Below, in pieces: positions 1 through 64,000 of a stretch of DNA of 64,000 bases (the first letter of the stretch is position 1; each line of letters opens with the position of its first letter). The notes under the pieces were generated by a model. The model ran no database searches, was not told where the DNA came from, and saw nothing but the letters and a program-made list of their open reading frames with translations. Source of the stretch: Salegentibacter echinorum (GTDB taxonomy: Bacteria > Bacteroidota > Bacteroidia > Flavobacteriales > Flavobacteriaceae). The DNA lies in NCBI RefSeq assembly GCF_900129445.1, contig NZ_FQVT01000002.1, positions 186,001-250,000 of the forward strand, written 5' to 3'. The translations under genes were made by a program, and so were the position numbers.

Positions 1-1
1 C

Positions 2-169
2 CTTATTCTTAAGGCGTCAATTAATGCCATTGCAAAACACTATAAAACACAGGAAATTAAGCTTTCTGCACAACAATATCTAACCGCATTTTATGAAAGC
101 CACGGCTTTATGCAAATAGGCGAAGGTTACCTGGAAGATGGTATTCCCCATATTGCGATGCTGAAATAA
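2..169 (+). CDS. ElaA-like GNAT N-acetyltransferase, C-terminal fragment
   Basis: The frame is open from the window edge to a TAA stop and gives 55 residues. They end in a stretch with AQQYLTAFYESHGF followed by GEGYLEDGIPHIAM. This matches the C-terminal half of the ElaA branch of GNAT acetyltransferases, where the Y-x-x-x-GF element closes the acetyl-CoA fold and the E-DGIPH-x-x-M tail is characteristic. The N-terminus and acetyl-CoA loop lie outside the window. The substrate is unknown. The gene converges on the minus-strand protease gene that follows. Confidence 0.75.
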   Translation, partial: LILKASINAIAKHYKTQEIKLSAQQYLTAFYESHGFMQIGEGYLEDGIPHIAMLK

Positions 170-238
170 AGTTATAAATGGAATAATACCTTTTATTATG
201 AAGTTTAGAGTATGTTTTTATTCAGCTAAAAAATTAAT

Positions 239-1873
239 CTATCTAAGTATTTCAGCATAACGTGAATTGTCGTTTAAAATAGACTTTGCTTTTGTGATTT
301 CGGGATTGTGGTTTACGTAGTAATCATACAAACCTTCTTTATAGAAATAGCGCTTAATGATTTCATCGGTCAATAGGCTAACTATTTCGTGTTTTTTATC
401 CTCCAGTGCTTTCTTTTTTTCAGAATTAATTTCCGAAGAAATACTTTTATAATTCGTTAAAATGTCTTTTTCATAACCTTCTTTGGAAGCTGTGGCAAGT
501 AAATCTTCCAATTGCTTTTCTGTTTCGGTTTTATATTCAAAACCAGAAGTTTTTAAATAATCTTTAAAATCTTTAAAATCGGCATCGGTGAATGTAAAAG
601 CATCGGGACTATTCAGGGAATTTTTGTAGTAATACTTCGTAGCGTAGTCAAAAATCGCATCCTGGGCAAGCAAAGCGTTGGTAACACTACTGTACTCTGA
701 AGTTTCCAATTTCACATCGGGAGAAATCCCGCCACCATCAAAAACTTTTCTTCCGTTTTTAGTAGTGAATTCATTGTGTTCTTCTATTCCCGTGGTCAAT
801 GCTTTTCCACTCTCGTCCCTTTTGCTGTAATCAAGCGCCTGGATACACCTTCCGCTGGGCGTATAATACCTGGAAATTGTGATCTTTAGTTGGGTGCCAT
901 AAGCCAGTTCTTTAGGACGCTGTACCAGGCCTTTGCCATAACTGCGGGCACCTACCACTACTCCCCTATCTAAATCCTGAATGGCTCCTGCCACAATTTC
1001 ACTCGCAGAGGCGCTACGCCCATTTATCAAAACCACTAAGGGAATTTGCGTATCTATGGGCTCTTTTTTGGTATGATAGCGTTTATTGTACTTCTTAATT
1101 ACAGATTTTGTGCTGGTAATTAATTCATTTCTAGGCAGGAAAATATTGCTCACATTAATGGCTTCAGTGAGAAGTCCGCCGGGATTGCCACGCAGGTCTA
1201 AAATTATCTTTTCTGCTCCTTTATTTTTTAGGTCTTTTAAGGCACTAGTAGTTTCCCGGGAAGCTTTGGCATTAAAACGGGAAAGCACAATATAACCGGT
1301 TTTATTATCTAAAAGTTTATAAAAAGGAACAGCTTTTAAATTAATAGATGTTCTTTTGAGCCTGGTTTCTTTTATTTCGCCCTGGCGTTTGTAAATGATA
1401 TCTATTTTAGAATTTGGAGATCCATTTAAGAGTTCTCCCACCTCTTCTTTAAAATTAGCTACTTCTACCCCATCAATTTTTATAATCCTGTCTCCGGCTT
1501 TTAATCCGGCTTTGTCTGCAGGATAACCTTTATAGGGTTCCATAATAATTAAGGCATCTTTGCCTACTTTTACCGTGGCGCCAATCCCACTGTACTCTCC
1601 AGAGTTATTGATCCTGGCGGCTTCTACATCCTGCTCGTTCCAATAATTGGTATAGGGATCTAAATCGGCAAGCATGGCCGTGATCGCGGTATCCATAAGG
1701 GCGGCAGGATTGGTTTCTTCAACATAATTCATGTTGATTTCCTTAAAAAGCGTGGTGAAAATTTCAATTTGTTTGGCGATTTCAAAAAAATCAGATTTAA
1801 AACCAAAACTGCTAAATATGAGCATGCCACCAAGACTTAAAAGGGCAATCTTTTTAATGAATTTATTTTTCAT
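239..1873 (-). CDS. S41 family C-terminal processing peptidase
   Basis: A 544-residue protein with an N-terminal hydrophobic signal or anchor (about residues 8-25), a PDZ domain (about 90-165, including GLKAGDRIIKIDG) and an S41 protease core. The nucleophile lies in the SASASE motif (residues 287-292) and the general base is probably Lys314 in SYGKGLVQ, which is the Ser/Lys dyad of the CtpA/Prc family. The acidic and lysine-rich C-terminal region (about 400-540) is usual for Bacteroidota homologues. Such enzymes trim the C-termini of periplasmic proteins. It lies 68 bp downstream of rnpA on the same strand and is probably co-transcribed with it. The natural substrates cannot be read from sequence. 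Confidence 0.93.
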   Translation of the reverse strand: MKNKFIKKIALLSLGGMLIFSSFGFKSDFFEIAKQIEIFTTLFKEINMNYVEETNPAALMDTAITAMLADLDPYTNYWNEQDVEAARINNSGEYSGIGATVKVGKDALIIMEPYKGYPADKAGLKAGDRIIKIDGVEVANFKEEVGELLNGSPNSKIDIIYKRQGEIKETRLKRTSINLKAVPFYKLLDNKTGYIVLSRFNAKASRETTSALKDLKNKGAEKIILDLRGNPGGLLTEAINVSNIFLPRNELITSTKSVIKKYNKRYHTKKEPIDTQIPLVVLINGRSASASEIVAGAIQDLDRGVVVGARSYGKGLVQRPKELAYGTQLKITISRYYTPSGRCIQALDYSKRDESGKALTTGIEEHNEFTTKNGRKVFDGGGISPDVKLETSEYSSVTNALLAQDAIFDYATKYYYKNSLNSPDAFTFTDADFKDFKDYLKTSGFEYKTETEKQLEDLLATASKEGYEKDILTNYKSISSEINSEKKKALEDKKHEIVSLLTDEIIKRYFYKEGLYDYYVNHNPEITKAKSILNDNSRYAEILR

Positions 1874-1941
1874 CTATTTATATTTTGCGAGGAATCTTAC
1901 GTTCTTTTTAAAAGTATTTATTTTTAAAGCTAATCTTGTAA

Positions 1942-2322
1942 TTATCCCTTAAAATCTTCCTGTTTTTTAAATTTCTCCAGCAGTTTAAGCATAGCTTTGG
2001 TTAGATGTTCCATGCTAACCTCTTCACGAGAAATATATATAAACATTAAAGCATAGGCCCGGCTGGAATTGTTGATAACAAGATACTTATTTTTTCTGAA
2101 AGCTTCGCGCATTAGTCGTTTTATCCTATTGCGCCCCACCGCGGTTTTTACTAATTTCTTCGGAACAGAAACGCCGGTTTTAAACCTTGTAATTTCGGGG
2201 TTTGTAATGGGGAAATAAACTAATTTTAGCGGATAGGCTTTTAATGCTTTTCCCTCCTGAAATAAAGTATCGATAAGCTTCTTGCTCTTTAACTTCTCTT
2301 CTTTTCCAAAACTTTGATCCAT
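1942..2322 (-). CDS. rnpA: Ribonuclease P protein component
   Basis: A 126-residue basic protein that assists the RNase P RNA in maturing tRNA 5' ends. The family signature appears as R-NRIKRLMREAFR near residues 64-77, preceded by the usual N-terminal FGKEEKLKSKKLIDTLF segment. Length fits bacterial RnpA (110-130 residues). In many bacteria rnpA sits beside rpmH near the origin. Here it is instead followed by a C-terminal processing protease gene, and no rpmH is visible upstream. Confidence 0.95.
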   Translation of the reverse strand: MDQSFGKEEKLKSKKLIDTLFQEGKALKAYPLKLVYFPITNPEITRFKTGVSVPKKLVKTAVGRNRIKRLMREAFRKNKYLVINNSSRAYALMFIYISREEVSMEHLTKAMLKLLEKFKKQEDFKG

Positions 2323-2640
2323 AAGTCAAAAATAGGGATAGTTTTAAATTTGGTTTAAAATAATGCTGAATTTCAAGAAAAAATAATTTTTGGAATTATT
2401 AAAATTTAGGCCCGCTTAACCACCTCTTTCTTCAGCAAGCTGAATTCTCCCCTCCTTAAAAAGCTACCGTGTGTACACAAATATTGAAAGAAGCATTACC
2501 TGCCTCGGAAGTACTGTTTTTTTAATCTTATAAGATTTTAAATCGCGAATACTCCTATTGGGACTGCCTGATTCTTCTGTAAGAGACTGTGTTTAATTCC
2601 AAATATGATCGTGTTTATTATCCATTTGTCACAAACATAC

Positions 2641-2820
2641 CGCTCCGCTGGAGCTATTTGACCGATTCCTAAATGCTTTACTATAAATATAGCGCTTCTC
2701 TGAAGCTCGCTGAGTTTCAGTTTATTTTCTGTAATATTTTATCCCGATTTTAAGCCTCGTAGAGGTGGAATATTTGTAGTATAGAACTAGAAGTAAGTTG
2801 TAGTGAGCTCCAGCGGTGCG
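2641..2820. repeat. Decayed inverted-repeat cluster (REP-like palindromes)
   Basis: CGCTCCGCTGGAGCT at 2641-2655 is matched in inverse orientation by AGCTCCAGCGGTGCG at 2806-2820, with 14 of 15 positions agreeing. Between them lie further short dyads of the same style, GCGCTTCTCTGAAGCTCGC near 2692-2710 and CCTCGTAGAGG near 2755-2765. The spacing and shared GCTCC/GGAGC cores suggest several worn copies of one palindromic unit. Confidence 0.6.
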
Positions 2821-2873
2821 ACATAGCTATCCATTGCCTTTTTTCCTCAATTTATTAATGTTTTTTCAAGGTC

Positions 2874-2926
2874 TATACCTACCTTTACTTTGTTTCCCAC
2901 AAGTTCTGGGAAATCCGGTAGGTATA
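2874..2926. repeat. Nested hairpin in intergenic DNA
   Basis: TATACCTACC (2874-2883) pairs perfectly with GGTAGGTATA (2917-2926). Inside it TTTCCC (2893-2898) pairs with GGGAAA (2908-2913). No T-tract follows on either side, so it is not an obvious terminator. Confidence 0.6.
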
Positions 2927-3022
2927 TTAAAATGTTCAATAATTGTTTGAAAGATACGTACTCACGGTAGCTTTAAAAAGAAGGAGCGCCGGGATTATTT
3001 GGTTAAAATTAGAACTAATTTC

Positions 3023-3069
3023 AAAAAAAAACCTCACAGTCGCGCATAACTCTCGGGACTGTGAGGTTT
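3023..3069 (-). terminator. Intrinsic terminator of the M1 peptidase gene
   Basis: Stem AAACCTCACAGTC (3029-3041) pairs perfectly with GACTGTGAGGTTT (3057-3069). Read on the minus strand it is followed by a run of T (A-run on the plus strand, 3023-3031). It lies 26 bp past the stop of the gene ending at 3095. Confidence 0.85.
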
Positions 3070-3094
3070 ATATTTTAAAAAAACTGAATCGGTG

Positions 3095-4942
3095 CTACTC
3101 CTGCTCTGCTTCTTGATTTTCTTCAGCAGTATAAAGATTGTTATCTCTATTTACATCGGCCATTAGCTGAGACTCGTCAATTTCAATACTTTCAATTTCG
3201 CTTAATGGTTTGTTTATCTCTAAATCGTAAGTAGGATACGCCCAGGCCCAATCGTCTGCCACGGTCCAGTTTTCCCTGGTGGCGGGTTTTTCCCAGCGCA
3301 TCATTCGCAATGGAATATAAAATACTTCTTCAGCTCCATTGGTATAGCGAACGCTAAGTTCTATAGGCATTGGCATAAGGTTTAAACGTTCTAAAGTCAC
3401 TTTTGTAGTACCTTCATTGGCCTCGGCTACATTTTTAATTCCGTAGTCTATGGAATTGGTGGTTCGGGTCCAATCATTTAAATACCAGTCCAATTCTGCT
3501 CCCGAAACTTTTTCAGCAATTCTAATAAAATCATTGGGAGTTGGATGTTTAAATTGCCATTCATCGTAATAACGTTTCAGGGTTTTATCAAGATTATCTT
3601 TCCCAATTACGTAGCCCAGTTGTGCTAAGAATACCGCACCTTTAGAATAGGCGGCAGCGCCATAAGCAGCATTCAATGCATATCTATCTGCCTGGGTGGT
3701 TTGTGGTTGTTCCATCCCAGAGTTTGCCAGTCTTATATAGCTTCTGTAAGAACCTGTATGAGGATTTTCTGCATAAGTTTCCATTACCTGGTTCATCGCA
3801 GCGCTAGAAATGTAGCTGGTAAAGCCTTCGTCCATCCACTCGTGCGTATTTTCATTGGTAGCCATTAGATGCTGAAACCAGGCGTGCGCCAATTCATGGG
3901 CCGTCACTCCAACAAGGCTTCCAAAGTTACGTTCCCCGGTAATTAAGGTAAGCATGGCATATTCCATACCACCGTCACCACCCTGTACTACAGAATATTG
4001 ATCCCAGGGATATGGTCCTATGTGCTCGTTAAAAAATAGTAATAAGTCTTCGGTTTTTTCCTGTAGCTTTTTCCAGTTCTCCTTTATCTCGTCATTGTCT
4101 TTATAGAAAAAGTGAAGTACAGTACCGTCACTGGCAATTCGTTTATCGTGAATATATTCAGGATCTGCGGCCCAGGTAAAATCGTGAACCTTTGGCGCGA
4201 TAAAATGCCAGGTGATTTTATCATCGTTTACCGTAACTTCTTTATCGGTATAACCGTGGCCAATTTTCTCGGGATTTTGAAGATATCCTGAAGCTGCTAC
4301 GGTATAATCCTTATCTAAAGTTAGTTTTACATCAAAATCACCCCAAACTCCATGAAATTCCCGGCCTATATAAGGTGCGGCGTGCCAACCTTCAAAATCA
4401 TATTCGGCCATTTTAGGATACCACTGGCTCATAGAAAGTGCTACCCCTTCGGCACTATTTCTACCAGAACGGCGAATTTGCTTAGGTACCTGACCGTTAA
4501 ATTTCATATTTAATGTGGTTTTTTCTCCCGGTAAAATAGGTTCGTTCAACTCTACTTCCAACACGGTTCCCACGGTTTCATAGTTTAAGCGTTTTCCATC
4601 CTGGTTAAGACTGGAAACCTTTAAATAACCTTCTTCATCTTTAGATAATTTTGAAATTCGGTCACCTACTCTTCTGTCTGGATCTTGAATAGTTAAAGAT
4701 CTTACATCCATTTCACTTCCCGGTTGGAAAGCATTAAAATACAGGTGATAAAATACACGGTCTAAAGTATCTGGAGAGTTATTGGTATAAACCAGCTCCT
4801 GGGTACCTGTGTATTGGAAGTTATTTACATTCATATCTACCTCCATTTCATAATCTACGTGTTGTTGCCAGTAGCCGTTAGTGTTTTGGGCACCGGCCCA
4901 GGAGGTTGCTAAAATCGCCAGACTTAATATTATTTTCTTCAT
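3095..4942 (-). CDS. M1 family zinc metallopeptidase
   Basis: A 615-residue secreted aminopeptidase-like protein. It has a signal peptide (about 1-19, ending AGAQN), the N-terminal beta-sandwich of M1 enzymes and the catalytic domain. The zinc site is intact: H349-E350-x-x-H353 with the third ligand E372 at the expected 18-residue spacing (WMDEGF). The exopeptidase loop reads GGMEYAM (324-330), so the usual GxMEN Asn is Tyr, as in several Bacteroidota members. It lacks the large C-terminal ERAP-like domain, so it belongs to the short M1 group. The acidic tail (EENQEAEQE) is of unknown role. It probably degrades peptides in the periplasm, alongside the S8 protease gene 60 bp upstream. Confidence 0.93.
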   Translation of the reverse strand: MKKIILSLAILATSWAGAQNTNGYWQQHVDYEMEVDMNVNNFQYTGTQELVYTNNSPDTLDRVFYHLYFNAFQPGSEMDVRSLTIQDPDRRVGDRISKLSKDEEGYLKVSSLNQDGKRLNYETVGTVLEVELNEPILPGEKTTLNMKFNGQVPKQIRRSGRNSAEGVALSMSQWYPKMAEYDFEGWHAAPYIGREFHGVWGDFDVKLTLDKDYTVAASGYLQNPEKIGHGYTDKEVTVNDDKITWHFIAPKVHDFTWAADPEYIHDKRIASDGTVLHFFYKDNDEIKENWKKLQEKTEDLLLFFNEHIGPYPWDQYSVVQGGDGGMEYAMLTLITGERNFGSLVGVTAHELAHAWFQHLMATNENTHEWMDEGFTSYISSAAMNQVMETYAENPHTGSYRSYIRLANSGMEQPQTTQADRYALNAAYGAAAYSKGAVFLAQLGYVIGKDNLDKTLKRYYDEWQFKHPTPNDFIRIAEKVSGAELDWYLNDWTRTTNSIDYGIKNVAEANEGTTKVTLERLNLMPMPIELSVRYTNGAEEVFYIPLRMMRWEKPATRENWTVADDWAWAYPTYDLEINKPLSEIESIEIDESQLMADVNRDNNLYTAEENQEAEQE

Positions 4943-5002
4943 TGATTATATTTTTTATTATTTCTGAATTTGTCCTTTAATCATAAACCAGGTTTCTAAG
5001 CA

Positions 5003-6676
5003 TTATTTTGTTTTAGAAGCCAGGATTAGGGCGTTATAAAGGTTTACCATTTTTCCTGAAGTGGACAATTCCTTAAAACTTTTAGTATTTGTATTATCGC
5101 CACCCACAATTACTTTTGCATTGGTAGTAAGCCCGCTGTTCATGATTACCTGCTTTACCTGGGCTGCCGATAAATTTGGGTAAAAAGAACGAATTACTGC
5201 TGCAACCCCAGCAACTGCCGGTGAAGCCATGGAGGTTCCCTGTAGATATTCATATTCATCATTTGGCGTGGTAGACCATATTTTGGTTCCGGGTGCAAAC
5301 ACATCTACATTCGTTTTTCCATAGTTGGAGAAGTTTGCAACCAGGCCAGAACCATAATCGTAATTAAGAGCACCTACCGTAAGGAAATTATCTGCAATTT
5401 CCTGAGGAGCTTCAGGATTTTGATCGTTGGGATATACTCTCTTTTCGTCTAAATTAAGACCTTCATTTCCACCAGCATTTACAATTAGAACATCCTTATC
5501 TGCAGCATATTTAATAGCATCTGTCACCCATTCAGGATTCGGGGAAAAATATTTTCCAAAACTGGTATTAATTACCTTAGCACCATTATCTACAGCATAT
5601 CGAATAGCCAGGGCAATATCTTTATCGTACTCATCACCATCTGGCACCGCTCTTATTGCCATAATTTCCACATTATTGGCTACACCGTTAATGCCAATAC
5701 CGTTATCTCTTTCAGCCGCAATAATTCCTGCTACATGCGTACCGTGTTTAAGATCTTCTTTGTCTTTAGAAGGCCCCATCACATTGGCATTTCCATAATT
5801 GATATCGGTAATATCATATGGATCGTCACCGGTTGGGGCACGGCCGTCTAACTCTAAATTTAAATGAGTATCTAACCTCCCAGCAAAATAATCTATACCA
5901 TCATCCAGCTCATCCAGGGCTTCAGGAATGTTTTCATTTACATTATTCTGAATTTGTTGCAACATCGCTTTATATTGCGCCAACTGTCCAGAGGCTTCCA
6001 TTTTTTGCAATTCTTCTTTGGTGTAATCTTCTTTACCAAGTTGGGAAGATACCGCCTGATGCGCCGCTAAAAGTTGCTTTTTGATCTGCTGGTATTGATT
6101 TCTATTTTGAAGGGTCTCCTGGTATTCTTTATCATACTCTTCTTTAGCCTCCTTATACTTCATAAATTCAGCTCGATCTGCTGTACTTATTGCGCTTGCG
6201 GCCTTTCCTTCATATTTAGGTTTTAAACGCTTTAGAATACGGGTATATTCCATATTTTCTTCTACGGCATCTCCAAGAAAGTTCCAGCCGTGCACATCGT
6301 CTATATAACCATTGTTATCATCATCTTTTCCGTTATTGGGAATTTCATCGGTATTGGTCCAAAGAACGCCTTGCAGGTCTTCATGTTCAATATCCACCCC
6401 ACTATCAATAACCGCAACAATGGTTTTTTCTCCTTTTTTGTTTTTAATGATTTCGGTGTAAGCTTTGTCAACACTCATTCCCGGGATAGTATCGGTCATT
6501 AGATCGGTAGCTCCCCAGTTTTTTAACTGTGCATCAGAAAGGTCGGTGATTTTAAGAGGAATGGAATCTATATTAGCTATTGGCGTAGCTACAATTTTTG
6601 GGGCACTACTTCCACAAGAAGCAAGAATAATCGCGCTTCCTATTGCAAAAGCGGATTTTAAAAAAGGAATTTTCAT
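5003..6676 (-). CDS. S8 subtilisin-like serine protease (lipoprotein)
   Basis: A 557-residue protease with a lipobox (IILASC, Cys21), so it is probably membrane-anchored. The triad is complete: Asp91 (VIDSGVDIEHED), His311 (HGTHVAG) and Ser482 (GTSMASP), with the oxyanion Asn in the VNAGGNEG segment (about 399-406). The distance between Asp91 and His311 is about 220 residues, against a few tens in classical subtilisins. The extra part includes a calcium-loop-like segment (NGKDDDNNGYIDD, 115-127) and a charged, Gln-rich helical stretch (about 145-260) that looks like a coiled coil. It precedes the M1 peptidase gene by 60 bp on the same strand and is likely in one transcript. Confidence 0.93.
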   Translation of the reverse strand: MKIPFLKSAFAIGSAIILASCGSSAPKIVATPIANIDSIPLKITDLSDAQLKNWGATDLMTDTIPGMSVDKAYTEIIKNKKGEKTIVAVIDSGVDIEHEDLQGVLWTNTDEIPNNGKDDDNNGYIDDVHGWNFLGDAVEENMEYTRILKRLKPKYEGKAASAISTADRAEFMKYKEAKEEYDKEYQETLQNRNQYQQIKKQLLAAHQAVSSQLGKEDYTKEELQKMEASGQLAQYKAMLQQIQNNVNENIPEALDELDDGIDYFAGRLDTHLNLELDGRAPTGDDPYDITDINYGNANVMGPSKDKEDLKHGTHVAGIIAAERDNGIGINGVANNVEIMAIRAVPDGDEYDKDIALAIRYAVDNGAKVINTSFGKYFSPNPEWVTDAIKYAADKDVLIVNAGGNEGLNLDEKRVYPNDQNPEAPQEIADNFLTVGALNYDYGSGLVANFSNYGKTNVDVFAPGTKIWSTTPNDEYEYLQGTSMASPAVAGVAAVIRSFYPNLSAAQVKQVIMNSGLTTNAKVIVGGDNTNTKSFKELSTSGKMVNLYNALILASKTK

Positions 6677-6706
6677 GTATTTGAAATTTAATTGAATATT
6701 TAGGGA

Positions 6707-7573
6707 TTATGAATTAAAAAGTTCATTAAACGTAAAAGTATTATCTAACCTAACACCTTTTTCAGTGTTTTTAAGGGTGATAATTTCATTATGGGCATCG
6801 TGTTGCATAAATAAATAATAGCCTTCATCTGCTGCTTTTTTTAAAAATTTATCTTTTTCAGACAAAGTGAGCAAAGGTCTTGTATCAAAGCCCATCACGT
6901 ACGGTAAAGGAATATGTCCTGCCGTTGGTAGTAAATCTGCCATAAAAACAAGGGTTTTTCCTTTATAATTTAGATGAGGTATCATTTGTTTATCGGTATG
7001 ACCATCTACAAACAGCACGCCAAAATCAAATTCATTAGCTTTAGTATAGTTTTCATTTTCTTTTCTCTCCAGAAATTTAAGTTTTCCACTTTCTTCTATA
7101 GGAAGGATATTTTCCTTTAAAAAAGATGCTTTTTCCCGGGCATTTGGCTTAGTTGCCCATTGCCAATGGTCTTTATTGCTCCAAAAATTGGCATTTTTAA
7201 AAGCCGGCTCGTAACCAGTCCTATCTTTGTTCCACTTAATGGCGCCGCCACAATGATCAAAATGTAAATGGGTAAGAAAAACATCGGTAATATCATCGCG
7301 ATGAAAACCTTGTGTTTTAAGGGATTTATCTAAAGAATGATCCCCCCAGGGATAATAATGGCTAAAAAATTTCTCAGTTTGTTTATTTCCCAGGCCGGTA
7401 TCTATAAGGCTTAAGCGATCTCCATTTTCAATTAAGAGACAGCGGGCAGCAATATCTATCATATTATTATTATCTGCCGGATTTGTTCTTTGCCATAAAC
7501 TTTTTGGGACTACGCCAAACATAGCACCACCGTCTAATTTAAAATTTCCTGCTTCTATGGGGTATAAATTCAT
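6707..7573 (-). CDS. Metallo-beta-lactamase-fold hydrolase
   Basis: A 288-residue protein without a signal peptide. The dinuclear metal motif is H102-x-H104-x-D106-H107 (THLHFDHCGG), followed by VDGHTDKQM (third His) and a C-terminal MQHDAH element. This is the layout of the broad MBL family that includes N-acyl homoserine lactonases and other esterases. The order 'HTDKQ..PHL..KGKTLVFMADL' is common in uncharacterised Bacteroidota members. The substrate cannot be assigned. It lies 30 bp upstream of the S8 protease gene on the same strand. Confidence 0.88.
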   Translation of the reverse strand: MNLYPIEAGNFKLDGGAMFGVVPKSLWQRTNPADNNNMIDIAARCLLIENGDRLSLIDTGLGNKQTEKFFSHYYPWGDHSLDKSLKTQGFHRDDITDVFLTHLHFDHCGGAIKWNKDRTGYEPAFKNANFWSNKDHWQWATKPNAREKASFLKENILPIEESGKLKFLERKENENYTKANEFDFGVLFVDGHTDKQMIPHLNYKGKTLVFMADLLPTAGHIPLPYVMGFDTRPLLTLSEKDKFLKKAADEGYYLFMQHDAHNEIITLKNTEKGVRLDNTFTFNELFNS

Positions 7574-7997
7574 GCTGCTTATTTTATAGTTGCTGCAAAT
7601 TACTAAAAGCGAAAAACATGCACTACTAAAATTGTGTTAGCAATGCATGTTTTTTAAAATTTAATCGCACGGCGACAGCCAGGAATCTATTTCTCCCAGT
7701 GTTTGCCTCGAAATAAAAGAACTTTTTTGGATGCATATTTCTTACCCTGGGGTAGAGGTGGTTGATTGAAAAAATCTTTGCTGTTCGGTAAATACGAGAT
7801 TTATAAAATTTCTTTAATAGTAAGCTATTAAAGCAATCTCATAATCATTTCTTTGTATTTTGAACCTTTAAAAAAACAGTGAACTGAGAAATATAATTTC
7901 TATAAGACGAAGTTTTTCAGTTAGCTTAACTTTTCTTTTTTTTCTTGCAGTGAGTGACTCTGGTTCTTTAACGAGACAATAGTGGAAAAAACCACTT
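7574..7997. other. Intergenic region, one hairpin, no gene seen
   Basis: A 424-bp AT-rich gap. The only clear structure is the stem AAAAACATGCA (7612-7622) with TGCATGTTTTT (7644-7654). It has a T-run on its plus-strand right side and lies between the end of the antiporter gene (minus strand) and the start of the MBL gene. It may be a terminator for transcripts arriving from the right, or part of the MBL gene's leader. No ORF of note was found. Confidence 0.5.
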
Positions 7998-9776
7998 TCA
8001 TTCCAGAAAAACCACTTTTTCGTTTTTTCCTATAACATCGTTATAATGAAATACCCTTTTTTTGCCTTCAGCATTAATAATAAAAAATGGTAAAATTGAA
8101 TTTTGATAGTCTTTAGTGCCCTTTATCCAGTCGCGGGTAGTAATTTCTTCTTCAATAGTGACTGTTTTTTCTTCAAAATCCCCATCACCAATTTTTTTGG
8201 CCCAGGGTTTTAATTCTGTTTTATTGGCAAAAAGTGAGGTGGCGTTTATTTTATCTAACATTTCTACATCGGCGCCGTTTTCATTGGTAGAAACTAAAAC
8301 TATTTTCTTCGGAATATAAAAAAGATCATCTGCTAATTGTGCTGCCAGAAAATTGATTTCACTGTTACCAGTTAGCGCAATAAAAGTACCTTTTTCAATG
8401 GCTTTGGCATCTTCCAGGGTTTCTTCTTTTAAAATATTGCCGTAAATACTGTTGAATCCCTGTTTTTTAGCTTCGGCTACCATATCCCGATTGGCATCTA
8501 CAATAACAACTTGTTCATCTTCTATTTGTTTAGCAATATATAATCCCAGCGGATTTGCTCCTAAAATAATATAACCACTCCTGGCATCCTGGTGCACCAG
8601 TTCATTTCTGTTCCTTAACCAGGTAGTGGTCCAGGTTAGAAAAATAGGCACCGTGAGGGTGGTAAAAATGGCCATAAAAACTAAAATTGAAAAGATTTCA
8701 CTGCTAATAATTCCCATTTGTAAACCTATCCCTGCAATAATAATCTCTACCGCGCCACGACCGTTCATTCCTGTTCCCACAGTAATTCCTTCACGCCAGC
8801 CATAACCACTGGGAAGGTAAAACAACGCCGTTCCCACTATTTTACCTATCATTGCGACTAAAATCACCACAATGAGCAAGAGTAAATCTGTTTGAAAAAC
8901 TTTTAAGGTTACTTCAAATCCCGCCGAAACGAAGAATATAGGTGCTAAAAAACCTATGGAAATATCGTGAAAAATATGGTTTATATCTTTTGATATCTGC
9001 CGGTTAAAAACACCATCCCTAATAAATAATCCAGCCATAAAAGCTCCTAAAATACTGTGTAATCCGGCAATTTCTGCTAATTCTGAAAACCCAAATACGA
9101 TAATTAAAATAAGGGTAAAATGAAGTGTCCTGTTAATATTGGACCTCATTAAATATTTTCCCAACAATGGTAAAAGATAAATACCTGCCAGGGCGGTAAA
9201 AATAAAAAACAGAATAGCTTTTCCTGCAACCCAGGCTAAACCAAGAGAATCTATACTGCCGGCATCTACATAACTCGTGATCCCGGCAAAAATTACCAGG
9301 GCTAAAGTGTCAGAAATTAGAGCACCAGCCATAAGAACGTAGGCTATTCGGGTATTGAGTAGTTTTAAATCTACCAAAATCCTGCTTTTGGTAGCCAGGG
9401 AAGTTACTGCAACGGCAATAGCTACAAAAACAGCGGCAATTTGAGTTCCGCCAAAATAGATTATGGTATAATAACCCAGGGCAAACGGTACAATAAACCC
9501 CCCAATAGCGGCCAGGAGACCTGGCCAGGATGCCTTGCCGAGATCACGAAAATTAATTTCCATCCCAATGTAAACCATAAGTAGGATGATTCCTACTTCA
9601 GCCAAAACACTAATCATTTCGGTAGCTTCCAGAACGCCAAAAATAGCGGGGCCCAGGATAATTCCTACTACTAATTCCCCGAGAATAGCGGGATAACCAA
9701 GTCGCTTTGCAGCCGATCCTCCTAACCAGGCACTAGCTAGAATAATTAATAGATTTAGGATATTAAATTCTTCCAT
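7998..9776 (-). CDS. CPA2-type cation/proton antiporter with RCK domain
   Basis: A 592-residue membrane protein of the monovalent cation:proton antiporter-2 family (KefB/RosB/GerN-like). The N-terminal about 380 residues form repeated hydrophobic helices with family elements such as LAEVGIILLMVYIGME, HSILGAFMAGLFIRDG and GMNGRGAVEIIIAGIG. A TrkA-N/RCK Rossmann domain follows (GYIILGANPLGLYIAKQIEDE, about 400 onward), with an acidic end to the first beta-alpha-beta unit (VIVDANRD). The C-terminus carries a short acidic tail. It probably exchanges K+ or Na+ for H+ under nucleotide control. It is divergent from the second antiporter across an AT-rich gap of 187 bp. Confidence 0.9.
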   Translation of the reverse strand: MEEFNILNLLIILASAWLGGSAAKRLGYPAILGELVVGIILGPAIFGVLEATEMISVLAEVGIILLMVYIGMEINFRDLGKASWPGLLAAIGGFIVPFALGYYTIIYFGGTQIAAVFVAIAVAVTSLATKSRILVDLKLLNTRIAYVLMAGALISDTLALVIFAGITSYVDAGSIDSLGLAWVAGKAILFFIFTALAGIYLLPLLGKYLMRSNINRTLHFTLILIIVFGFSELAEIAGLHSILGAFMAGLFIRDGVFNRQISKDINHIFHDISIGFLAPIFFVSAGFEVTLKVFQTDLLLLIVVILVAMIGKIVGTALFYLPSGYGWREGITVGTGMNGRGAVEIIIAGIGLQMGIISSEIFSILVFMAIFTTLTVPIFLTWTTTWLRNRNELVHQDARSGYIILGANPLGLYIAKQIEDEQVVIVDANRDMVAEAKKQGFNSIYGNILKEETLEDAKAIEKGTFIALTGNSEINFLAAQLADDLFYIPKKIVLVSTNENGADVEMLDKINATSLFANKTELKPWAKKIGDGDFEEKTVTIEEEITTRDWIKGTKDYQNSILPFFIINAEGKKRVFHYNDVIGKNEKVVFLE

Positions 9777-9804
9777 AGCTGTAGAATTAATATTAAAATT
9801 GAAA

Positions 9805-9825
9805 AATATTAAAAATTTTAATATT
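9805..9825. promoter_or_regulatory. AT-only palindrome between divergent antiporter genes
   Basis: AATATTAAAA and TTTTAATATT form a perfect 10+1+10 inverted repeat. It lies 29 bp upstream of the left antiporter start, inside a nearly GC-free stretch (about 9785-9860). Base composition makes chance palindromes easier here. It could be an operator or simply promoter DNA that melts readily. Confidence 0.3.
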
Positions 9826-9923
9826 AGTTTTATTAAATATATATTTTATTTAATTTTTCGTAAATAAATAATTATTTCTCATGAAAAGCTTTATTTTTTT
9901 CTATTATTGCAATTAAATCAAGC

Positions 9924-9931
9924 TATTTTTG
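9924..9931 (+). promoter_or_regulatory. Candidate -7 element of the second antiporter gene
   Basis: TATTTTTG matches the Bacteroidota -7 consensus TAnnTTTG. It lies 32 bp before the ATG at 9964. The nearest TTG (9907) is only 14 nt upstream, shorter than the usual 17-23, so only the -7 half is convincing. It argues against translation starting at the TTG at 9907. Confidence 0.4.
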
Positions 9932-9963
9932 TATTGAACAATTATAGTTTAAACCCTAAGCGC

Positions 9964-11877
9964 ATGTTAGAGCTTGCTAGTTTGATAATTTTGGGTATTC
10001 TCGCCCAGTGGTTGGCTTGGAAAATAAAGACGCCGGCCATTCTTCCTTTAATTTTAATAGGCCTTCTCGTAGGACCGGTTTCTACCTTAATTTCTGAAGA
10101 CGGGACCAAATGGGTAGAACCAATATGGAACGGCTCTAAAGGACTTTTTCCCGGGGAAAGCCTCTTTTATTTTGTCTCCCTGGCTGTTTCTGTGATACTT
10201 TTTGAAGGCGGATTAACTCTTAGAAAAAGTGAAGTTGGGAATATTGGTCCGGTGATTTTAAAATTAATTAGTGTGGGTACCGTGGTTACCTTTATGGGTG
10301 CCGGTTTAGCCGCACATTTTATATTTGACCTCTCCTGGCAAATATCATTTCTCTTTTCAGCATTAATTGTGGTTACAGGGCCTACCGTTATTTCACCTAT
10401 TCTTCGAAATATCCCTCTAAAAGCTCACGTTTCTTCTGTACTTAAATGGGAAGGAATTCTTATTGATCCTATTGGAGCTTTAATTTCTGTATTGATGTTC
10501 GAGTTTATTAGGGTAGAAGGCGGGCAGGATTTTACGCAAACCGCGTTAATTGAATTCGGTAAAATTCTTCTATTTGGTTTTACTTTCGGCTTTACTTTTG
10601 CACATTTGTTAGGGTTTTTGATTAAAAAACAGATTATTCCGCATTATTTGCTTAATGTATTTACACTTGCAACTGTTTTAGGTGTATTTGTCCTCGCAGA
10701 TATTTTTGCACACGAGAGCGGTTTACTGGCTGTAGTAGTAATGGGAATGGTAATGGGGAATAAAGATCTTCCCAACATCAAAGAATTACTTTATTTTAAA
10801 GAATCTCTAAGTGTTTTACTGGTTTCAATTCTATTTATTTTACTGGCAGCCAACATAGAAATTGAAGATCTTTTACTGGTTTTTAACTGGAACTCGCTAA
10901 TTTTATTTGGTATTGTGGCTTTATTAGTAAGGCCTATAGGCGTTATTTTAAGTTCTTTGGGTGCCGGTTTAAAATGGAACGAAATAGCATTTATAAGCTG
11001 GGTTGGTCCAAGAGGTATTGTAGCTGCGGGTATCGCTTCTTTATTTGGCTTAAGACTTTCCCGGGAAGGCGTAGAAGGAGCAGAATATATCACTCCGCTG
11101 GTTTTTATGATTGTGCTTTGTTCAGTTTTGCTTAACGCTGCTACGGCGAGAATCTTTGCCAAGCTGGTAGGTGTATTTATTAAGAATTCCCAGGGAATTT
11201 TAATTATTGGCGCATCTTCAATTTCCCGATTAATTGGTAAATACCTGCACGAACACGAAAGGCGTGTGGTTTTACTGGATAGTAACTCAGATAACGTGAG
11301 AAAAGCCAGGAAATTGGGAATTGACGCTATTGAAGGTAGTGTGTTTGCAGATGACCTTATGAATAACATCGAGCTTAATGATATAGGTTTTGTAATGGCA
11401 TTGACGGCGAATAGCAGCATTAACAAAACGGCCATTAAAAAGTTTAAAAAACAGTTTGGTGAAAACGGTACTTTTAGGGTGATTACTGCCGATGAGATGA
11501 ATAATCCTGAAAAAAATCCTTCGGAAGGCTTATTTTCTCCTACCGATGATTATATAAAATTGACCGAAGTTTCCAGGAAATATCCTAAAATTCACGAAAT
11601 AGACCTTAATAGTAAAGAGCACTACAACGGACTCATAGAAATTTCAAAAACCGATCCCGATATTATTCCACTTTTTGTAAAAGACGAGGAAGGAAACCTT
11701 ACTATCATCCCTTCACATAGCTCTGAGGTTGAGATCGCTGAAGATTACCAATTGGTTTACCTTGGTAAAAAAATTCAGCGGGAAGAAAAGGAAGAAGACT
11801 ATGATGAAACTATTGATAATGCAGAGGCGGAAGAAGAAATCATAACGGAAAAACAAAAGCAGGAAGAAAATAATTAG
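9964..11877 (+). CDS. Cation/proton antiporter (NhaP/CPA1-like) with RCK domain
   Basis: A 637-residue membrane antiporter counted from ATG 9964. An in-frame TTG at 9907 would add 19 residues but lies upstream of the likely -7 promoter box. The N-terminal about 400 residues form the exchanger fold (FEGGLTL, VTGPTVISPIL, KWEGILIDPIGAL with the acid-rich transport helix, SWVGPRGIVAAGIASL). These are typical of NhaP2/NhaK-type sodium:proton exchangers. A TrkA-N domain follows (GILIIGASSISRLIGKYLHE), with a second C-terminal regulatory segment. The last about 35 residues are very acidic (EEKEEDYDE...). With its divergent neighbour it probably serves ion and pH homeostasis. Confidence 0.88.
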   Translation: MLELASLIILGILAQWLAWKIKTPAILPLILIGLLVGPVSTLISEDGTKWVEPIWNGSKGLFPGESLFYFVSLAVSVILFEGGLTLRKSEVGNIGPVILKLISVGTVVTFMGAGLAAHFIFDLSWQISFLFSALIVVTGPTVISPILRNIPLKAHVSSVLKWEGILIDPIGALISVLMFEFIRVEGGQDFTQTALIEFGKILLFGFTFGFTFAHLLGFLIKKQIIPHYLLNVFTLATVLGVFVLADIFAHESGLLAVVVMGMVMGNKDLPNIKELLYFKESLSVLLVSILFILLAANIEIEDLLLVFNWNSLILFGIVALLVRPIGVILSSLGAGLKWNEIAFISWVGPRGIVAAGIASLFGLRLSREGVEGAEYITPLVFMIVLCSVLLNAATARIFAKLVGVFIKNSQGILIIGASSISRLIGKYLHEHERRVVLLDSNSDNVRKARKLGIDAIEGSVFADDLMNNIELNDIGFVMALTANSSINKTAIKKFKKQFGENGTFRVITADEMNNPEKNPSEGLFSPTDDYIKLTEVSRKYPKIHEIDLNSKEHYNGLIEISKTDPDIIPLFVKDEEGNLTIIPSHSSEVEIAEDYQLVYLGKKIQREEKEEDYDETIDNAEAEEEIITEKQKQEENN

Positions 11878-11910
11878 ATAAGTTAAAGCTCTAGCTTAAT
11901 TATAAATGGC

Positions 11911-11964
11911 TGTCATTCCAACGTAAGAGGAATCTTTTCTTTTAAAAGAAAGATTCTTCTTACG
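11911..11964. repeat. Dispersed TGTCATTCC repeat forming a hairpin between convergent genes
   Basis: The segment begins TGTCATTCCAACGTAAGAGG and folds into a long stem. CGTAAG (11922-11927) pairs with CTTACG (11959-11964), and GAATCTTTTCTTTT pairs with AAAAGAAAGATTC inside. A fuller copy of the same repeat lies at 39034-39118. Its position between two convergent genes suggests that it also works as a bidirectional terminator. Confidence 0.7.
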
Positions 11965-11981
11965 CTAGAAACTGTGTTGTG

Positions 11982-12743
11982 TTAGTCTTCTGCTTCCATT
12001 TTCGCTACCAACTCATCGATGATTTCCAGGTTGTGAAATACATTTTGCACATCTTCGTCATCTTCAAATTTTTCAGCCAAATTTAAAATTTCTTCAGCAT
12101 CTGCTACTGGAAGTTCAATAGTATTCATAGGAATGCGCTGTATTTCAGAAGATTTTACTTCCATGTTTAGCTCTTCGAGTTTGGAAGACATAAGTCCAAA
12201 ATCGGTGAAATCTGTAAAAACGCTTATAAAACCTTCATCTTTTTCAATTTTTGAAGCACCTCCTTCAATAAGCTCCAGTTCAAACTCTTCCAGATCCATT
12301 TCAATTTTTTCTTTTTCAAGTACAAAAACCCCTTTTTTATCGAAGAGAAATTCCAGAGAACCATTGGTTCCTAAATTCCCATTATTTTTAGAAAAAATAG
12401 AGCGTACAGAAGCTACCGTTCTATTTGTATTATCTGTGGTACATTCAATAAAGAAAGCGATACCGTGAGGGCCGTAGCCTTCAAAAGTAACAGTCTCATA
12501 ATTATCGGCATCTGCACCGCTGGCTTTCTTTATAGCACGTTCTATGGTGTCTTTTGGCATATTCACACCTTTGGCGTTAGAAACCGCGTTACGCAGCGTA
12601 GGATTGGATTCTATATCTGGACCGCCTCCTTCTTTTACGGCAACGCTAATTTCCTTAATGGCCCGGGTAAACTGTTTCGCCCTCTTTTTGTCCTGTGCTC
12701 CTTTACGATGCTTGATATTCGCCCATTTACTATGTCCAGCCAT
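11982..12743 (-). CDS. YebC/PmpR family protein (transcription/translation factor)
   Basis: A 253-residue cytoplasmic protein with the family N-terminus MAGHSKWANIKHRKGAQD, the TRAIKEISVAVKEGGG helix and the middle YEGYGPHGI-like segment (EGYGPHGIAFFIECTTDN). The C-terminal third is acidic, as usual. Family members were first described as DNA-binding regulators. Recent work on the YebC family assigns roles in translating difficult (proline-rich) stretches, so the exact function is open. The start is fixed by the conserved first residues. It is convergent with the antiporter gene. Confidence 0.93.
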   Translation of the reverse strand: MAGHSKWANIKHRKGAQDKKRAKQFTRAIKEISVAVKEGGGPDIESNPTLRNAVSNAKGVNMPKDTIERAIKKASGADADNYETVTFEGYGPHGIAFFIECTTDNTNRTVASVRSIFSKNNGNLGTNGSLEFLFDKKGVFVLEKEKIEMDLEEFELELIEGGASKIEKDEGFISVFTDFTDFGLMSSKLEELNMEVKSSEIQRIPMNTIELPVADAEEILNLAEKFEDDEDVQNVFHNLEIIDELVAKMEAED

Positions 12744-12850
12744 GAGTAGTTTGCTTTTTTAAAGAAAAAATAGTCCTACAAATTTAAGAAAATGTGGAAC
12801 ATCATAAAACTATGAATGACGATACCAAATTTTAAAATGAAAATTCAAAA

Positions 12851-13153
12851 TTAGGTAAGTCTTTCAGAGATTTTATTAATATCCTGGCGTGTATGAAGAA
12901 TGGCAAAAATGATAATCTCTTCATCTCTAATTTGATAAAAAATACCAAAAGGAAATCTTTTAACTAAAGCCCTCCTCAAATTTTGATATTGAACCTGATA
13001 ATGTTTCGGGTATTTTCTAAGATATTTTATTTCTGAATTTATTTCTTTTTTGAAATTAGCAGCAATTTGTACTCCCCCTTTTCTTAAATAATAAGCTTTT
13101 GCTTTGGAAAGATCATTCTTTACTTCCGGTAGAAATTTAACCGTATAAACCAT
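12851..13153 (-). CDS. RelE/ParE family toxin
   Basis: A 100-residue basic protein with the ParE/RelE fold pattern. It opens with beta strand VKFLPEVKNDLSKAKAYYLRKGG, has central R-x-P-KHYQVQY, and closes with FPFGIFYQIRDEEIIIFAILHTRQD, the C-terminal strand-rich core of these toxins. ParE members poison gyrase and RelE members cleave mRNA on the ribosome; which applies here is not visible. Its ATG overlaps the antitoxin's stop codon (TAATG), the tight coupling expected of a toxin-antitoxin operon. Confidence 0.85.
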   Translation of the reverse strand: MVYTVKFLPEVKNDLSKAKAYYLRKGGVQIAANFKKEINSEIKYLRKYPKHYQVQYQNLRRALVKRFPFGIFYQIRDEEIIIFAILHTRQDINKISERLT

Positions 13154-13353
13154 TACCAGGTTTCTTTAAAACTATCCCAATCTAAAACATCTTCAGGATT
13201 CTTCTCAAAGCTTTTTATTCTACTATTCAGCTCTTTTTTTTGAGCAGATGTAATATCATGCACTAAAATTTGTTCAATATCCTCTATAACCTGCTCATCC
13301 GTTATTTTAGTGAGTTTTTGGATTAAATCGTATTTTCTGGTTTTAAGGTCCAT
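13153..13353 (-). CDS. Antitoxin of the ParE/RelE module
   Basis: A 66-residue acidic protein (MDLKTRKYDLIQKLTKI...) ending DVLDWDSFKETW, typical of the small 'addiction module' antitoxins that pair with ParE-like toxins in Bacteroidota. No separate DNA-binding fold is obvious in the N-terminus. The stop codon overlaps the toxin's start by one base. The pair sits between yebC and lepA, 47 bp from lepA, on the same strand. Confidence 0.75.
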   Translation of the reverse strand: MDLKTRKYDLIQKLTKITDEQVIEDIEQILVHDITSAQKKELNSRIKSFEKNPEDVLDWDSFKETW

Positions 13354-13400
13354 AATCCTGGATTTTAGCTAAAGATACGAAATTGAAAGATATTTAGTTT

Positions 13401-15197
13401 TTAATCATTCAACTTCAATACCGCCATAAATGCTTCCTGCGGAATTTCAACATTTCCTACCTGGCGCATACGTTTTTTACCTTTTTTCTGCTTTTCTAAA
13501 AGTTTACGTTTTCTGGAAATATCCCCACCGTAACACTTGGCGGTTACATCTTTTCGAAGGGCTTTTACCGTTTCACGAGCTATAATTTTTGCCCCAATTG
13601 CCGCCTGTATCGGGATATCAAACTGTTGTCTTGGTATCAATTCTTTAAGCTTTTCGCACATTTTCTTCCCAATATCATAAGCATTATCTACGTGTAAAAG
13701 GGCAGAAAGAGCGTCAACTTTATTTGCGTTTAAAAGCACATCTACTTTTACCAATTTAGATTCGCGCAATCCAATTGGTGAATAATCAAAAGAAGCATAA
13801 CCACGGGAAACAGTTTTTAAGCGATCATAAAAATCGAAAACAATTTCAGCCAGGGGCATATCGAAAGATAGCTCCACACGCTCGGGCGTTAAATAAACCT
13901 GGTTGGTAACCTCGCCTCGTTTCTCAATACACAATGTCATGACCGGCCCAACATAATCGGCTTTGGTAATAATGGTTGCCTTAATAAACGGCTCCTCAAC
14001 CCTGTTTAAGGAAGAAGGCTCTGGCAGGTCTGACGGGTTGTTGACTAAAATAACATCATCAGGGTTTTTATTGGTATAAGCGTGGTAGGAAACGTTGGGC
14101 ACGGTGGTAATTACCGTCATATCAAATTCCCGCTCCAACCGCTCCTGTATAATCTCCAGGTGCAGCATTCCCAAAAAGCCACAACGAAACCCAAATCCTA
14201 ATGCTGCAGAACTCTCCGGAAGAAAAACTAAAGAAGCATCATTAAGCTGAAGTTTTTCCATGGAAGACCTTAATTCTTCATAATCTTCGGTATCTACAGG
14301 GTAAATTCCGGCAAAAACCATTGGTTTTACATCCTCGAAGCCGGCAACTGCTTCGGTGGTAGGTTTTTCGGCATCGGTTATGGTATCTCCAACTTTTACT
14401 TCCCGGGCGTCTTTAATCCCGGTGATTAAGTAGCCTACATCGCCGGTTTTAATCTCCTTCTGCGGAAATTGTTTTAAACGGAGCGTCCCCACTTCATCGG
14501 CATTATAGTCTTTTTGGGTCGCCACAAATTTAATATGCTGCCCTTTTTTTATAGAACCATTTATTACCCTAAACAAAGTTTCTACCCCACGAAATGGATT
14601 GTAAACCGAATCGAAAATTAAAGCTCTTAAGGGAGCATCTATTTTACCCGATGGTGCCGGTATTTTTGTAATAATGGCTTTAAGAATTTCTTCTATTCCT
14701 AAACCTGTTTTAGCACTGGCAGGGATAACTTCCTCCCGGGTACAACCCAAAAGATCTACGATATCGTCTGTAACCTCTTCTGGGTTGGCGCTGGGCAAAT
14801 CTACTTTGTTCAACACGGGAATAATTTCCAAATCGTGCTCTAATGCAAGATAGAGGTTAGAAATAGTTTGTGCCTGTATGCTTTGCGCGGCATCTACAAT
14901 TAATAAAGCGCCTTCACAGGCAGCTATAGAACGGGAAACTTCGTAAGAAAAATCTACGTGTCCCGGAGTATCAATAAGGTTTAAAACATATTTTTCCCCT
15001 TCATATTCATAATCCATTTGAATGGCGTGACTTTTAATGGTAATACCACGCTCGCGTTCCAAATCCATACTGTCCAGAAGTTGTTCCTGCTTTTCACGGG
15101 ATGTTACCGAGCCGGTAAAGTCCAGAAGCCTGTCGGCGAGCGTGCTTTTTCCGTGGTCAATATGTGCGATTATACAAAAGTTCCTAATATGTTTCAT
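13401..15197 (-). CDS. lepA: Elongation factor 4 (LepA), ribosome back-translocase GTPase
   Basis: A 598-residue GTPase with intact G motifs: [15 protein letters not shown] (G1), [10 protein letters not shown] (G2), DTPGHVDF (G3) and NKVDLPSA (G4). The EF-G-like domains follow, and the LepA-specific C-terminal domain ends in [25 protein letters not shown], which contacts the ribosome. Length is standard (about 598). LepA binds stalled or mistranslocated ribosomes and affects initiation. A 414-bp gap separates it from the divergent sugar-transport operon. Confidence 0.97.
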
Positions 15198-15611
15198 CTG
15201 TTTGTTTTTTAGGTTCAGGATAAATAATGAGAACAGAATCTCACTACCTTCCAGCGCATTGCCTATCTTTTCGATTCAGCATCTTGCTGTTTCACAGGCT
15301 AACTATAAAAATTAAATTTTCGGTTTGAAAATTCAATAAATTTAAGTTTACAAATATAGTTTATTTCATAATCTTAAAAAGAAACTTGGAAACTAAGAAT
15401 CAACGAAATTAGTACGAAAAGTAAAAAAGCTGCCGTATCTTTATATAAAATTTTCAACCATCTTAGTGTTAATTATAAAAAAAGTTACTGAAGTGTACCC
15501 TAGATATAAAAAAAGTTTCTTTTTTTTGTATAAAACCTTTTCGTAGAATTACTTTTAGCATAATAAACCTTTCAAACAATAAAATTCTTCGGAAAACTTA
15601 TAAAATTTTAT
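15198..15611. other. Divergent intergenic region between lepA and the amino-sugar locus
   Basis: A 414-bp AT-rich region with no gene. It must carry promoters for lepA (leftward) and the transporter operon (rightward). The best rightward candidate is TTG (15526-15528), 21 nt, then TACTTTTA (15550-15557), one base off TAnnTTTG. No copy of the 17-bp palindrome found before the two SusC genes is seen here. Confidence 0.4.
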
Positions 15612-16877
15612 ATGGCAGCTCAATCTGAATCCAAAAAGAATAGTACTAGTAGGTCTATCATTATTATTGGAGTTTTGTTTTTTATCTTCGGGTTTGTGAC
15701 CTGGCTTAACTCGGTATTAATTCCCTTTTTAAAAACGGCTAGTGAATTAAATAACTTCGAATCTTATTTAGTAGCCTTCGCTTCTTATATTTCATATTTT
15801 GTTATGGCCATACCTTCGGCCTGGGTCTTAAAGAAAACTGGTTTTAAGAACGGGATGTCGCTTGGTTTGGTAGTGATGGCGGTTGGGGCGCTTATATTTA
15901 TTCCGGCCGCAATGTCCAGAACTTATGCTATGTTCCTTTTTGGCTTGTTTGTGCAAGGTACAGGTTTAGCTTTATTACAATCTGCTGCTAACCCTTATAT
16001 TACAATTCTTGGTCCTATTGAAAGTGCCGCGAAGCGCTTAAGTATTATGGGGATTTGTAATAAAATTGCCGGTGCTCTAGCACCTATTATTTTTGGCGCC
16101 CTTCTTCTTAAAAACATGGATGCTGTAGAAGCAAGGTTAGAAACTATGACTGGTATAGCAAGGGCAACCGAATTAGACAAACTTGCTTCCCTGGTTATTA
16201 CGCCCTACATCACCATGGCCGTGATCCTGGTAGGACTGTCTGTATTAATTTATTATTCAGCATTGCCTGAAATAGAAACCGACGGGGAGGACGAGAAAGT
16301 TTTAGCAGCCAATAAAGATAAAACCAGCGTATTTCAATTCCCAAACCTGTTACTGGGTACTTTGGCTATGTTTATGTATGTTGGGGTAGAAGTTATTGCT
16401 GGTGATACCGTAATTAGTTATGCAAAGGACGGGCAGAATATTGCGACAGATGTTGCTAAATTCTTTACTACCTATACTTTAATCGCGATGATCGTAGGTT
16501 ATTTAATAGGTACTGTGACAATTCCAAAATATATAAGTCAGCAAAAAGCTTTACAAATCTCGGGAGTTCTGGGAATTATATTGGGACTCGCTGCTATATT
16601 TACAGACGGTTATATTTCCGTTTTATGTATATCTTTACTTGGTTTGGCCAACGCACTTGTATTCCCCGCCATTTGGCCATTAGCTTTAGAAGGATTGGGA
16701 AGATTTACCAAAATTGGCTCTTCGTTTTTAATTATGGCATTAGCAGGTGGTGCAATTCTACCACTTGTTTATGGCTCACTGGCCGATGCCTACGATCCTC
16801 AAACGGCATATTGGATTGTAATTCCAAGTTACCTTTATATCCTGTTCTTTGCAATAAAAGGTCATAAAATAAGATAA
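15612..16877 (+). CDS. Sugar MFS transporter (FucP/NagP-like)
   Basis: A 421-residue transporter of the FucP/GluP branch of the major facilitator superfamily with 12 predicted helices. Family elements include FFIFGFVTWLNSVLIPFLK at the N-terminus, FVQGTGLALLQSAANPYITILGP and a second-half GVEVIAGDTVISYAKD. Homologues in Bacteroidota and marine gammaproteobacteria (NagP) import N-acetylglucosamine. Here the gene is followed within 33 bp by a GH20 hexosaminidase and then MurQ, which points to GlcNAc and/or MurNAc as substrate. That assignment is inferred from context. Confidence 0.88.
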   Translation: MAAQSESKKNSTSRSIIIIGVLFFIFGFVTWLNSVLIPFLKTASELNNFESYLVAFASYISYFVMAIPSAWVLKKTGFKNGMSLGLVVMAVGALIFIPAAMSRTYAMFLFGLFVQGTGLALLQSAANPYITILGPIESAAKRLSIMGICNKIAGALAPIIFGALLLKNMDAVEARLETMTGIARATELDKLASLVITPYITMAVILVGLSVLIYYSALPEIETDGEDEKVLAANKDKTSVFQFPNLLLGTLAMFMYVGVEVIAGDTVISYAKDGQNIATDVAKFFTTYTLIAMIVGYLIGTVTIPKYISQQKALQISGVLGIILGLAAIFTDGYISVLCISLLGLANALVFPAIWPLALEGLGRFTKIGSSFLIMALAGGAILPLVYGSLADAYDPQTAYWIVIPSYLYILFFAIKGHKIR

Positions 16878-16910
16878 TTAATGTTATAAGTCTTATAAAT
16901 ACAGCATACA

Positions 16911-18485
16911 ATGTACAAGATGAAATTTAGATTAGGTTTAGTTTTTTTAGTGTTATTTCAGTTGGGTTTATCCGCACAACAAACTCAAGCTGAAAAACCA
17001 GCAATCATTCCGCAGCCGGCAGAGATAGATTGGAAAGATGATTTTTTTATTCTTCCAGAAAGAACAGTGGTTTGTTTTAACTCCGGGGCCGAATTATCGG
17101 CTGCCTGGCTGCAGAGATTGTTGCAAAATACCAGTACCCAAAGTTATACGATGAGAGGCGAGGAATGCAATGGTTTTAGCCTGCATTTAGAGCCAAATTT
17201 AGAAGATGAATTGGGGGAAGAAGGTTATAAACTGGATATTACTTCATCTGTGGTAACGTTAACCGCGGCAAAAGAAGCGGGTTTATTTTACGCTATCCAA
17301 ACCTTAAGACAAATGTTTCCTTCTGAAATTGAAAATGAAAAGATTTCAGGAGAAATTAAATTACCACAAGTAAGCATTAAAGATGTACCCCGCTATAAAT
17401 GGCGCGGTTCTATGATAGATGTAGCGCGTAGTTTCTTTGGTCCAGATTACATAAAGAAACATATAGACCGAATGGCGCTGTACAAACTTAACAAGCTTCA
17501 CCTGCATTTAAGTGACGACCAGGGTTGGAGAATAGAGATTAAAGCGAAACCAAAACTTGCTGAAAAAGGTGGTAAAAGTTCTGTACGAGGCGGTCGTTCT
17601 GGCTATTTAACGCAAGCTGAATATAAAGAAATTCAGGATTATGCAGCGGCCAGAAATATTGTGATTATTCCAGAAATTGATATGCCGGGTCATATTTATG
17701 CGGCCTTAATGGCTTATCCAGAACTTAACTGTGATGAGAATTCTAATATTGACCCAAAGTTGGCCACACCGCCAGAAATGTATCACGGTCACCGCGTAGG
17801 CTGGAGTAACCTATGTCTCGATAAACCTGAAATTTATGATTTTGTTGCCACCGTTTTAGGCGAGGTTGCTGATATTACTGATGGGGATTACCTGCATATT
17901 GGCGGGGATGAAATTGAAGACGAACGCTATACCGAGTTTGTGGTAAAAGCAGATTCTATAGTAAGAGGATTAGGAAAAACCACTATTGGTTGGGAAGAAG
18001 TAACCCAGGCAAAAGTAGATAGCAGTTTTATTAGTCAGCGGTGGAATGGAAAGACAAAAAGTGTGGTGAACACAGCAATTATAGAATCTATATGTTCCAG
18101 CTTTTATTTTGACCACGCTAACGAAACGGGGCAGAAAATGACCAATAACTGGTGCCAGGAAAGAGGAGTGAATTTAAAGGATGTTTATACCTTTAAAAGT
18201 AAAAACCCTCGTACTATTGGGGTGGAAGCCCCGGTATGGACAGAAAAGGTACTTTCTGATACCGAATTGGACAATAGGTTTTGGCCAAGAAGTATAGCTG
18301 TTGCCGAGGTAGGCTGGAGTACAGAAGAAACTAAAGATTATTCCAATTTTATTGAACGTTTGGGCGAGCATGGCTCTCGTTTGGAGTTTATGAATGTAGA
18401 TTACTATAAAAGCCCCGAAGTAAATTGGAATTTAAATACCCAAAACGGAGTTTTTTCAGAATTTATGCCAGAATCAAAATATTAG
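16911..18485 (+). CDS. GH20 beta-N-acetylhexosaminidase
   Basis: A 524-residue secreted enzyme with a signal peptide (about 1-23, ...LGLSAQQ). A GH20b-type N-terminal domain (about 30-150) is followed by the TIM-barrel catalytic domain (YKWRGSMIDVARSFF, HLHLSDDQGWRIEIK, IDMPGH). The catalytic Asp-Glu pair is D333-E334 (HIGGDEIED), the substrate-assisted mechanism residues. It releases terminal beta-GlcNAc/GalNAc. In this locus it probably splits GlcNAc from GlcNAc-MurNAc products in the periplasm. ATG 16920 (three codons in) is an alternative start. It forms an operon with the transporter and MurQ genes. Confidence 0.94.
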   Translation: MYKMKFRLGLVFLVLFQLGLSAQQTQAEKPAIIPQPAEIDWKDDFFILPERTVVCFNSGAELSAAWLQRLLQNTSTQSYTMRGEECNGFSLHLEPNLEDELGEEGYKLDITSSVVTLTAAKEAGLFYAIQTLRQMFPSEIENEKISGEIKLPQVSIKDVPRYKWRGSMIDVARSFFGPDYIKKHIDRMALYKLNKLHLHLSDDQGWRIEIKAKPKLAEKGGKSSVRGGRSGYLTQAEYKEIQDYAAARNIVIIPEIDMPGHIYAALMAYPELNCDENSNIDPKLATPPEMYHGHRVGWSNLCLDKPEIYDFVATVLGEVADITDGDYLHIGGDEIEDERYTEFVVKADSIVRGLGKTTIGWEEVTQAKVDSSFISQRWNGKTKSVVNTAIIESICSSFYFDHANETGQKMTNNWCQERGVNLKDVYTFKSKNPRTIGVEAPVWTEKVLSDTELDNRFWPRSIAVAEVGWSTEETKDYSNFIERLGEHGSRLEFMNVDYYKSPEVNWNLNTQNGVFSEFMPESKY

Positions 18486-18561
18486 GCTATTTTAGTAAAT
18501 TTGTTAGAAATACTATTTCCTGAAGTTTAAAATTCGGGAAATTTTTCAATTGAATTTAAAA

Positions 18562-19374
18562 ATGGAAATAAAAAACCCCGATACCGAAAAAACCTCGAAG
18601 TACAACGACCTTGAAAAGATGAGTACTTCTACCTTATTGAGCAATATCAATAAAGAAGATAAAACTATTTCTGAAAGTGTTGAAAAAGAGCTTCCTGCAA
18701 TCCAAAAGTTAGTAGATCAAATTGTGCCAAAAATGCAGAAAGGTGGGAGACTCTTCTATATTGGCGCAGGAACGAGTGGAAGACTTGGTGTATTAGATGC
18801 TTCAGAATGTCCACCAACTTTTGGGGTTTCAGATGACTTGGTGATAGGAATAATTGCCGGTGGGGATATCGCCCTTAGAAACGCAGTAGAAAATGCCGAA
18901 GATGATACAACACAGGCCTGGAAAGACCTTCAGGAATATAACATAACAGAGAAAGACGTGCTGGTAGGGATAGCAGCTTCTGGGACTACACCCTATGTTA
19001 TTGAAGGAATTAACGATGCCCGGGCAAAAGGAATTATTACCGGTTGTGTTACCTGCAGCTCAGGGAGCCCTTTGGCCGCAGCAAGTGAATTCCCTGTAGA
19101 AGTTGTAACAGGAGCCGAGTTTGTAACAGGCAGTACCCGCATGAAGGCTGGAACTGCTCAAAAGCTCGTTTTAAACATGATTTCTACCGCAGTTATGATA
19201 AAATTAGGAAGAGTTAAAGGCAATAAAATGGTAGATATGCAACTCTCCAATAAAAAATTAGTAAGTCGTGGCACGCGAATGATCATGGATGAGTTGGGGA
19301 TCCCGGAAGCCGAAGCTGCCAAATTATTGCAAGAGCACGGTAGTGTAAGAAATGTACTTGCTAACAAGGTTTAG
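18562..19374 (+). CDS. murQ: N-acetylmuramic acid 6-phosphate etherase
   Basis: A 270-residue SIS-domain enzyme that removes D-lactate from MurNAc-6-phosphate to give GlcNAc-6-phosphate. The hallmark GAGTSGRLGVLDASECPPTF segment is present, followed by GIIAGGD-x-ALRNAVENAEDD and TGSTRMKAGTAQK. I take ATG 18562; a TTG four codons upstream is less likely. The C-terminus is shorter than the E. coli enzyme's (about 298 residues), as in other Bacteroidota. Its presence marks the locus as peptidoglycan-directed. A kinase (MurK or AnmK type) needed to make the substrate is not in the window. Confidence 0.95.
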   Translation: MEIKNPDTEKTSKYNDLEKMSTSTLLSNINKEDKTISESVEKELPAIQKLVDQIVPKMQKGGRLFYIGAGTSGRLGVLDASECPPTFGVSDDLVIGIIAGGDIALRNAVENAEDDTTQAWKDLQEYNITEKDVLVGIAASGTTPYVIEGINDARAKGIITGCVTCSSGSPLAAASEFPVEVVTGAEFVTGSTRMKAGTAQKLVLNMISTAVMIKLGRVKGNKMVDMQLSNKKLVSRGTRMIMDELGIPEAEAAKLLQEHGSVRNVLANKV

Positions 19375-19385
19375 TCTAATTAGAC
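19374..19385. repeat. 12-bp perfect palindrome just after murQ
   Basis: GTCTAATTAGAC starts at the last base of the murQ stop codon, in the 80-bp gap between the convergent murQ and DeoR genes. It is too short and without T-tract to be called a terminator with confidence. Confidence 0.35.
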
Positions 19386-19454
19386 CTATAATGGCTAATT
19401 CTTTCAATTTGCAAGCTTAGCTAGAAAAAGTATTAGCAGGTTTATATTTATGTA

Positions 19455-20210
19455 TTAGAGTAAATTTAGACCTGCTTCTTGATATTTTTTAAGTTGCTCA
19501 TCTTCAGGTTCCAGTTCGGTAACTAAAGCATCTACCGCAAAAGCATTGCAGACCTTAAAACGGTTAGCGGTGTTCAGCTTTTTTGAAATGGTAAGAGAAA
19601 CAAGCTTTTTGGAAGCATTTACCATTGCACGCTTCATTTGTGCAATCTCCCAATCCAGTTCGGTAATACCTTTATCCAAATCTAAATACCCGGTTCCCAA
19701 AAAGCAGATATCTGCATTAATTTCAGATAAAATATTTACTGAACTGCCTCCCGTGGCTAATTGTGAATCCCGGGATAGTTTACCTCCTATAAGATGTACC
19801 TCATAATTTTTTGAAGCATTATTTAATAATTCTACTGCCATAGGAAGACTTGGAGTAAAGAAAGTAAGGTCCATTTTACCGGGAAGCATTCTTGCAAACT
19901 CCAGATTGGTGGAGCCCCCACTTATAAGGATAACGTCACCGTGATTTAAAAGGGAAACAGCTTTTTTAGCAATTTTAGATTTATTTTCATATTCGTAGAT
20001 TTCCCTGCTATGATCTGCGTGAATATTAAAGCCATTGGAAACAGCGCCACCGTGAACTTTTTTTAATTGCTTCAATTTATCCAATTCTTTGAGATCCCTT
20101 CGCACCGTGTCCATAGAAACATTGAGGCTACGTGTTAAATCGCTTAACAGCACTCTATTGTGCAAATGAACTTCGTTAAGGATAATTTGATGACGTTCTG
20201 TTTTCTTCAT
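19455..20210 (-). CDS. DeoR/GlpR family transcriptional regulator (copy 1)
   Basis: A 251-residue regulator. The N-terminal winged helix (about 1-57) carries the family signature RSLNVSMDTVRRDLKELDK, followed by a short linker VHGGAVS. The C-terminal DeoR sensor domain, related to sugar-phosphate isomerases, holds VILISGGSTNLEFARML and ICFLGTGYLDLDKGITELD. Such proteins respond to phosphorylated sugars; MurNAc-6P or GlcNAc-6P is a natural guess here. It is divergent from SusC copy 1 and close in sequence to the second DeoR gene (25142-25897), so both likely bind the shared palindromes in their upstream regions. Confidence 0.92.
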   Translation of the reverse strand: MKKTERHQIILNEVHLHNRVLLSDLTRSLNVSMDTVRRDLKELDKLKQLKKVHGGAVSNGFNIHADHSREIYEYENKSKIAKKAVSLLNHGDVILISGGSTNLEFARMLPGKMDLTFFTPSLPMAVELLNNASKNYEVHLIGGKLSRDSQLATGGSSVNILSEINADICFLGTGYLDLDKGITELDWEIAQMKRAMVNASKKLVSLTISKKLNTANRFKVCNAFAVDALVTELEPEDEQLKKYQEAGLNLL

Positions 20211-20361
20211 ATATGTTTTTTGTTATTTAGAGAATCCCTGCATTATATACTCCAAAATAAAATAAAAAATGCATTTCAAACTTTATTTATTCAAAATCAA
20301 TGTTTTGTTAATTAATTATATACCAACTTATCCTGAAAAACTCACGTTTTATATTAAAAAA

Positions 20362-20378
20362 TGCGATTAAAAATAGCA
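20362..20378. promoter_or_regulatory. Candidate DeoR operator upstream of SusC copy 1
   Basis: TGCGATT-AAA-AATAGCA is a 7+3+7 dyad with a single mismatch. The same site occurs as a perfect palindrome at 26095-26111 before the second DeoR-SusC pair. In both places it lies between the regulator and SusC genes, as expected for autoregulation and control of the SusC operon. Confidence 0.55.
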
Positions 20379-20434
20379 AATTAAAAAGAATATAACAAAA
20401 TAATATGATTATCAGATAATTATGCGATAAATTA

Positions 20435-20465
20435 TTGCGGATAAAAAATTTATACAATAAGTTTG
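20435..20465 (+). promoter_or_regulatory. Promoter of SusC/SusD operon 1
   Basis: TTG at 20435-20437, a 20-nt spacer, then TAAGTTTG at 20458-20465 match the Bacteroidota sigma consensus TTG-N17-23-TAnnTTTG. The leader that follows, TTTCATAACTAACTGTTAAA and on to the ATG at 20494, is almost identical to that of the second SusC gene. Confidence 0.75.
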
Positions 20466-20493
20466 TTTCATAACTAACTGTTAAAGCATTATT

Positions 20494-23400
20494 ATGAGAA
20501 AACGATTTCGTAATTCATTATTTTTCTTGCTATGTCTGTTCTCTATGCAGGTTTGGGCTCAGGAGCGAGAAGTTTCGGGGACGGTGATAGATGAAAATGG
20601 TTTACCTCTGCCAGGGGTTAATGTGATAGAAAAAAACACCAATAACGGCACCGTTACAGATTTTGATGGAAAATTCAATATTTCTATCCCGATTTCAGAA
20701 GAAACTGTTTTGGTTTTCTCTTCTCTTGGTTTCGTAGAACAGGAGGTTAAGGTAGGCAGCAGAGCTACCTTACAAATTTCCATGGAAACAGATACTGAAA
20801 GCCTCGATGAAGTAGTAGTTACTGCTTTTGGGATTGAACGAAAGGAGAAGGCCCTGGGATATGCAGTTCAGGAAGTTAAAGCCGAAGAAATTATGGAAGG
20901 GAACAAGACCAATGTGGTAAGTGGTTTACAAGGAAAGGTTTCGGGCGTTACGATATCTAACTCGGGGGGTGCACCGGGATCTTCTACAGCAATTTTAATT
21001 AGAGGAGGTACTTCTATCACCGGTAACAACCAACCTTTATTTGTGGTAGATGGAATTCCTATTGATAACTCTACAAGCTCCAGTTTAACGGTTGCCAGTG
21101 TAAACCGGGCAGCAGACCTTAACCCGGAAGACATTGAGAGTATTTCGGTTCTAAAAGGACCGGCAGCGGCAGCTTTATATGGGATACAGGCTGCTGAAGG
21201 TGCTGTAATCATTACCACTAAAAAGGGTAAAGCGGGAAAAAGTACTGTTTCTTATTCCGGTACTTTCTCTGTAGATGAGGTTTTGGGTGCTCCAGATGTT
21301 CAACAGGAATATGGGCAGGGAACTCAAATTTTAAGTACAGATGGATTTAGCTATGAAGAAGAATCTTCTTTTAGCTGGGGTCCAAAAGTTAATAATGAAG
21401 AAACTTACAATCATATCGAGAACTTTTTTCAAACAGCAATTACACAAAATCACAATGTGAGCTATTCCGGCGGATCAGAAAAGAGTACTATGTATCTTTC
21501 TATTGGAGATGTTTCCCAGGAAGGGGTAATTGATGGAACTAATTACGATAAAACCTCATTTAAGATCAATACCACATCTAAGTTAGGAGATAATTTAACC
21601 GTGGGCGCTTCTGCCAATTATATCGTTACTGAAGTTGAAAGCACCAAACAGGGTAATGCCTCCGGAAGTAGTTATAGTAGTTTACTTTCTTATCCAATTA
21701 ATGTGGACATTCAGAATTATTATGATGAAAATGGTGCGCAAAATATGTTTTACCAGGATCAAACATTCGATAACCCTTATTGGAGTTTAGAAAATAGTCC
21801 TAACGATAATAAGGTAAACAGGTTGATAGGAATGATTAATATTAGCTACGATTTCCTGGATGACTTTAATTTATCCTATAAACTGGGTACAGATTATTTT
21901 AATGAAACCAGCAAAAGAATTATAGGTACAGGTTCTTTAATTGAGAATCGAAAAGACGGTTACATAAGTCAGTTTCAACGGGAAAATAGAAAAACAACTT
22001 CAAACCTTATTTTAAGTTACAACAAGGATATTACGGAAGATTTTGCTATAGATGCCCTGGTGGGAAATATGGTAGAAGATTACAGAGTTCACAGTGTCTA
22101 TACGTATGGCGATGGCTTTTTGGCCCCGGGAATTTACAGTATTGGGAATGTATCTAAAGAAAACCAGTCTGTAACAGAACTAGTAACCAGAAGAAGAGCT
22201 GTAGGGGTTTTTGGAGAATTGAAATTTGGTTGGAAAGATGCACTTTTCCTTAATTTCACCGGAAGAAATGACTGGTCTTCTACATTGCCGGAAGATAAAC
22301 GATCTTTCTTTTACCCTTCCATAGGAACATCGGCGGTGATTACCGATCTTTTAAAGCAGGGAGGAAATGATATCACCAGCGATCGCGGGCTTTCATTCTT
22401 AAAATTTAGAGCTACCTGGGCACAGGCAGGGAAAGATGCACCAATAGGTGCGTTAAACAGCTTCTTGGGTACCGATATTAATCCACTGGCCAGTTCGGCA
22501 TATACTTATAACGGGGTTGATATAGGAAACCCCGAGTTAGAACCCGAGTTTACCGATAGTTATGAAGTAGGTATAGATTCTCGTTTTTTCAAAAACAGGT
22601 TAGGCGTAGATTTAAGTTTGTACTACAGTAAATCCAAAAATCAAATTTTGGAAGATATTAGGGTTCCCCCTTCCGCAGGAACTTTTTATGCAACCTTAAA
22701 CGGCGGTTCTATTATTAATAAAGGAATAGAAGCTTTGGTAACTGCGAAGATATTTGACAGGAGCAAAGCTTTTCAATGGAATATGACTTATAATTTTGGC
22801 TTAAACAAGAGTGACGTAGTTGAGCTTCCCGGGCAATTAGACGAGGTTTATCTTTCAGATTCGTGGACATTTAGCAATACCGCGGCGGGAGCTGCGATCT
22901 TAGATGGTTCACTATTTGGATTGCGCGGGTATAAATCTGTGAGAAATGACAATGGAGAACTTATTATTGGTGCCGATGGTGTGCCAGAATTAGAAACCGT
23001 GATCTTTGAAGATGTAAATAGATTACCAGACTGGACGTTGGGAATCACCAATAACCTTTCTTATAAAAACTTTAATCTTTCTTTCTTAATCGATGTTGTA
23101 CAGGGGCAGGAGGCATATAACGCTACTAAATCTGCACTTATTTATTACGGTTTAGGAGAAGAAACCTTAAATCGTTCTGAAAGTGGTGTAAGAGTAGTGG
23201 AAGGAGTAGATGGAAATGGAAATGCCAATACTACCGAAATTACAGATCAGCAGTATTACCAGCAATATTACTCGCAAAATGCCGAGAATTTTATTGAAGA
23301 TGCATCTTTTGTGAGAATGCGTTATGCAACCTTGAGCTATAATATTCCTAAAGACCTTTTGGATAAATTGAATATTATGTCTGCCCAAATTTCTTTAACC

Positions 23401-23556
23401 GGTAGAAACTTATTTACCATCACAGATTATTCTGGGGTAGATCCAGAAGTAAATACCTATGGTGCGGGAATACAGGGCGCCGGTTCTATGGGAATTGATA
23501 ACCTGGGAACACCTAATACCAAAGGATTTGATTTAGGTTTAAAATTTAAATTTTAA
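20494..23556 (+). CDS. SusC/RagA family TonB-linked outer-membrane transporter (copy 1)
   Basis: A 1020-residue outer-membrane importer with a signal peptide (about 1-22, ...SMQVWAQ). A CarboxypepD-regulatory-like domain (about 26-100) is followed by a TonB-box-like segment DEVVVTAFG, the plug domain (about 120-235, ending AAALYGIQAAEGAVIITTKKG) and a 22-strand-type barrel that ends in LGLKFKF with the terminal aromatic. It pairs with the SusD gene 4 bp downstream to pull oligosaccharides through the outer membrane. Context suggests peptidoglycan- or chitin-derived glycans. Its first 110 residues closely resemble those of SusC copy 2, while the remainder diverges. Confidence 0.95.
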   Translation: MRKRFRNSLFFLLCLFSMQVWAQEREVSGTVIDENGLPLPGVNVIEKNTNNGTVTDFDGKFNISIPISEETVLVFSSLGFVEQEVKVGSRATLQISMETDTESLDEVVVTAFGIERKEKALGYAVQEVKAEEIMEGNKTNVVSGLQGKVSGVTISNSGGAPGSSTAILIRGGTSITGNNQPLFVVDGIPIDNSTSSSLTVASVNRAADLNPEDIESISVLKGPAAAALYGIQAAEGAVIITTKKGKAGKSTVSYSGTFSVDEVLGAPDVQQEYGQGTQILSTDGFSYEEESSFSWGPKVNNEETYNHIENFFQTAITQNHNVSYSGGSEKSTMYLSIGDVSQEGVIDGTNYDKTSFKINTTSKLGDNLTVGASANYIVTEVESTKQGNASGSSYSSLLSYPINVDIQNYYDENGAQNMFYQDQTFDNPYWSLENSPNDNKVNRLIGMINISYDFLDDFNLSYKLGTDYFNETSKRIIGTGSLIENRKDGYISQFQRENRKTTSNLILSYNKDITEDFAIDALVGNMVEDYRVHSVYTYGDGFLAPGIYSIGNVSKENQSVTELVTRRRAVGVFGELKFGWKDALFLNFTGRNDWSSTLPEDKRSFFYPSIGTSAVITDLLKQGGNDITSDRGLSFLKFRATWAQAGKDAPIGALNSFLGTDINPLASSAYTYNGVDIGNPELEPEFTDSYEVGIDSRFFKNRLGVDLSLYYSKSKNQILEDIRVPPSAGTFYATLNGGSIINKGIEALVTAKIFDRSKAFQWNMTYNFGLNKSDVVELPGQLDEVYLSDSWTFSNTAAGAAILDGSLFGLRGYKSVRNDNGELIIGADGVPELETVIFEDVNRLPDWTLGITNNLSYKNFNLSFLIDVVQGQEAYNATKSALIYYGLGEETLNRSESGVRVVEGVDGNGNANTTEITDQQYYQQYYSQNAENFIEDASFVRMRYATLSYNIPKDLLDKLNIMSAQISLTGRNLFTITDYSGVDPEVNTYGAGIQGAGSMGIDNLGTPNTKGFDLGLKFKF

Positions 23557-23560
23557 GACA

Positions 23561-25063
23561 ATGAAAAAATATTTTAGATACCTGTTTTTTATAAGTGTTA
23601 CTTTAACGATAGGTGCTTGTAGTGACGATTATTTTGATGTAAATGATTCTGAAACACAGCCTACTACTACAGATTTGCCCCCACAATACCGTATTGAAGG
23701 TGCGATAGAAAACGCTGTTGCCACTGCTCAATATAGAGGAGCCAGGGAAATCTTAGGCGTGGTGCAATACGGTTCCCAAAACGTTCCAGCCTATTATTCT
23801 GAATCCTGGAATACGTTTTTAACAACCGGAAGTTATTTTTTATGGCAAAATGTGTACGTATATGCCTTACCAAATACAGCAGATCTTATCTATTTAGGGA
23901 AAGAATTTAATTCTCCGCATTATACCGCTGTAGGAAAGATTTTAAGAGCTTATTTATTGGGAATGGCGACAGATCAATATGGCGCAATTGTGTTAGACGA
24001 TAGTTATAACCCGGAAGAAGCTATTAAACTGGAGCCAGAGTTTGTTTCCCAGGAGGTGGTTTACGAAAGGATTTTTAAAATTCTTGACGAAGCAGTTCAG
24101 GAATTAGACCAGGAAAGTGAAATTGACCTTAATGCGGAAGGAGGAGATATCCTTTATAATGGTGATTTGGAACAATGGAAACGTTTTGCCTATTCCATTA
24201 AGGCCAGGTATTTAAACCATTTAACCAAAAAATCTTCGGGAGAACACGCTTATAATCCGCAATTGGTTTTAGAAACAGCCCAAAAAGGTTTTACCTCAAA
24301 TGCAGATAATGCTTTAATCACTTATGGTGGGGGAGAGGCTTCCAATGATAATCAACCTTTTAGTGAAGATGGTTATGGCTCTACCAGGTTTGATTATTTT
24401 TCAGAATTTTTTGTAAATCTTTTAAAAGATCCGCTTAATGAAGCAGCCGATGTTAGGGACCCAAGATTACCGGTGATAGTGCCAGAAGCAGTAAATGGTG
24501 GTTACCAGGGAGTGAGAACCGGTGGTGGTGTAGATAAAGAAGAAGGCGATAATTATTCTGTGGGCAACGGAGGTTTTTACACCTCTCCAGATTCTCCCAC
24601 CTATATGATGACTTATAGTGAATTGCAATTTATTATGGCTGAAGCAAGGTTTAGGAGCGGCGATACCGGTGGGGCTTATCAAGCCTATAAGCAAGGAGTT
24701 GAAGCCGACTTGAATAAGCTGAATATTTCTTCGGAAGAGATTTCTGCTTATTTAAATACTATAGACTCAAAAATTGGTGAATCTGGGATTGGTCTTTCAG
24801 AAATATTTGTTCAGAAATATATTGCAAATATGCTAAACCCTGAAACCTGGGTAGATTTTAGGAGAATGGATTATAGTGCTGCTATTTATCCCGGTCTTCA
24901 ACGTCCTAAAAACGTAAATGTAAGTCTTTTCCCCGGTGAAGATGACTGGTTGAGAGCGATGATGTATGAGTATAATGAGGAAGACAGGAATTATGAAAAT
25001 ATGCCAGATAATAATCCCGCGGTAAGGCTCACCACAAGACTTTGGTGGGACACCCCGGAATAG
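23561..25063 (+). CDS. SusD/RagB family surface glycan-binding lipoprotein (copy 1)
   Basis: A 500-residue lipoprotein with lipobox TIGACSDDYF (Cys20). It has the SusD-like helical TPR fold of the SusD/RagB-like group; recognisable elements are the early 'PPQYRIEGAIENAVATAQY' region and the C-terminal TYSELQFIMAEARFRSG helix and NPETWVDFRRMDY motif. It caps the SusC barrel and binds substrate at the cell surface. Only 4 bp separate it from SusC, so they are co-translated or at least co-transcribed. A strong terminator follows. Confidence 0.93.
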   Translation: MKKYFRYLFFISVTLTIGACSDDYFDVNDSETQPTTTDLPPQYRIEGAIENAVATAQYRGAREILGVVQYGSQNVPAYYSESWNTFLTTGSYFLWQNVYVYALPNTADLIYLGKEFNSPHYTAVGKILRAYLLGMATDQYGAIVLDDSYNPEEAIKLEPEFVSQEVVYERIFKILDEAVQELDQESEIDLNAEGGDILYNGDLEQWKRFAYSIKARYLNHLTKKSSGEHAYNPQLVLETAQKGFTSNADNALITYGGGEASNDNQPFSEDGYGSTRFDYFSEFFVNLLKDPLNEAADVRDPRLPVIVPEAVNGGYQGVRTGGGVDKEEGDNYSVGNGGFYTSPDSPTYMMTYSELQFIMAEARFRSGDTGGAYQAYKQGVEADLNKLNISSEEISAYLNTIDSKIGESGIGLSEIFVQKYIANMLNPETWVDFRRMDYSAAIYPGLQRPKNVNVSLFPGEDDWLRAMMYEYNEEDRNYENMPDNNPAVRLTTRLWWDTPE

Positions 25064-25081
25064 TAAGTAATTGAAAAATAT

Positions 25082-25117
25082 AAAAAAGTCCTTTAATTTA
25101 AAGGGCTTTTTTGTTTT
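25082..25117. terminator. Bidirectional terminator between SusD 1 and DeoR 2
   Basis: AAAAAAGTCCTTT (25082-25094) pairs with AAAGGGCTTTTTT (25100-25112), with one G-U pair and a 5-nt loop. A T-run follows on the plus strand, and the A-run on the left serves the minus strand. It lies between the convergent SusD and DeoR genes. Confidence 0.85.
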
Positions 25118-25141
25118 AAAGAAGTGTCTTAAATCCAATAA

Positions 25142-25897
25142 TTACAATAAATCTATCCCTGCCTTTTGATATTTTTTAAGTTTCTTATTAGCTGGATCCA
25201 ATTCGGTGACCAGGCTGTGTACCGCTAAAGCATTGCAAACTTTAAAGCGGTTTGCGGTATTTAGTTTCTTAGAAATAGTTAAAGATATTAGCTTTTTAGA
25301 AGCATTGACCATGGCACTTTTCATTTGGGCAATCTCCCAATCGAGTTCGGTAATTCCTTTTTCAAGGTCTAAATATCCTGTGCCCAAAAAACAGATATCT
25401 GCATTAATTTCAGATAAAAAATTGATAGAACTGCCACCTGTGGATAGCTGGGAACCTCTGGCCAACTTTCCACCAATGAGGTGTACCTCATCACTTTTAG
25501 ATACGTTGTTTAATAATTCTACTGCCATAGGCAAGCTTGGGGTGAAAAAAGTCAGGTTCATTTTTCGTGGCAGTAGTTTTGCAAATTCCAGATTAGTAGA
25601 GCCACCGCTTATAAGCACGACATCCCCATTATTTAAAAGTGAAATAGCTTTTTTGGCAATAATAGCTTTACTAGTGTGTTCATAAACCTCCCTACTGTGA
25701 TCTGTATGAAGATTGAAGCCATTGGAAACTGCGCCGCCGTGAACCCGTTTTAATTGTTTTAATTTATCTAATTCTTTCAAATCCCGTCTCACAGTATCCC
25801 GTGAAACATTAAGACTGCGTGTTAGATCGGTTAAAAGCACCCTATTGTGTAAATGTATTTCGTTAAGGATAATTTGATGACGCTCCTTTTTTTTCAT
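25142..25897 (-). CDS. DeoR/GlpR family transcriptional regulator (copy 2)
   Basis: A 251-residue paralogue of the regulator at 19455-20210, the same length and matching through almost the whole protein (for example RSLNVSRDTVRRDLKELDKL and the C-terminal sensor ICFLGTGYLDLEKGITELD). Differences cluster in surface loops. It is divergent from SusC copy 2 and should recognise the perfect palindrome at 26095-26111. The similarity suggests overlapping operator and effector specificity for the two regulators, though this is inference. Confidence 0.92.
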   Translation of the reverse strand: MKKKERHQIILNEIHLHNRVLLTDLTRSLNVSRDTVRRDLKELDKLKQLKRVHGGAVSNGFNLHTDHSREVYEHTSKAIIAKKAISLLNNGDVVLISGGSTNLEFAKLLPRKMNLTFFTPSLPMAVELLNNVSKSDEVHLIGGKLARGSQLSTGGSSINFLSEINADICFLGTGYLDLEKGITELDWEIAQMKSAMVNASKKLISLTISKKLNTANRFKVCNALAVHSLVTELDPANKKLKKYQKAGIDLL

Positions 25898-26094
25898 GTC
25901 TTAATATTTTATAAACACTTATTTTAAATCCTGTCTCAGTTTGAAAATTCTTTATCCAGGCAAACTTCCTTTAATAAAAACAGATACCACAATGCATCAT
26001 TTATTGTTTTAGACTCCATTAACATCTAAGCTAAATTTAGGTTAATTAAATAATTTCGCCTTAATAGGTTGGTGCCTTCAAATCGTCATATAAT

Positions 26095-26111
26095 TGCTAT
26101 TAAAAATAGCA
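26095..26111. promoter_or_regulatory. Perfect 17-bp palindrome, candidate DeoR operator
   Basis: TGCTATT-AAA-AATAGCA is a perfect 7+3+7 inverted repeat centred about 90 bp upstream of the SusC 2 -7 box. A one-mismatch copy stands at the equivalent place before SusC 1 (20362-20378), with further similarity just downstream (CAAA-TTAAA). Confidence 0.6.
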
Positions 26112-26168
26112 AAATTAAATATTAGCTGCAAAGATAAGGCGTAATAAAAATAATTTTGCTGTTTTTTA

Positions 26169-26199
26169 TTGCTAATATTGGATTTTAATAATAAATTTG
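26169..26199 (+). promoter_or_regulatory. Promoter of SusC/SusD operon 2
   Basis: TTG (26169-26171), a 20-nt spacer and TAAATTTG (26192-26199) fit the Bacteroidota consensus, with the same spacing as the SusC 1 promoter. The leader to the ATG at 26228 differs from that of SusC 1 at only a few positions. Confidence 0.75.
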
Positions 26200-26227
26200 T
26201 TTCATAACTAATTGTTAAAGCAATATT

Positions 26228-29200
26228 ATGAGAAAACGATTTCGCAAACCGATTTTATTCTTGCTATGCCTGTTTTCGATGCAGGTTTGGGCACAGGAAC
26301 TAGAAGTTTCGGGAGAAGTGCTTGATACAGATGGGTTGCCGCTACCAGGGGTAAATGTATTTGTAGAAAACACCTCAACGGGAACTGTAACCGATTTTGA
26401 TGGGAATTTCTCTTTAAAAATTCCGGACGATAACGATATAGTATTGGTGTTCTCCTCACTGGGCTTCCAACAGCAAAAAATAAGGGTAGGAGATAAAACT
26501 ACTTTTAGTATTACCATGCAAACAGATACCGAAGGTTTAGACGAAGTGGTAGTTGTAGGATATGGTAGCCAAAAGCGTAGCAATGTAACCAGTGCAATCT
26601 CTACGGTAGATGCCGAAATTTTAGACTCCCGGCCGGTAACAGATGTTGGTAGAGGATTACAGGGGGCCAGTCCCGGGGTGACGATTACGGCGCCAACCGG
26701 ACAAATTGGTCAAAATCCTGTTATAAGATTAAGAGGTAATGTTGGGACACTTAGCCCTGGAGGTGGCGGTGCACAACCACTTATTCTGGTTGACAACGTG
26801 GAAGTTTCAAGTTTACAAGCTATAAACCCACAGGATATTGAGGATATTTCAGTATTGAAAGATGCAGCCTCAACTTCAATTTATGGTGCCAGGGCTGCCT
26901 GGGGTGTAATTTTAATTACTACAAAAGATGGTAGGAAAAACCAGGCTCCAACCGTGAATTACTCGAATAATATTTCCTGGTCAACGCCAACAAACCGGCC
27001 TACTGTAGCTCCTGCTGCCGATGGTGCTGAAATGGCTTTTGCAGCGGTTAGAAGAAGAATCCCATCTTTAGAAGCTTTTGGCCTGGTTAACATGTATTTA
27101 GATGATTTGGCCATAGAAAAAATGAGGGATTGGGAAGAGCAATATGGCGATCAAGACCTTAGTGATGAAATGGTATTGGGACGTGACTTTGAAATTAGGG
27201 ATGGAAGATTATTCTTTTACCGTCCCTGGAGTCCGCAAAAAATGTTCGTTCGGGAATGGGCGCCACAGCAAAAACATGACCTTTCGGTATCGGGAGGTAG
27301 TGAAAAGACGAACTATTATGTTGGCCTTGGATACTTAGAGCAGGGTGGGGTTTATAAAACCAATCCAGATGAGTTTGAAAGATATAACCTTAACTTAAGT
27401 GTAAGTACTTCTATTACCGATTGGATGGAAGTAAGAGCCAAAGTTCTATATTCTAATTCTAAGACTACAGAGCCTTTTGCTTTTGGATCTGCTACTTATG
27501 ATGCCTGGTATTATACCACTAGATGGCCGGCATATTACCCTTATGGAACTTATGAAGGTAAACCATTTCGTAGTCATATCAACGAGGTTACCCAGGCTAA
27601 TATGAATGAAGATGACAGATCTTTAACCCGTATTAATTTAGGGACAACCATTACCCCTCTTGAAAACTTAGCTATTAATTTCGATTATACTTATGATGCT
27701 GTAGATAGACACGAACATCAGGTTGGAGGTTCTGTTTCGGCTTACAACTTCTGGGCTACAGGACCAGATTTAGCTTATGAGCCTTATACTAGTTCTGCTT
27801 ATGACAGGGTGGTTTACAATTCATCCTGGAGTAGAAGAAATACAGCAAAAGCTTATGCTACTTATGATTTGAATATAGATGATGATCACGAGTTCGAAGT
27901 TACCCTGGGTGGGGATGCAGAAGAGTATGAGCTTTGGGGGCAATATTCCCAAAGAAGGGATCTTTTAAATCCAGACCAGGGAGAATTAGATTTAGCTACC
28001 GGGGATCAATTTGTAGGTGGTAATAGAGAACATTGGACTACTCTAGGTGCATTTGCTCGGATTAATTATTCCTATAAAGAAAAATATTTATTAAACCTTA
28101 ACGCTAGATACGACGGTTCATCAAGATTATCGGCCGATGAAAAGTGGGCGATGTTCCCTTCTATGTCTGCAGGATGGATCGTCTCAAAAGAAGATTTTAT
28201 GGATCCCTTAGACCCGGTTTTATCTTTCTTTAAACTGAGAGGTTCTTATGGTTCGGTTGGAAATCAAAACACAAGAATATCCAATATTTATAGAACCATG
28301 TCTTCCTATAATTCTAGCTGGTTAATAGATGGTGAAAATCAATTGGCGGTAGGAACACCAGGGGCTTTACCCGCAGATCTAACCTGGGAAACGGTGACTA
28401 CCTTAGACCTTGGTTTTGATGCCCGGTTCTTTAGGGACAAATTGGGCGCAAGTTTTAGCTGGTATGAAAGAACAATTAGTGACATGCACAGTGCCGGGGT
28501 AACCTTACCAAGTTCTTTTGGTACTTCTGCACCTATTAGAAACTATGGTGAAATACAAACTAAAGGTTGGGAATTGGAATTAGACTTTAGTCATACTTTC
28601 GATAATGGTTTAGGTATTAATTTTAAAGGAAATATAACAGACTTTAAAGAAAGGGTAACCAAATTTGCCAATACTACCCAGGGAATATATTCTAACTATG
28701 AAGGTAAAGTGCTTGGTGAAATTTGGGGTTATGAAACCGATAGGTTTTTTGCAGAAGAAGATTTTGATGCAGAAGGAAACCTAAAAGATGGTATTGCCTC
28801 TCAGGAAATCTTCGAAACTAACGGCTGGTTTGAATATGGACCCGGTGATATTAAATACAAAGATTTGAATGGTGATGGCGAAGTAAATTATGGTTCCAGA
28901 ACAGTAGATGATCACGGAGATATGAAGCGAATTGGAAACTCAACCCCAAGATATCAGTACGGTATTCAGCTGGGAGCCAATTGGAAAGGTTTTGACCTTA
29001 GTATGTTTATGCAAGGGGTGGGAAAACGTGATTTCTGGGCGAATGGACCGGTATTTATCCCGGGCTATCGTTATGGTGAAGCCTGGTATGATCACCAATT
29101 GGATTATTGGACCCCAGAAAACACCAATGCGTATTACCCAAGACCTAACGACCAACAGCAATCTAATGGTGCGATGAACTTTTTGCCACAATCTAAGTAC

Positions 29201-29458
29201 TTGTTGGATATGTCTTATCTAAGAATGAAAAATATCACTCTTGGTTATACTATCCCGGCATCATTTACAGAGAAATTCCAAATTGATAGGTTTAGAATTT
29301 ATATGAGTGGTGAAAACCTATTTGAATTTACAGGAGCTCAAATCCCTGTAGATCCAGAGGTAGATTATACCAATGCAGGATTAAACGATACCTCTACATT
29401 TGGAAGGGTATATCCTTTTAGAAGATCTTTATCTTTTGGTGTACAGATAACTCTTTAA
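26228..29458 (+). CDS. SusC/RagA family TonB-linked outer-membrane transporter (copy 2)
   Basis: A 1076-residue importer with signal peptide (...SMQVWAQ), a CarboxypepD-regulatory-like domain (about 25-100), TonB-box-like DEVVVVGYGSQKRSN, a plug containing the SusC signature SVLKDAASTSIYGARAAWGVILITTK (in part, about 205-235) and a barrel ending SFGVQITL. The N-terminal about 110 residues are very close to SusC 1. The barrel is quite different and carries the more classical SusC signature, so the two probably take up different glycans. The SusD partner starts 18 bp downstream. Confidence 0.95.
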   Translation: MRKRFRKPILFLLCLFSMQVWAQELEVSGEVLDTDGLPLPGVNVFVENTSTGTVTDFDGNFSLKIPDDNDIVLVFSSLGFQQQKIRVGDKTTFSITMQTDTEGLDEVVVVGYGSQKRSNVTSAISTVDAEILDSRPVTDVGRGLQGASPGVTITAPTGQIGQNPVIRLRGNVGTLSPGGGGAQPLILVDNVEVSSLQAINPQDIEDISVLKDAASTSIYGARAAWGVILITTKDGRKNQAPTVNYSNNISWSTPTNRPTVAPAADGAEMAFAAVRRRIPSLEAFGLVNMYLDDLAIEKMRDWEEQYGDQDLSDEMVLGRDFEIRDGRLFFYRPWSPQKMFVREWAPQQKHDLSVSGGSEKTNYYVGLGYLEQGGVYKTNPDEFERYNLNLSVSTSITDWMEVRAKVLYSNSKTTEPFAFGSATYDAWYYTTRWPAYYPYGTYEGKPFRSHINEVTQANMNEDDRSLTRINLGTTITPLENLAINFDYTYDAVDRHEHQVGGSVSAYNFWATGPDLAYEPYTSSAYDRVVYNSSWSRRNTAKAYATYDLNIDDDHEFEVTLGGDAEEYELWGQYSQRRDLLNPDQGELDLATGDQFVGGNREHWTTLGAFARINYSYKEKYLLNLNARYDGSSRLSADEKWAMFPSMSAGWIVSKEDFMDPLDPVLSFFKLRGSYGSVGNQNTRISNIYRTMSSYNSSWLIDGENQLAVGTPGALPADLTWETVTTLDLGFDARFFRDKLGASFSWYERTISDMHSAGVTLPSSFGTSAPIRNYGEIQTKGWELELDFSHTFDNGLGINFKGNITDFKERVTKFANTTQGIYSNYEGKVLGEIWGYETDRFFAEEDFDAEGNLKDGIASQEIFETNGWFEYGPGDIKYKDLNGDGEVNYGSRTVDDHGDMKRIGNSTPRYQYGIQLGANWKGFDLSMFMQGVGKRDFWANGPVFIPGYRYGEAWYDHQLDYWTPENTNAYYPRPNDQQQSNGAMNFLPQSKYLLDMSYLRMKNITLGYTIPASFTEKFQIDRFRIYMSGENLFEFTGAQIPVDPEVDYTNAGLNDTSTFGRVYPFRRSLSFGVQITL

Positions 29459-29476
29459 CTTTAAAAATTAGGTACT

Positions 29477-31189
29477 ATGAAAATATCAAATAAAATATTT
29501 ATTCTTTTGCTACTTGCCTTAGGTGTGGCAGGTTGTGAAAAAGATTTTTTAGACACTCCGCCAGACGATGTTCTGGTAGATGAGACCTATTGGACCAGTG
29601 AAAGCAACGTAAAAACTTTCGCATATGGATTTTATACGGCTTATTTTTCGGGTTATGGTTCTGGTTATACCTGGGGGAAATATTTCTCAGGCCAATCTTT
29701 AAACGATGATTTTTCCCCAACAAACCCTCCCAGGTTCACCTTGCAGGTGCCAACTTCTGGAGGAGGTTGGACTTTTGCGTGGGTTAGAAAAGCAAACATT
29801 TTTATAGACCGTGTGCAGGGGGTAGATATGGAAGAAGAAGCTATAAACCATTGGACGGGTATTGGTAGGTTCTTTAGAGGTTTGGAATATCATGATCTTG
29901 TGAAAGACTTTGGAGACGTTCCATACTATGACGGTGAGCTTTCTGAAGAAGATAATGAATTGCTATATAAAAAGCGTGATGACAGAAGTTTTGTTATGGA
30001 TCGCGTGCTGGAAGATTTTCGTTTTGCCGCAGAAAATGTTAGGCAAAGTGTAGAACACAATGGGCAGGAAGTAAACAGGGATGTTGTGCTAGGATATATG
30101 TCACGTATTTTCCTCTACGAAGGAACCTGGCAAAAATATCACGAAAACGATAATGAAAAAGCTGCTGAATATTTAGAAGCTGCCAAGTGGGCGGCCAATG
30201 AACTAATAGAATCTGGCAACTACTCTTTGGGAGATTATAGAAAAGTGTTTAACTCCCTTGATCTATCTGGAAATCCAGAGGTAATGCTTTACAGGGAATA
30301 TGAGGAAGGAATGATTACTCACGCTCTAAACAGTTATAATAACAACGAACCTCAAACCGGAGTTTCCAAGGATGCAATGGAAGCTTATTTGACTGAAGAT
30401 GGATTGCCTATTGGAGTATCAAGCCTGTACAAAGGAGATAAAAGTATAGATAATGTAATGGCAAATCGAGACCCAAGGATGTATGAAACTTATGTTTCAG
30501 ATGAATTAAGGATAAATGGAGTGGCCTCAAATTATTCAACTACAGGTTATGCCACACATAAATTCTTAAATGAGGATATTAAAGATCAGCCAATAGGTAA
30601 CTCTAACCAAAACCCCACAGATGCACCAATTATTCGGTTTGGTGAAGTTTTGATAAACTATGCCGAAGCAGCTTATGAGCTTTCAACTGTAGGTGGGGCG
30701 AGCTTTACCCAGGCAGATCTAGATAAATCTATCAATACTTTAAGGGATAGGCCGGGAGTTAATCTTCCGCATTTACAAGTATCGGGAGATATGCCTGCTG
30801 TTAACGGTCAAACCTATGATGATCCTCAAAGAGATCCGGATGTTCCTTCAATCCTTTGGGAAATAAGAAGAGAACGTAGAGTTGAATTAATGTTTGAAGG
30901 ATTTAGGTTAGACGATCTTAAACGTTGGAAAAAACTGGAATATACAGATATGGTTGAGTATCCGGAAATTAACAGAGGTGCCTGGATAGAAAAATCAGAT
31001 TATCCAGATGCAAACCTTGAAAGCCTTAAACTTACGCAAGGAGATAAAGGATATATAATTCCCGCTTCTGCAGATGAGGCTTTAAGAACATTTGACGATC
31101 CAAGAGTTTATTTAGATCCTATTCCTTTAGATCAAATTACATTGTATAAAGATCAGGGGGTAGATTTAGAGCAAAACCCAGGTTGGTAA
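29477..31189 (+). CDS. SusD/RagB family surface glycan-binding lipoprotein (copy 2)
   Basis: A 570-residue lipoprotein with lipobox GVAGCEKDFLDTPP (Cys20) and the full SusD/RagB pattern: N-terminal SusD-like domain (LDTPPDDVLVDETYW), FRGLEYHDLVKDFGDVPY, and the C-terminal RagB part with RFGEVLINYAEAAYEL and ERRVELMFEGFRLDDLKRWKKLE. It is the surface partner of SusC copy 2. It is followed by a gap with two hairpins and then by the GHL10 gene in the same direction. Confidence 0.95.
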   Translation: MKISNKIFILLLLALGVAGCEKDFLDTPPDDVLVDETYWTSESNVKTFAYGFYTAYFSGYGSGYTWGKYFSGQSLNDDFSPTNPPRFTLQVPTSGGGWTFAWVRKANIFIDRVQGVDMEEEAINHWTGIGRFFRGLEYHDLVKDFGDVPYYDGELSEEDNELLYKKRDDRSFVMDRVLEDFRFAAENVRQSVEHNGQEVNRDVVLGYMSRIFLYEGTWQKYHENDNEKAAEYLEAAKWAANELIESGNYSLGDYRKVFNSLDLSGNPEVMLYREYEEGMITHALNSYNNNEPQTGVSKDAMEAYLTEDGLPIGVSSLYKGDKSIDNVMANRDPRMYETYVSDELRINGVASNYSTTGYATHKFLNEDIKDQPIGNSNQNPTDAPIIRFGEVLINYAEAAYELSTVGGASFTQADLDKSINTLRDRPGVNLPHLQVSGDMPAVNGQTYDDPQRDPDVPSILWEIRRERRVELMFEGFRLDDLKRWKKLEYTDMVEYPEINRGAWIEKSDYPDANLESLKLTQGDKGYIIPASADEALRTFDDPRVYLDPIPLDQITLYKDQGVDLEQNPGW

Positions 31190-31291
31190 TTTTAATTAAT
31201 CCAGATTATTCATAAAAATTAATGAGTGACCTCAAGCGATTAAGTTCAACTAACATTTTTGATACTCAAAAATGAGTTTCCCTAATTCGGG

Positions 31292-31394
31292 ATTAACCCG
31301 CACTAAAAAACGCTTATATCAATAATGTGAATTATGCGGGTTAATTTGTATTTTTTAGCCAGAAAGTCCTTTAGAATTACCTAAAGGACTTTCT
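31292..31394 (+). terminator. Two hairpins between SusD 2 and the downstream enzymes (partial terminator?)
   Basis: ATTAACCCGCA (31292-31302) pairs with TGCGGGTTAAT (31335-31345), followed by TTGTATTTTTT. A second, perfect 14-bp stem comprises AGAAAGTCCTTTAG (31361-31374) and CTAAAGGACTTTCT (31381-31394) but lacks a T-tract. The arrangement could lower or process read-through from SusCD into the enzyme genes. Confidence 0.55.
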
Positions 31395-31417
31395 CTAATT
31401 ATTGCGATATTGCAGCT

Positions 31418-33028
31418 ATGAAAAAAAGACTTCTATCCCTATTTAGCATTTTTGTATTGCTTCTATCCTGTAAATCAAGCAAGGAAGCTTCTCAACCCGA
31501 AACTACTCCCAAAGCACCGGAAGAAAAAGTGGAAGTTGTAGAAGAAATTCCTGAAGAAGTTGCTCCTTCCGAAGAAAAAGAGAAATCAACAGAAATAATC
31601 CCCTGGGATCCTAAAACCCCCAGGAATATTGAAGAATTTAGAGCTGCCTGGGTAGCGACTGTAGCTAATATTAATTGGCCCAGTAAACCGGGACTTTCCA
31701 CTTCAGAACAGCAAAAGGAAGCTTTAGCGCTGCTGGATTTTCTGGAAGCCCATAACTTTAATGCCGTAGTTTTCCAGGTAAGACCACAAGCCGATGCTTT
31801 GTATGATAGTGAACTAGAACCCTGGTCTTACTTTCTTACCGAGGAGCAAGGCAAAGCACCACAACCTTATTACGATCCTCTAAAGTTTTGGGTGAATGCT
31901 GCCCACCAAAGAGGTTTGGAACTACACGTATGGTTAAATCCTTACCGCGCACATCACACTACCGGAAAAGAAATTAGTGAAAAATCTGTCATAAAAACCA
32001 ATCCCGATCTCGTAGTAGAATTGGAAAATGGAATGTGGTGGATGGATCCTTCCCAAAAAGGAACTCAAGACCGTTCTAGTGATGTGGTTATGGACATCGT
32101 AAAAAGATACGATATCGACGGGGTTCATTTTGATGATTATTTTTATCCTTACGATTCCTATAATAATGGTAAAGATTTTCCAGATGAGAAGAGTTGGAGG
32201 GCATATCAGGCAGCGGGAGGAGAACTTTCCCGTGGGGATTGGCGCCGAGAAAGTGTAAATACTTTTATTAAGCGTATTTATAAAGAAATTAAAGCCAAAA
32301 AACCTTATGTGAAATTTGGATTAAGTCCCTTCGGGATTTGGCGCCCCGGCTATCCGGAGTCTGTAAAAGGCTACGATCAATACGATAAATTATATGCCGA
32401 TGCTAAATTATGGCTTAATGAGGGCTGGATAGATTACTACACCCCGCAATTATATTGGAAAATTAGTCAGTTGGGACAGAGTTTTCCCGAGCTTCTTGGC
32501 TGGTGGGAAAGTGAAAACACCAAAAAACGGCACTTATGGCCGGGAATAAATGTTGGTGGAGAAGGTGACGAAATGCACATTACCGAGGTAGTAAATCAAA
32601 TTATGATCACCCGCGGAATGCTACCGGAAAGCAAAGGAACGGTGCACTGGAGTATTGGGCCATTAGTAAAACACAAAGAATTGGCGACGGCTTTAAGAGA
32701 AGGGCCTTACAGCAAAAAAACTTTGGTGCCGCCAAGTCCCTGGCTGGACAATACTCCGCCTGAAATCCCCAATGTTACCGTAAATGAAAACCGCGATAAA
32801 ATTGAAATAACCTGGGGTGTTACAAAACCGAAAGACGTTTTTCGCTGGGTAGTTTATTTTAAATATGAAACCGGTAACTGGGATTATAAAATTTTAACTT
32901 CCGATAAAGGCAGCCAGGATCTACAGAAGGAAGTAGGGGAGAAGAAGATAAAATTGGAGAAGATAGGCGTAACAAGTGTAGATCGTACCGGGAATCAAAG
33001 TGAATTTATAGAAATAGAATTAAATTGA
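31418..33028 (+). CDS. GHL10 family glycosidase lipoprotein (DigH/YddW-like)
   Basis: A 536-residue lipoprotein (LLLLSCKSS, Cys19) with a Pro/Glu-rich linker (about 25-62). The glycosyl-hydrolase-like 10 (former DUF187) TIM barrel follows: EFRAAWVATVANINWPSKPG, VVFQVRPQADALYDSELEPWSYFLT, LHVWLNPYRAHHTT and YDIDGVHFDDYFYPY. A C-terminal fibronectin-like domain (about 445-536) closes the protein. E. coli DigH (YddW) of this family cleaves denuded peptidoglycan glycans, which fits the neighbouring MurQ, epimerase and NlpC/P60 genes. Activity on peptidoglycan here is inferred. It is the first gene of a tight run with the symporter, GH9 and epimerase. Confidence 0.9.
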   Translation: MKKRLLSLFSIFVLLLSCKSSKEASQPETTPKAPEEKVEVVEEIPEEVAPSEEKEKSTEIIPWDPKTPRNIEEFRAAWVATVANINWPSKPGLSTSEQQKEALALLDFLEAHNFNAVVFQVRPQADALYDSELEPWSYFLTEEQGKAPQPYYDPLKFWVNAAHQRGLELHVWLNPYRAHHTTGKEISEKSVIKTNPDLVVELENGMWWMDPSQKGTQDRSSDVVMDIVKRYDIDGVHFDDYFYPYDSYNNGKDFPDEKSWRAYQAAGGELSRGDWRRESVNTFIKRIYKEIKAKKPYVKFGLSPFGIWRPGYPESVKGYDQYDKLYADAKLWLNEGWIDYYTPQLYWKISQLGQSFPELLGWWESENTKKRHLWPGINVGGEGDEMHITEVVNQIMITRGMLPESKGTVHWSIGPLVKHKELATALREGPYSKKTLVPPSPWLDNTPPEIPNVTVNENRDKIEITWGVTKPKDVFRWVVYFKYETGNWDYKILTSDKGSQDLQKEVGEKKIKLEKIGVTSVDRTGNQSEFIEIELN

Positions 33029-33035
33029 TCTGCTT

Positions 33036-34472
33036 ATGAGTCCTATTCTGGTTTTTGGCGTTATTGCCGGATACTTTATTTTATTAATGGGAATAAGTTA
33101 TTTTACCTCAAGGCAGGCAGATAACACTACTTTTTTTACCGCAAATAGGCAATCCCCTTGGTTTTTGGTAGCTTACGGGATGGTAGGGGCAACCTTATCT
33201 GGGGTGACTTTCATCTCGGTGCCGGGGGAAGTGGGAAACTCAAACTGGACCTATCTGCAATTTGTGATGGGAAATATGCTGGGTTATGCGGTAATTGCCT
33301 TAGTCCTTATTCCGCTGTTTTATAAGCTGAAATTAATTTCTATTTATGAATATTTAAAAGATAGGTTTGGGCAAAGCTCCTATTATGCAGGAGCCTCATT
33401 TTTTCTTATCTCTCAAACCGTAGGTGCTTCCTTTAGATTGTTCCTGGCTGCTTTGGTCTTGCAAATCGCTTTTTTTGATGCTTTCGGAATTCCTTTTTGG
33501 GTAACCGTGTTAATTACCATTGCGCTAATTTGGCTCTATACCTTTCGCGGAGGGATTAAAACTATTGTATGGACAGATACCCTGCAAACCACCTTTCTAC
33601 TGCTCGCTGTGTTGATTAGTATTTTTATGATTGTAGATCACATGGACCTGCAATTCACCGAAGTTTTTGCTACGGTAGCAAAAAGTGATATGTCCACCAT
33701 TTTTGAGTGGGACTGGCGTTCTAATAATGCTTTTTTCAAAAGCTTTTTGGCCGGGATGTTTATTACCATTGCTATGAATGGTTTAGACCAAAATGTGATG
33801 CAAAAAAACCTTACCTGCAAAAATAAAGGAGAAGCACAAAAAAACATATTTTGGTTTTCCCTGGTGTTTTTCCTTTCTACAATGCTGTTTTTAGCCCTTG
33901 GGGTTTTGCTTTATAAGTATGCGTTCGACCAGGGAATAGCAATACCAGAGCGAACCGATGACCTCTACCCCTTGTTGGCTTTAAACCACTTTGGGATTTT
34001 AGCAGGAGTGGTGTTCCTGCTAGGAATTACCGCAGCTGCTTTTTCCAGTGCAGATTCAGCCTTAACCGCGCTCACTACTTCTTTTTGTGTGGATATTTTG
34101 GATATTCAAAAGAAAGAAAAAAATCAAAAAAAGACCCGGTTATTGGTGCATATTGGTTTTACCTTTTTAATGTTTTTGGTTATTGTTACCTTTAATGCAC
34201 TAAACGATAGTAGTGTTGTTAGTGCCGTTTTTAAAGTTGCAGGGTTTACTTATGGTCCCTTGCTTGGTTTGTTTGCTTATGGTTTATTAACGAAAAAAAG
34301 AGTGAAAGATAAGTGGGTGCCGCTGGTGTGTGTCTTATCACCAATAATTTCTGTATTATTAGATTTTAATTCTGAAACCTGGTTTAACGGCTATGAATTC
34401 GGATTTGAAATTTTACTGGTAAATGCCGCGATTACCATGTTAGGGCTATTTGCACTATATCGAAAAAAATAA
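33036..34472 (+). CDS. Sodium:solute symporter (SSS family)
   Basis: A 478-residue inner-membrane protein with about 13 hydrophobic helices. SSS elements include FFTANRQSPWFLVAYGMVGATLSGVTFISVPG at the N-terminus, the GGIKTIVWTDTLQTTFLL segment and GITAAAFSSADSALTALTTSFCVDI, which contains the helix-8 Na+-site serines. Relatives transport sialic acid, glucose and other solutes. The exact cargo is unknown; MurNAc, anhydro-MurNAc or a sugar released by the neighbouring hydrolases is likely. It starts 7 bp after the GHL10 gene. Confidence 0.9.
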   Translation: MSPILVFGVIAGYFILLMGISYFTSRQADNTTFFTANRQSPWFLVAYGMVGATLSGVTFISVPGEVGNSNWTYLQFVMGNMLGYAVIALVLIPLFYKLKLISIYEYLKDRFGQSSYYAGASFFLISQTVGASFRLFLAALVLQIAFFDAFGIPFWVTVLITIALIWLYTFRGGIKTIVWTDTLQTTFLLLAVLISIFMIVDHMDLQFTEVFATVAKSDMSTIFEWDWRSNNAFFKSFLAGMFITIAMNGLDQNVMQKNLTCKNKGEAQKNIFWFSLVFFLSTMLFLALGVLLYKYAFDQGIAIPERTDDLYPLLALNHFGILAGVVFLLGITAAAFSSADSALTALTTSFCVDILDIQKKEKNQKKTRLLVHIGFTFLMFLVIVTFNALNDSSVVSAVFKVAGFTYGPLLGLFAYGLLTKKRVKDKWVPLVCVLSPIISVLLDFNSETWFNGYEFGFEILLVNAAITMLGLFALYRKK

Positions 34473-34490
34473 ATCTTTATATTTAAAAAT

Positions 34491-36299
34491 ATGAAATCTT
34501 TTATTAGTAAATGTTTGATCTTGTTTCTGGGGCTTACCATTAACCTTATGGGAGCCACTACACCACAAGATGAAATTTTTATCCGTTTAAACCAGGTGGG
34601 CTTTTTGGAAGAGGATGCCAAAACTGCCGTGATTTTTTCAAATACTAAGGTTACACCAAGATTCCATATAGAAAATACCCAAAATGGTGAAGAGGTGTAT
34701 TCCGGAAAACTAAAAAAGGTTAAAAATAAAGGATGGGGTAACTTTAAATATTATTATAAAGCTGATTTTTCAAAACTAAAACAACCCGGGAAATTTAAAC
34801 TATCATTATCTGGTTCGGGAATAAAATCTACTGAATTTGGTATTGGTAGAACACATTCTTATACCAACTATCATGAAGATTTATTAGGTTTTATGAGGCA
34901 ACAACGTTGCGGATATAATTCTTTTTTAGATATGGTTTGTCATCAACGCGATGGTCGCAGCATGTTTGGACCTATGCCCGATTCAACTTTCGTAGATGTA
35001 AGTGGAGGCTGGCACGATGCGGGGGACCAGTTAAAATATCTTATTACCGGTAGTAATGCTACTGCCAAAATGTTAAAAGCCTATGAATTAATTCCGGAAA
35101 AATTTTCAGATAAAGTAAATGCACTTGGACAAGAAGGAAAAAATGGAATTCCAGATGTTTTAGATGAAGCAAAATGGGGGCTGGATTGGATTCATAAATT
35201 GCATACAGGGCCGGGAGAGCTATTTCATCAGGTAGCCGATGATCGAGATCATCTGGGCATGAAATGGCCAGATAAAGACTCTTCAGACTATGGTTGGGGA
35301 CCCAATTCATACCGGGTAGCATACTTCGCAACCGGTAAACCGCAGGGTTTAAGCGAATATAAAAGTAAAGCTACAGGAATAGCAAATTTAGCGGGAAGAT
35401 CGGCTGCTGCTATGGCCATTGGAGCACGTATTTGGGAAGAAATAGATCCAAAGTATGCCCAAAAGTGTAGAGAGGCAGCTTTTGAACTTTATAGAATGGG
35501 CAAGAAACAGGAAGGATTTCAGCAAGGAAATTCATACGGGGCGCCATATCGCTATAATGAAGATACCTGGGCCGATGATATGGAATGGGCTGCCGCTGAA
35601 CTTTTTATCAATACCAGGGAAGAACAATATCTGGAAGATGCTATGCATTATGCTGAAATGGCAGCCAGCGTTTCCTGGATGGATAAAGAAGATGCTGAGC
35701 ATTATCGCTTTTATCCGTTTTTTAATATTGGTCATTTTGTGCTCTACGATTTGGTTGATAAAGGTTTTCAGGAGAAATTAGCCGGTTACTATCAGGAAGG
35801 AATTGAAGCCACCACCCAAAGAGGTGCCAATAATCCATATCAAATTGGGGTACCCTTTATCTGGTGCTCTAATAATTTAACCGCAAACCTAATTACTCAA
35901 ATTATATTATATGAAGAAATGACCGGGGATAAACAATACCACGATTTTATGTTAGCACAAAGAGATTGGTTGTTGGGAAATAACCCATGGGGCACTTCAA
36001 TGTTTATGAATATTCCGGAAAATGGAGAATATCCCGAAGATGTACATACCAGTATTTGGTTTTTAACGGGTAAAGAGGTTCCGGGAGGCCTTGTAGACGG
36101 TCCTGTTTACAGGAGTGTGTACGAAAATCTAAGAGGCCTAACCCTTAAAAATGAGGATGAGTTTGCTAAGTTTCAGAATGATTTTGTAGTGTATCACGAC
36201 GATTTTGGTGATTACTCGACCAATGAACCTACGATGGATGGAACAGCAGATGCTATTTTTCTAATGGCTTGGTTTGCACAAGATGCAGCTAAAGAATAG
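34491..36299 (+). CDS. GH9 family glycoside hydrolase
   Basis: A 602-residue secreted enzyme with a signal peptide (about 1-22) and an N-terminal CelD-type Ig-like domain (about 28-125, IRLNQVGFLEEDAKTAVIF). The (alpha/alpha)6 GH9 barrel has the catalytic-base motif GWHDAGDQLKY and the acid Glu in STNEPTMDGTADAIF. The usual HHR substrate motif is replaced by EDVHTSIWFLTG before VPGGLVDGP, so a cellulase label is unsafe. Some GH9 members are exo-glucosaminidases, which would suit this amino-sugar locus. It lies 18 bp after the symporter gene and 12 bp before the epimerase gene. Confidence 0.9.
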   Translation: MKSFISKCLILFLGLTINLMGATTPQDEIFIRLNQVGFLEEDAKTAVIFSNTKVTPRFHIENTQNGEEVYSGKLKKVKNKGWGNFKYYYKADFSKLKQPGKFKLSLSGSGIKSTEFGIGRTHSYTNYHEDLLGFMRQQRCGYNSFLDMVCHQRDGRSMFGPMPDSTFVDVSGGWHDAGDQLKYLITGSNATAKMLKAYELIPEKFSDKVNALGQEGKNGIPDVLDEAKWGLDWIHKLHTGPGELFHQVADDRDHLGMKWPDKDSSDYGWGPNSYRVAYFATGKPQGLSEYKSKATGIANLAGRSAAAMAIGARIWEEIDPKYAQKCREAAFELYRMGKKQEGFQQGNSYGAPYRYNEDTWADDMEWAAAELFINTREEQYLEDAMHYAEMAASVSWMDKEDAEHYRFYPFFNIGHFVLYDLVDKGFQEKLAGYYQEGIEATTQRGANNPYQIGVPFIWCSNNLTANLITQIILYEEMTGDKQYHDFMLAQRDWLLGNNPWGTSMFMNIPENGEYPEDVHTSIWFLTGKEVPGGLVDGPVYRSVYENLRGLTLKNEDEFAKFQNDFVVYHDDFGDYSTNEPTMDGTADAIFLMAWFAQDAAKE

Positions 36300-36311
36300 A
36301 ATACTTAAACT

Positions 36312-37325
36312 ATGAAACTAAATTTTTATTCCTATAACCTGGAGTTAAAGAATACATTTACCATTAGCCATGCTTCCCGCGATTTTCAACCCACTTTAAT
36401 TGTGGCGTTAAGCGACGGGGAATACACGGGTTATGGTGAAGCCGCAGCTACTTCATATTATGGCGTTAGCGTAGAAAGAATGCAGGCCGATATTCAAAAA
36501 ATAGAGCCGCTAATTTTAGAAAATATAGATTTAGAACCGGAAGAGCTATGGGAACTAACCCAGCCGCATTTAAAGGGGAATCCGTTTGCACTTTGCGCAT
36601 TGGATATTGCTATGCACGATCTTCACGGAAAACGGAATAAGCTGCCACTTTATGAACTCTGGGGCCTGGAATTAAAGGATTATCCATTAACAAACTATAC
36701 CATTGGGATAGATTCTGTGGAAAAAATGATTCAGAAAATTAAAGAATTTCCCTGGCCTTTGTATAAGATCAAGCTTGGCACTGAAGACGATTTAGGTCTT
36801 ATAAGAGAATTGCGCAAGCATACCGATGCTGTGTTTAGGGTAGATGCCAATGCTGCCTGGACGGCCACCCAGGCCATAGCCAACGCAAAGGTTTTAAAAG
36901 ATCTTAACGTAGAATTTCTGGAACAGCCTTTAAAAGCCAATGACTGGGCGGGCATGGAAAAGGTGTATAAAGAATCGGTTTTACCGGTAATTGCAGACGA
37001 AAGTTGCATTGAAGAAAGCGATGTAGAAAAATGTGCCGGTTATTTTCACGGCGTAAATATTAAACTCACCAAATGCGGCGGACTTACCCCCGGGAAAAGA
37101 ATGATTTTAAAAGCAAAATCCCTGGGCTTAAAAACCATGGTAGGTTGTATGACAGAATCTACGGTAGGAATTTCAGCAATTGCCCAGCTTTTACCATTGT
37201 TGGATTATGTAGATATGGATGGTGGTTTGTTGATAAAAAATGATATTGCAGATGGTGTTAAAGTTTATGACGAAAAGGTGCATTTCCCAAACCGTAATGG
37301 CACCGGGGTGGAACTTTATCAGTAA
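36312..37325 (+). CDS. L-Ala-D/L-Glu dipeptide epimerase (enolase superfamily)
   Basis: A 337-residue enzyme of the muconate-lactonizing subgroup. It has the K152-x-K154 pair (YKIKLGTEDD), DANAAW, EQPL and DESC metal and acid motifs and a second-half KLTKCGG lysine. These features and the context match YcjG/YkfB-type epimerases, which turn L-Ala-D-Glu from the peptidoglycan stem into L-Ala-L-Glu for peptidase digestion. The next gene encodes the NlpC/P60 peptidase that would supply the dipeptide, as in the ykf operon of Bacillus. A hairpin repeat separates the two genes. Confidence 0.93.
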   Translation: MKLNFYSYNLELKNTFTISHASRDFQPTLIVALSDGEYTGYGEAAATSYYGVSVERMQADIQKIEPLILENIDLEPEELWELTQPHLKGNPFALCALDIAMHDLHGKRNKLPLYELWGLELKDYPLTNYTIGIDSVEKMIQKIKEFPWPLYKIKLGTEDDLGLIRELRKHTDAVFRVDANAAWTATQAIANAKVLKDLNVEFLEQPLKANDWAGMEKVYKESVLPVIADESCIEESDVEKCAGYFHGVNIKLTKCGGLTPGKRMILKAKSLGLKTMVGCMTESTVGISAIAQLLPLLDYVDMDGGLLIKNDIADGVKVYDEKVHFPNRNGTGVELYQ

Positions 37326-37395
37326 GCAGTCGCAGTCTCAGTAGGCAGTTTTCAGTCGCAGGCTGCAGTTTATGCCTACTGCCCACTGCGACTGC
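37326..37395. repeat. GCAGTCGCAGT-type inverted repeat
   Basis: GCAGTCGCAGT (37326-37336) and AGTAGGCA (37340-37347) pair with TGCCTACT (37373-37380) and ACTGCGACTGC (37385-37395) to form a long imperfect hairpin built of CAGT units. It sits in the 129-bp gap between the epimerase and NlpC/P60 genes. Related CAGT-rich DNA occurs at 53873-53993. Confidence 0.7.
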
Positions 37396-37454
37396 CAACT
37401 GAGATTGAAAATTGCGACTCAAATAAAATAGAATTAATTATTAAAACAGAGGAA

Positions 37455-38684
37455 ATGAAACAAATTAAAAAAATCTACCTACCGGTACTGCTATTGCTTT
37501 TTATATTCGCTTCTTGCGAACAAAAATCTAAAAAGCAGGCCGAAGAACCGCTAAAAGATGAAATTGCAGCGGTAAAAGAGGAGTATGCACCAGATGGTCG
37601 CGTGGTTTTGTTTGATGTAGAAGCCGAAAAACAAGGAGATACTTATGTGCTAAAAGGAGAATCGAACAACGAAGAAGCGCTTAACTCCTTAAAAGAAAAA
37701 TTAAAATCAGACAATATTTCTTTTAAAGATAGCATTCGTTTGCTTCCGAATAAAGAAGCTTTAGAAGGCAAAACGCGGGCTGTAGTAAAAATTTCGGTGG
37801 CGAATATTCGTGATAAGCCAAAGCATTCTGCGCAACTGGTAACCCAGGCAACTATGGGCATGCCTTTGCACGTGTATAAAAAACAGGGTGGTTGGTACTA
37901 TATCCAAACCCCCGAAGGTTACCTGGGCTGGGTAGATTATGGCGGTTTGCATAGTATGAATCCGCAGGAATTTAGCAGTTGGAAAGGCTCCGAGAAATTA
38001 ATCTTTTTAGAGACTTCAGGGAATGCGTACACAAAACCGGACAATAAATCACAACGAATCTCAGACCTGGTTGCCGGTAATATTTTAGAATTAGAGGGTA
38101 AAGAAAATAATTTCTATAAGGTTAAGTACCCCAACGGCAAAAAAGCTTTTGTAGAAATCGCTTACGCGAAGCCTTACAAAGAATGGCTGGCTAATTTAGA
38201 ACAGGACGAGGAAAGCCTTATAAAAACTTCTAAAGAACTTATGGGAGCACCTTATTTATGGGGTGGTACCTCGCCAAAAGGAGTGGATTGCAGCGGCTTC
38301 ACTAAAACCGTATTCTTCTTAAACGGCATGGTAATTCCGCGGGATGCGTCCCAGCAAATCAACACCGGGAAAGTTGTAGATACCGATAAAAATTTTGAAA
38401 ATCTGGAAAAAGGGGATTTATTATTCTTCGGAAAACCAGCCACCGATTCTACTTCAGAACGTGTGATTCACGTTGGCATGTGGATAGGCGATAATAAATT
38501 TATTCATTCTATGGGAGAAGTGCATATTAGTAACTTCGACAAGGATGCGGAAGATTTCGATGAATACAATTACAATCGTTACTTGCGTAGTAAACGAGTG
38601 CTTAACCAAGAAGATGAAGGTTTAATTTACCTAAAAAACGCCGATTTATTTACACAACCCGAAGCGGAAGCAGTGAAGGGGTAG
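37455..38684 (+). CDS. SH3 / NlpC-P60 (C40) peptidase lipoprotein, YkfC-like
   Basis: A 409-residue lipoprotein (FIFASCEQKSKK, Cys21). After an N-terminal region (about 25-110) come two bacterial SH3-like domains (about 115-260; VANIRDKPKHSAQLV and the VDYGGLHSM segment) and a C-terminal NlpC/P60 domain with Cys279 (GVDCSGFTKTVF), the His in RVIHVGMWIGDNKFIHSMG and a polar third residue. This is the layout of gamma-D-glutamyl-L-diamino-acid endopeptidases such as YkfC, which cut the stem peptide after D-Glu and release L-Ala-D-Glu. It completes the peptide-processing arm of the locus. Confidence 0.93.
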   Translation: MKQIKKIYLPVLLLLFIFASCEQKSKKQAEEPLKDEIAAVKEEYAPDGRVVLFDVEAEKQGDTYVLKGESNNEEALNSLKEKLKSDNISFKDSIRLLPNKEALEGKTRAVVKISVANIRDKPKHSAQLVTQATMGMPLHVYKKQGGWYYIQTPEGYLGWVDYGGLHSMNPQEFSSWKGSEKLIFLETSGNAYTKPDNKSQRISDLVAGNILELEGKENNFYKVKYPNGKKAFVEIAYAKPYKEWLANLEQDEESLIKTSKELMGAPYLWGGTSPKGVDCSGFTKTVFFLNGMVIPRDASQQINTGKVVDTDKNFENLEKGDLLFFGKPATDSTSERVIHVGMWIGDNKFIHSMGEVHISNFDKDAEDFDEYNYNRYLRSKRVLNQEDEGLIYLKNADLFTQPEAEAVKG

Positions 38685-38777
38685 TCTCAAAATAGTTGTA
38701 GTTCAATCAATCATGGACGGAATTTGTAAGAAATTGATTTAATGTTCTTTAAGTATTCCCGATTAAAAATAAAAAAA

Positions 38778-38854
38778 GCCACAAAGACTCCAAAACTCCA
38801 AGAAAAACCCTAAGAGCATCTTTGTGTATCTTGGTGTTTCCCTGTCTTAGTGGC
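38778..38854. repeat. GCCAC-ended long imperfect hairpin
   Basis: The left arm GCCACAAAGACTCCAAAACT and the reverse complement of the right arm (GCCACTAAGACAGGGAAACA...) align over about 27 positions. The structure resembles dispersed 'GCCACAAAG' palindromes found between genes in this phylum. Confidence 0.6.
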
Positions 38855-38901
38855 AAAAATATGCCTGGAGTTTACCAAACCCCAATATTCAAGAGAAAAA
38901 A

Positions 38902-38953
38902 GCCACGAATTCACTTATAATAAAAAATATTCGGAATTCGTGGCAACTTTTTT
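38902..38953 (+). terminator. GCCACGAATTC hairpin with T-tract
   Basis: GCCACGAATTC (38902-38912) pairs perfectly with GAATTCGTGGC (38934-38944), followed by AACTTTTTTTTT. It has terminator form but lies 218 bp after the preceding stop, and GCCACG ends recur at 63941-63980, so it may be a repeat co-opted as terminator. Confidence 0.6.
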
Positions 38954-39033
38954 TTAAGCTTTGAATGGAACCCATTACGTCAATACCGCCTTTTTTAAAA
39001 TTTTGTAGTGTCTCTATTTCTGTCGTAATTAGC

Positions 39034-39118
39034 TGTCATTCCGACGTAGGAGGAATCTTTTCTCTTAGAATAAGGATTCTTCACTCCGCTAACTAAAAAC
39101 GAAAGGTTCAGAATGACA
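39034..39118. repeat. Complete TGTCATTCC dispersed element (85 bp)
   Basis: Terminal inverted repeats are TGTCATTC (39034-39041) and GAATGACA (39111-39118), with an inner hairpin around GAATCTTTTCTCTTAG / AATAAGGATTC. The left half matches the copy at 11911-11964 almost base for base. Size, palindromic ends and intergenic location fit a MITE-like element; no transposase is nearby. Confidence 0.7.
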
Positions 39119-39327
39119 ATTCAAGATATATCAACGCAGTGTTGAACTATAGTCTTTTAAATCTTAATAATCGTATAACCTCATTTAGTTTTCTGAAATT
39201 TTATGAGGTTTTTTATTCGGTGCTCGTTTAGTGTTGTGTCGAGGTTCTGTATTTTTAAGAGTATTTTTCCCATTTTTCTTCCTCGCTCTTTTCTCAAATT
39301 TGATTAATTTCGCAGCTCATTGGAAAA

Positions 39328-42300
39328 ATGGACAAGATGAGCAATAAGTTCCCTGAGTATAAAGGACTTGACTTACCAAAAGTAGCTGAAGAAATCTTAA
39401 GCTACTGGAAGGAAAATGATATTTTTGAAAAGAGTGTTTCCACGCGGGAAGGCCAGGAGCCTTTTGTGTTTTTTGAAGGCCCGCCTTCGGCAAATGGCCT
39501 GCCGGGAATTCACCACGTGATGGCCCGTGCTATTAAAGATATTTTTTGCCGGTATAAAACCCAAAAAGGGTTTCAGGTAAAACGTAAAGCAGGTTGGGAT
39601 ACCCACGGGCTACCCGTAGAACTGGGAGTAGAGAAAGAATTGGGAATTACCAAAGAGGATATTGGTACAAAAATTTCCGTAGAAAAATATAATGAAGCCT
39701 GTAAAAACGCGGTTATGCGTTACACCGATGTTTGGAACGACCTTACCGAAAAAATAGGCTACTGGGTAGATATGGACGACCCGTATATTACCTATAAATC
39801 CAAATATATGGAAACAGTGTGGTGGCTGCTTTCCGAAATTTATAAAAAGGACCTTATTTATAAAGGTTATACCATTCAACCATACTCCCCGAAAGCTGGA
39901 ACCGGATTAAGTTCCCATGAGCTTAATCAGCCGGGAACCTATCAGGATGTTACAGACACTACGGTTACCGCGATGTTTAGGAGCCCTCTAACCCCCGAAG
40001 GGGGAGCCAACGGGAACTCTATTTCAAAAGCTTTTGGGTTATCAAGTACTTCTCCTTCGGAAGATTTAGAGGGTGATTTCTTTTTTATTGCCTGGACCAC
40101 TACTCCCTGGACATTGCCTTCCAATACTGCCCTAACAGTGGGCAAAAAGATAAACTACGTGTTGGTAAAAACTTTTAACCAATACACTTTTGAGCCTATA
40201 AATATTATTGTTGCTGAAGATTTGGCCGATAAACAATTCGATAAAAAATTCATAAAAGTAGATAGCGAAGAAGCACTTGAGCAATACGCAGAAGGCGATA
40301 AAAAGATTCCTTATTTTATTACAGAAAAGGTTGTTAAAGGAGTAGACCTGGTAGGAATTAAATATGAGCAATTACTACCTTTTGCACAACCTGCAGAAAA
40401 TCCTGAAAATGCATTTCGTATTATTTCCGGGGATTTTGTGACCACCGAAGATGGTACCGGGATAGTGCATACCGCGCCAACTTTTGGTGCAGACGATGCC
40501 CTGGTAGCTAAACAGGCCTCTCCGCAAATTCCGCCAATGTTGGTAAAAGATGATAACGGAAACTTAGTGCCGCTGGTAGATTTGCAGGGGAGATTTCGTT
40601 CTCAAATGGGTGAATTTGCCGGCAAATACGTAAAGAATGAATATTATGATGAAGGCCAGGCGCCAGAGAAATCTGTAGATGTAGAGCTGGCTATTAAGTT
40701 GAAAGAAGAAAACAGGGCTTTTAAAGTTGAAAAATACGTGCACAGTTATCCAAATTGCTGGAGAACCGATAAGCCTATTTTATACTATCCATTAGATTCC
40801 TGGTTTATTAAAGTGACCGAATTTAAAGAGCGAATGTACGAGCTCAATAAAGGAATTAACTGGAAACCAAAATCTACCGGGGAAGGCCGGTTTGGAAACT
40901 GGCTTGCTAATGCTAACGACTGGAACCTTTCCAGAAGTAGGTATTGGGGAGTTCCTTTGCCAATTTGGAGAACCGAAGAAGGTGATGAAGAAAAATTGAT
41001 AGGTTCTATCGCCGAGTTAAAAGAGGAAATGGCCAAAGCTGTGACCGCCGGACTTATGGAAAAAGACATTTTTGAAGGTTTCGAACCCGGAAACATGAGT
41101 GATGAAAATTATGATCTGGTAGATCTGCATAAAGATGTGGTAGATGAGATCACTTTAGTTTCAGACGCAGGAAAACCAATGAAACGCGAAGCCGATCTTA
41201 TAGATGTATGGTTCGATTCAGGCTCCATGCCCTACGCACAATGGCATTACCCTTTTGAAGAAGCCCCCTCCAGCTCCCCCAAAGGGGGAGAGGCAAAAAG
41301 CCCAAAATATCAAACTGCGAGGAAGTCTTCTTATCATCTTTTGAAGGAAAAAGCAGAAGAAAGGAAGAACAATCCTACCGAAGCTGAAAAAATACTTTGG
41401 GATGCTTTAAAAGGAAAAAACCTGGGAGGTTTTAAATTTAGAAGGGAACATATAATTGATGAATATATTGCCGATTTTGTTTGCCTGGCAAAAAGTCTGA
41501 TCATAGAAGTGGACGGTGGTTATCATACCGATCCTGAAATAAAGAAAAATGATGAATTTAGAACGAAGTACCTAAAAGACAACTTTGGATATAACGTAAT
41601 CCGCTTTACCAATGAGGAAGTAATAGGAAACCTGGAAGGAGTCCTGGACAAAATTGAAGATGCCCTTGCCAAATCCCCCCTTAGGGGCCAGGGGGCTTTC
41701 ACGGCCGATTTCATAGCCGAAGGCGTTGACCAAACCCGGGGCTGGTTTTATACCCTGCATGCTATTGCAACCATGATCTTTGATGATGTAGCTTATAAAA
41801 ATGTGGTTTCTAACGGACTTGTTCTGGATAAAAACGGACAAAAAATGTCCAAACGACTGGGGAACGCTGTAGATCCTTTTGAGACTCTGGCTGCTTATGG
41901 CCCAGATGCTACCCGCTGGTATATGATCTCTAATGCAAACCCCTGGGATAACTTAAAATTTGATATTGAAGGCATTGCTGAGGTGCGCCGAAAATTCTTC
42001 GGAACTTTGTATAATACCTATTCTTTCTTTATCTTATATGCGAATATAGATGGGTTCACCTACAAAGAAAAAGATGTACCTTTAGCAAAAAGGCCGGAAA
42101 TAGATCGATGGGTGCTTTCAGAATTACATACCCTTATAAAGAAAGTCGATAAATTCTATGCCGATTATGAACCAACCCGGGCAACCCGGGCTATTTCAGA
42201 TTTTGTACAGGAAAACTTAAGCAACTGGTTTGTAAGGTTAAGCCGAAGAAGATTCTGGAAAGGCGATTATGAGCAGGATAAAATTTCTGCTTATCAAACG

Positions 42301-43203
42301 CTTTATACCTGTTTGATAGAAGTGGCTAAACTAAGTGCGCCTGTAGCTCCATTTTATATGGATAGGCTTTATAAAGATTTAAATCAAATAAGCCAAAAAG
42401 AGGATTTTGAATCTGTACATCTGGCCAATTTTTCAAAATATGAAGAGAAATTTGTTGATAAGTCTTTAGAACGAAAAATGGAGAAAGCGCAGACTATCTC
42501 CTCTCTGGCACTATCACTTAGAAAGAAGGAGATGATAAAAGTGCGCCAACCGCTGCAAAGGATCATGATTCCTGTATTAGACGAGCAACAACGTGAAGAG
42601 ATTAAAGCTGTAGAAGAGCTTATAAAATCTGAAATAAATGTAAAAGAACTACAACTTATAGATGATGCTTCGGGGATTTTGGTAAAACAAATAAAACCTA
42701 ATTTCAAGGTGCTTGGCCCGCGTTTTGGAAAGGATATGAAGCTGGTTGTAAAAGAGATAAACAGTTTTACTTCTAAAGATATTGCAGAAATTGAGCGGGA
42801 AGAAAAGAAAGAAATAGAAGTTAATGGAAAATTGATTACATTGGCACTTTCTGATGTTGAAATAACTTCCCGGGATATTGAAGGCTGGTTAGTTGCAAGC
42901 AGTAATAATATTACCGTAGCCCTGGACGTTAGTATTTCAGAAGAATTAAAAAAAGAAGGTATTGCCAGGGAATTGGTAAATAGAATTCAGAATATGAGAA
43001 AAGATTCTGGCTTTGAAGTGACCGATACCATAGATGTGACCCTACAAAAGGACGGCGTGGTCGAGGATGCCGCGAGTGAAAATATAAATTATATAAAAAA
43101 TGAAACATTAACTGCAAATCTCGAATTTGCAGCGGTGGTGGAAGAAGGTATAGAAATTAGCTTCGACGATATTACTACCAAAATGTTTATTAAAAAACAC
43201 TAG
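39328..43203 (+). CDS. ileS: Isoleucyl-tRNA synthetase with embedded DUF559 nuclease domain
   Basis: A 1291-residue class I synthetase charging tRNA-Ile. The nucleotide-binding HIGH-type motif is PGIHH (near residue 56-60) and the second motif is KMSKR (839-843). KMSKR instead of KMSKS, and the great length, are features of the eukaryote-like type 2 enzymes that tend to resist mupirocin. The editing domain begins with [14 protein letters not shown]...[15 protein letters not shown]. Two in-frame insertions interrupt it: about 30 residues at 219-249, and residues 646-790, a complete DUF559 nuclease domain between HYPFEE and [21 protein letters not shown]. Without them the protein would be about 1115-1130 residues, normal for the phylum. 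All synthetase motifs are intact, so it is presumably functional and essential. Confidence 0.96.
   Translation: [1291 protein letters not shown]
39984..40073. repeat. 90-bp in-frame insertion element within ileS (editing-domain loop)
   Basis: The ends are inverted repeats: CCCTCTAA-CCCCCGAAGGGGGAG on the left and, read in reverse complement, CCCTCTAAATCTTCCGAAGGAG on the right. The element is 90 bp, so the frame is kept (residues about 219-249, SPLTPEGG...SPSEDLEG). It replaces or enlarges a variable loop just before [15 protein letters not shown]. Its terminal sequences are of the same type as those flanking the larger insert at 41263-41697. Confidence 0.75.
41263..41697 (+). mobile_element. 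DUF559 nuclease element inserted in frame in ileS
   Basis: The insert spans IleRS residues 646-790 (145 codons). It begins GCCCCCTCCAGCTCCCCCAA and ends TCCCCCCTTAGGGGCCAGGG, which are imperfect inverted repeats of each other; the left end also contains the palindrome CTCCCCC-AAA-GGGGGAG. The encoded domain (about residues 672-778) is a DUF559/Vsr-like PD-(D/E)xK fold. It has [19 protein letters not shown], the metal-ligand Asp716 (YIADF), Glu727-x-Asp729 (IIEVDGGYH) and the closing [20 protein letters not shown]. All expected active-site acids are present. Stand-alone DUF559 genes bounded by similar repeats occur in Bacteroidota (my recollection), so this looks like such a cassette that landed in frame. 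There is no Hint domain, so it is not an intein. Confidence 0.8.
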
Positions 43204-43207
43204 AATT

Positions 43208-43591
43208 ATGGCTACTGAAGTTAAAGAGCGTTACAGCGATGCTGATTTGGCAGAATTTAAGGCCTTGATTAAAGGCAAGATTGCCAAAGCGCAAGAACAA
43301 TTGGAAATCTATCAAAATGCTTACAAAAATGATGGGAATAACGGTACAGATGATACCGCGCCAACTTTTAAAGCTTTTGAAGAAGGCAGCGAAACAATGA
43401 GCAAGGAAGCAAACTCTCAATTGGCAATTAGGCAGGAGAAGTTTATTCGTGACCTTACCAATGCACTAAACCGTATTGAAAACAAAACTTATGGGATTTG
43501 TAGGGTAACAGGAAACTTAATCGCAAAAGAACGCCTATTATTGGTCCCTCACGCAACCTTAAGTATTGAAGCAAAGAACATGCAAAAATAG
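43208..43591 (+). CDS. DksA/TraR-like zinc-finger-family protein
   Basis: A 127-residue cytoplasmic protein with a helical coiled-coil-like N-terminal half and the DksA/TraR C-terminal signature TYGICRVTGNLIAKERLLLVPHATLSIEAKN. DksA binds RNA polymerase through its secondary channel and works with ppGpp. Only one of the four zinc cysteines is kept: C-x-x-C is C-R-V-T and the second pair is absent. The finger therefore probably does not hold zinc in the usual way, a known variation in this phylum. It lies 4 bp after ileS and is followed by a terminator. Confidence 0.88.
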   Translation: MATEVKERYSDADLAEFKALIKGKIAKAQEQLEIYQNAYKNDGNNGTDDTAPTFKAFEEGSETMSKEANSQLAIRQEKFIRDLTNALNRIENKTYGICRVTGNLIAKERLLLVPHATLSIEAKNMQK

Positions 43592-43997
43592 TCTTGTGCA
43601 CAACAGCTTAAAAAACGCCTTTTTGTACTACAGAAGGGCGTTTTTTCTATTTTTCGAAGTAGTGAAATATTTTGAATAAATTAGCTCGCTTCCTGGAATT
43701 GCAAATTTTTAAAACATCTAAGAAGACGGTATTTCACCGCTAACGACTATTTATTAAAAGACTATTGTAGTAAGGCCAGGAACTTTTTTAAAGCTACTTC
43801 TTCATTTTAATAGTACAGTTGGATCAGTTTCTTAATGATAAATAAATTTTTAGACCTGATGGTTGAATTATCTCCTGGCTAAACTCAACAATTTGTTGCG
43901 AAAAATTTTATTTGTTTGCGTAACGATCTTCAGCCTATACCAAACAATAATAAAATAATATTAGTATTTTAGCGACGTTTTAAATTACATCCAGCTC
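43592..43997. other. Intergenic region with terminator, no gene seen
   Basis: A 406-bp gap. After the terminator at 43610-43646 the remaining about 350 bp are AT-rich with no convincing frame, RNA gene or repeat. The lspA promoter is expected in the last 100 bp; TATTTTAG (43969-43976) is one base off TAnnTTTG. Confidence 0.45.
43610..43646 (+). terminator. Intrinsic terminator after the ileS-dksA-like operon
   Basis: AAAAAACGCC (43610-43619) pairs perfectly with GGCGTTTTTT (43637-43646), with extra CTT/AAG pairs inside. It lies 18 bp after the stop codon and includes a T-run. Confidence 0.9.
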
Positions 43998-44603
43998 ATG
44001 TCCTTAAAAAAAGCGGGTTTTATAATCCTTTTGGTGCTTTTAATAGACCAAATTTCCAAATTCTATATTAAAACTAATTTTGCCCTCGGCGAGGAAGTGG
44101 AGGTTTTTGATTGGTTTAGGATCTTATTTGTAGAAAATGAAGGTATGGCCTGGGGAACTAAAATCCCGGGAGAGTATGGAAAACTTTTCCTTACCCTTTT
44201 TCGTTTGGTAGCTATTGTAGGGATTGGGTATTGGTTATGGGATTCTGTTAAAAAGAATGGGTCCCGAATACTAATTGCCTCCATCGCCCTTATTTTTGCT
44301 GGTGCGTTTGGTAATATTATAGATTCAGTTTTCTATGGAATAATATTTAACGACAGCTATGGTCAGGTAGCAGAATTCATGCCGGCAGATGGCGCCTATG
44401 GCACGTTGTTTCACGGGAAAGTGGTAGATATGCTTTACTTCCCATTATGGCAGGGAAATTTACCACAATGGATCCCATTTTGGGGTGGTAATTATTTTAC
44501 TTTCTTCGAACCGGTTTTTAACATCGCCGATACTTCCATTAGTGTGGGGGTAATCCTGTTGCTGCTTTTTAATAAACGTGCTTTTCCCAAGGAAGAAAGC
44601 TAA
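43998..44603 (+). CDS. lspA: Lipoprotein signal peptidase (signal peptidase II)
   Basis: A 201-residue inner-membrane aspartic protease that cleaves lipoprotein signal peptides before the lipid-modified Cys. It has four hydrophobic helices and both catalytic Asp motifs, FGNIIDSVFYG and the C-terminal FNIADTSISVGVILL. DQISKFYIKTNF near the N-terminus is also conserved. The periplasmic loop is longer than in E. coli LspA (about 164 residues), typical of Bacteroidota. The many lipoproteins encoded in this window are its substrates. Confidence 0.95.
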   Translation: MSLKKAGFIILLVLLIDQISKFYIKTNFALGEEVEVFDWFRILFVENEGMAWGTKIPGEYGKLFLTLFRLVAIVGIGYWLWDSVKKNGSRILIASIALIFAGAFGNIIDSVFYGIIFNDSYGQVAEFMPADGAYGTLFHGKVVDMLYFPLWQGNLPQWIPFWGGNYFTFFEPVFNIADTSISVGVILLLLFNKRAFPKEES

Positions 44604-44619
44604 AATTTCGGTTAAATTC

Positions 44620-45039
44620 CTAAGCTGCAGTATCATTGCCAAAGATTTTTTCAAACTTCTTTAATTCAAGCGGTTTTATAAGATAATCTTTTATTAGGTT
44701 TAAAGATTGTGCTCGTTCTAATTCTTGTGCATCTATAGAAGAACTCATCACATAAAGGCTTATCTTTTGTTCTAACTTATTTTTTAGCTTGGTGAACTCC
44801 TGTAAAAACTCCCAGCCATTCATCACCGGCATATTGAGGTCCAGAAAAATAATTTCTGGGAGTATTTGCTGCTTTTTAGGTTTTCTAAGAATCTTTTTAA
44901 GATGATTAAGCGCTTCCCTACCATTTTCGAACACCATTAATTCTTCGGCTATGGCTTTTATTTCAATAACTTTTTTAAGAAGATGTACATGTATTCTATC
45001 GTCATCTATCACATACGCCATTTTTACCATTTTTCTCAT
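44620..45039 (-). CDS. Single-domain response regulator (CheY-like receiver)
   Basis: A 139-residue protein made of a receiver domain only. It has the acidic cluster IDDD (11-14), the phosphoacceptor Asp67 in IIFLDLNMPVMNGWEFL, the Ser switch residue in YVMSSSID and the Lys of DYLIKPL. There is no output domain, so it must act by protein contact or pass phosphate on. No histidine kinase is adjacent. Three in-frame ATGs (residues 1, 4 and 7) leave the exact start open. It is convergent with lspA, with only 16 bp between them. Confidence 0.9.
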   Translation of the reverse strand: MRKMVKMAYVIDDDRIHVHLLKKVIEIKAIAEELMVFENGREALNHLKKILRKPKKQQILPEIIFLDLNMPVMNGWEFLQEFTKLKNKLEQKISLYVMSSSIDAQELERAQSLNLIKDYLIKPLELKKFEKIFGNDTAA

Positions 45040-45198
45040 TTCCTTGAATTTTTACTGAATATAGTAAAATAAACTTAAGAAAATCAGGGTATTAGCGGTT
45101 GATTTAAATCACGAGAAGTTGGGCTAATATTTTAGCTTTTCCCCGATTTTTATAAAAGAAAATGAAGCTTTTATCTTACTTATTTCAGCCGGGAAAAA

Positions 45199-45768
45199 TT
45201 ATTTATTGAAATCGTAAATTTTAGTAGGCGTCACACAATAATCCAGAGGAACATCACTGCTAAATATTTCAGTAATTTCTATTTCAGTATTAAAAAAGGA
45301 CAGGCCAATTTTAACTACATTATCATTGCATTCTTTTAAAAAATTGTCGTAAAAACCTTTTCCGTAGCCAATGCGGTGCCCATTTTCATCAAAAGCAAGT
45401 AACGGTACAAAAACTACTTCAATTTGCTGTGGGGTAATGGGAATTCCAGCTTCCGGTTCTGGGATGTTCCAGCGGTTTTTCCTGATTACAGTGCTATCGG
45501 TCAATAAAATATGTTCTAATTGGTTATTTTTAATATCGGTTTTAGAAAGCACTATATTCTTATCTTTTCCCTGTAAGATATGAAGCAAAAATTCAGTATT
45601 TACCTCTTTTTGCTCGGCTATACTTAAAAAAAGGTGATAGAAGGAGGCTTCCCAAACCGGTAGATTGAGTAAATTATTGGCAATTTTCAAACTCAATTCT
45701 TCTATTTTTTCTTCGGAAAGGGCTAACCTTAGTTTCTTGTATTTTTTTCTTAATTCGGCTTTATTCAT
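45199..45768 (-). CDS. 5-formyltetrahydrofolate cyclo-ligase
   Basis: A 189-residue enzyme counted from ATG 45768 (MNKAELRKKYKKLR). It uses ATP to turn 5-formyl-THF into 5,10-methenyl-THF, salvaging folate. The basic N-terminal helix, the substrate-binding segment and the ATP-binding signature FDENGHRIGYGKGFYDNFL are present. A longer frame from 45804 would add 12 hydrophobic residues and overlap the upstream gene further, so I prefer 45768. It overlaps the preceding deacylase gene by 8 bp, so the two are translationally coupled. Confidence 0.93.
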   Translation of the reverse strand: MNKAELRKKYKKLRLALSEEKIEELSLKIANNLLNLPVWEASFYHLFLSIAEQKEVNTEFLLHILQGKDKNIVLSKTDIKNNQLEHILLTDSTVIRKNRWNIPEPEAGIPITPQQIEVVFVPLLAFDENGHRIGYGKGFYDNFLKECNDNVVKIGLSFFNTEIEITEIFSSDVPLDYCVTPTKIYDFNK

Positions 45769-46741
45769 TTTTTGTTGGCACTGAAATATGAAAAATAGCA
45801 TCACCCTGGTAAACTATGGGTGACTCATTAATATTAATTACATATCCTGTATGATTGGCTTTTATTTTATGTCTAAACTTACCATAGGGATCGGTAATTG
45901 TTCCAATATACTCACCTTTCTCGACATGCTTTCCGCAGGGGATTTTTATGTGGAGTAATCCGCTGTATTTAGCACGCATCCAATTGGTGTTTTCAATGAT
46001 AATGGTTTCGGTAGCAGCATCGGGATAGTCAAATTTTGGATCTAGCATTTCTAAAAAACTCAGGATCCTAATTGCTCCTTCTACACCGTGTTTGGCGATA
46101 TCACGATTGCTATCTAAAGATTTGCCACCTTCAAAAAGTAGGACGGGAATTCCTTTTTTAGCACAGGTTTCCCGGTATGACTTAGTGATTGTTTTGGAAT
46201 GTATGGTGAAAGGAGCGCTAAAAATCTTAGCATATTTCAAGCTCTGTTCATCTCCTTTTTTCACCCTTATCTGCGGTGCATTAAATCGGCTGGCACCACC
46301 GGTATGAAAGTCCAGGCAAAAATTGGCAAGCGGTAGAATATTCTTTACAAATTGATATGCAAACCTGCCGGCCAGCGAGCCGTGTTTGGTACCTGGAAAC
46401 ATCCTGTTGAGGTCACGACCGTCTGGAAACTCTCTTCTTAAATTTAGAAACCCGAAAATATTGACCACGGGAATGCAAATAATGGTTCCCTTTTGCGGCT
46501 TATTAATGCCTTTAGAAATGATTTGCCTTACAATCTCAACACCGTTAATTTCATCTCCGTGAATTCCTGCAGTAAGTAAAACTACTGGTCCCGGTTTTTT
46601 AGAACGTTCTATAATTACCGGTACTTCTACCGAGGTGGTGGTATAGAGTTTGGCCATATTAAAATTAATGGTGGCACTCTTACCGGGGCGTATTTTCTCC
46701 CCTAATATCTCCAACACATTATCGCTGGTTATTTTGGCCAT
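45761..46741 (-). CDS. Succinylglutamate desuccinylase/aspartoacylase family protein
   Basis: A 326-residue zinc hydrolase of the M14/AstE-AspA group. It has the metal ligands H-x-x-E in LTAGIHGDEINGVEIVRQI, the FLNLRREFPDGRDLNRMFPG segment and the third ligand in LDFHTGG. The C-terminal about 90 residues (KIPCGKHVEKGEYIGTI..GKFRHKIKANHTGYVI) form the beta domain typical of this subgroup. The adjacent RimK ligase and retropepsin-like RimB suggest that it removes or processes glutamyl or acyl groups in the same pathway. The true substrate is unknown. Confidence 0.88.
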   Translation of the reverse strand: MAKITSDNVLEILGEKIRPGKSATINFNMAKLYTTTSVEVPVIIERSKKPGPVVLLTAGIHGDEINGVEIVRQIISKGINKPQKGTIICIPVVNIFGFLNLRREFPDGRDLNRMFPGTKHGSLAGRFAYQFVKNILPLANFCLDFHTGGASRFNAPQIRVKKGDEQSLKYAKIFSAPFTIHSKTITKSYRETCAKKGIPVLLFEGGKSLDSNRDIAKHGVEGAIRILSFLEMLDPKFDYPDAATETIIIENTNWMRAKYSGLLHIKIPCGKHVEKGEYIGTITDPYGKFRHKIKANHTGYVININESPIVYQGDAIFHISVPTKNE

Positions 46742-46744
46742 AGG

Positions 46745-47617
46745 CTAAACGCTCTTTTCTATATATCTAATAATGGATTTTGCAATATCTTTTCCTGTGG
46801 CTTTTTCTATTCCCTCCAGCCCCGGGGAGGAGTTCACTTCCAGAATTAATGGCCCACGGGAACTTTGCAGTAAATCTACCCCCGCAACACCTAGTCCCAT
46901 GGCTTTGGTGGCTTTAACCGCGGCAATTTCTTCTTCGTCGCTTAACTCTACAATTTCTGCACTACCACCTCTGTGTAAATTAGACCTAAACTCACCTTCT
47001 TTCCCCTGTCTTTTCATAGCGCCAACTACGTGCCCATCTACTACAAAAGCCCTAATATCTGCACCTTTGGCTTCTTTTATATATTCCTGCACAATAACCC
47101 GGGCCTGTAAGCCATTAAAAGCCTCGATCACAGATTCAGCAGCATTTTTAGTATCGGCTAGAACAACTCCTACTCCCTGGGTGCCTTCCAAAAGCTTAAT
47201 AACCAAAGGAGTGCCGCCCGCTTGCTCTATCAAGCCAGAAACATCCCGGGAATAATTGGTGAAAACCGTTTTTGGAAGTCCAATTTTGGCGCGGGACAAT
47301 ACCTGTAAACTCCTTAGTTTATCCCTGCTTCGCACCAATGCTTCAGACTCTGTGGTAGTAAAAGCGCCCATCATTTCAAATTGACGTACAACGGCAGTAC
47401 CATAAAAAGTAACCGAAGCTCCAATCCTGGGAATAATGGCATCTACTTCTTTTATATAGCCTCCCTTATAATAAATATTGGGATTTCTCTTTTCAATAAC
47501 GATATCGCATTTTAACGGATCGACAACCTCAACATCGTGTTTGCGTTTTTTAGCCGCTTCCACAAGTCGTTTGGTAGAATAGAGATTAGTGTTTCGGGAT
47601 AGAATTATTATTTTCAT
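46745..47617 (-). CDS. rimK: RimK-family ATP-grasp glutamate ligase
   Basis: A 290-residue ATP-grasp ligase. The N-terminal pre-ATP-grasp domain ([22 protein letters not shown]) is followed by the lid and core elements [54 protein letters not shown] and the metal-binding [19 protein letters not shown]. coli RimK adds glutamates to ribosomal protein S6 and makes poly-alpha-glutamate. S6 as target here is inferred. It starts inside the end of the RimB-like gene (32-bp overlap) and stops 3 bp before the deacylase gene. Confidence 0.93.
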
Positions 47618-48038
47618 TATTTTTTTTCTTATAAGAGACGTCGGTTAGTTCGGTATCTACTATAAATTTTTTCGTTAGGAACTTTCTGCCTATCAATACA
47701 GGAAAACGCATTTCCTGCCTGGAGGACAAAGAAAGTGAAATTTTATAGACCTTATTAAATATTTTAATTTTAGATAATACCTGATATCTCTTTTGAATTA
47801 TGCCATTACTACTGCGTACAAAAATGATATCATAATCTGTAAAAGTAATTTTTTTTTCATTATATAATGGATGTTCTTCGTCGAGAAAAGTACACTCCAG
47901 TATATTATCTTTTTCAACAATATTATTACAGTGAATGGAAGAAGTATATGCACCGGTATCAATTTTAACTGCGATGTCATTTAATTGCAAAGCAGGGAAA
48001 TCTGCCTTATCAAAACGTCCTATTACTATCTTCTCCAT
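47586..48038 (-). CDS. RimB-like retropepsin-type aspartic protease ('ATP-dependent zinc protease' family)
   Basis: A 150-residue protein with the DTG aspartic-protease signature in [14 protein letters not shown], then [18 protein letters not shown] and [12 protein letters not shown], as in RimB/DUF785 proteins. In Pseudomonas a RimB protein removes glutamates that RimK adds to ribosomal protein S6. The 32-bp overlap with rimK supports a shared pathway. The annotation name 'ATP-dependent zinc protease' is historical and not supported by visible motifs. The C-terminus is Asn/Lys-rich ([10 protein letters not shown]). Confidence 0.85.
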
Positions 48039-48272
48039 ATCGCAATATACTAAAATGAGTAAGCAAGCTTTTGCTATTTTCTATAAAATATACGGTGCTT
48101 TCTTCGTTATTTCAAATACTTAGGGAAAAATTTAAATATTAATTGGTGAAGAAGCAAGATCCCCGAATGCCCGGGACTTTATATAAAAAGACAAAATTAT
48201 AACTAAATAAACGACCTCAAGAACTTGGCCCAAGGTAGTTTATTTCTTTACAGACTTGGAAGAATAAATTTT

Positions 48273-48280
48273 TATCTTTG
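48273..48280 (+). promoter_or_regulatory. Candidate -7 element of uvrC
   Basis: TATCTTTG fits TAnnTTTG exactly and ends 5 bp before the uvrC ATG (48286), implying a very short or absent leader. A TTG lies only 14 nt upstream of it, so the -33 half is uncertain. Confidence 0.45.
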
Positions 48281-48285
48281 GAGTA

Positions 48286-50082
48286 ATGGAAACGCCTGCA
48301 TTAGAAGTACAATTAAAAACACTCCCCAATAGTCCGGGGGTTTATCAATATTACGATAAAAACGGAAAGATTCTGTATGTTGGGAAAGCCAAGAATCTTA
48401 AAAAAAGGGTGACTTCCTATTTTACCAAGCGGCACGATAGTCATCGTATTGGCGTGATGGTAAAGAAGATTAAGGAGATTAAGCATATTGTGGTTGCCTC
48501 TGAAACCGATGCGCTATTACTGGAAAATAATCTTATTAAGAAACATCAGCCGCGATTTAATGTGATGCTGAAGGATGATAAGACCTATCCCTGGATCTGT
48601 ATAAAAAATGAACGTTTTCCCAGGGTTTTTCCTACCCGAAAACTCATTAAAGACGGCAGTGAATATTATGGTCCTTTTACCAGCTTTAAAACGGTAAACA
48701 CTTTACTGGACCTTATAAAAGGCTTGTATAAATTAAGGACCTGCAATTACGATCTTTCCGAAGAAAAAATAAGGAATGGAAAGTATAAAGTTTGTTTGGA
48801 ATATCACCTGGGAAACTGCCTGGGTCCTTGTGAAGGGAAACAACCCGAAGCAGAATACAACGATAATATTGAGGCGATTCGCCAAATTGTAAAGGGAAAT
48901 TTTAAAGAATCCCTGCAGCGGTTTAGAAACCAGATGAAAACGCACGCCGAAAACATGGAATTTGAGGATGCCCAGCGCATAAAGAATAAAATAGAGGTGC
49001 TGGAAAATTACCAATCCAAATCTACGGTAGTCAACCCAAAAATCACCAACGTAGATGTCTTTTCTATCGTGGCCGATGAGGGTTATGGGTATGTAAATTT
49101 TCTTCAACTATCCCACGGGGCTATTATTAGGTCGCATACCATAGAGATGCGAAAAAAACTGGAAGAAAGCGACGAGCAGCTTTTAGAATTGGCTATTACC
49201 GAGATTAGGCAGCGCTTCAGTTCCACTTCTAAAGAAATTTATGTGCCATTTAAAGTTGATGCCGGCGAGGATGTGAAAGTGACGGTCCCGAAACTTGGTG
49301 ATAAAAAGAAAATTGTAGATCTCTCGTTGCGAAATGCCAAGTATTACCGGCAGGAGCGCTTTAAGCAAATGAAGATTGTAGATCCAGACAGGCATGTAAA
49401 ACGAGTAATGGCGCAAATGAAAGAAGATCTTAGGCTTAACGAGGAGCCGCGCCATATAGAATGTTTTGATAATTCCAATATACAGGGTACCAATCCTGTT
49501 GCGGCATGCGTGGTTTTTAAAAATGGGAAACCAAGTAAAAAAGACTATCGTAAATTTAATATTAAAACCGTAGAAGGCCCAGATGATTTTGCTTCTATGG
49601 AAGAAGTGGTTTTTAGGCGCTATCGCAGGTTGCTGAATGAAGGAGAAGACCTGCCGCAGTTAATTATTGTTGACGGTGGGAAAGGCCAGCTTTCATCTGG
49701 CGTAAAGGCACTGGAAACTTTAGGTTTACGTGGGAAAATTGCTATAATAGGTATTGCAAAGCGTTTGGAAGAAATATTCTATCCCGAGGACTCTATTCCT
49801 TTGTATCTGGATAAAAAATCTGAGTCTCTAAAAATTATTCAACAACTGCGAAATGAAGCGCACCGTTTTGGCATTACTTTCCACCGTAATAAAAGAAGCA
49901 AATCTGCGTTAAATACCGAATTGGAAGATATAAAGGGAATAGGAGAAAAAACGGTGGTGGAATTGCTGCAACAATTCCGGTCTGTAAAACGCGTAAAGGA
50001 AGCCAAAGAAAAGGATTTGGCTGAAGTAATAGGCGTTTCTAAAGCAGCGCTTATCTACAATCATTATCACGATAAGAAATGA
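48286..50082 (+). CDS. uvrC: UvrABC excinuclease subunit C
   Basis: A 598-residue nuclease that makes both incisions in nucleotide excision repair. The GIY-YIG domain (about 12-90, GVYQYYDKNGKILYVGKAKNLKKRV) makes the 3' cut. A Cys-rich linker (CNYDL...CLEYHLGNCLGPC) and a UVR motif (about 200-235) follow. The RNase H-like C-terminal domain for the 5' cut begins near IECFDNSNIQGTNPVAACVVF, with LIIVDGGKGQLSS. Tandem helix-hairpin-helix motifs end the protein (IKGIGEKTVVELLQQF). The last bases overlap the next gene's start (ATGA). Confidence 0.97.
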   Translation: METPALEVQLKTLPNSPGVYQYYDKNGKILYVGKAKNLKKRVTSYFTKRHDSHRIGVMVKKIKEIKHIVVASETDALLLENNLIKKHQPRFNVMLKDDKTYPWICIKNERFPRVFPTRKLIKDGSEYYGPFTSFKTVNTLLDLIKGLYKLRTCNYDLSEEKIRNGKYKVCLEYHLGNCLGPCEGKQPEAEYNDNIEAIRQIVKGNFKESLQRFRNQMKTHAENMEFEDAQRIKNKIEVLENYQSKSTVVNPKITNVDVFSIVADEGYGYVNFLQLSHGAIIRSHTIEMRKKLEESDEQLLELAITEIRQRFSSTSKEIYVPFKVDAGEDVKVTVPKLGDKKKIVDLSLRNAKYYRQERFKQMKIVDPDRHVKRVMAQMKEDLRLNEEPRHIECFDNSNIQGTNPVAACVVFKNGKPSKKDYRKFNIKTVEGPDDFASMEEVVFRRYRRLLNEGEDLPQLIIVDGGKGQLSSGVKALETLGLRGKIAIIGIAKRLEEIFYPEDSIPLYLDKKSESLKIIQQLRNEAHRFGITFHRNKRSKSALNTELEDIKGIGEKTVVELLQQFRSVKRVKEAKEKDLAEVIGVSKAALIYNHYHDKK

Positions 50083-52301
50083 AAAAATCACTACTTTTTA
50101 TTTTCCTTCTTCTGGCACTCCCCGGCATTGCCCAGGATAAGGATGATATAAAAGTGGGCCTTGTACTTAGCGGGGGTGGTGCGAAAGGCCTGGCGCATAT
50201 TGGCGCCCTAAAAGTGATTGAAGAAGCAGGAGTGCGCATAGATTATATTGGGGGAAGTAGTATGGGAGCTATTATTGGGGGATTATACGCTTCCGGATAC
50301 ACGGCACACCAATTAGATTCTATTTTTCAGGAAACCAATTTTAATATTTTAATTCAGGATGATATTCCGCGTAGCGCAAAAACTTTTTATGAAAAGGAAG
50401 ACGATGAGAAATATGCGATAACCCTGCCTTTCGACAATTTTAAAATTGGCTTGCCCACCGGACTTTCCAGGGGGCAGAATATTTATAATTTAATGTCACG
50501 ACTCACCCGGCATTTGGGAAATTTGGAAGATTTTAGCGAGCTTCCTATTCCTTTCTTTTGTATCGCTGCCAATGTAGAAACCGGGGAAGCGGTAGTTTTA
50601 GATAAAGGTTCGCTGGCACAGTCAGTATCTGCGAGTGGAGCTATACCTTCGGTTTTTAGTCCCGTGAAAATAAATGACCAACTGCTTATTGATGGGGGCG
50701 TAGCCAATAATTATCCGGTAGAAGAATTGCGTGATAGGGGTGCAGAGGTGATTATTGGGGTAGATGTGCAGGACAGCCTCGTTGATCGTGATAATCTAAA
50801 TAGTGTTTTTGATATTCTTACTCAAATTACCAATTTTAGGACGATTAGTGATATGAAGGAGAAAATTCCGAAGACAGATATTTATATTAAACCAGATATT
50901 AGAAATTTTTCGGTATTGTCTTTTGAAAAGGGACAGTCCATTATAGATTCGGGAACAGTAGCCGCCGATAAAAAACTTAGTAAACTTATAGCACTATCAG
51001 ACCGCCAAAAAGCACCTAAAAGAACTATTAAAATTCCCCGGGACGATACGCTCCAGGTAAGTTCGGTATCCTTAGAAGGAAATAACAACTATCCCCGCTC
51101 TTATATTATGGGGAAGTTAAAGCTGGATTATTTTACAGATTTTACTTACCAGGATTTAAACGAAGGTATTAATAACCTTTCGGCTACGGGAAATTTTAAC
51201 CGCTTAAACTATAGGTTAACGCCCAATGAAGATGACGATTATTATCGTCTTGCCTTGCAGGTTGAGGAAAGCGATAGTAAAAGCTACTTGCGCCTGGGCC
51301 TGCATTATGACGATTTATATAATATAGGTGCGCTAATAAATTTTACAAGAAAAAGTCTGTTATTTCCCAATGATGTAATCTCTTTCGATTTTGTGGTGGG
51401 AGAGCAGTTTCGATACAATTTTAATTATTATATCGACAAAGGTTTTTACTGGAGCATTGGCCTAAGGTCTCGCTACAATAATTTTAATAAAAATGTATCT
51501 TTCGATTTTGCCAGTGAAAATGCCGAATTGGAAGATATTGGTGTAAATAATATTAGCGTAGATTATAGGGATTTTACCAATCAGTTTTATGTAGAAACAC
51601 TTTTTAAGCAGGTATTTTCATTTGGGGTGGGAGCAGAACATAAATATTTAAAAATTACTTCGGAAACCTTAAATCCCGATCCTGATGGAAACGATGCGGC
51701 CTTCGAAAAGAGCCATTATTTTAGTACTTTTGGCTACCTAAAATACGACTCTTACGATAATAAATACTTTCCTAGCCGGGGAGTTTATTTTAACGGGGAT
51801 TTTCATTTGTATCTGTTTTCTTCAGATTTCAATGATAATTTTGCTGAATTTTCTATGACAAAAGGAGAGTTTGGTTATGCTTTTTCACCATTAAAGAATT
51901 TTGCCATACGCATGGGTGCTGAAGCTGGATTTAAAATTGGAAATGACGGGGTAAACACGCTCGATTTCTTCCTGGGGGGATATGGCAATAACTTTATCAA
52001 TAATTTTGTGCCATTTTACGGCTATGATTTTATAAGCCTTTCTGGTGATAGTTATATTAAAGGCTTAGTGGAGTTTGATTATGAACTTTTTAGAAAAAAT
52101 CATGTTATTGCCAGTGTAAATGTGGCTAATGTGGGGAATAAACTTTATTCTACAGGAAATTGGCTTAATTTACCCGACTATTCAGGTTATGCCCTGGGTT
52201 ATGGTATCGATACTTTTGTAGGGCCACTGGAAGTAAAATACTCCTATTCACCTGAAATTAAAACCAGCAACTGGTTCATTAGCCTGGGCTTCTGGTTTTA
52301 A
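50079..52301 (+). CDS. Patatin-like phospholipase fused to an Omp85-type barrel
   Basis: A 740-residue protein with a signal peptide (about 1-18, LALPGIAQ). The patatin domain (about 23-300) has the oxyanion loop SGGGAKGLAHIG, nucleophile Ser61 (GGSSMGA) and catalytic Asp205 (IDGGVANNYP). A POTRA-like segment (about 320-395) and a C-terminal beta barrel (about 400-740, ending in WFISLGFWF) follow. This is the PlpD/type Vd autotransporter layout, in which the phospholipase is held at or passed across the outer membrane. Many Bacteroidota carry it, with unknown physiological target. It overlaps uvrC by 4 bp (ATGA), though no functional link is known. Confidence 0.93.
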   Translation: MKKSLLFIFLLLALPGIAQDKDDIKVGLVLSGGGAKGLAHIGALKVIEEAGVRIDYIGGSSMGAIIGGLYASGYTAHQLDSIFQETNFNILIQDDIPRSAKTFYEKEDDEKYAITLPFDNFKIGLPTGLSRGQNIYNLMSRLTRHLGNLEDFSELPIPFFCIAANVETGEAVVLDKGSLAQSVSASGAIPSVFSPVKINDQLLIDGGVANNYPVEELRDRGAEVIIGVDVQDSLVDRDNLNSVFDILTQITNFRTISDMKEKIPKTDIYIKPDIRNFSVLSFEKGQSIIDSGTVAADKKLSKLIALSDRQKAPKRTIKIPRDDTLQVSSVSLEGNNNYPRSYIMGKLKLDYFTDFTYQDLNEGINNLSATGNFNRLNYRLTPNEDDDYYRLALQVEESDSKSYLRLGLHYDDLYNIGALINFTRKSLLFPNDVISFDFVVGEQFRYNFNYYIDKGFYWSIGLRSRYNNFNKNVSFDFASENAELEDIGVNNISVDYRDFTNQFYVETLFKQVFSFGVGAEHKYLKITSETLNPDPDGNDAAFEKSHYFSTFGYLKYDSYDNKYFPSRGVYFNGDFHLYLFSSDFNDNFAEFSMTKGEFGYAFSPLKNFAIRMGAEAGFKIGNDGVNTLDFFLGGYGNNFINNFVPFYGYDFISLSGDSYIKGLVEFDYELFRKNHVIASVNVANVGNKLYSTGNWLNLPDYSGYALGYGIDTFVGPLEVKYSYSPEIKTSNWFISLGFWF

Positions 52302-52709
52302 TTGCAGGTGCGATAGTCAGGAGTTTAAGTTTTTGGGAGCTTGTGAAATAAAAGAATTCTTTTCAAAGCACTTTAAATTAGTGGGCTAGAAATTAAATCA
52401 ATGATGACCACTAAGATTAGAATAAAGACTCTTTCCAAGGTTTAATTTCATTTTGAGCCGGGATTAAACAGGTGTTTATTAATAGTCCTGGTTAAATGTA
52501 TTTATAAATCAAAAACAATTAGCTTTTGAGAAAGAGTATGCTATATTCTTCAGAATAGTCGGAAATATAAATCACAAGGTTTTTACGTATTTATTAGTAT
52601 TTTTTGCTTAAAAATTCCCGATATTTGTTTTACAGCAAAAATTTATTGATAATAATATTATATTCTCAATAATCTTTTGGAAATTGAATTTAAAATTAAA
52701 CCTAAGATT
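52302..52709. other. Intergenic region upstream of the tyrosine-degradation genes
   Basis: A 408-bp AT-rich gap. I see no gene, RNA or clear repeat. An in-frame TTG at 52677 could extend the next gene by 11 residues, but the family starts at the ATG at 52710. Confidence 0.45.
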
Positions 52710-53867
52710 ATGCCTTTTTATCATAAACTGGGTAAGATCCCACATAAGCGTCATACGGTTTTTAAAAAGCCAGATGGCAGCCTGTATTACGAGCAACTCT
52801 TTGGAACTATTGGTTTCGATGGTATGTCTTCCAACCTCTATCACGAACATCGTCCTACCCAGGTAAAAGAAATAAAGGGAAGTTATAATGTTAAACCTAA
52901 AGTGGCCAGGGAAAACAATATTAAATCATACCGGTTTAAAGGTTTTCAGGTAAAACCAAACCCAGATTACCTGGAAAGTAGAAAAGTGATGCTCACCAAT
53001 GCCGATGTTGACATTACGCTGGCTTCCCCACAAGGTTCTACCGAGGATTATTTTTATAAAAATGCAGATTCAGACGAGTTGCTTTTTATCCATAAAGGAA
53101 GCGGAAAATTAAGAACACAACTGGGAAACCTGGATTTTAAGTATGGGGACTATCTTTTAATTCCCCGGGGAACAATTTATAAGATTGATTTTGATACCGA
53201 AGATAATAGGCTGTTTATTGTAGAATCCAGACACCCAATTTATACGCCCAAAAGATATCGAAACTGGTTTGGGCAGTTGTTGGAGCATTCACCATTTTGT
53301 GAACGCGACCTGCGCCAACCTTACGAATTGGAAACTAACGATGAAAAAGGGGATTTCCTTATAAAAGTTAAAAAACAAGGCGAAATTTTCGATATGGTAT
53401 ATGCTACCCATCCTTTTGATGTCGTTGGCTACGACGGTTATAACTATCCATATGCTTTTTCCATTCACGATTTCGAACCTATTACCGGTAGAATCCATCA
53501 GCCGCCGCCGGTACACCAAACTTTTGAAACTTCAGCCTTTGTAGTCTGTAGTTTTTGTCCCAGGAAATACGACTATCACCCAGATAGTATTCCTGCACCC
53601 TACAGCCATAGCAATATAGACAGCGATGAGGTTTTGTATTATGTAGATGGGGATTTTATGAGTAGAAATGATATTGAAGCCGGGCATATTTCATTGCATC
53701 CGGCAGGAATTCCGCATGGACCACATCCGGGGGCGGTAGAGCGTAGTATTGGCCAGGTAGAAACCGAAGAACTGGCGGTAATGGTAGATACCTTTAAGCC
53801 GCTAATGTTAACCGAGGACGCCATGAAGATAGCCGATGAGACCTATCACAAATCCTGGTTGGAATAA
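52710..53867 (+). CDS. hmgA: Homogentisate 1,2-dioxygenase
   Basis: A 385-residue cupin-fold, iron(II) enzyme that opens the ring of homogentisate to maleylacetoacetate in tyrosine and phenylalanine breakdown. The start MPFYHKLGKIPHKRHT is characteristic. Iron ligands lie in the C-terminal half, in HQPPPVHQTFETSAFV (His and Glu) and HPAGIPHGPHPGA (His). Length is slightly below the human enzyme (445), as in bacterial relatives. It precedes the 4-hydroxyphenylpyruvate dioxygenase gene, which makes its substrate. Confidence 0.95.
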   Translation: MPFYHKLGKIPHKRHTVFKKPDGSLYYEQLFGTIGFDGMSSNLYHEHRPTQVKEIKGSYNVKPKVARENNIKSYRFKGFQVKPNPDYLESRKVMLTNADVDITLASPQGSTEDYFYKNADSDELLFIHKGSGKLRTQLGNLDFKYGDYLLIPRGTIYKIDFDTEDNRLFIVESRHPIYTPKRYRNWFGQLLEHSPFCERDLRQPYELETNDEKGDFLIKVKKQGEIFDMVYATHPFDVVGYDGYNYPYAFSIHDFEPITGRIHQPPPVHQTFETSAFVVCSFCPRKYDYHPDSIPAPYSHSNIDSDEVLYYVDGDFMSRNDIEAGHISLHPAGIPHGPHPGAVERSIGQVETEELAVMVDTFKPLMLTEDAMKIADETYHKSWLE

Positions 53868-53872
53868 AAGTT

Positions 53873-53993
53873 GGCAGTCCCAGTTTTCAGTAGACAAAAT
53901 TAGAAACACCAAATATGCAACAACAGATTGCCGCGCTCCTTCGTCGCTCGCAGTGACCAGACCAGTTTGCAGTTGCAGTATTCAGTGAGCAGA
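53873..53993. repeat. CAGT-rich dispersed repeat between hmgA and hppD
   Basis: The 152-bp gap has clustered CAGT units (GGCAGTCCCAGTTTTCAGT, later CAGTTTGCAGTTGCAGT and TTCAGTGAGCAG) around a core GATTGCCGCGCTCCTTCGTC. The CAGT units recall the hairpin at 37326-37395. The core is a style of sequence often scattered through bacterial intergenic DNA. Confidence 0.55.
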
Positions 53994-54019
53994 AATTTCA
54001 AACACCAAACCACAAAACA

Positions 54020-55159
54020 ATGAACACAGATAACACTTCTTTAAAATTAGAAAAGGTGATGAAGGATGCCGAAGATTTTCTTCCCATCCTGGGCACCGAT
54101 TTTGTAGAACTATATGTAGGTAATGCCAAGCAGTCTGCCTATTATTATCAGCACGCCTGGGGTTTTCAACCTATAGCATACTCGGGATTGGAAACCGGTA
54201 GAAAGGATAGCGTTTCCTATGTGTTGCAGCAAGGCAAAATTCGTATTGTACTCACTTCCCCCCTGCAACCCGAAGGAAATATTAATGCCCATATCAATAA
54301 ACATGGGGATGGAGTAAAAGTAATTGCACTTTGGGTTGACGATGCAAAAAAGAGCTATAAAGAAACCACAAAAAGAGGGGCAAAATCCTATGTAGAGCCT
54401 TATGAACTTGAAGATGATCATGGGAAAGCGGTGATTTCGGGAATTCATACTTATGGAGAAACTGTGCACCTGTTTGTGGAAAGGAAAAATTATGAAGGAC
54501 CCTTTTTGCCCGGTTATAAAACCTATGCACCCCTGGTGACCAGTGAAGATAACGGTCTAAAATATATAGATCATATGGTTGGTAACGTAGGCTGGAACGA
54601 AATGAATAAATGGGTAAAGTTCTATGCCGAGGTGATGGGGTTTGCACAAATGCTTTCTTTTGATGACAAGGATATTTCAACAGATTATACGGCGCTTATG
54701 AGCAAAGTGATGAGCAACGGCAACGGAAGGATAAAGTTTCCCATTAACGAGCCTGCCGAAGGAAAGAAAAAGTCACAGATTGAAGAATATATAGATTTTT
54801 ACAATGGTGCCGGTGTACAGCATATTGCCCTTGCGACAGATAATATTATAAAAACCGTTACTCAATTGCGGGACCGCGGGGTGGAGTTTTTGTATGTTCC
54901 AGACACTTATTACGAAACTTTATTAGACAGGGTAGGAGAAATTGATGAAGATTTAGAACCGCTAAAAGAACTGGGGGTTTTGGTAGATAGGGATGATGAA
55001 GGCTATTTATTACAGATTTTCACCAAGCCTGTTTTAGACCGGCCAACCATGTTTTTTGAGATCATCCAGCGAAAAGGAGCTCAATCTTTTGGAAAAGGAA
55101 ACTTTAAAGCGCTATTTGAAGCTATTGAAAGAGAACAGGATTTGCGAGGAAATCTTTAA
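54020..55159 (+). CDS. hppD: 4-Hydroxyphenylpyruvate dioxygenase
   Basis: A 379-residue non-heme iron enzyme converting 4-hydroxyphenylpyruvate to homogentisate. It has the two-lobed vicinal-oxygen-chelate fold: the first lobe begins LGTDFVELYVGNAKQSAYYYQHAWGF. The second lobe carries the iron ligands His in IDHMVGNVGWNEM, His in GVQHIALATDNI and Glu in MFFEIIQRKGAQSFGKGNFKALFEAIE. The C-terminal ERE..LRGNL helix gates the active site. It probably forms one operon with hmgA. Confidence 0.95.
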   Translation: MNTDNTSLKLEKVMKDAEDFLPILGTDFVELYVGNAKQSAYYYQHAWGFQPIAYSGLETGRKDSVSYVLQQGKIRIVLTSPLQPEGNINAHINKHGDGVKVIALWVDDAKKSYKETTKRGAKSYVEPYELEDDHGKAVISGIHTYGETVHLFVERKNYEGPFLPGYKTYAPLVTSEDNGLKYIDHMVGNVGWNEMNKWVKFYAEVMGFAQMLSFDDKDISTDYTALMSKVMSNGNGRIKFPINEPAEGKKKSQIEEYIDFYNGAGVQHIALATDNIIKTVTQLRDRGVEFLYVPDTYYETLLDRVGEIDEDLEPLKELGVLVDRDDEGYLLQIFTKPVLDRPTMFFEIIQRKGAQSFGKGNFKALFEAIEREQDLRGNL

Positions 55160-55469
55160 AACACATTAAAAATGAACTAAACTAAAATTTATTAGTTAAA
55201 AATTTGATTATCTGTAAATTATTGCGTTAAACTGAATTTTTGTATTGCTTTTGCTTACAAAAATGTAGAATTTTGCGCTCGCATTTTTGGAGTGGTTACC
55301 TTAAGTGTGATTAAATTTTTTCATAATTTAAGTTTTAGTTGGTTAATAAGACAAAAAACCCCGTCATTAAGGTGACGGGGTTTTTGTTTTTCAACTGTTT
55401 GGAATAAAAATTGTAAATATGTAAATCCAAACGGGAATTCCCGTGCTCAATATTCATTAAATTCGAGTT
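55160..55469. other. Intergenic region with a terminator
   Basis: A 310-bp gap. Apart from the terminator at 55354-55385 I see no gene or repeat. Confidence 0.5.
55354..55385. terminator. Intrinsic terminator after hppD
   Basis: AAAAACCCCGTCA (55354-55366) pairs perfectly with TGACGGGGTTTTT (55373-55385) around a 6-nt loop, with TGTTTTT following. It is symmetrical enough to act in both directions. Confidence 0.9.
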
Positions 55470-56255
55470 ATGACAAAAGGATTTTTTACAATTGCCATTA
55501 GTATATTTCTTCTAAGTCTCCCCGGTATAACCCAAGCCCAAAAGCCTGCTTACCAGGCTGGAGAATGGTTTAAATTTCGTATTCATTATGGTCCATTTAA
55601 TGCCAGTTTTGCAACCTTGCAGGTAGAAGACGCAAGGCTTAAGGGTAATGATGTCTATCACGTAAAAGGAGAAGGTAAATCTACGGGTTTATTGCATTGG
55701 TTTTTTAAAGTAGATGATGATTACCAGAGCTATATTGATAAAGAAACCGGCAGACCGCATCGTTTTATTCGTAAAATAAACGAAGGGGGACATACAAAAG
55801 ATCTGGAAATAGATTTTGATCACGATAGCCACAAGGCTTATGTTTTTGACAGAAAACATAACGAAAGGGATACATATACTACCAAACCCAAAGTTCATGA
55901 CATGCTTTCTGCATTTTATCATTTTAGGAATAATATTGAAAATGATAAATTAAGAGAAGGTGATGAAATGCACCTTAATATGTTTATGGATGATGAAAAC
56001 ATAGACTTTAAGCTTAAATTTTTGGGTCGGGAAACTATAAGTACCAAATTTGGAAAAGTAGCCACGCTAAAATTTAGACCTTATGTCATGGCCGGTAGGG
56101 TTTTTAAAGAAAAAGAAAGCCTTACTTTGTGGGTTAGCGACGATGCCAATAAAATCCCTATAAAAATAAAAGCAAATCTCGCTATAGGTTCCCTGGATGC
56201 AGATCTGGATGCTTATAAAGGTTTAAAGCATCCGTTTGAGATAATAATCGATTAG
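55470..56255 (+). CDS. DUF3108 domain-containing secreted protein
   Basis: A 261-residue protein with a signal peptide (about 1-23, ...SLPGITQAQ). The DUF3108 domain fills the rest: AGEWFKFRIHYGPFNASFATLQV, then GEGKSTGLLHWFFKVDDDYQSYID, and the end LTLWVSDDANKIPIKIKANLAIGSLDADLD. The beta-rich pattern recalls LolA/LolB- or MucB-like periplasmic folds, but no biochemical role is established to my knowledge. It lies upstream of an M23 peptidase gene in the same direction, an arrangement I believe is common in Flavobacteriia. Confidence 0.88.
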   Translation: MTKGFFTIAISIFLLSLPGITQAQKPAYQAGEWFKFRIHYGPFNASFATLQVEDARLKGNDVYHVKGEGKSTGLLHWFFKVDDDYQSYIDKETGRPHRFIRKINEGGHTKDLEIDFDHDSHKAYVFDRKHNERDTYTTKPKVHDMLSAFYHFRNNIENDKLREGDEMHLNMFMDDENIDFKLKFLGRETISTKFGKVATLKFRPYVMAGRVFKEKESLTLWVSDDANKIPIKIKANLAIGSLDADLDAYKGLKHPFEIIID

Positions 56256-56554
56256 TGCTATTAGAATTTTCGTTTAGCGTAAATAAATATCGGTTTTAGC
56301 CGTTAACAAAATGAAGTACGGGTGGGCTTCATTGTAGAAAACAAACCAATTTTATTGCAAACCTTTACAATTATTCATTCTAATAAGATTTATTTAAGAA
56401 AATATAAGGTGGTAAAAAATGCATTATGTAATTTTGAAATCCTAAAAACAAAAATTGCTCGTAATTTTTATGCTTTTTTAGAGACTAAAATTGCGTTATT
56501 AGGAGTAATCAAAAGTATGCGCAAAACCAAAGTTTAACACCCCAAATAGAAAAT
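56256..56554. other. Intergenic region between DUF3108 and M23 genes
   Basis: About 300 bp, AT-rich. A 71-codon open frame beginning at a GTG-type start (56322-56537) has no recognisable features and is not accepted as a gene. No repeat is seen. Confidence 0.4.
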
Positions 56555-57799
56555 TTGCTGAAATTGAAGAGATTAAGTTACCTGTTAGTTTTAATGTTGG
56601 CCTTAGTGGCATGTGAAGATGATGTAAAGGACACAGCAGTAAAAGAAAAAGTCGAAAAAGTAGCACCAGAGCCCATAGAGAAAAAGTTTGGTTTTGTGCT
56701 GAATGATTTTGAAGTTGTAAAAGGAGTAGTAGAATCGGGCGATAGTTTTGGTTATCTTTTAGATCAACAAGGTGTAGATCGTGGCAAAATCTATGAAATT
56801 TCCCAAAAAGTAAAAGATACTTTTAATCCTGCAAGAATTACAGCAGGAAAGAAATACATGATCCTAAAAGCCAAAGACTCTGCTAAAACACCGCAGTATT
56901 TTGTTTATCAAAATGATAAAATTAATTATACGGTAGTAGGTATTGGAGATAGTATTAGTGCAGTTAAAAAGAAGCGTCCTGTAAGTGTAAAAAGACGCAA
57001 AATTTCGGGTGTTATTGCCTCCTCTCTTTCAGAAGCCGTGCAGGAGCAGGGTTTAAGTAACCTGGTAATGTATCGACTTTCTGATATCTACCAATGGAGT
57101 ATCGACTTTTTTAAACTTCAGAAGGGAGATCAATTTAAAATGATTTATTCTGAAAAATATATTGACGATACGATTTTTGCTGGAATAGAAAATGTAGAAG
57201 CAGCAGTTTTTAAACACGGCGACCGTCCTTTCTATGCTTTTGAATATGAGATTGATTCGATCACCGGAAAGTCCAGTTTCTATGACGAAGAAGCAAAGGC
57301 TTTACAGAGTTTCTTTTTAAAAGCACCACTTAATTATAGCAGGATTTCCTCGCGATATACCAAAAGAAGGTTTCACCCGGTTCAAAAACGATGGAAAGCC
57401 CACCTGGGAACAGATTATGCCGCTGCGACGGGTACACCAATTGTAAGCACGGCAGATGGTAGGGTAATCGCATCCAGCTATACTTCCGGAAACGGAAACT
57501 ATGTGAAAGTAAAGCATAACGATAAATACACCACGCAATATTTACATATGAGCAAGCGCAATGTTAAAAACGGGGCGCGCGTGAAACAAGGCGATGTGAT
57601 AGGTTATGTGGGAAGTACTGGTTTGGCAACCGGCCCCCATGTTTGTTACCGTTTCTGGGTTCATGGTAAACAGGTAGATCCTTATCGCCAAAACCTACCA
57701 ACGGCAAAAAAGCTGGCAGCAAATGAAAAAGAAAACTATTTTGCAGCTATTAAAGACTTAAGGAAAACACTTGATGATATCCCCTATAAGGAAATGTAA
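56555..57799 (+). CDS. M23 family metallopeptidase (peptidoglycan hydrolase), lipoprotein
   Basis: A 414-residue lipoprotein; lipobox LALVACEDD (Cys20). The signal peptide requires a TTG start (56555, or TTG 56564), as the first ATG lies inside the hydrophobic stretch. Middle OapA/LysM-like regions (about 40-240) precede the LytM/M23 domain (about 255-385). Zinc ligands His283 and Asp287 (HLGTDYAA) are present. The last ligand motif, normally H-x-H, reads His362-V-Cys364 (GPHVCYRFW), so Cys may be the ligand or the site may be altered. It probably cleaves cross-bridges or regulates amidases at the cell wall. Confidence 0.9.
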   Translation: MLKLKRLSYLLVLMLALVACEDDVKDTAVKEKVEKVAPEPIEKKFGFVLNDFEVVKGVVESGDSFGYLLDQQGVDRGKIYEISQKVKDTFNPARITAGKKYMILKAKDSAKTPQYFVYQNDKINYTVVGIGDSISAVKKKRPVSVKRRKISGVIASSLSEAVQEQGLSNLVMYRLSDIYQWSIDFFKLQKGDQFKMIYSEKYIDDTIFAGIENVEAAVFKHGDRPFYAFEYEIDSITGKSSFYDEEAKALQSFFLKAPLNYSRISSRYTKRRFHPVQKRWKAHLGTDYAAATGTPIVSTADGRVIASSYTSGNGNYVKVKHNDKYTTQYLHMSKRNVKNGARVKQGDVIGYVGSTGLATGPHVCYRFWVHGKQVDPYRQNLPTAKKLAANEKENYFAAIKDLRKTLDDIPYKEM

Positions 57800-57925
57800 A
57801 TAACTGTTTAAATCAACCTGGTTTTAACAGGATATGATTGTTTTAAAAACATATTTTTCTAATTAAGCTTTCTTTTTGCAAGCTCAATTAGCGATAAATA
57901 ATAGATAAATTTTAAGAGCATTACT

Positions 57926-59563
57926 ATGAGAAGTATAAACCCTACGCAGACTTCAGCCTGGACAGCATTAAAAGATCATTTTAACGAGATGCAAAACCAG
58001 CAGTTGAAAGATTTGTTTAAAGAAGATCCAGAGAGAGCTTCTAAATTTAGTATTGCCTGGGAAGATTTTTACCTCGATTACAGTAAAAACCGATTAACTA
58101 CAAAAACCCGTGAGCTTTTATTAAAGTTAGCTGAAGAATGTGATCTTAAAACCGCAATCGACTCCTACTTTAAGGGAGATGCTATTAACCAGACTGAAAA
58201 CAGGGCTGTACTACATACCGCTTTAAGAGCTCCTGCTAATAAAGAAGTTATGGTAGATGGAGAGAATGTGGTGCCAGAGGTTCAGGAAGTTAAGAAGAAG
58301 ATAGAAAAATTCTCACAAGCTGTAATTAGCGGTGAGAAAAAAGGCTTTACGGGAAAAGCTTTTACCGATGTGGTGAATATTGGTATTGGTGGGTCAGATC
58401 TTGGCCCTGCAATGGTCACCGAGTCTTTAAAATATTACCAAAATCATCTAAATGTACATTTTGTTTCTAATGTGGACGGAGATCACGTACATGAAACCTT
58501 AAAAGAATTAAACCCTGAAACGACCTTATTTTTAATTGTTTCTAAGACCTTTACCACGCAAGAGACCTTAACCAATGCTATGACCATAAGAAATTGGTTT
58601 AGAAAATCGGCTCCACAAGAGGCAGTATCAGAACATTTTGTAGCAGTTTCTACCAATCTTAAAAACGTAGAGGAGTTTGGGATCGCTGTAGAGAATGTAT
58701 TTCCCATGTGGGATTGGGTTGGTGGCAGGTTTTCACTTTGGAGTGCCGTGGGACTTTCTATAAGCCTTGCTGTTGGATATGCTAATTTTGAAGCTATGCT
58801 AAAAGGTGCCCATAAAATGGATACACATTTTAAAGATGCCGATTTTAAGGAAAATATTCCCGTGCAATTAGCGCTACTAAGCGTTTGGTATAACAATTTT
58901 TATAAAGCCGAAAGTGAAGCAGTAATACCTTATACCCAATATCTAAACAGCTTGCCGGCTTATTTACAACAGGCTGTTATGGAAAGTAATGGTAAAAGTG
59001 TAGATAGAAACGGGGAGAAGGTGAACTATCAAACCGGTACTATTATATGGGGAGAGCCGGGCACCAATTCCCAGCACGCCTTTTTTCAATTAATTCACCA
59101 GGGAACTAAATTGATTCCGGCAGATTTTATTGGTTATAAAAAATCTCTGCACGGCGATACAGATCATCATCAAAAATTAATGGCCAACTTTTTTGCTCAA
59201 ACCGAAGCCTTGCTTCAGGGGAAAACAGGGCAGGAAGTAAAAAAAGAGTTGGAAGCACAGGGTTTATCTCAGGAAGCTATCGAAAAATTAGTGCCTTTTA
59301 AAGAATTTGAAGGGAATAAACCTACCAATACATTGCTTATTGATAAACTAGAGCCGGGGTCTTTGGGGAAATTAATAGCAATGTATGAGCATAAAATCTT
59401 TGTACAGGGAGTGATCTGGAACATATTTAGTTATGACCAATGGGGTGTAGAGCTGGGAAAACAACTGGCGAGCAATATTCTTAAGGAAATTGAGGATAAA
59501 AATATAAATAATCACGATTCTTCAACAAAAAGCCTCCTAAATGTGTTTTTAGCACAAAAATAA
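57926..59563 (+). CDS. pgi: Glucose-6-phosphate isomerase
   Basis: A 545-residue cytoplasmic enzyme interconverting glucose-6-P and fructose-6-P. Family blocks are clear: [45 protein letters not shown], the PGI signature region [20 protein letters not shown], and [20 protein letters not shown] with the catalytic Glu/His. Length is standard. It connects fructose-6-P, derived from GlcNAc-6-P breakdown, to glycolysis and gluconeogenesis, though it is not part of the amino-sugar locus. Confidence 0.97.
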
Positions 59564-59745
59564 GCGTTTTGTTAACAATGTGTGCAAATCAATAGTTTCC
59601 AAAAATCTATTTAGTTAAAAAATTGTTTTAGTTTTGCGGTGAAAAAGGTGGGAAAGTTAAAATTCTTAACATTCTGGTAAACTCAGATTTATAAGATTTT
59701 AGTTCTTTTGCACCAAATTTAAAACTCAAACAAACAATTTAAAAA

Positions 59746-62424
59746 ATGAGGAAATTATTACTTCTAGCGTTGTTTTTAACATCAGCTACGATTTTTGCTC
59801 AGGGAACGCTTACCGGAACGGTAATCGATTCTGACATGAACGCTCCACTGCCCGGGGCTACGGTAATGGTTGCTGGAACAAACCAAGGAACTACCACAGA
59901 TTTTGATGGTAATTTTTCTTTGGATGTTGACTCAGCTAAGGGAAAAGTTAGCATTACTTTTGTTGGCTATCAAAAACAAACTATTAATTTTAACGTTACG
60001 GGAGGCGCAACTCAAAATTTAGGCACCATAGAACTTGGGCCAGACGCTGATGCTCTTTCTGAAGTTATTGTAATTGGTAAAGGTGTAATTGATGTCGCGA
60101 TTGGTAGGCAGACACCGGTTGCCGTAAGTACCGTGAAAGCTGGTGAAATTCAAAAGTCATCTGGAAATATGGAATTTCCACAATTATTGCGCTCGGTACC
60201 ATCTGTTTATGCCAATACATCTGGAGGTGGATATGGAGATTCTGAAATTCGCGTCCGTGGTTTTGATCAAAGTAATACTGCTTTTCTTTTAAACGGACAG
60301 CCGATTAATGGAATGGAAGACGGTAATATGTACTGGAGTAATTGGCAAGGTGTAAAAGATATTGCTAATGCCGTTCAGGTCCAAAGGGGGTTAGGTGCTT
60401 CAAAACTTGCTATTTCTTCTGTGGGTGGTACGGTGAATATTGTTACTCAAACATATAACAATGTAGAAAAGGGTTATGTTCAACAGGAAATTGCTAATGA
60501 TAATTATACTAAATCTACGGCCTACTATTCTACGGGAAAAAATGATTTAGGTTGGTCTTCAACATATATGCTTTCTTATTGGCAAGGTGATGGTAATTTT
60601 TATGAAGGTACATCTGGAAAGGGGATAACTTACTTTTTCTCTGTTGGTTATAAACCTTCTGATGAACACGCCTTTAACCTTTTAATTACTGGTGCTCCAC
60701 AAACGCATGGTCAGGCATATCAAGGAAGTATTGCGGAAGCTCTAAAGTATGGAAAGGATTACAATGAAAACTGGGGTTATAAAGATGGTAGTCTATATAA
60801 TGAGCGAACTAACTTTTATCATAAACCTGTATTGAACCTCAACTGGGACTGGAATATTAGTAGTCAGACAGATCTTTCCACGGTAATTTATGCCTCAACA
60901 GGAACTGGTGGAGGAACAGGCCCATTAGGTGGTTACGACAATAAATACAATGAAAACGGTCAAATTAATTTTGATGAAATCATTGCACACAATAGAAATT
61001 TACCGACTACAGAAATTGATGGACAGGAGTACAGAGTTGGTAATCATCCCGATTTAGAAGAAGAACTTGGTAATGGGTACATTACCAGAGCTTCTATGAA
61101 TAATCATTACTGGGTAGGTGGTGTTTCCAATTTTAATTACGAAATTAATGATAATTGGGAATTTAATGTAGGTGCTGATTATAGATATTATCATGGAGAT
61201 CACTACCGTCAGGTAACGGATTTTTTAGGCCTTGATGGTTGGTATGAAGGCAGAAATGCTAGTATCCCTGGAGGTCAAACAGTATTTGCTAATTATGATG
61301 TAAACCTTTTGGATCCGACGTTTAATAGAGCTAGAAATGATCAACAAATTGGATATAGTAATTCTGAAGATATCTCTTATATAGGAGGGTTTGGTCAAAT
61401 TGAATATAAAACCGATCTTTTTTCTGCATTCCTGCAAGGAGCCCTTTCAAGTCAATCACACACTCGTTATGATTATTTTGTTTACAGTCTTCCAGAGAAT
61501 CAAGAGTCAGAGAAAATAACCAATACAGGGTATAATATTAAAGGAGGTCTGAATTACAATATCAATGATCAACACAATGTATTTGTAAATGCTGGTTATT
61601 ATTCCAGACAACCATTCCACGATAACCTCTTTCTTAATTTCACAAATGATATTAATCCTCTAACCGAAAATGAAGAAATAACAGGTGTTGAATTAGGATA
61701 TGGTTTTCAAAGTGAATTGGTAAGCTTAAATCTAAACGCCTATTATACAAAATGGGGTAATAGAACAGATACCAGTACTAGATTTATTGATTTTGATGAG
61801 GACGGTGTAGATGAAGAATATCTTGCAAACTTTAATTTGTTGGAGCAAACACATATGGGTATTGAACTGGATTTTATCTTTAAACCAACTGAAGAATTAA
61901 CAATAAATGGTTTGGCCTCTATTGGTGACTGGAAATATTCTGATAACCCTGTTCAATCATTATATGATTCTGAAAACCTGGAAGTAGTTCCTGGTTTTGA
62001 AAATGCTATTTCTTATATAGACGGTGAAAAGGTTGGTAATGCCCCACAAACCTCTGTAGGATTGGGTGTTGACTATAAAATTTTGGATAATCTTTCTGTA
62101 GATGCTGATTGGTATTACTACGGAGATATTTATGCTGGTATAGACCCAATTTCATTTACTGAAGAAGGTGGTGAAGTAGTTGAATTGCCTTCTTATGACC
62201 TCGTGAGAATAGGAGCTTCTTACAACTTACCTTTAAGCAACAATACTTCACTTGATTTTAGGGCCAATGTAGATAATCTTTTTAATGAAGTTTATCTAAC
62301 CAGTCTTAGTTCAAATAGACCGGCTGCTCAAGGAGATGATTTATATAAAGGTATTAATACTTCCAACAGAGGATATTTTGGTTTTGATAGACAATGGAGT
62401 TTTAGTGTTAAATATAACTTCTAA
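59746..62424 (+). CDS. TonB-dependent outer-membrane receptor
   Basis: An 892-residue receptor with a signal peptide (about 1-18, ...SATIFAQG). A CarboxypepD-regulatory-like domain (about 20-100) is followed by a plug (about 125-235; TPVAVSTVKAGEIQKSSGNMEFPQLLRSVPSVYA, IRVRGFDQSNTAFLLNGQPIN) and a barrel ending in WSFSVKYNF with a terminal Phe. There is no SusD partner, and the barrel is shorter than in the two SusC proteins, so it is a classical TonB receptor for a small ligand (siderophore, cofactor, peptide or sugar). The substrate is unknown. It follows pgi by 182 bp and has its own terminator. Confidence 0.93.
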   Translation: MRKLLLLALFLTSATIFAQGTLTGTVIDSDMNAPLPGATVMVAGTNQGTTTDFDGNFSLDVDSAKGKVSITFVGYQKQTINFNVTGGATQNLGTIELGPDADALSEVIVIGKGVIDVAIGRQTPVAVSTVKAGEIQKSSGNMEFPQLLRSVPSVYANTSGGGYGDSEIRVRGFDQSNTAFLLNGQPINGMEDGNMYWSNWQGVKDIANAVQVQRGLGASKLAISSVGGTVNIVTQTYNNVEKGYVQQEIANDNYTKSTAYYSTGKNDLGWSSTYMLSYWQGDGNFYEGTSGKGITYFFSVGYKPSDEHAFNLLITGAPQTHGQAYQGSIAEALKYGKDYNENWGYKDGSLYNERTNFYHKPVLNLNWDWNISSQTDLSTVIYASTGTGGGTGPLGGYDNKYNENGQINFDEIIAHNRNLPTTEIDGQEYRVGNHPDLEEELGNGYITRASMNNHYWVGGVSNFNYEINDNWEFNVGADYRYYHGDHYRQVTDFLGLDGWYEGRNASIPGGQTVFANYDVNLLDPTFNRARNDQQIGYSNSEDISYIGGFGQIEYKTDLFSAFLQGALSSQSHTRYDYFVYSLPENQESEKITNTGYNIKGGLNYNINDQHNVFVNAGYYSRQPFHDNLFLNFTNDINPLTENEEITGVELGYGFQSELVSLNLNAYYTKWGNRTDTSTRFIDFDEDGVDEEYLANFNLLEQTHMGIELDFIFKPTEELTINGLASIGDWKYSDNPVQSLYDSENLEVVPGFENAISYIDGEKVGNAPQTSVGLGVDYKILDNLSVDADWYYYGDIYAGIDPISFTEEGGEVVELPSYDLVRIGASYNLPLSNNTSLDFRANVDNLFNEVYLTSLSSNRPAAQGDDLYKGINTSNRGYFGFDRQWSFSVKYNF

Positions 62425-62448
62425 AAGCCTTAAAAACGCTTATACTTT

Positions 62449-62476
62449 AAAAACCACCCAACCCGGGTGGTTTTTT
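62449..62476 (+). terminator. Intrinsic terminator after the TonB receptor gene
   Basis: AAAAACCACCC (62449-62459) pairs perfectly with GGGTGGTTTTT (62465-62475) around a 5-nt loop, with a T-run within the stem and one more T after. It lies 24 bp after the stop codon and can also serve the minus-strand gene on its right. Confidence 0.9.
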
Positions 62477-62517
62477 AATTTAAACTGTCTTACGAATTAT
62501 TTAAAACAGAGGCTTTT

Positions 62518-62904
62518 TTAATTGCCAGGGTAAGCTGAATATCCAAAGGCAGAGAGCGTAATGGAAACATGAAAATGTTTGTCACCTGTTATTTCAAAAA
62601 CTACTTCTATAAAAGGATAAAACCTTTCTCTGTTATTTTCCTTAAAATAAGGTTCAGTATAAAATGTAAACCTGCAGATTCCTTTATTTTCTTCGGAAGA
62701 AGGTGAAAAATCGTTTACCCTAGCGTTTTCCATAATCTTTTTTCCAGAAATAACCTTCCGGTGACCTGAACCGGGATTCATCGTTTCTAATTTAATTTTC
62801 ATACCTCCGGCGGGAACTCCTTCAGAAATATTTAAATTATACGTGGATAATTGATATTCTTTTTGTTGTGGAAAACTCACTGTGCCAGGCAAAATGAAAA
62901 ACAC
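62518..62904 (-). CDS. Hydroxyisourate-hydrolase/transthyretin-like protein, divergent
   Basis: A 128-residue protein (GTG 62904) or 120 residues from GTG 62880, which better matches the family start (SFPQQKEYQLSTYNLN). The fold pattern follows 5-hydroxyisourate hydrolase: LSTYNLNISEGVPAGGMKIKLE, FYTEPYFKENNRERFYPFIEVVFEI, HFHVSITLSAFGYSAYPGN. Several catalytic positions differ. The first His (LSTH in active enzymes) is Tyr, no counterpart of the DRDGR arginine is evident, and the terminal YRGS is YPGN. Only the HxH near the end is kept. It may have lost urate-pathway activity. No ATG is available upstream before a stop. Confidence 0.7.
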   Translation of the reverse strand: MFFILPGTVSFPQQKEYQLSTYNLNISEGVPAGGMKIKLETMNPGSGHRKVISGKKIMENARVNDFSPSSEENKGICRFTFYTEPYFKENNRERFYPFIEVVFEITGDKHFHVSITLSAFGYSAYPGN

Positions 62905-62985
62905 ACTTGTTTTGAGGTATAATCTTTAGCTTTTATTGATCTATAAATATTATTTTTTTGTACTCTTTAGATAACAATAAGCAAA

Positions 62986-63759
62986 TTAATCTGCTTTCAC
63001 TTTGTCTTTTTCGGCTTGCTCTTTTTTTCTTTCGGCTTCTTTTTTTACATATTCTTTATGCTGCATTTCCCCACTTAAATCACGATTTCTGTTATACAGG
63101 TTTTTAAAAACCTCTGCTTTTCCATAAACGGTGATCACATCATCGGGGAGGATTTTTGAGGCTCCCGAGGGAGAACCCAGGTAATCTTCACCGTCACGAT
63201 CTATACCAAGTACCGTTATACCTTCTTTCCTCAGTTCTAATTCAATTAAAGTTTTATTGGCCAGCCAACTGTCTTCTTCTACCCTTAATTCACTAATATG
63301 ATAATTGTCCTGCAGGTGCAAAACCGCGGCATAATCCTGCACATTTATTTCGGTATAGCGCTTAAGCATTTTATTGATTATTTTTGAAAGTCCGCGATCT
63401 ACCCAGGCACTTCTTATGGCCCACCACAAAACCGCCAATCCGGCCAGTACAATCAGCAATCCATAAAGTTTTGAGGTAAGGCTGTCTGGCAAAACAAAGG
63501 TGAGGATTAGCGAAGACATCGCGGTTACAATCCCGGCATTACCAATAAGCATAAGCGTATAAATAATTTTTCGGCGCACCGGGTGTTGCATAATTTTTTC
63601 AGACTCTGAAGTGGTGAATCCTGCGCCCGTATAAGCCGATCTTGCCTGAAACCTGGCACTTTGGGTAGAAAGCCCGGTGTGGGCCAGTGCAATCGCGGCT
63701 ATTCTTGTAATTAAAGCCGAAAGTGTGATGATAAAAAATAAGGTGACAGCGGCAATCAT
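62986..63759 (-). CDS. Membrane protein with C-terminal TrkA-C (RCK_C) domain
   Basis: A 257-residue inner-membrane protein. Two to four hydrophobic helices lie in the N-terminal half (1-25, 65-90, 98-116), with a conserved SAYTGAGFTTSESEKIMQHPVRRKIIYTLML loop between the first two. A cytoplasmic TrkA-C domain follows (about 155-230; LRVEEDSWLANKTLIELELRKEGITVLGIDRDGEDYLGSPSGASKILPDDVITVYGK). The tail is rich in Lys/Glu. Such proteins probably bind a small ligand such as a cyclic dinucleotide or nucleotide through the TrkA-C part, but the transported species, if any, is unknown. The stop is 81 bp upstream of the hydroxyisourate-hydrolase-like start. Confidence 0.85.
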   Translation of the reverse strand: MIAAVTLFFIITLSALITRIAAIALAHTGLSTQSARFQARSAYTGAGFTTSESEKIMQHPVRRKIIYTLMLIGNAGIVTAMSSLILTFVLPDSLTSKLYGLLIVLAGLAVLWWAIRSAWVDRGLSKIINKMLKRYTEINVQDYAAVLHLQDNYHISELRVEEDSWLANKTLIELELRKEGITVLGIDRDGEDYLGSPSGASKILPDDVITVYGKAEVFKNLYNRNRDLSGEMQHKEYVKKEAERKKEQAEKDKVKAD

Positions 63760-63940
63760 AACTGGAAAATTTTAGAAACTAATGCTGCTAAAAGATAAAC
63801 TAAATTCTGAAAATATAATTTATTATCCTGAAGTTTTTATGTTGACAGATTGGTTGTCAAATTGTTAGGAAAGCAGCTATAAGTTTGAAAAATTGCCTTT
63901 TTTGACGTAATGAATTTAGGTTGGAAGTCATGATAAAGTT

Positions 63941-63980
63941 GCCACGACTTCAGCAAACCTAAAATTAACGAAGGCGTGGC
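63941..63980. repeat. GCCACG-ended inverted repeat at the window edge
   Basis: TTGCCACGACTTCAG and AAGGCGTGGCTTATTTTT form a weak hairpin with the outer arms GCCACG / CGTGGC. The ends resemble the hairpin at 38902-38944, suggesting the same dispersed family. Confidence 0.45.
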
Positions 63981-64000
63981 TTATTTTTAAGCAAAATAGC

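Follow-up and report, generated by a model that had tools for sequence, protein, structure and literature searches.

An in-frame DUF559 nuclease cassette in the isoleucyl-tRNA synthetase gene of Salegentibacter echinorum, a probable homing element that is translated within the host protein

The window analysed here, a stretch of 64,000 nucleotides from Salegentibacter echinorum, carries on its forward strand the gene ileS, which encodes an isoleucyl-tRNA synthetase (IleRS) and contains an in-frame cassette with a DUF559 nuclease domain (Table 1). Such an element had been placed inside this essential gene in a preliminary description, and that observation is confirmed by the reading frame, which stays open across the cassette for all of its 1291 codons, and by the match to the Pfam DUF559 profile, which scores 104 bits against a cut-off of 20.6. 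The identity of the host protein follows from its match to the NCBIfam profile TIGR00392, which falls into two stretches, the best of them covering residues 13–645. In alignments to IleRS sequences of solved structure the match ends at residue 646 and restarts at 788, a gap that bears out the claim of a foreign block between conserved segments of the synthetase. The residues proposed as metal ligands (Asp716, Glu727, and Asp729) are found at these positions when counted on the translation, and are followed by His733. The domain therefore has both features of its class, a profile score above the cut-off and the PD-(D/E)XK residues D, E, D, and H. It has one solved relative, PDB entry 3hrl, which bears only the title "Endonuclease-Like Protein". 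In a predicted model of a 478-residue fragment the nuclease part, at positions 201–320, is of high confidence, with pLDDT values of 81–96 in 11 of its 12 ten-residue blocks and 71 in the first; the synthetase around the cassette is poorly modelled (mean pLDDT 63.9, pTM 0.37). As had also been noted, a splicing domain of the Hint type finds no match in this IleRS in either Pfam or NCBIfam at E values up to 0.001, and an intein identity was rejected on this ground. An apparently genuine intein containing a DUF559-like stretch, the intein call being a reading of the sequence, occurs in locus L110 of genome G138.

Table 1. Features of the ileS gene and of the elements inserted in it (positions are those of the window).
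Feature	Position	Strand	Basis
ileS, isoleucyl-tRNA synthetase, host gene	39328..43203	+	ORF of 1291 codons; TIGR00392, 951 bits
In-frame cassette, GCC...GCT, 145 codons	41263..41697	+	Alignment to empty alleles; boundary drawn after the doubled metH cassette of G228
Left palindromic end: outer arm AGCCCCCT and hairpin CTCCCCC-AAA-GGGGGAG (41274–41290)	41262..41290	+	
DUF559 nuclease domain, IleRS residues 673–780, with D716, E727, D729, H733	41344..41667	+	PF04480, E 3.9e-30; PDB 3hrl, E 4.6e-18; model
Right palindromic end, (T)CCCCCCTTAGGGGCCAGGGGGCT	41674..41697	+	
Further palindromic insert of ileS, in frame, shorter and lacking DUF559: AGCCCTCTAACCCCCGAAGGGGGAG ... TCTCCTTCGGAAGATTTAGAGGG	39982..40073 (about)	+	Comparison with congeners

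The cassette starts with AGCCCCCTCCAG-CTCCCCC-AAA-GGGGGAG, the first A of which is nucleotide 41262, one position ahead of the boundary given in the table, where the outer arm may already begin. It closes in the inverse order, with CCCCCCTTAGGGGCCAGGGGGCT. The two ends form imperfect inverted repeats (41276–41289 against 41674–41687, 86% complementary), and to this extent the boundaries had been described correctly; the repeats are, however, members of a palindrome family found throughout the genome and are not private to the cassette. Folded as DNA, the ends of this copy are no more stable than shuffled sequences (z −0.90 and +0.54), and hairpin stability of the ends in the window was dropped as support. 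At the site of the second, shorter insert, the 13 congeners were compared as well: 12 have a KITDASAASVEKDLEG-like sequence, and one (G012) has a degenerate palindrome-like stretch.

Comparison with relatives provides the empty sites that the preliminary description had proposed to look for. Within the genus, apparently Salegentibacter, 14 genomes have a readable ileS; two of these carry the cassette, and the other 12 are empty, with the sequence FE-NKEKVEEGERQ-ADFIAEG or variants of the same length at this place; the linker has 11 residues within the genus and 10–12 in remoter relatives. Since the cassette stands in place of this variable 11-residue linker (NKEKVEEGERQ in several congeners), its arrival was not a clean insertion, and no target-site duplication is recognisable at the cassette, in spite of its terminal inverted repeats, because the host linker has been replaced. 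Among 30 ileS loci fetched, five lay outside the search motif; of the 25 readable ones, two are occupied and 23 are empty. The presence of the domain at this position in all IleRS, which would have spoken for an ancestral domain, is thus contradicted by 23 of the 25 readable loci, and that identity was rejected on account of the empty alleles. In a set of 11 named loci the site is occupied in six, those of S. holothuriorum (probably the same locus as that of G003 in the genus set), Salegentibacter sp. R32, Aquimarina sp., Psychroflexus salis, P. planctonicus, and Gelidibacter pelagius; four of the other five hold short standalone frames, and L316 holds none. Within the genus, metH is occupied in nine of 14 genomes and leuS in two of 14. 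In the tree of metH flanks, the empty allele of G001 is the sister of the occupied allele of G006 with a bootstrap value of 100, which shows that occupied and empty states interchange. Mapped on the trees of the genus, the state of metH changes four to five times, no fewer than with shuffled labels, so that this count speaks for patchiness only. Occupied and empty alleles at one and the same site, as expected of a homing element, are therefore found for both ileS and metH.

The cassette is not confined to ileS. The genome from which the window was taken has a second in-frame DUF559 block with similar ends in metH, and across the phylum DUF559 cassettes lie in frame in metH, leuS, recG, icmF, hsdR, and other genes, many of them with palindromic ends. 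A match to DUF559 was found in 119 of 249 genomes in a survey of the family and in 170 of 296 in a survey of the phylum; among the 150 family matches listed, 50 (counted by hand) occupy open frames at least 300 codons long. Hosts were identified by reading their sequences, and ten were also compared with profiles. RecG, LeuS, MetH, HsdR, and IcmF score above the curated cut-offs, each match being interrupted, in two or three pieces, and DUF559 lying next to the best piece; for HsdM, HemD, a RecB-like helicase, and a PglX-like methyltransferase the best match falls short of the cut-off, and the only family matched by the L262 host goes by the name of hypothetical protein. The loci fetched had been picked for long frames or high scores and carry no information on frequency. 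The metH gene of G228 holds two DUF559 blocks, the homology of which begins at AGCCCCCC..CCCCCAAAGGGGGAG and ends at GGGGGCGGGGGGGGCT, with unrelated host sequence outside. As the homology of the paired copies is bounded by the palindromes, it defines the mobile unit, whose length preserves the frame (GCC...GCT), and the presence of two copies shows that one moved within a single gene. Some cassettes show signs of decay: the leuS copies of G016 and G126 are degraded yet still in frame, and the ends of the metH cassettes of G004, G008, G009, and G014 are partly degenerate.

The family to which the palindromic ends belong was followed through the genomes of the genus, and further copies of the ends, another proposal of the preliminary description, were abundant. 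With up to two mismatches, the host genome yields 45 strand matches to the end pattern CCCCCNAAGGGGGAG, compared with five to a reversed-pattern control, one palindrome being able to count on both strands. A longer end pattern gives 30 strand matches in the genome of the window (G000) and 0–36 in the 14 other genomes of the genus, against 0–1 per strand for its reversed controls. In-frame palindromes lacking DUF559 occur, in addition to the one in the window, in leuS of G267 and in loci L018 and L019. Six genomes whose cassettes have intact-looking ends contain 14–36 strand matches, whereas the other nine contain 0–13 (exact Mann-Whitney p 0.0002, or 0.0008 after a deduction for the ends of the cassettes themselves; the classes were set after the counts had been seen, and the species, being related, are not independent). 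Hairpins lie on both sides, within 140 nt, of 40 of 90 in-frame and 19 of 39 standalone DUF559 frames, compared with two of 332 random segments; for a hairpin on at least one side, the numbers are 68 of 90, 36 of 39, and 33 of 332, respectively. The values for standalone frames are confounded by intergenic terminators and were not used as support. Among 15 genomes, exact copies of the end pattern of G267 type are limited to two places in the metH region of G267 itself and one in G000, and the pattern of G528 type has eight strand hits in G528 and 0–2 in the other 14. The idea that cassette ends always agree with the palindromes of the genome in which they lie was not confirmed by these two patterns.

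REP/RAYT systems consist of palindromic units spread over a genome, with a DNA-processing gene located between two inverted units. The palindromes of the present family might owe their mobility to another enzyme, such as a REP-associated Y1 transposase, or to recombination among themselves, with DUF559 travelling as a passenger between two units. Nuclease-free palindromes are indeed common, as most of the 30 longer-pattern strand matches in G000 lie away from cassettes, some of them sit in frame alone, as in the four cases listed above, and a Y1_Tnp match is present in 14 of the 15 genomes compared within the genus, that of the window included. The Y1 locus of the host genome (L287), however, adjoins a different repeated motif upstream and has no CCCC-GGGG palindrome within 3.3 kb; none was seen either in the six further Y1 loci scanned in other genomes, and RAYT as the mobiliser of the cassette palindromes is not supported. 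The number of palindromes, moreover, tracks the presence of cassettes with intact ends, with the reservations given for that comparison, and the catalytic residues of DUF559 are conserved, which also speaks against a passenger. We consider it unlikely that the nuclease is only carried along.

This conservation is extensive. In 56 rows from eight host groups with scores of at least 75, a set in which the decayed G016 and G126 copies of leuS are left out, the first Asp is kept in 56, the Glu in 55, the Asp/Glu in 56, and the His in 56; loss of the nuclease residues in all relatives, which had been named as an argument against activity, is not what is seen, and they are kept in nearly all scored relatives. 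The median dN/dS of the cassettes is 0.144 for metH (20 of 120 pairs usable), 0.227 for leuS (101 of 231, degraded rows included), and 0.09 for recG (4 of 10), compared with 0.046, 0.087, and 0.03 for the corresponding host flanks; saturation left no usable pair of ileS cassettes. Values that are low yet above those of the flanks indicate that the cassettes are under purifying selection, although less strictly than their hosts. In a DUF559 tree of 128 rows and 106 columns, in which many forks are unresolved, one supported clade (99/98) unites 60 rows, 59 of them in long host frames (metH 21, leuS 19, recG 5, ileS 3, a second leuS label 3, icmF 2, helicases 2, HisD-like 1, and unlabelled 3) and one, L241, standalone. 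Most of the core-gene cassettes sampled fall in this clade, with subclades by host site: the recG rows form one group and the ileS rows another, and metH rows belonging to several families within the phylum stand together. Nested in the metH group with moderate support (91/84) is L262, which resides in a gene of another type, a placement that a jump would produce. In-frame copies in hsdR, hemD, hsdM, and other hosts are placed in other parts of the tree, and this suggests more than one capture in frame.

Purifying selection and long-lasting, site-specific clades would also be expected if an old DUF559 domain had become useful to the synthetase, for example in binding nucleic acid, and had been inherited vertically with many losses, and in most pairs the cassette is not significantly less diverged than the flanks (see below). 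A single clade that spans enzymes as unrelated as MetH, LeuRS, RecG, and IcmF is difficult to reconcile with such an adoption, as are empty alleles that have an outgroup-like linker and are scattered over the tree. With the cassette-centred transfer in Psychroflexus weakening it already, we regard this explanation as very unlikely.

The clearest evidence for movement between alleles comes from ileS of P. salis and P. planctonicus, which are 97.4% identical within the cassette, 86.4% upstream of it, and 80.8% downstream. Synonymous differences number 6 of 87 in the cassette and 219 of 367 in flanks sampled at a distance of 120 nt (p=3.9e-21, one-sided). The best two-breakpoint segment of high identity spans positions 2908–3469 of L309, with the cassette at 3000–3430, so that the near-identical tract overshoots the cassette by only about 91 nt on its left side and 39 nt on its right side. 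Outside the tract, identity is at most 0.877 in any of 116 windows of 400 nt (starts 1060–2560 and 3480–4300), compared with about 0.97 within it. A tract with such short flanks is as expected for gene conversion during homing. In total, 64 pairs were tested (28 of ileS, 36 of metH), of which 11 have a one-sided p below 0.05 and 53 a p of about 0.05 or more. Four pairs pass the Bonferroni limit, namely the Psychroflexus pair just described, metH of G003 and G007 (28 of 90 synonymous differences in the cassette, 185 of 302 in the flank, p=3.9e-7), metH of G003 and G006 (p=2.1e-4), and ileS of S. holothuriorum and P. planctonicus (p=1.2e-4). Some metH cassettes are more diverged than the flank (0.81 against 0.54 for G006 and G004). 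As most pairs, many of them near saturation, lack a significant deficit in the cassette, the element seems to be inherited with its host gene between transfers. Horizontal spread with co-conversion of short flanks, the other feature expected of homing, is thus represented by one sharp event and three weaker pairs.

Psychroflexus is one clear event, and homologous recombination over a short tract could in principle yield the same result. Ordinary exchange between occupied alleles in naturally exchanging populations would require no special machinery and give the nuclease no role, and only one event in ileS is sharp. The tract is, however, centred on the cassette with a small overshoot on either side, no similar tract appears in any of the 116 windows, and the three further pairs that pass the Bonferroni limit also have cassettes younger than their flanks. 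Ordinary recombination as the whole explanation is in our judgment highly improbable.

The reading that we favour, and consider likely, is that of a homing element which is translated within its host protein, is not spliced out, and only rarely jumps to new genes. Its unit is a DUF559 (Vsr-like) nuclease frame flanked by two palindromic repeat units. Because the cassette ends add no stop to the frame of the host, the enzyme would gain an additional surface domain; as the domain replaces a variable linker, the host may pay little for it. Acting as a part of the host protein, the nuclease would nick or cut an empty allele at or close to the linker, and repair from the occupied copy would transfer the cassette together with a short flank. 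On rare occasions the unit would move to a new locus, with the palindromic ends as its limits, and would survive only where frame and fold tolerate it, as in the variable linkers of core enzymes. The sequences establish the limits of the unit, its in-frame presence in many genes, the patchy distribution of occupied and empty alleles, a transfer between alleles that is centred on the cassette, and purifying selection; we infer that DUF559 makes the break and that the host protein serves as the carrier of the nuclease, and the route of first entry into a gene is likewise a matter of inference. The catalytic step is presumed from the family, which includes a Caulobacter protein that is a predicted nuclease in the account of PMC12907096. 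The preliminary description as a whole is partly supported. Its central idea, a mobile nuclease cassette that is tolerated by read-through without splicing, is well supported by the empty sites, the many hosts, the doubled metH cassette, and the Psychroflexus tract; its notion of an insert has to be amended to the replacement of a linker.

If this reading is true, homing into the middle of core genes needs no splicing, but just a tolerant linker and ends that stay open; part of DUF559 would acquire a function, a family of palindromic repeats would acquire a candidate mobiliser, and the extra domains seen in LeuRS, IleRS, MetH, and RecG would be accounted for. DUF559 as an in-frame mobile element is not described in any of the titles and openings of abstracts surveyed in the open-licence literature, which is weak evidence of absence, and that literature gave no match for DUF559 together with a tRNA synthetase. 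The EDxHD nucleases, with which the cassette may be compared, are Vsr-like.

Homing elements have been sorted into inteins, intron-encoded nucleases, and the downstream WHO elements, the last being new in the account that lists them (PMC7282813). Like inteins and the EDxHD homing nucleases, one known homing enzyme family with I-Bth0305I as an example, as outlined in PMC3943268, the cassette is coding throughout, lies in frame in conserved genes, has an internal nuclease, exists in occupied and empty alleles, and is co-converted with short flanks. Inteins are, however, spliced out, whereas no splicing domain was found for the cassette, its ends are palindromic repeats, and its nuclease is DUF559. 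The WHO elements of yeast, in the summary of PMC7282813, home into a gene of core metabolism with no splicing of the protein, as the cassette would, but each is a gene of its own downstream of FBA1, the 3' end of which it replaces, whereas the cassette is internal and co-translated.

The Rickettsia palindromic elements resemble the present family in being in-frame palindromic repeats inside many unrelated proteins (PMC10969869, PMC3733652); the same is found here in the shorter ileS insert and in metH, leuS, recG, and other genes. They are set apart by their description and by belonging to another phylum, being about 150 bp long with no nuclease mentioned in the excerpts of these sources, in contrast to the 435-bp nuclease unit and its short nuclease-free copies. 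The genome-wide palindromes and the DNA-processing gene between two inverted units recall REP/RAYT, as sketched in PMC3733652, although the gene in the cassette is a DUF559 of the PD-(D/E)XK type, not a Y1 transposase, and the Y1 gene of the window genome adjoins another repeat. Caulobacter VsrA belongs to the same DUF559 family and is a predicted Vsr-like nuclease tied to the DNA-damage response, for which it is responsible in cells that lack a methyltransferase; it is free-standing, with a proposed role in mismatch repair, and the excerpts of its description mention no mobility (PMC12907096).

The cassette combines features of inteins, WHO elements, and Rickettsia palindromic elements without fitting the complete definition of any of them. 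Chances appear about even that it represents a further structural class, one that is internal and never removed, persists as a permanent domain of essential enzymes whose host protein is itself the homing nuclease, and can shed nuclease-free palindromic copies that are also read in frame. The element can be viewed as a variant of the homing elements and possibly as a structural class of its own.

Besides the DUF559 cassette, ileS in the window carries a second palindromic insert in frame, which is free of nuclease, and at the matching position the ileS of another genome (G012) shows a palindrome-like stretch that is degenerate. In the host genome, two further protein genes (L018 and L019, on contigs C19 and C28) likewise hold, in frame, palindromes of the kind seen in the window's ileS; as read from their sequences, their products would be an aminotransferase resembling DegT and a protein with a MeaB-like GTPase domain. 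At two other host-genome loci (L010 and L014), palindrome units supply the final codons of open frames, which end in ...APQPPKGE and ...APQTPKGE, each followed by a stop. The Y1-type transposase gene of the host genome is preceded by a different repeated motif (GCTTCAGAGAAGCGA...).

Nuclease-free palindromic insert and transposase gene
Feature	Location	Remarks
Second palindromic insert, nuclease-free	window 39982-40073	in frame within cassette-bearing ileS; reads RSPLTPEGG...SPSEDLEG
Y1-type transposase gene (L287)	host genome C29:74495-74839	

In genome G267, leuS contains a palindrome alone (L209), at the same site that holds DUF559 cassettes in other genomes, and the block in the metH of G267 (L179) has palindromic ends that are different and much longer. 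The DUF559 cassettes in leuS of G126 and G016 (L109, L111/L203) are still in frame with an eroded active site, and possibly represent the end stage of the element. Three standalone DUF559 genes, 94-99% identical, are arranged in tandem in G014 (L048), where the same palindrome separates them.

A DUF559-like nuclease stretch is also found in a phage-like protein of G138 (L110), within a segment that reads, judging from its sequence, as a true intein.
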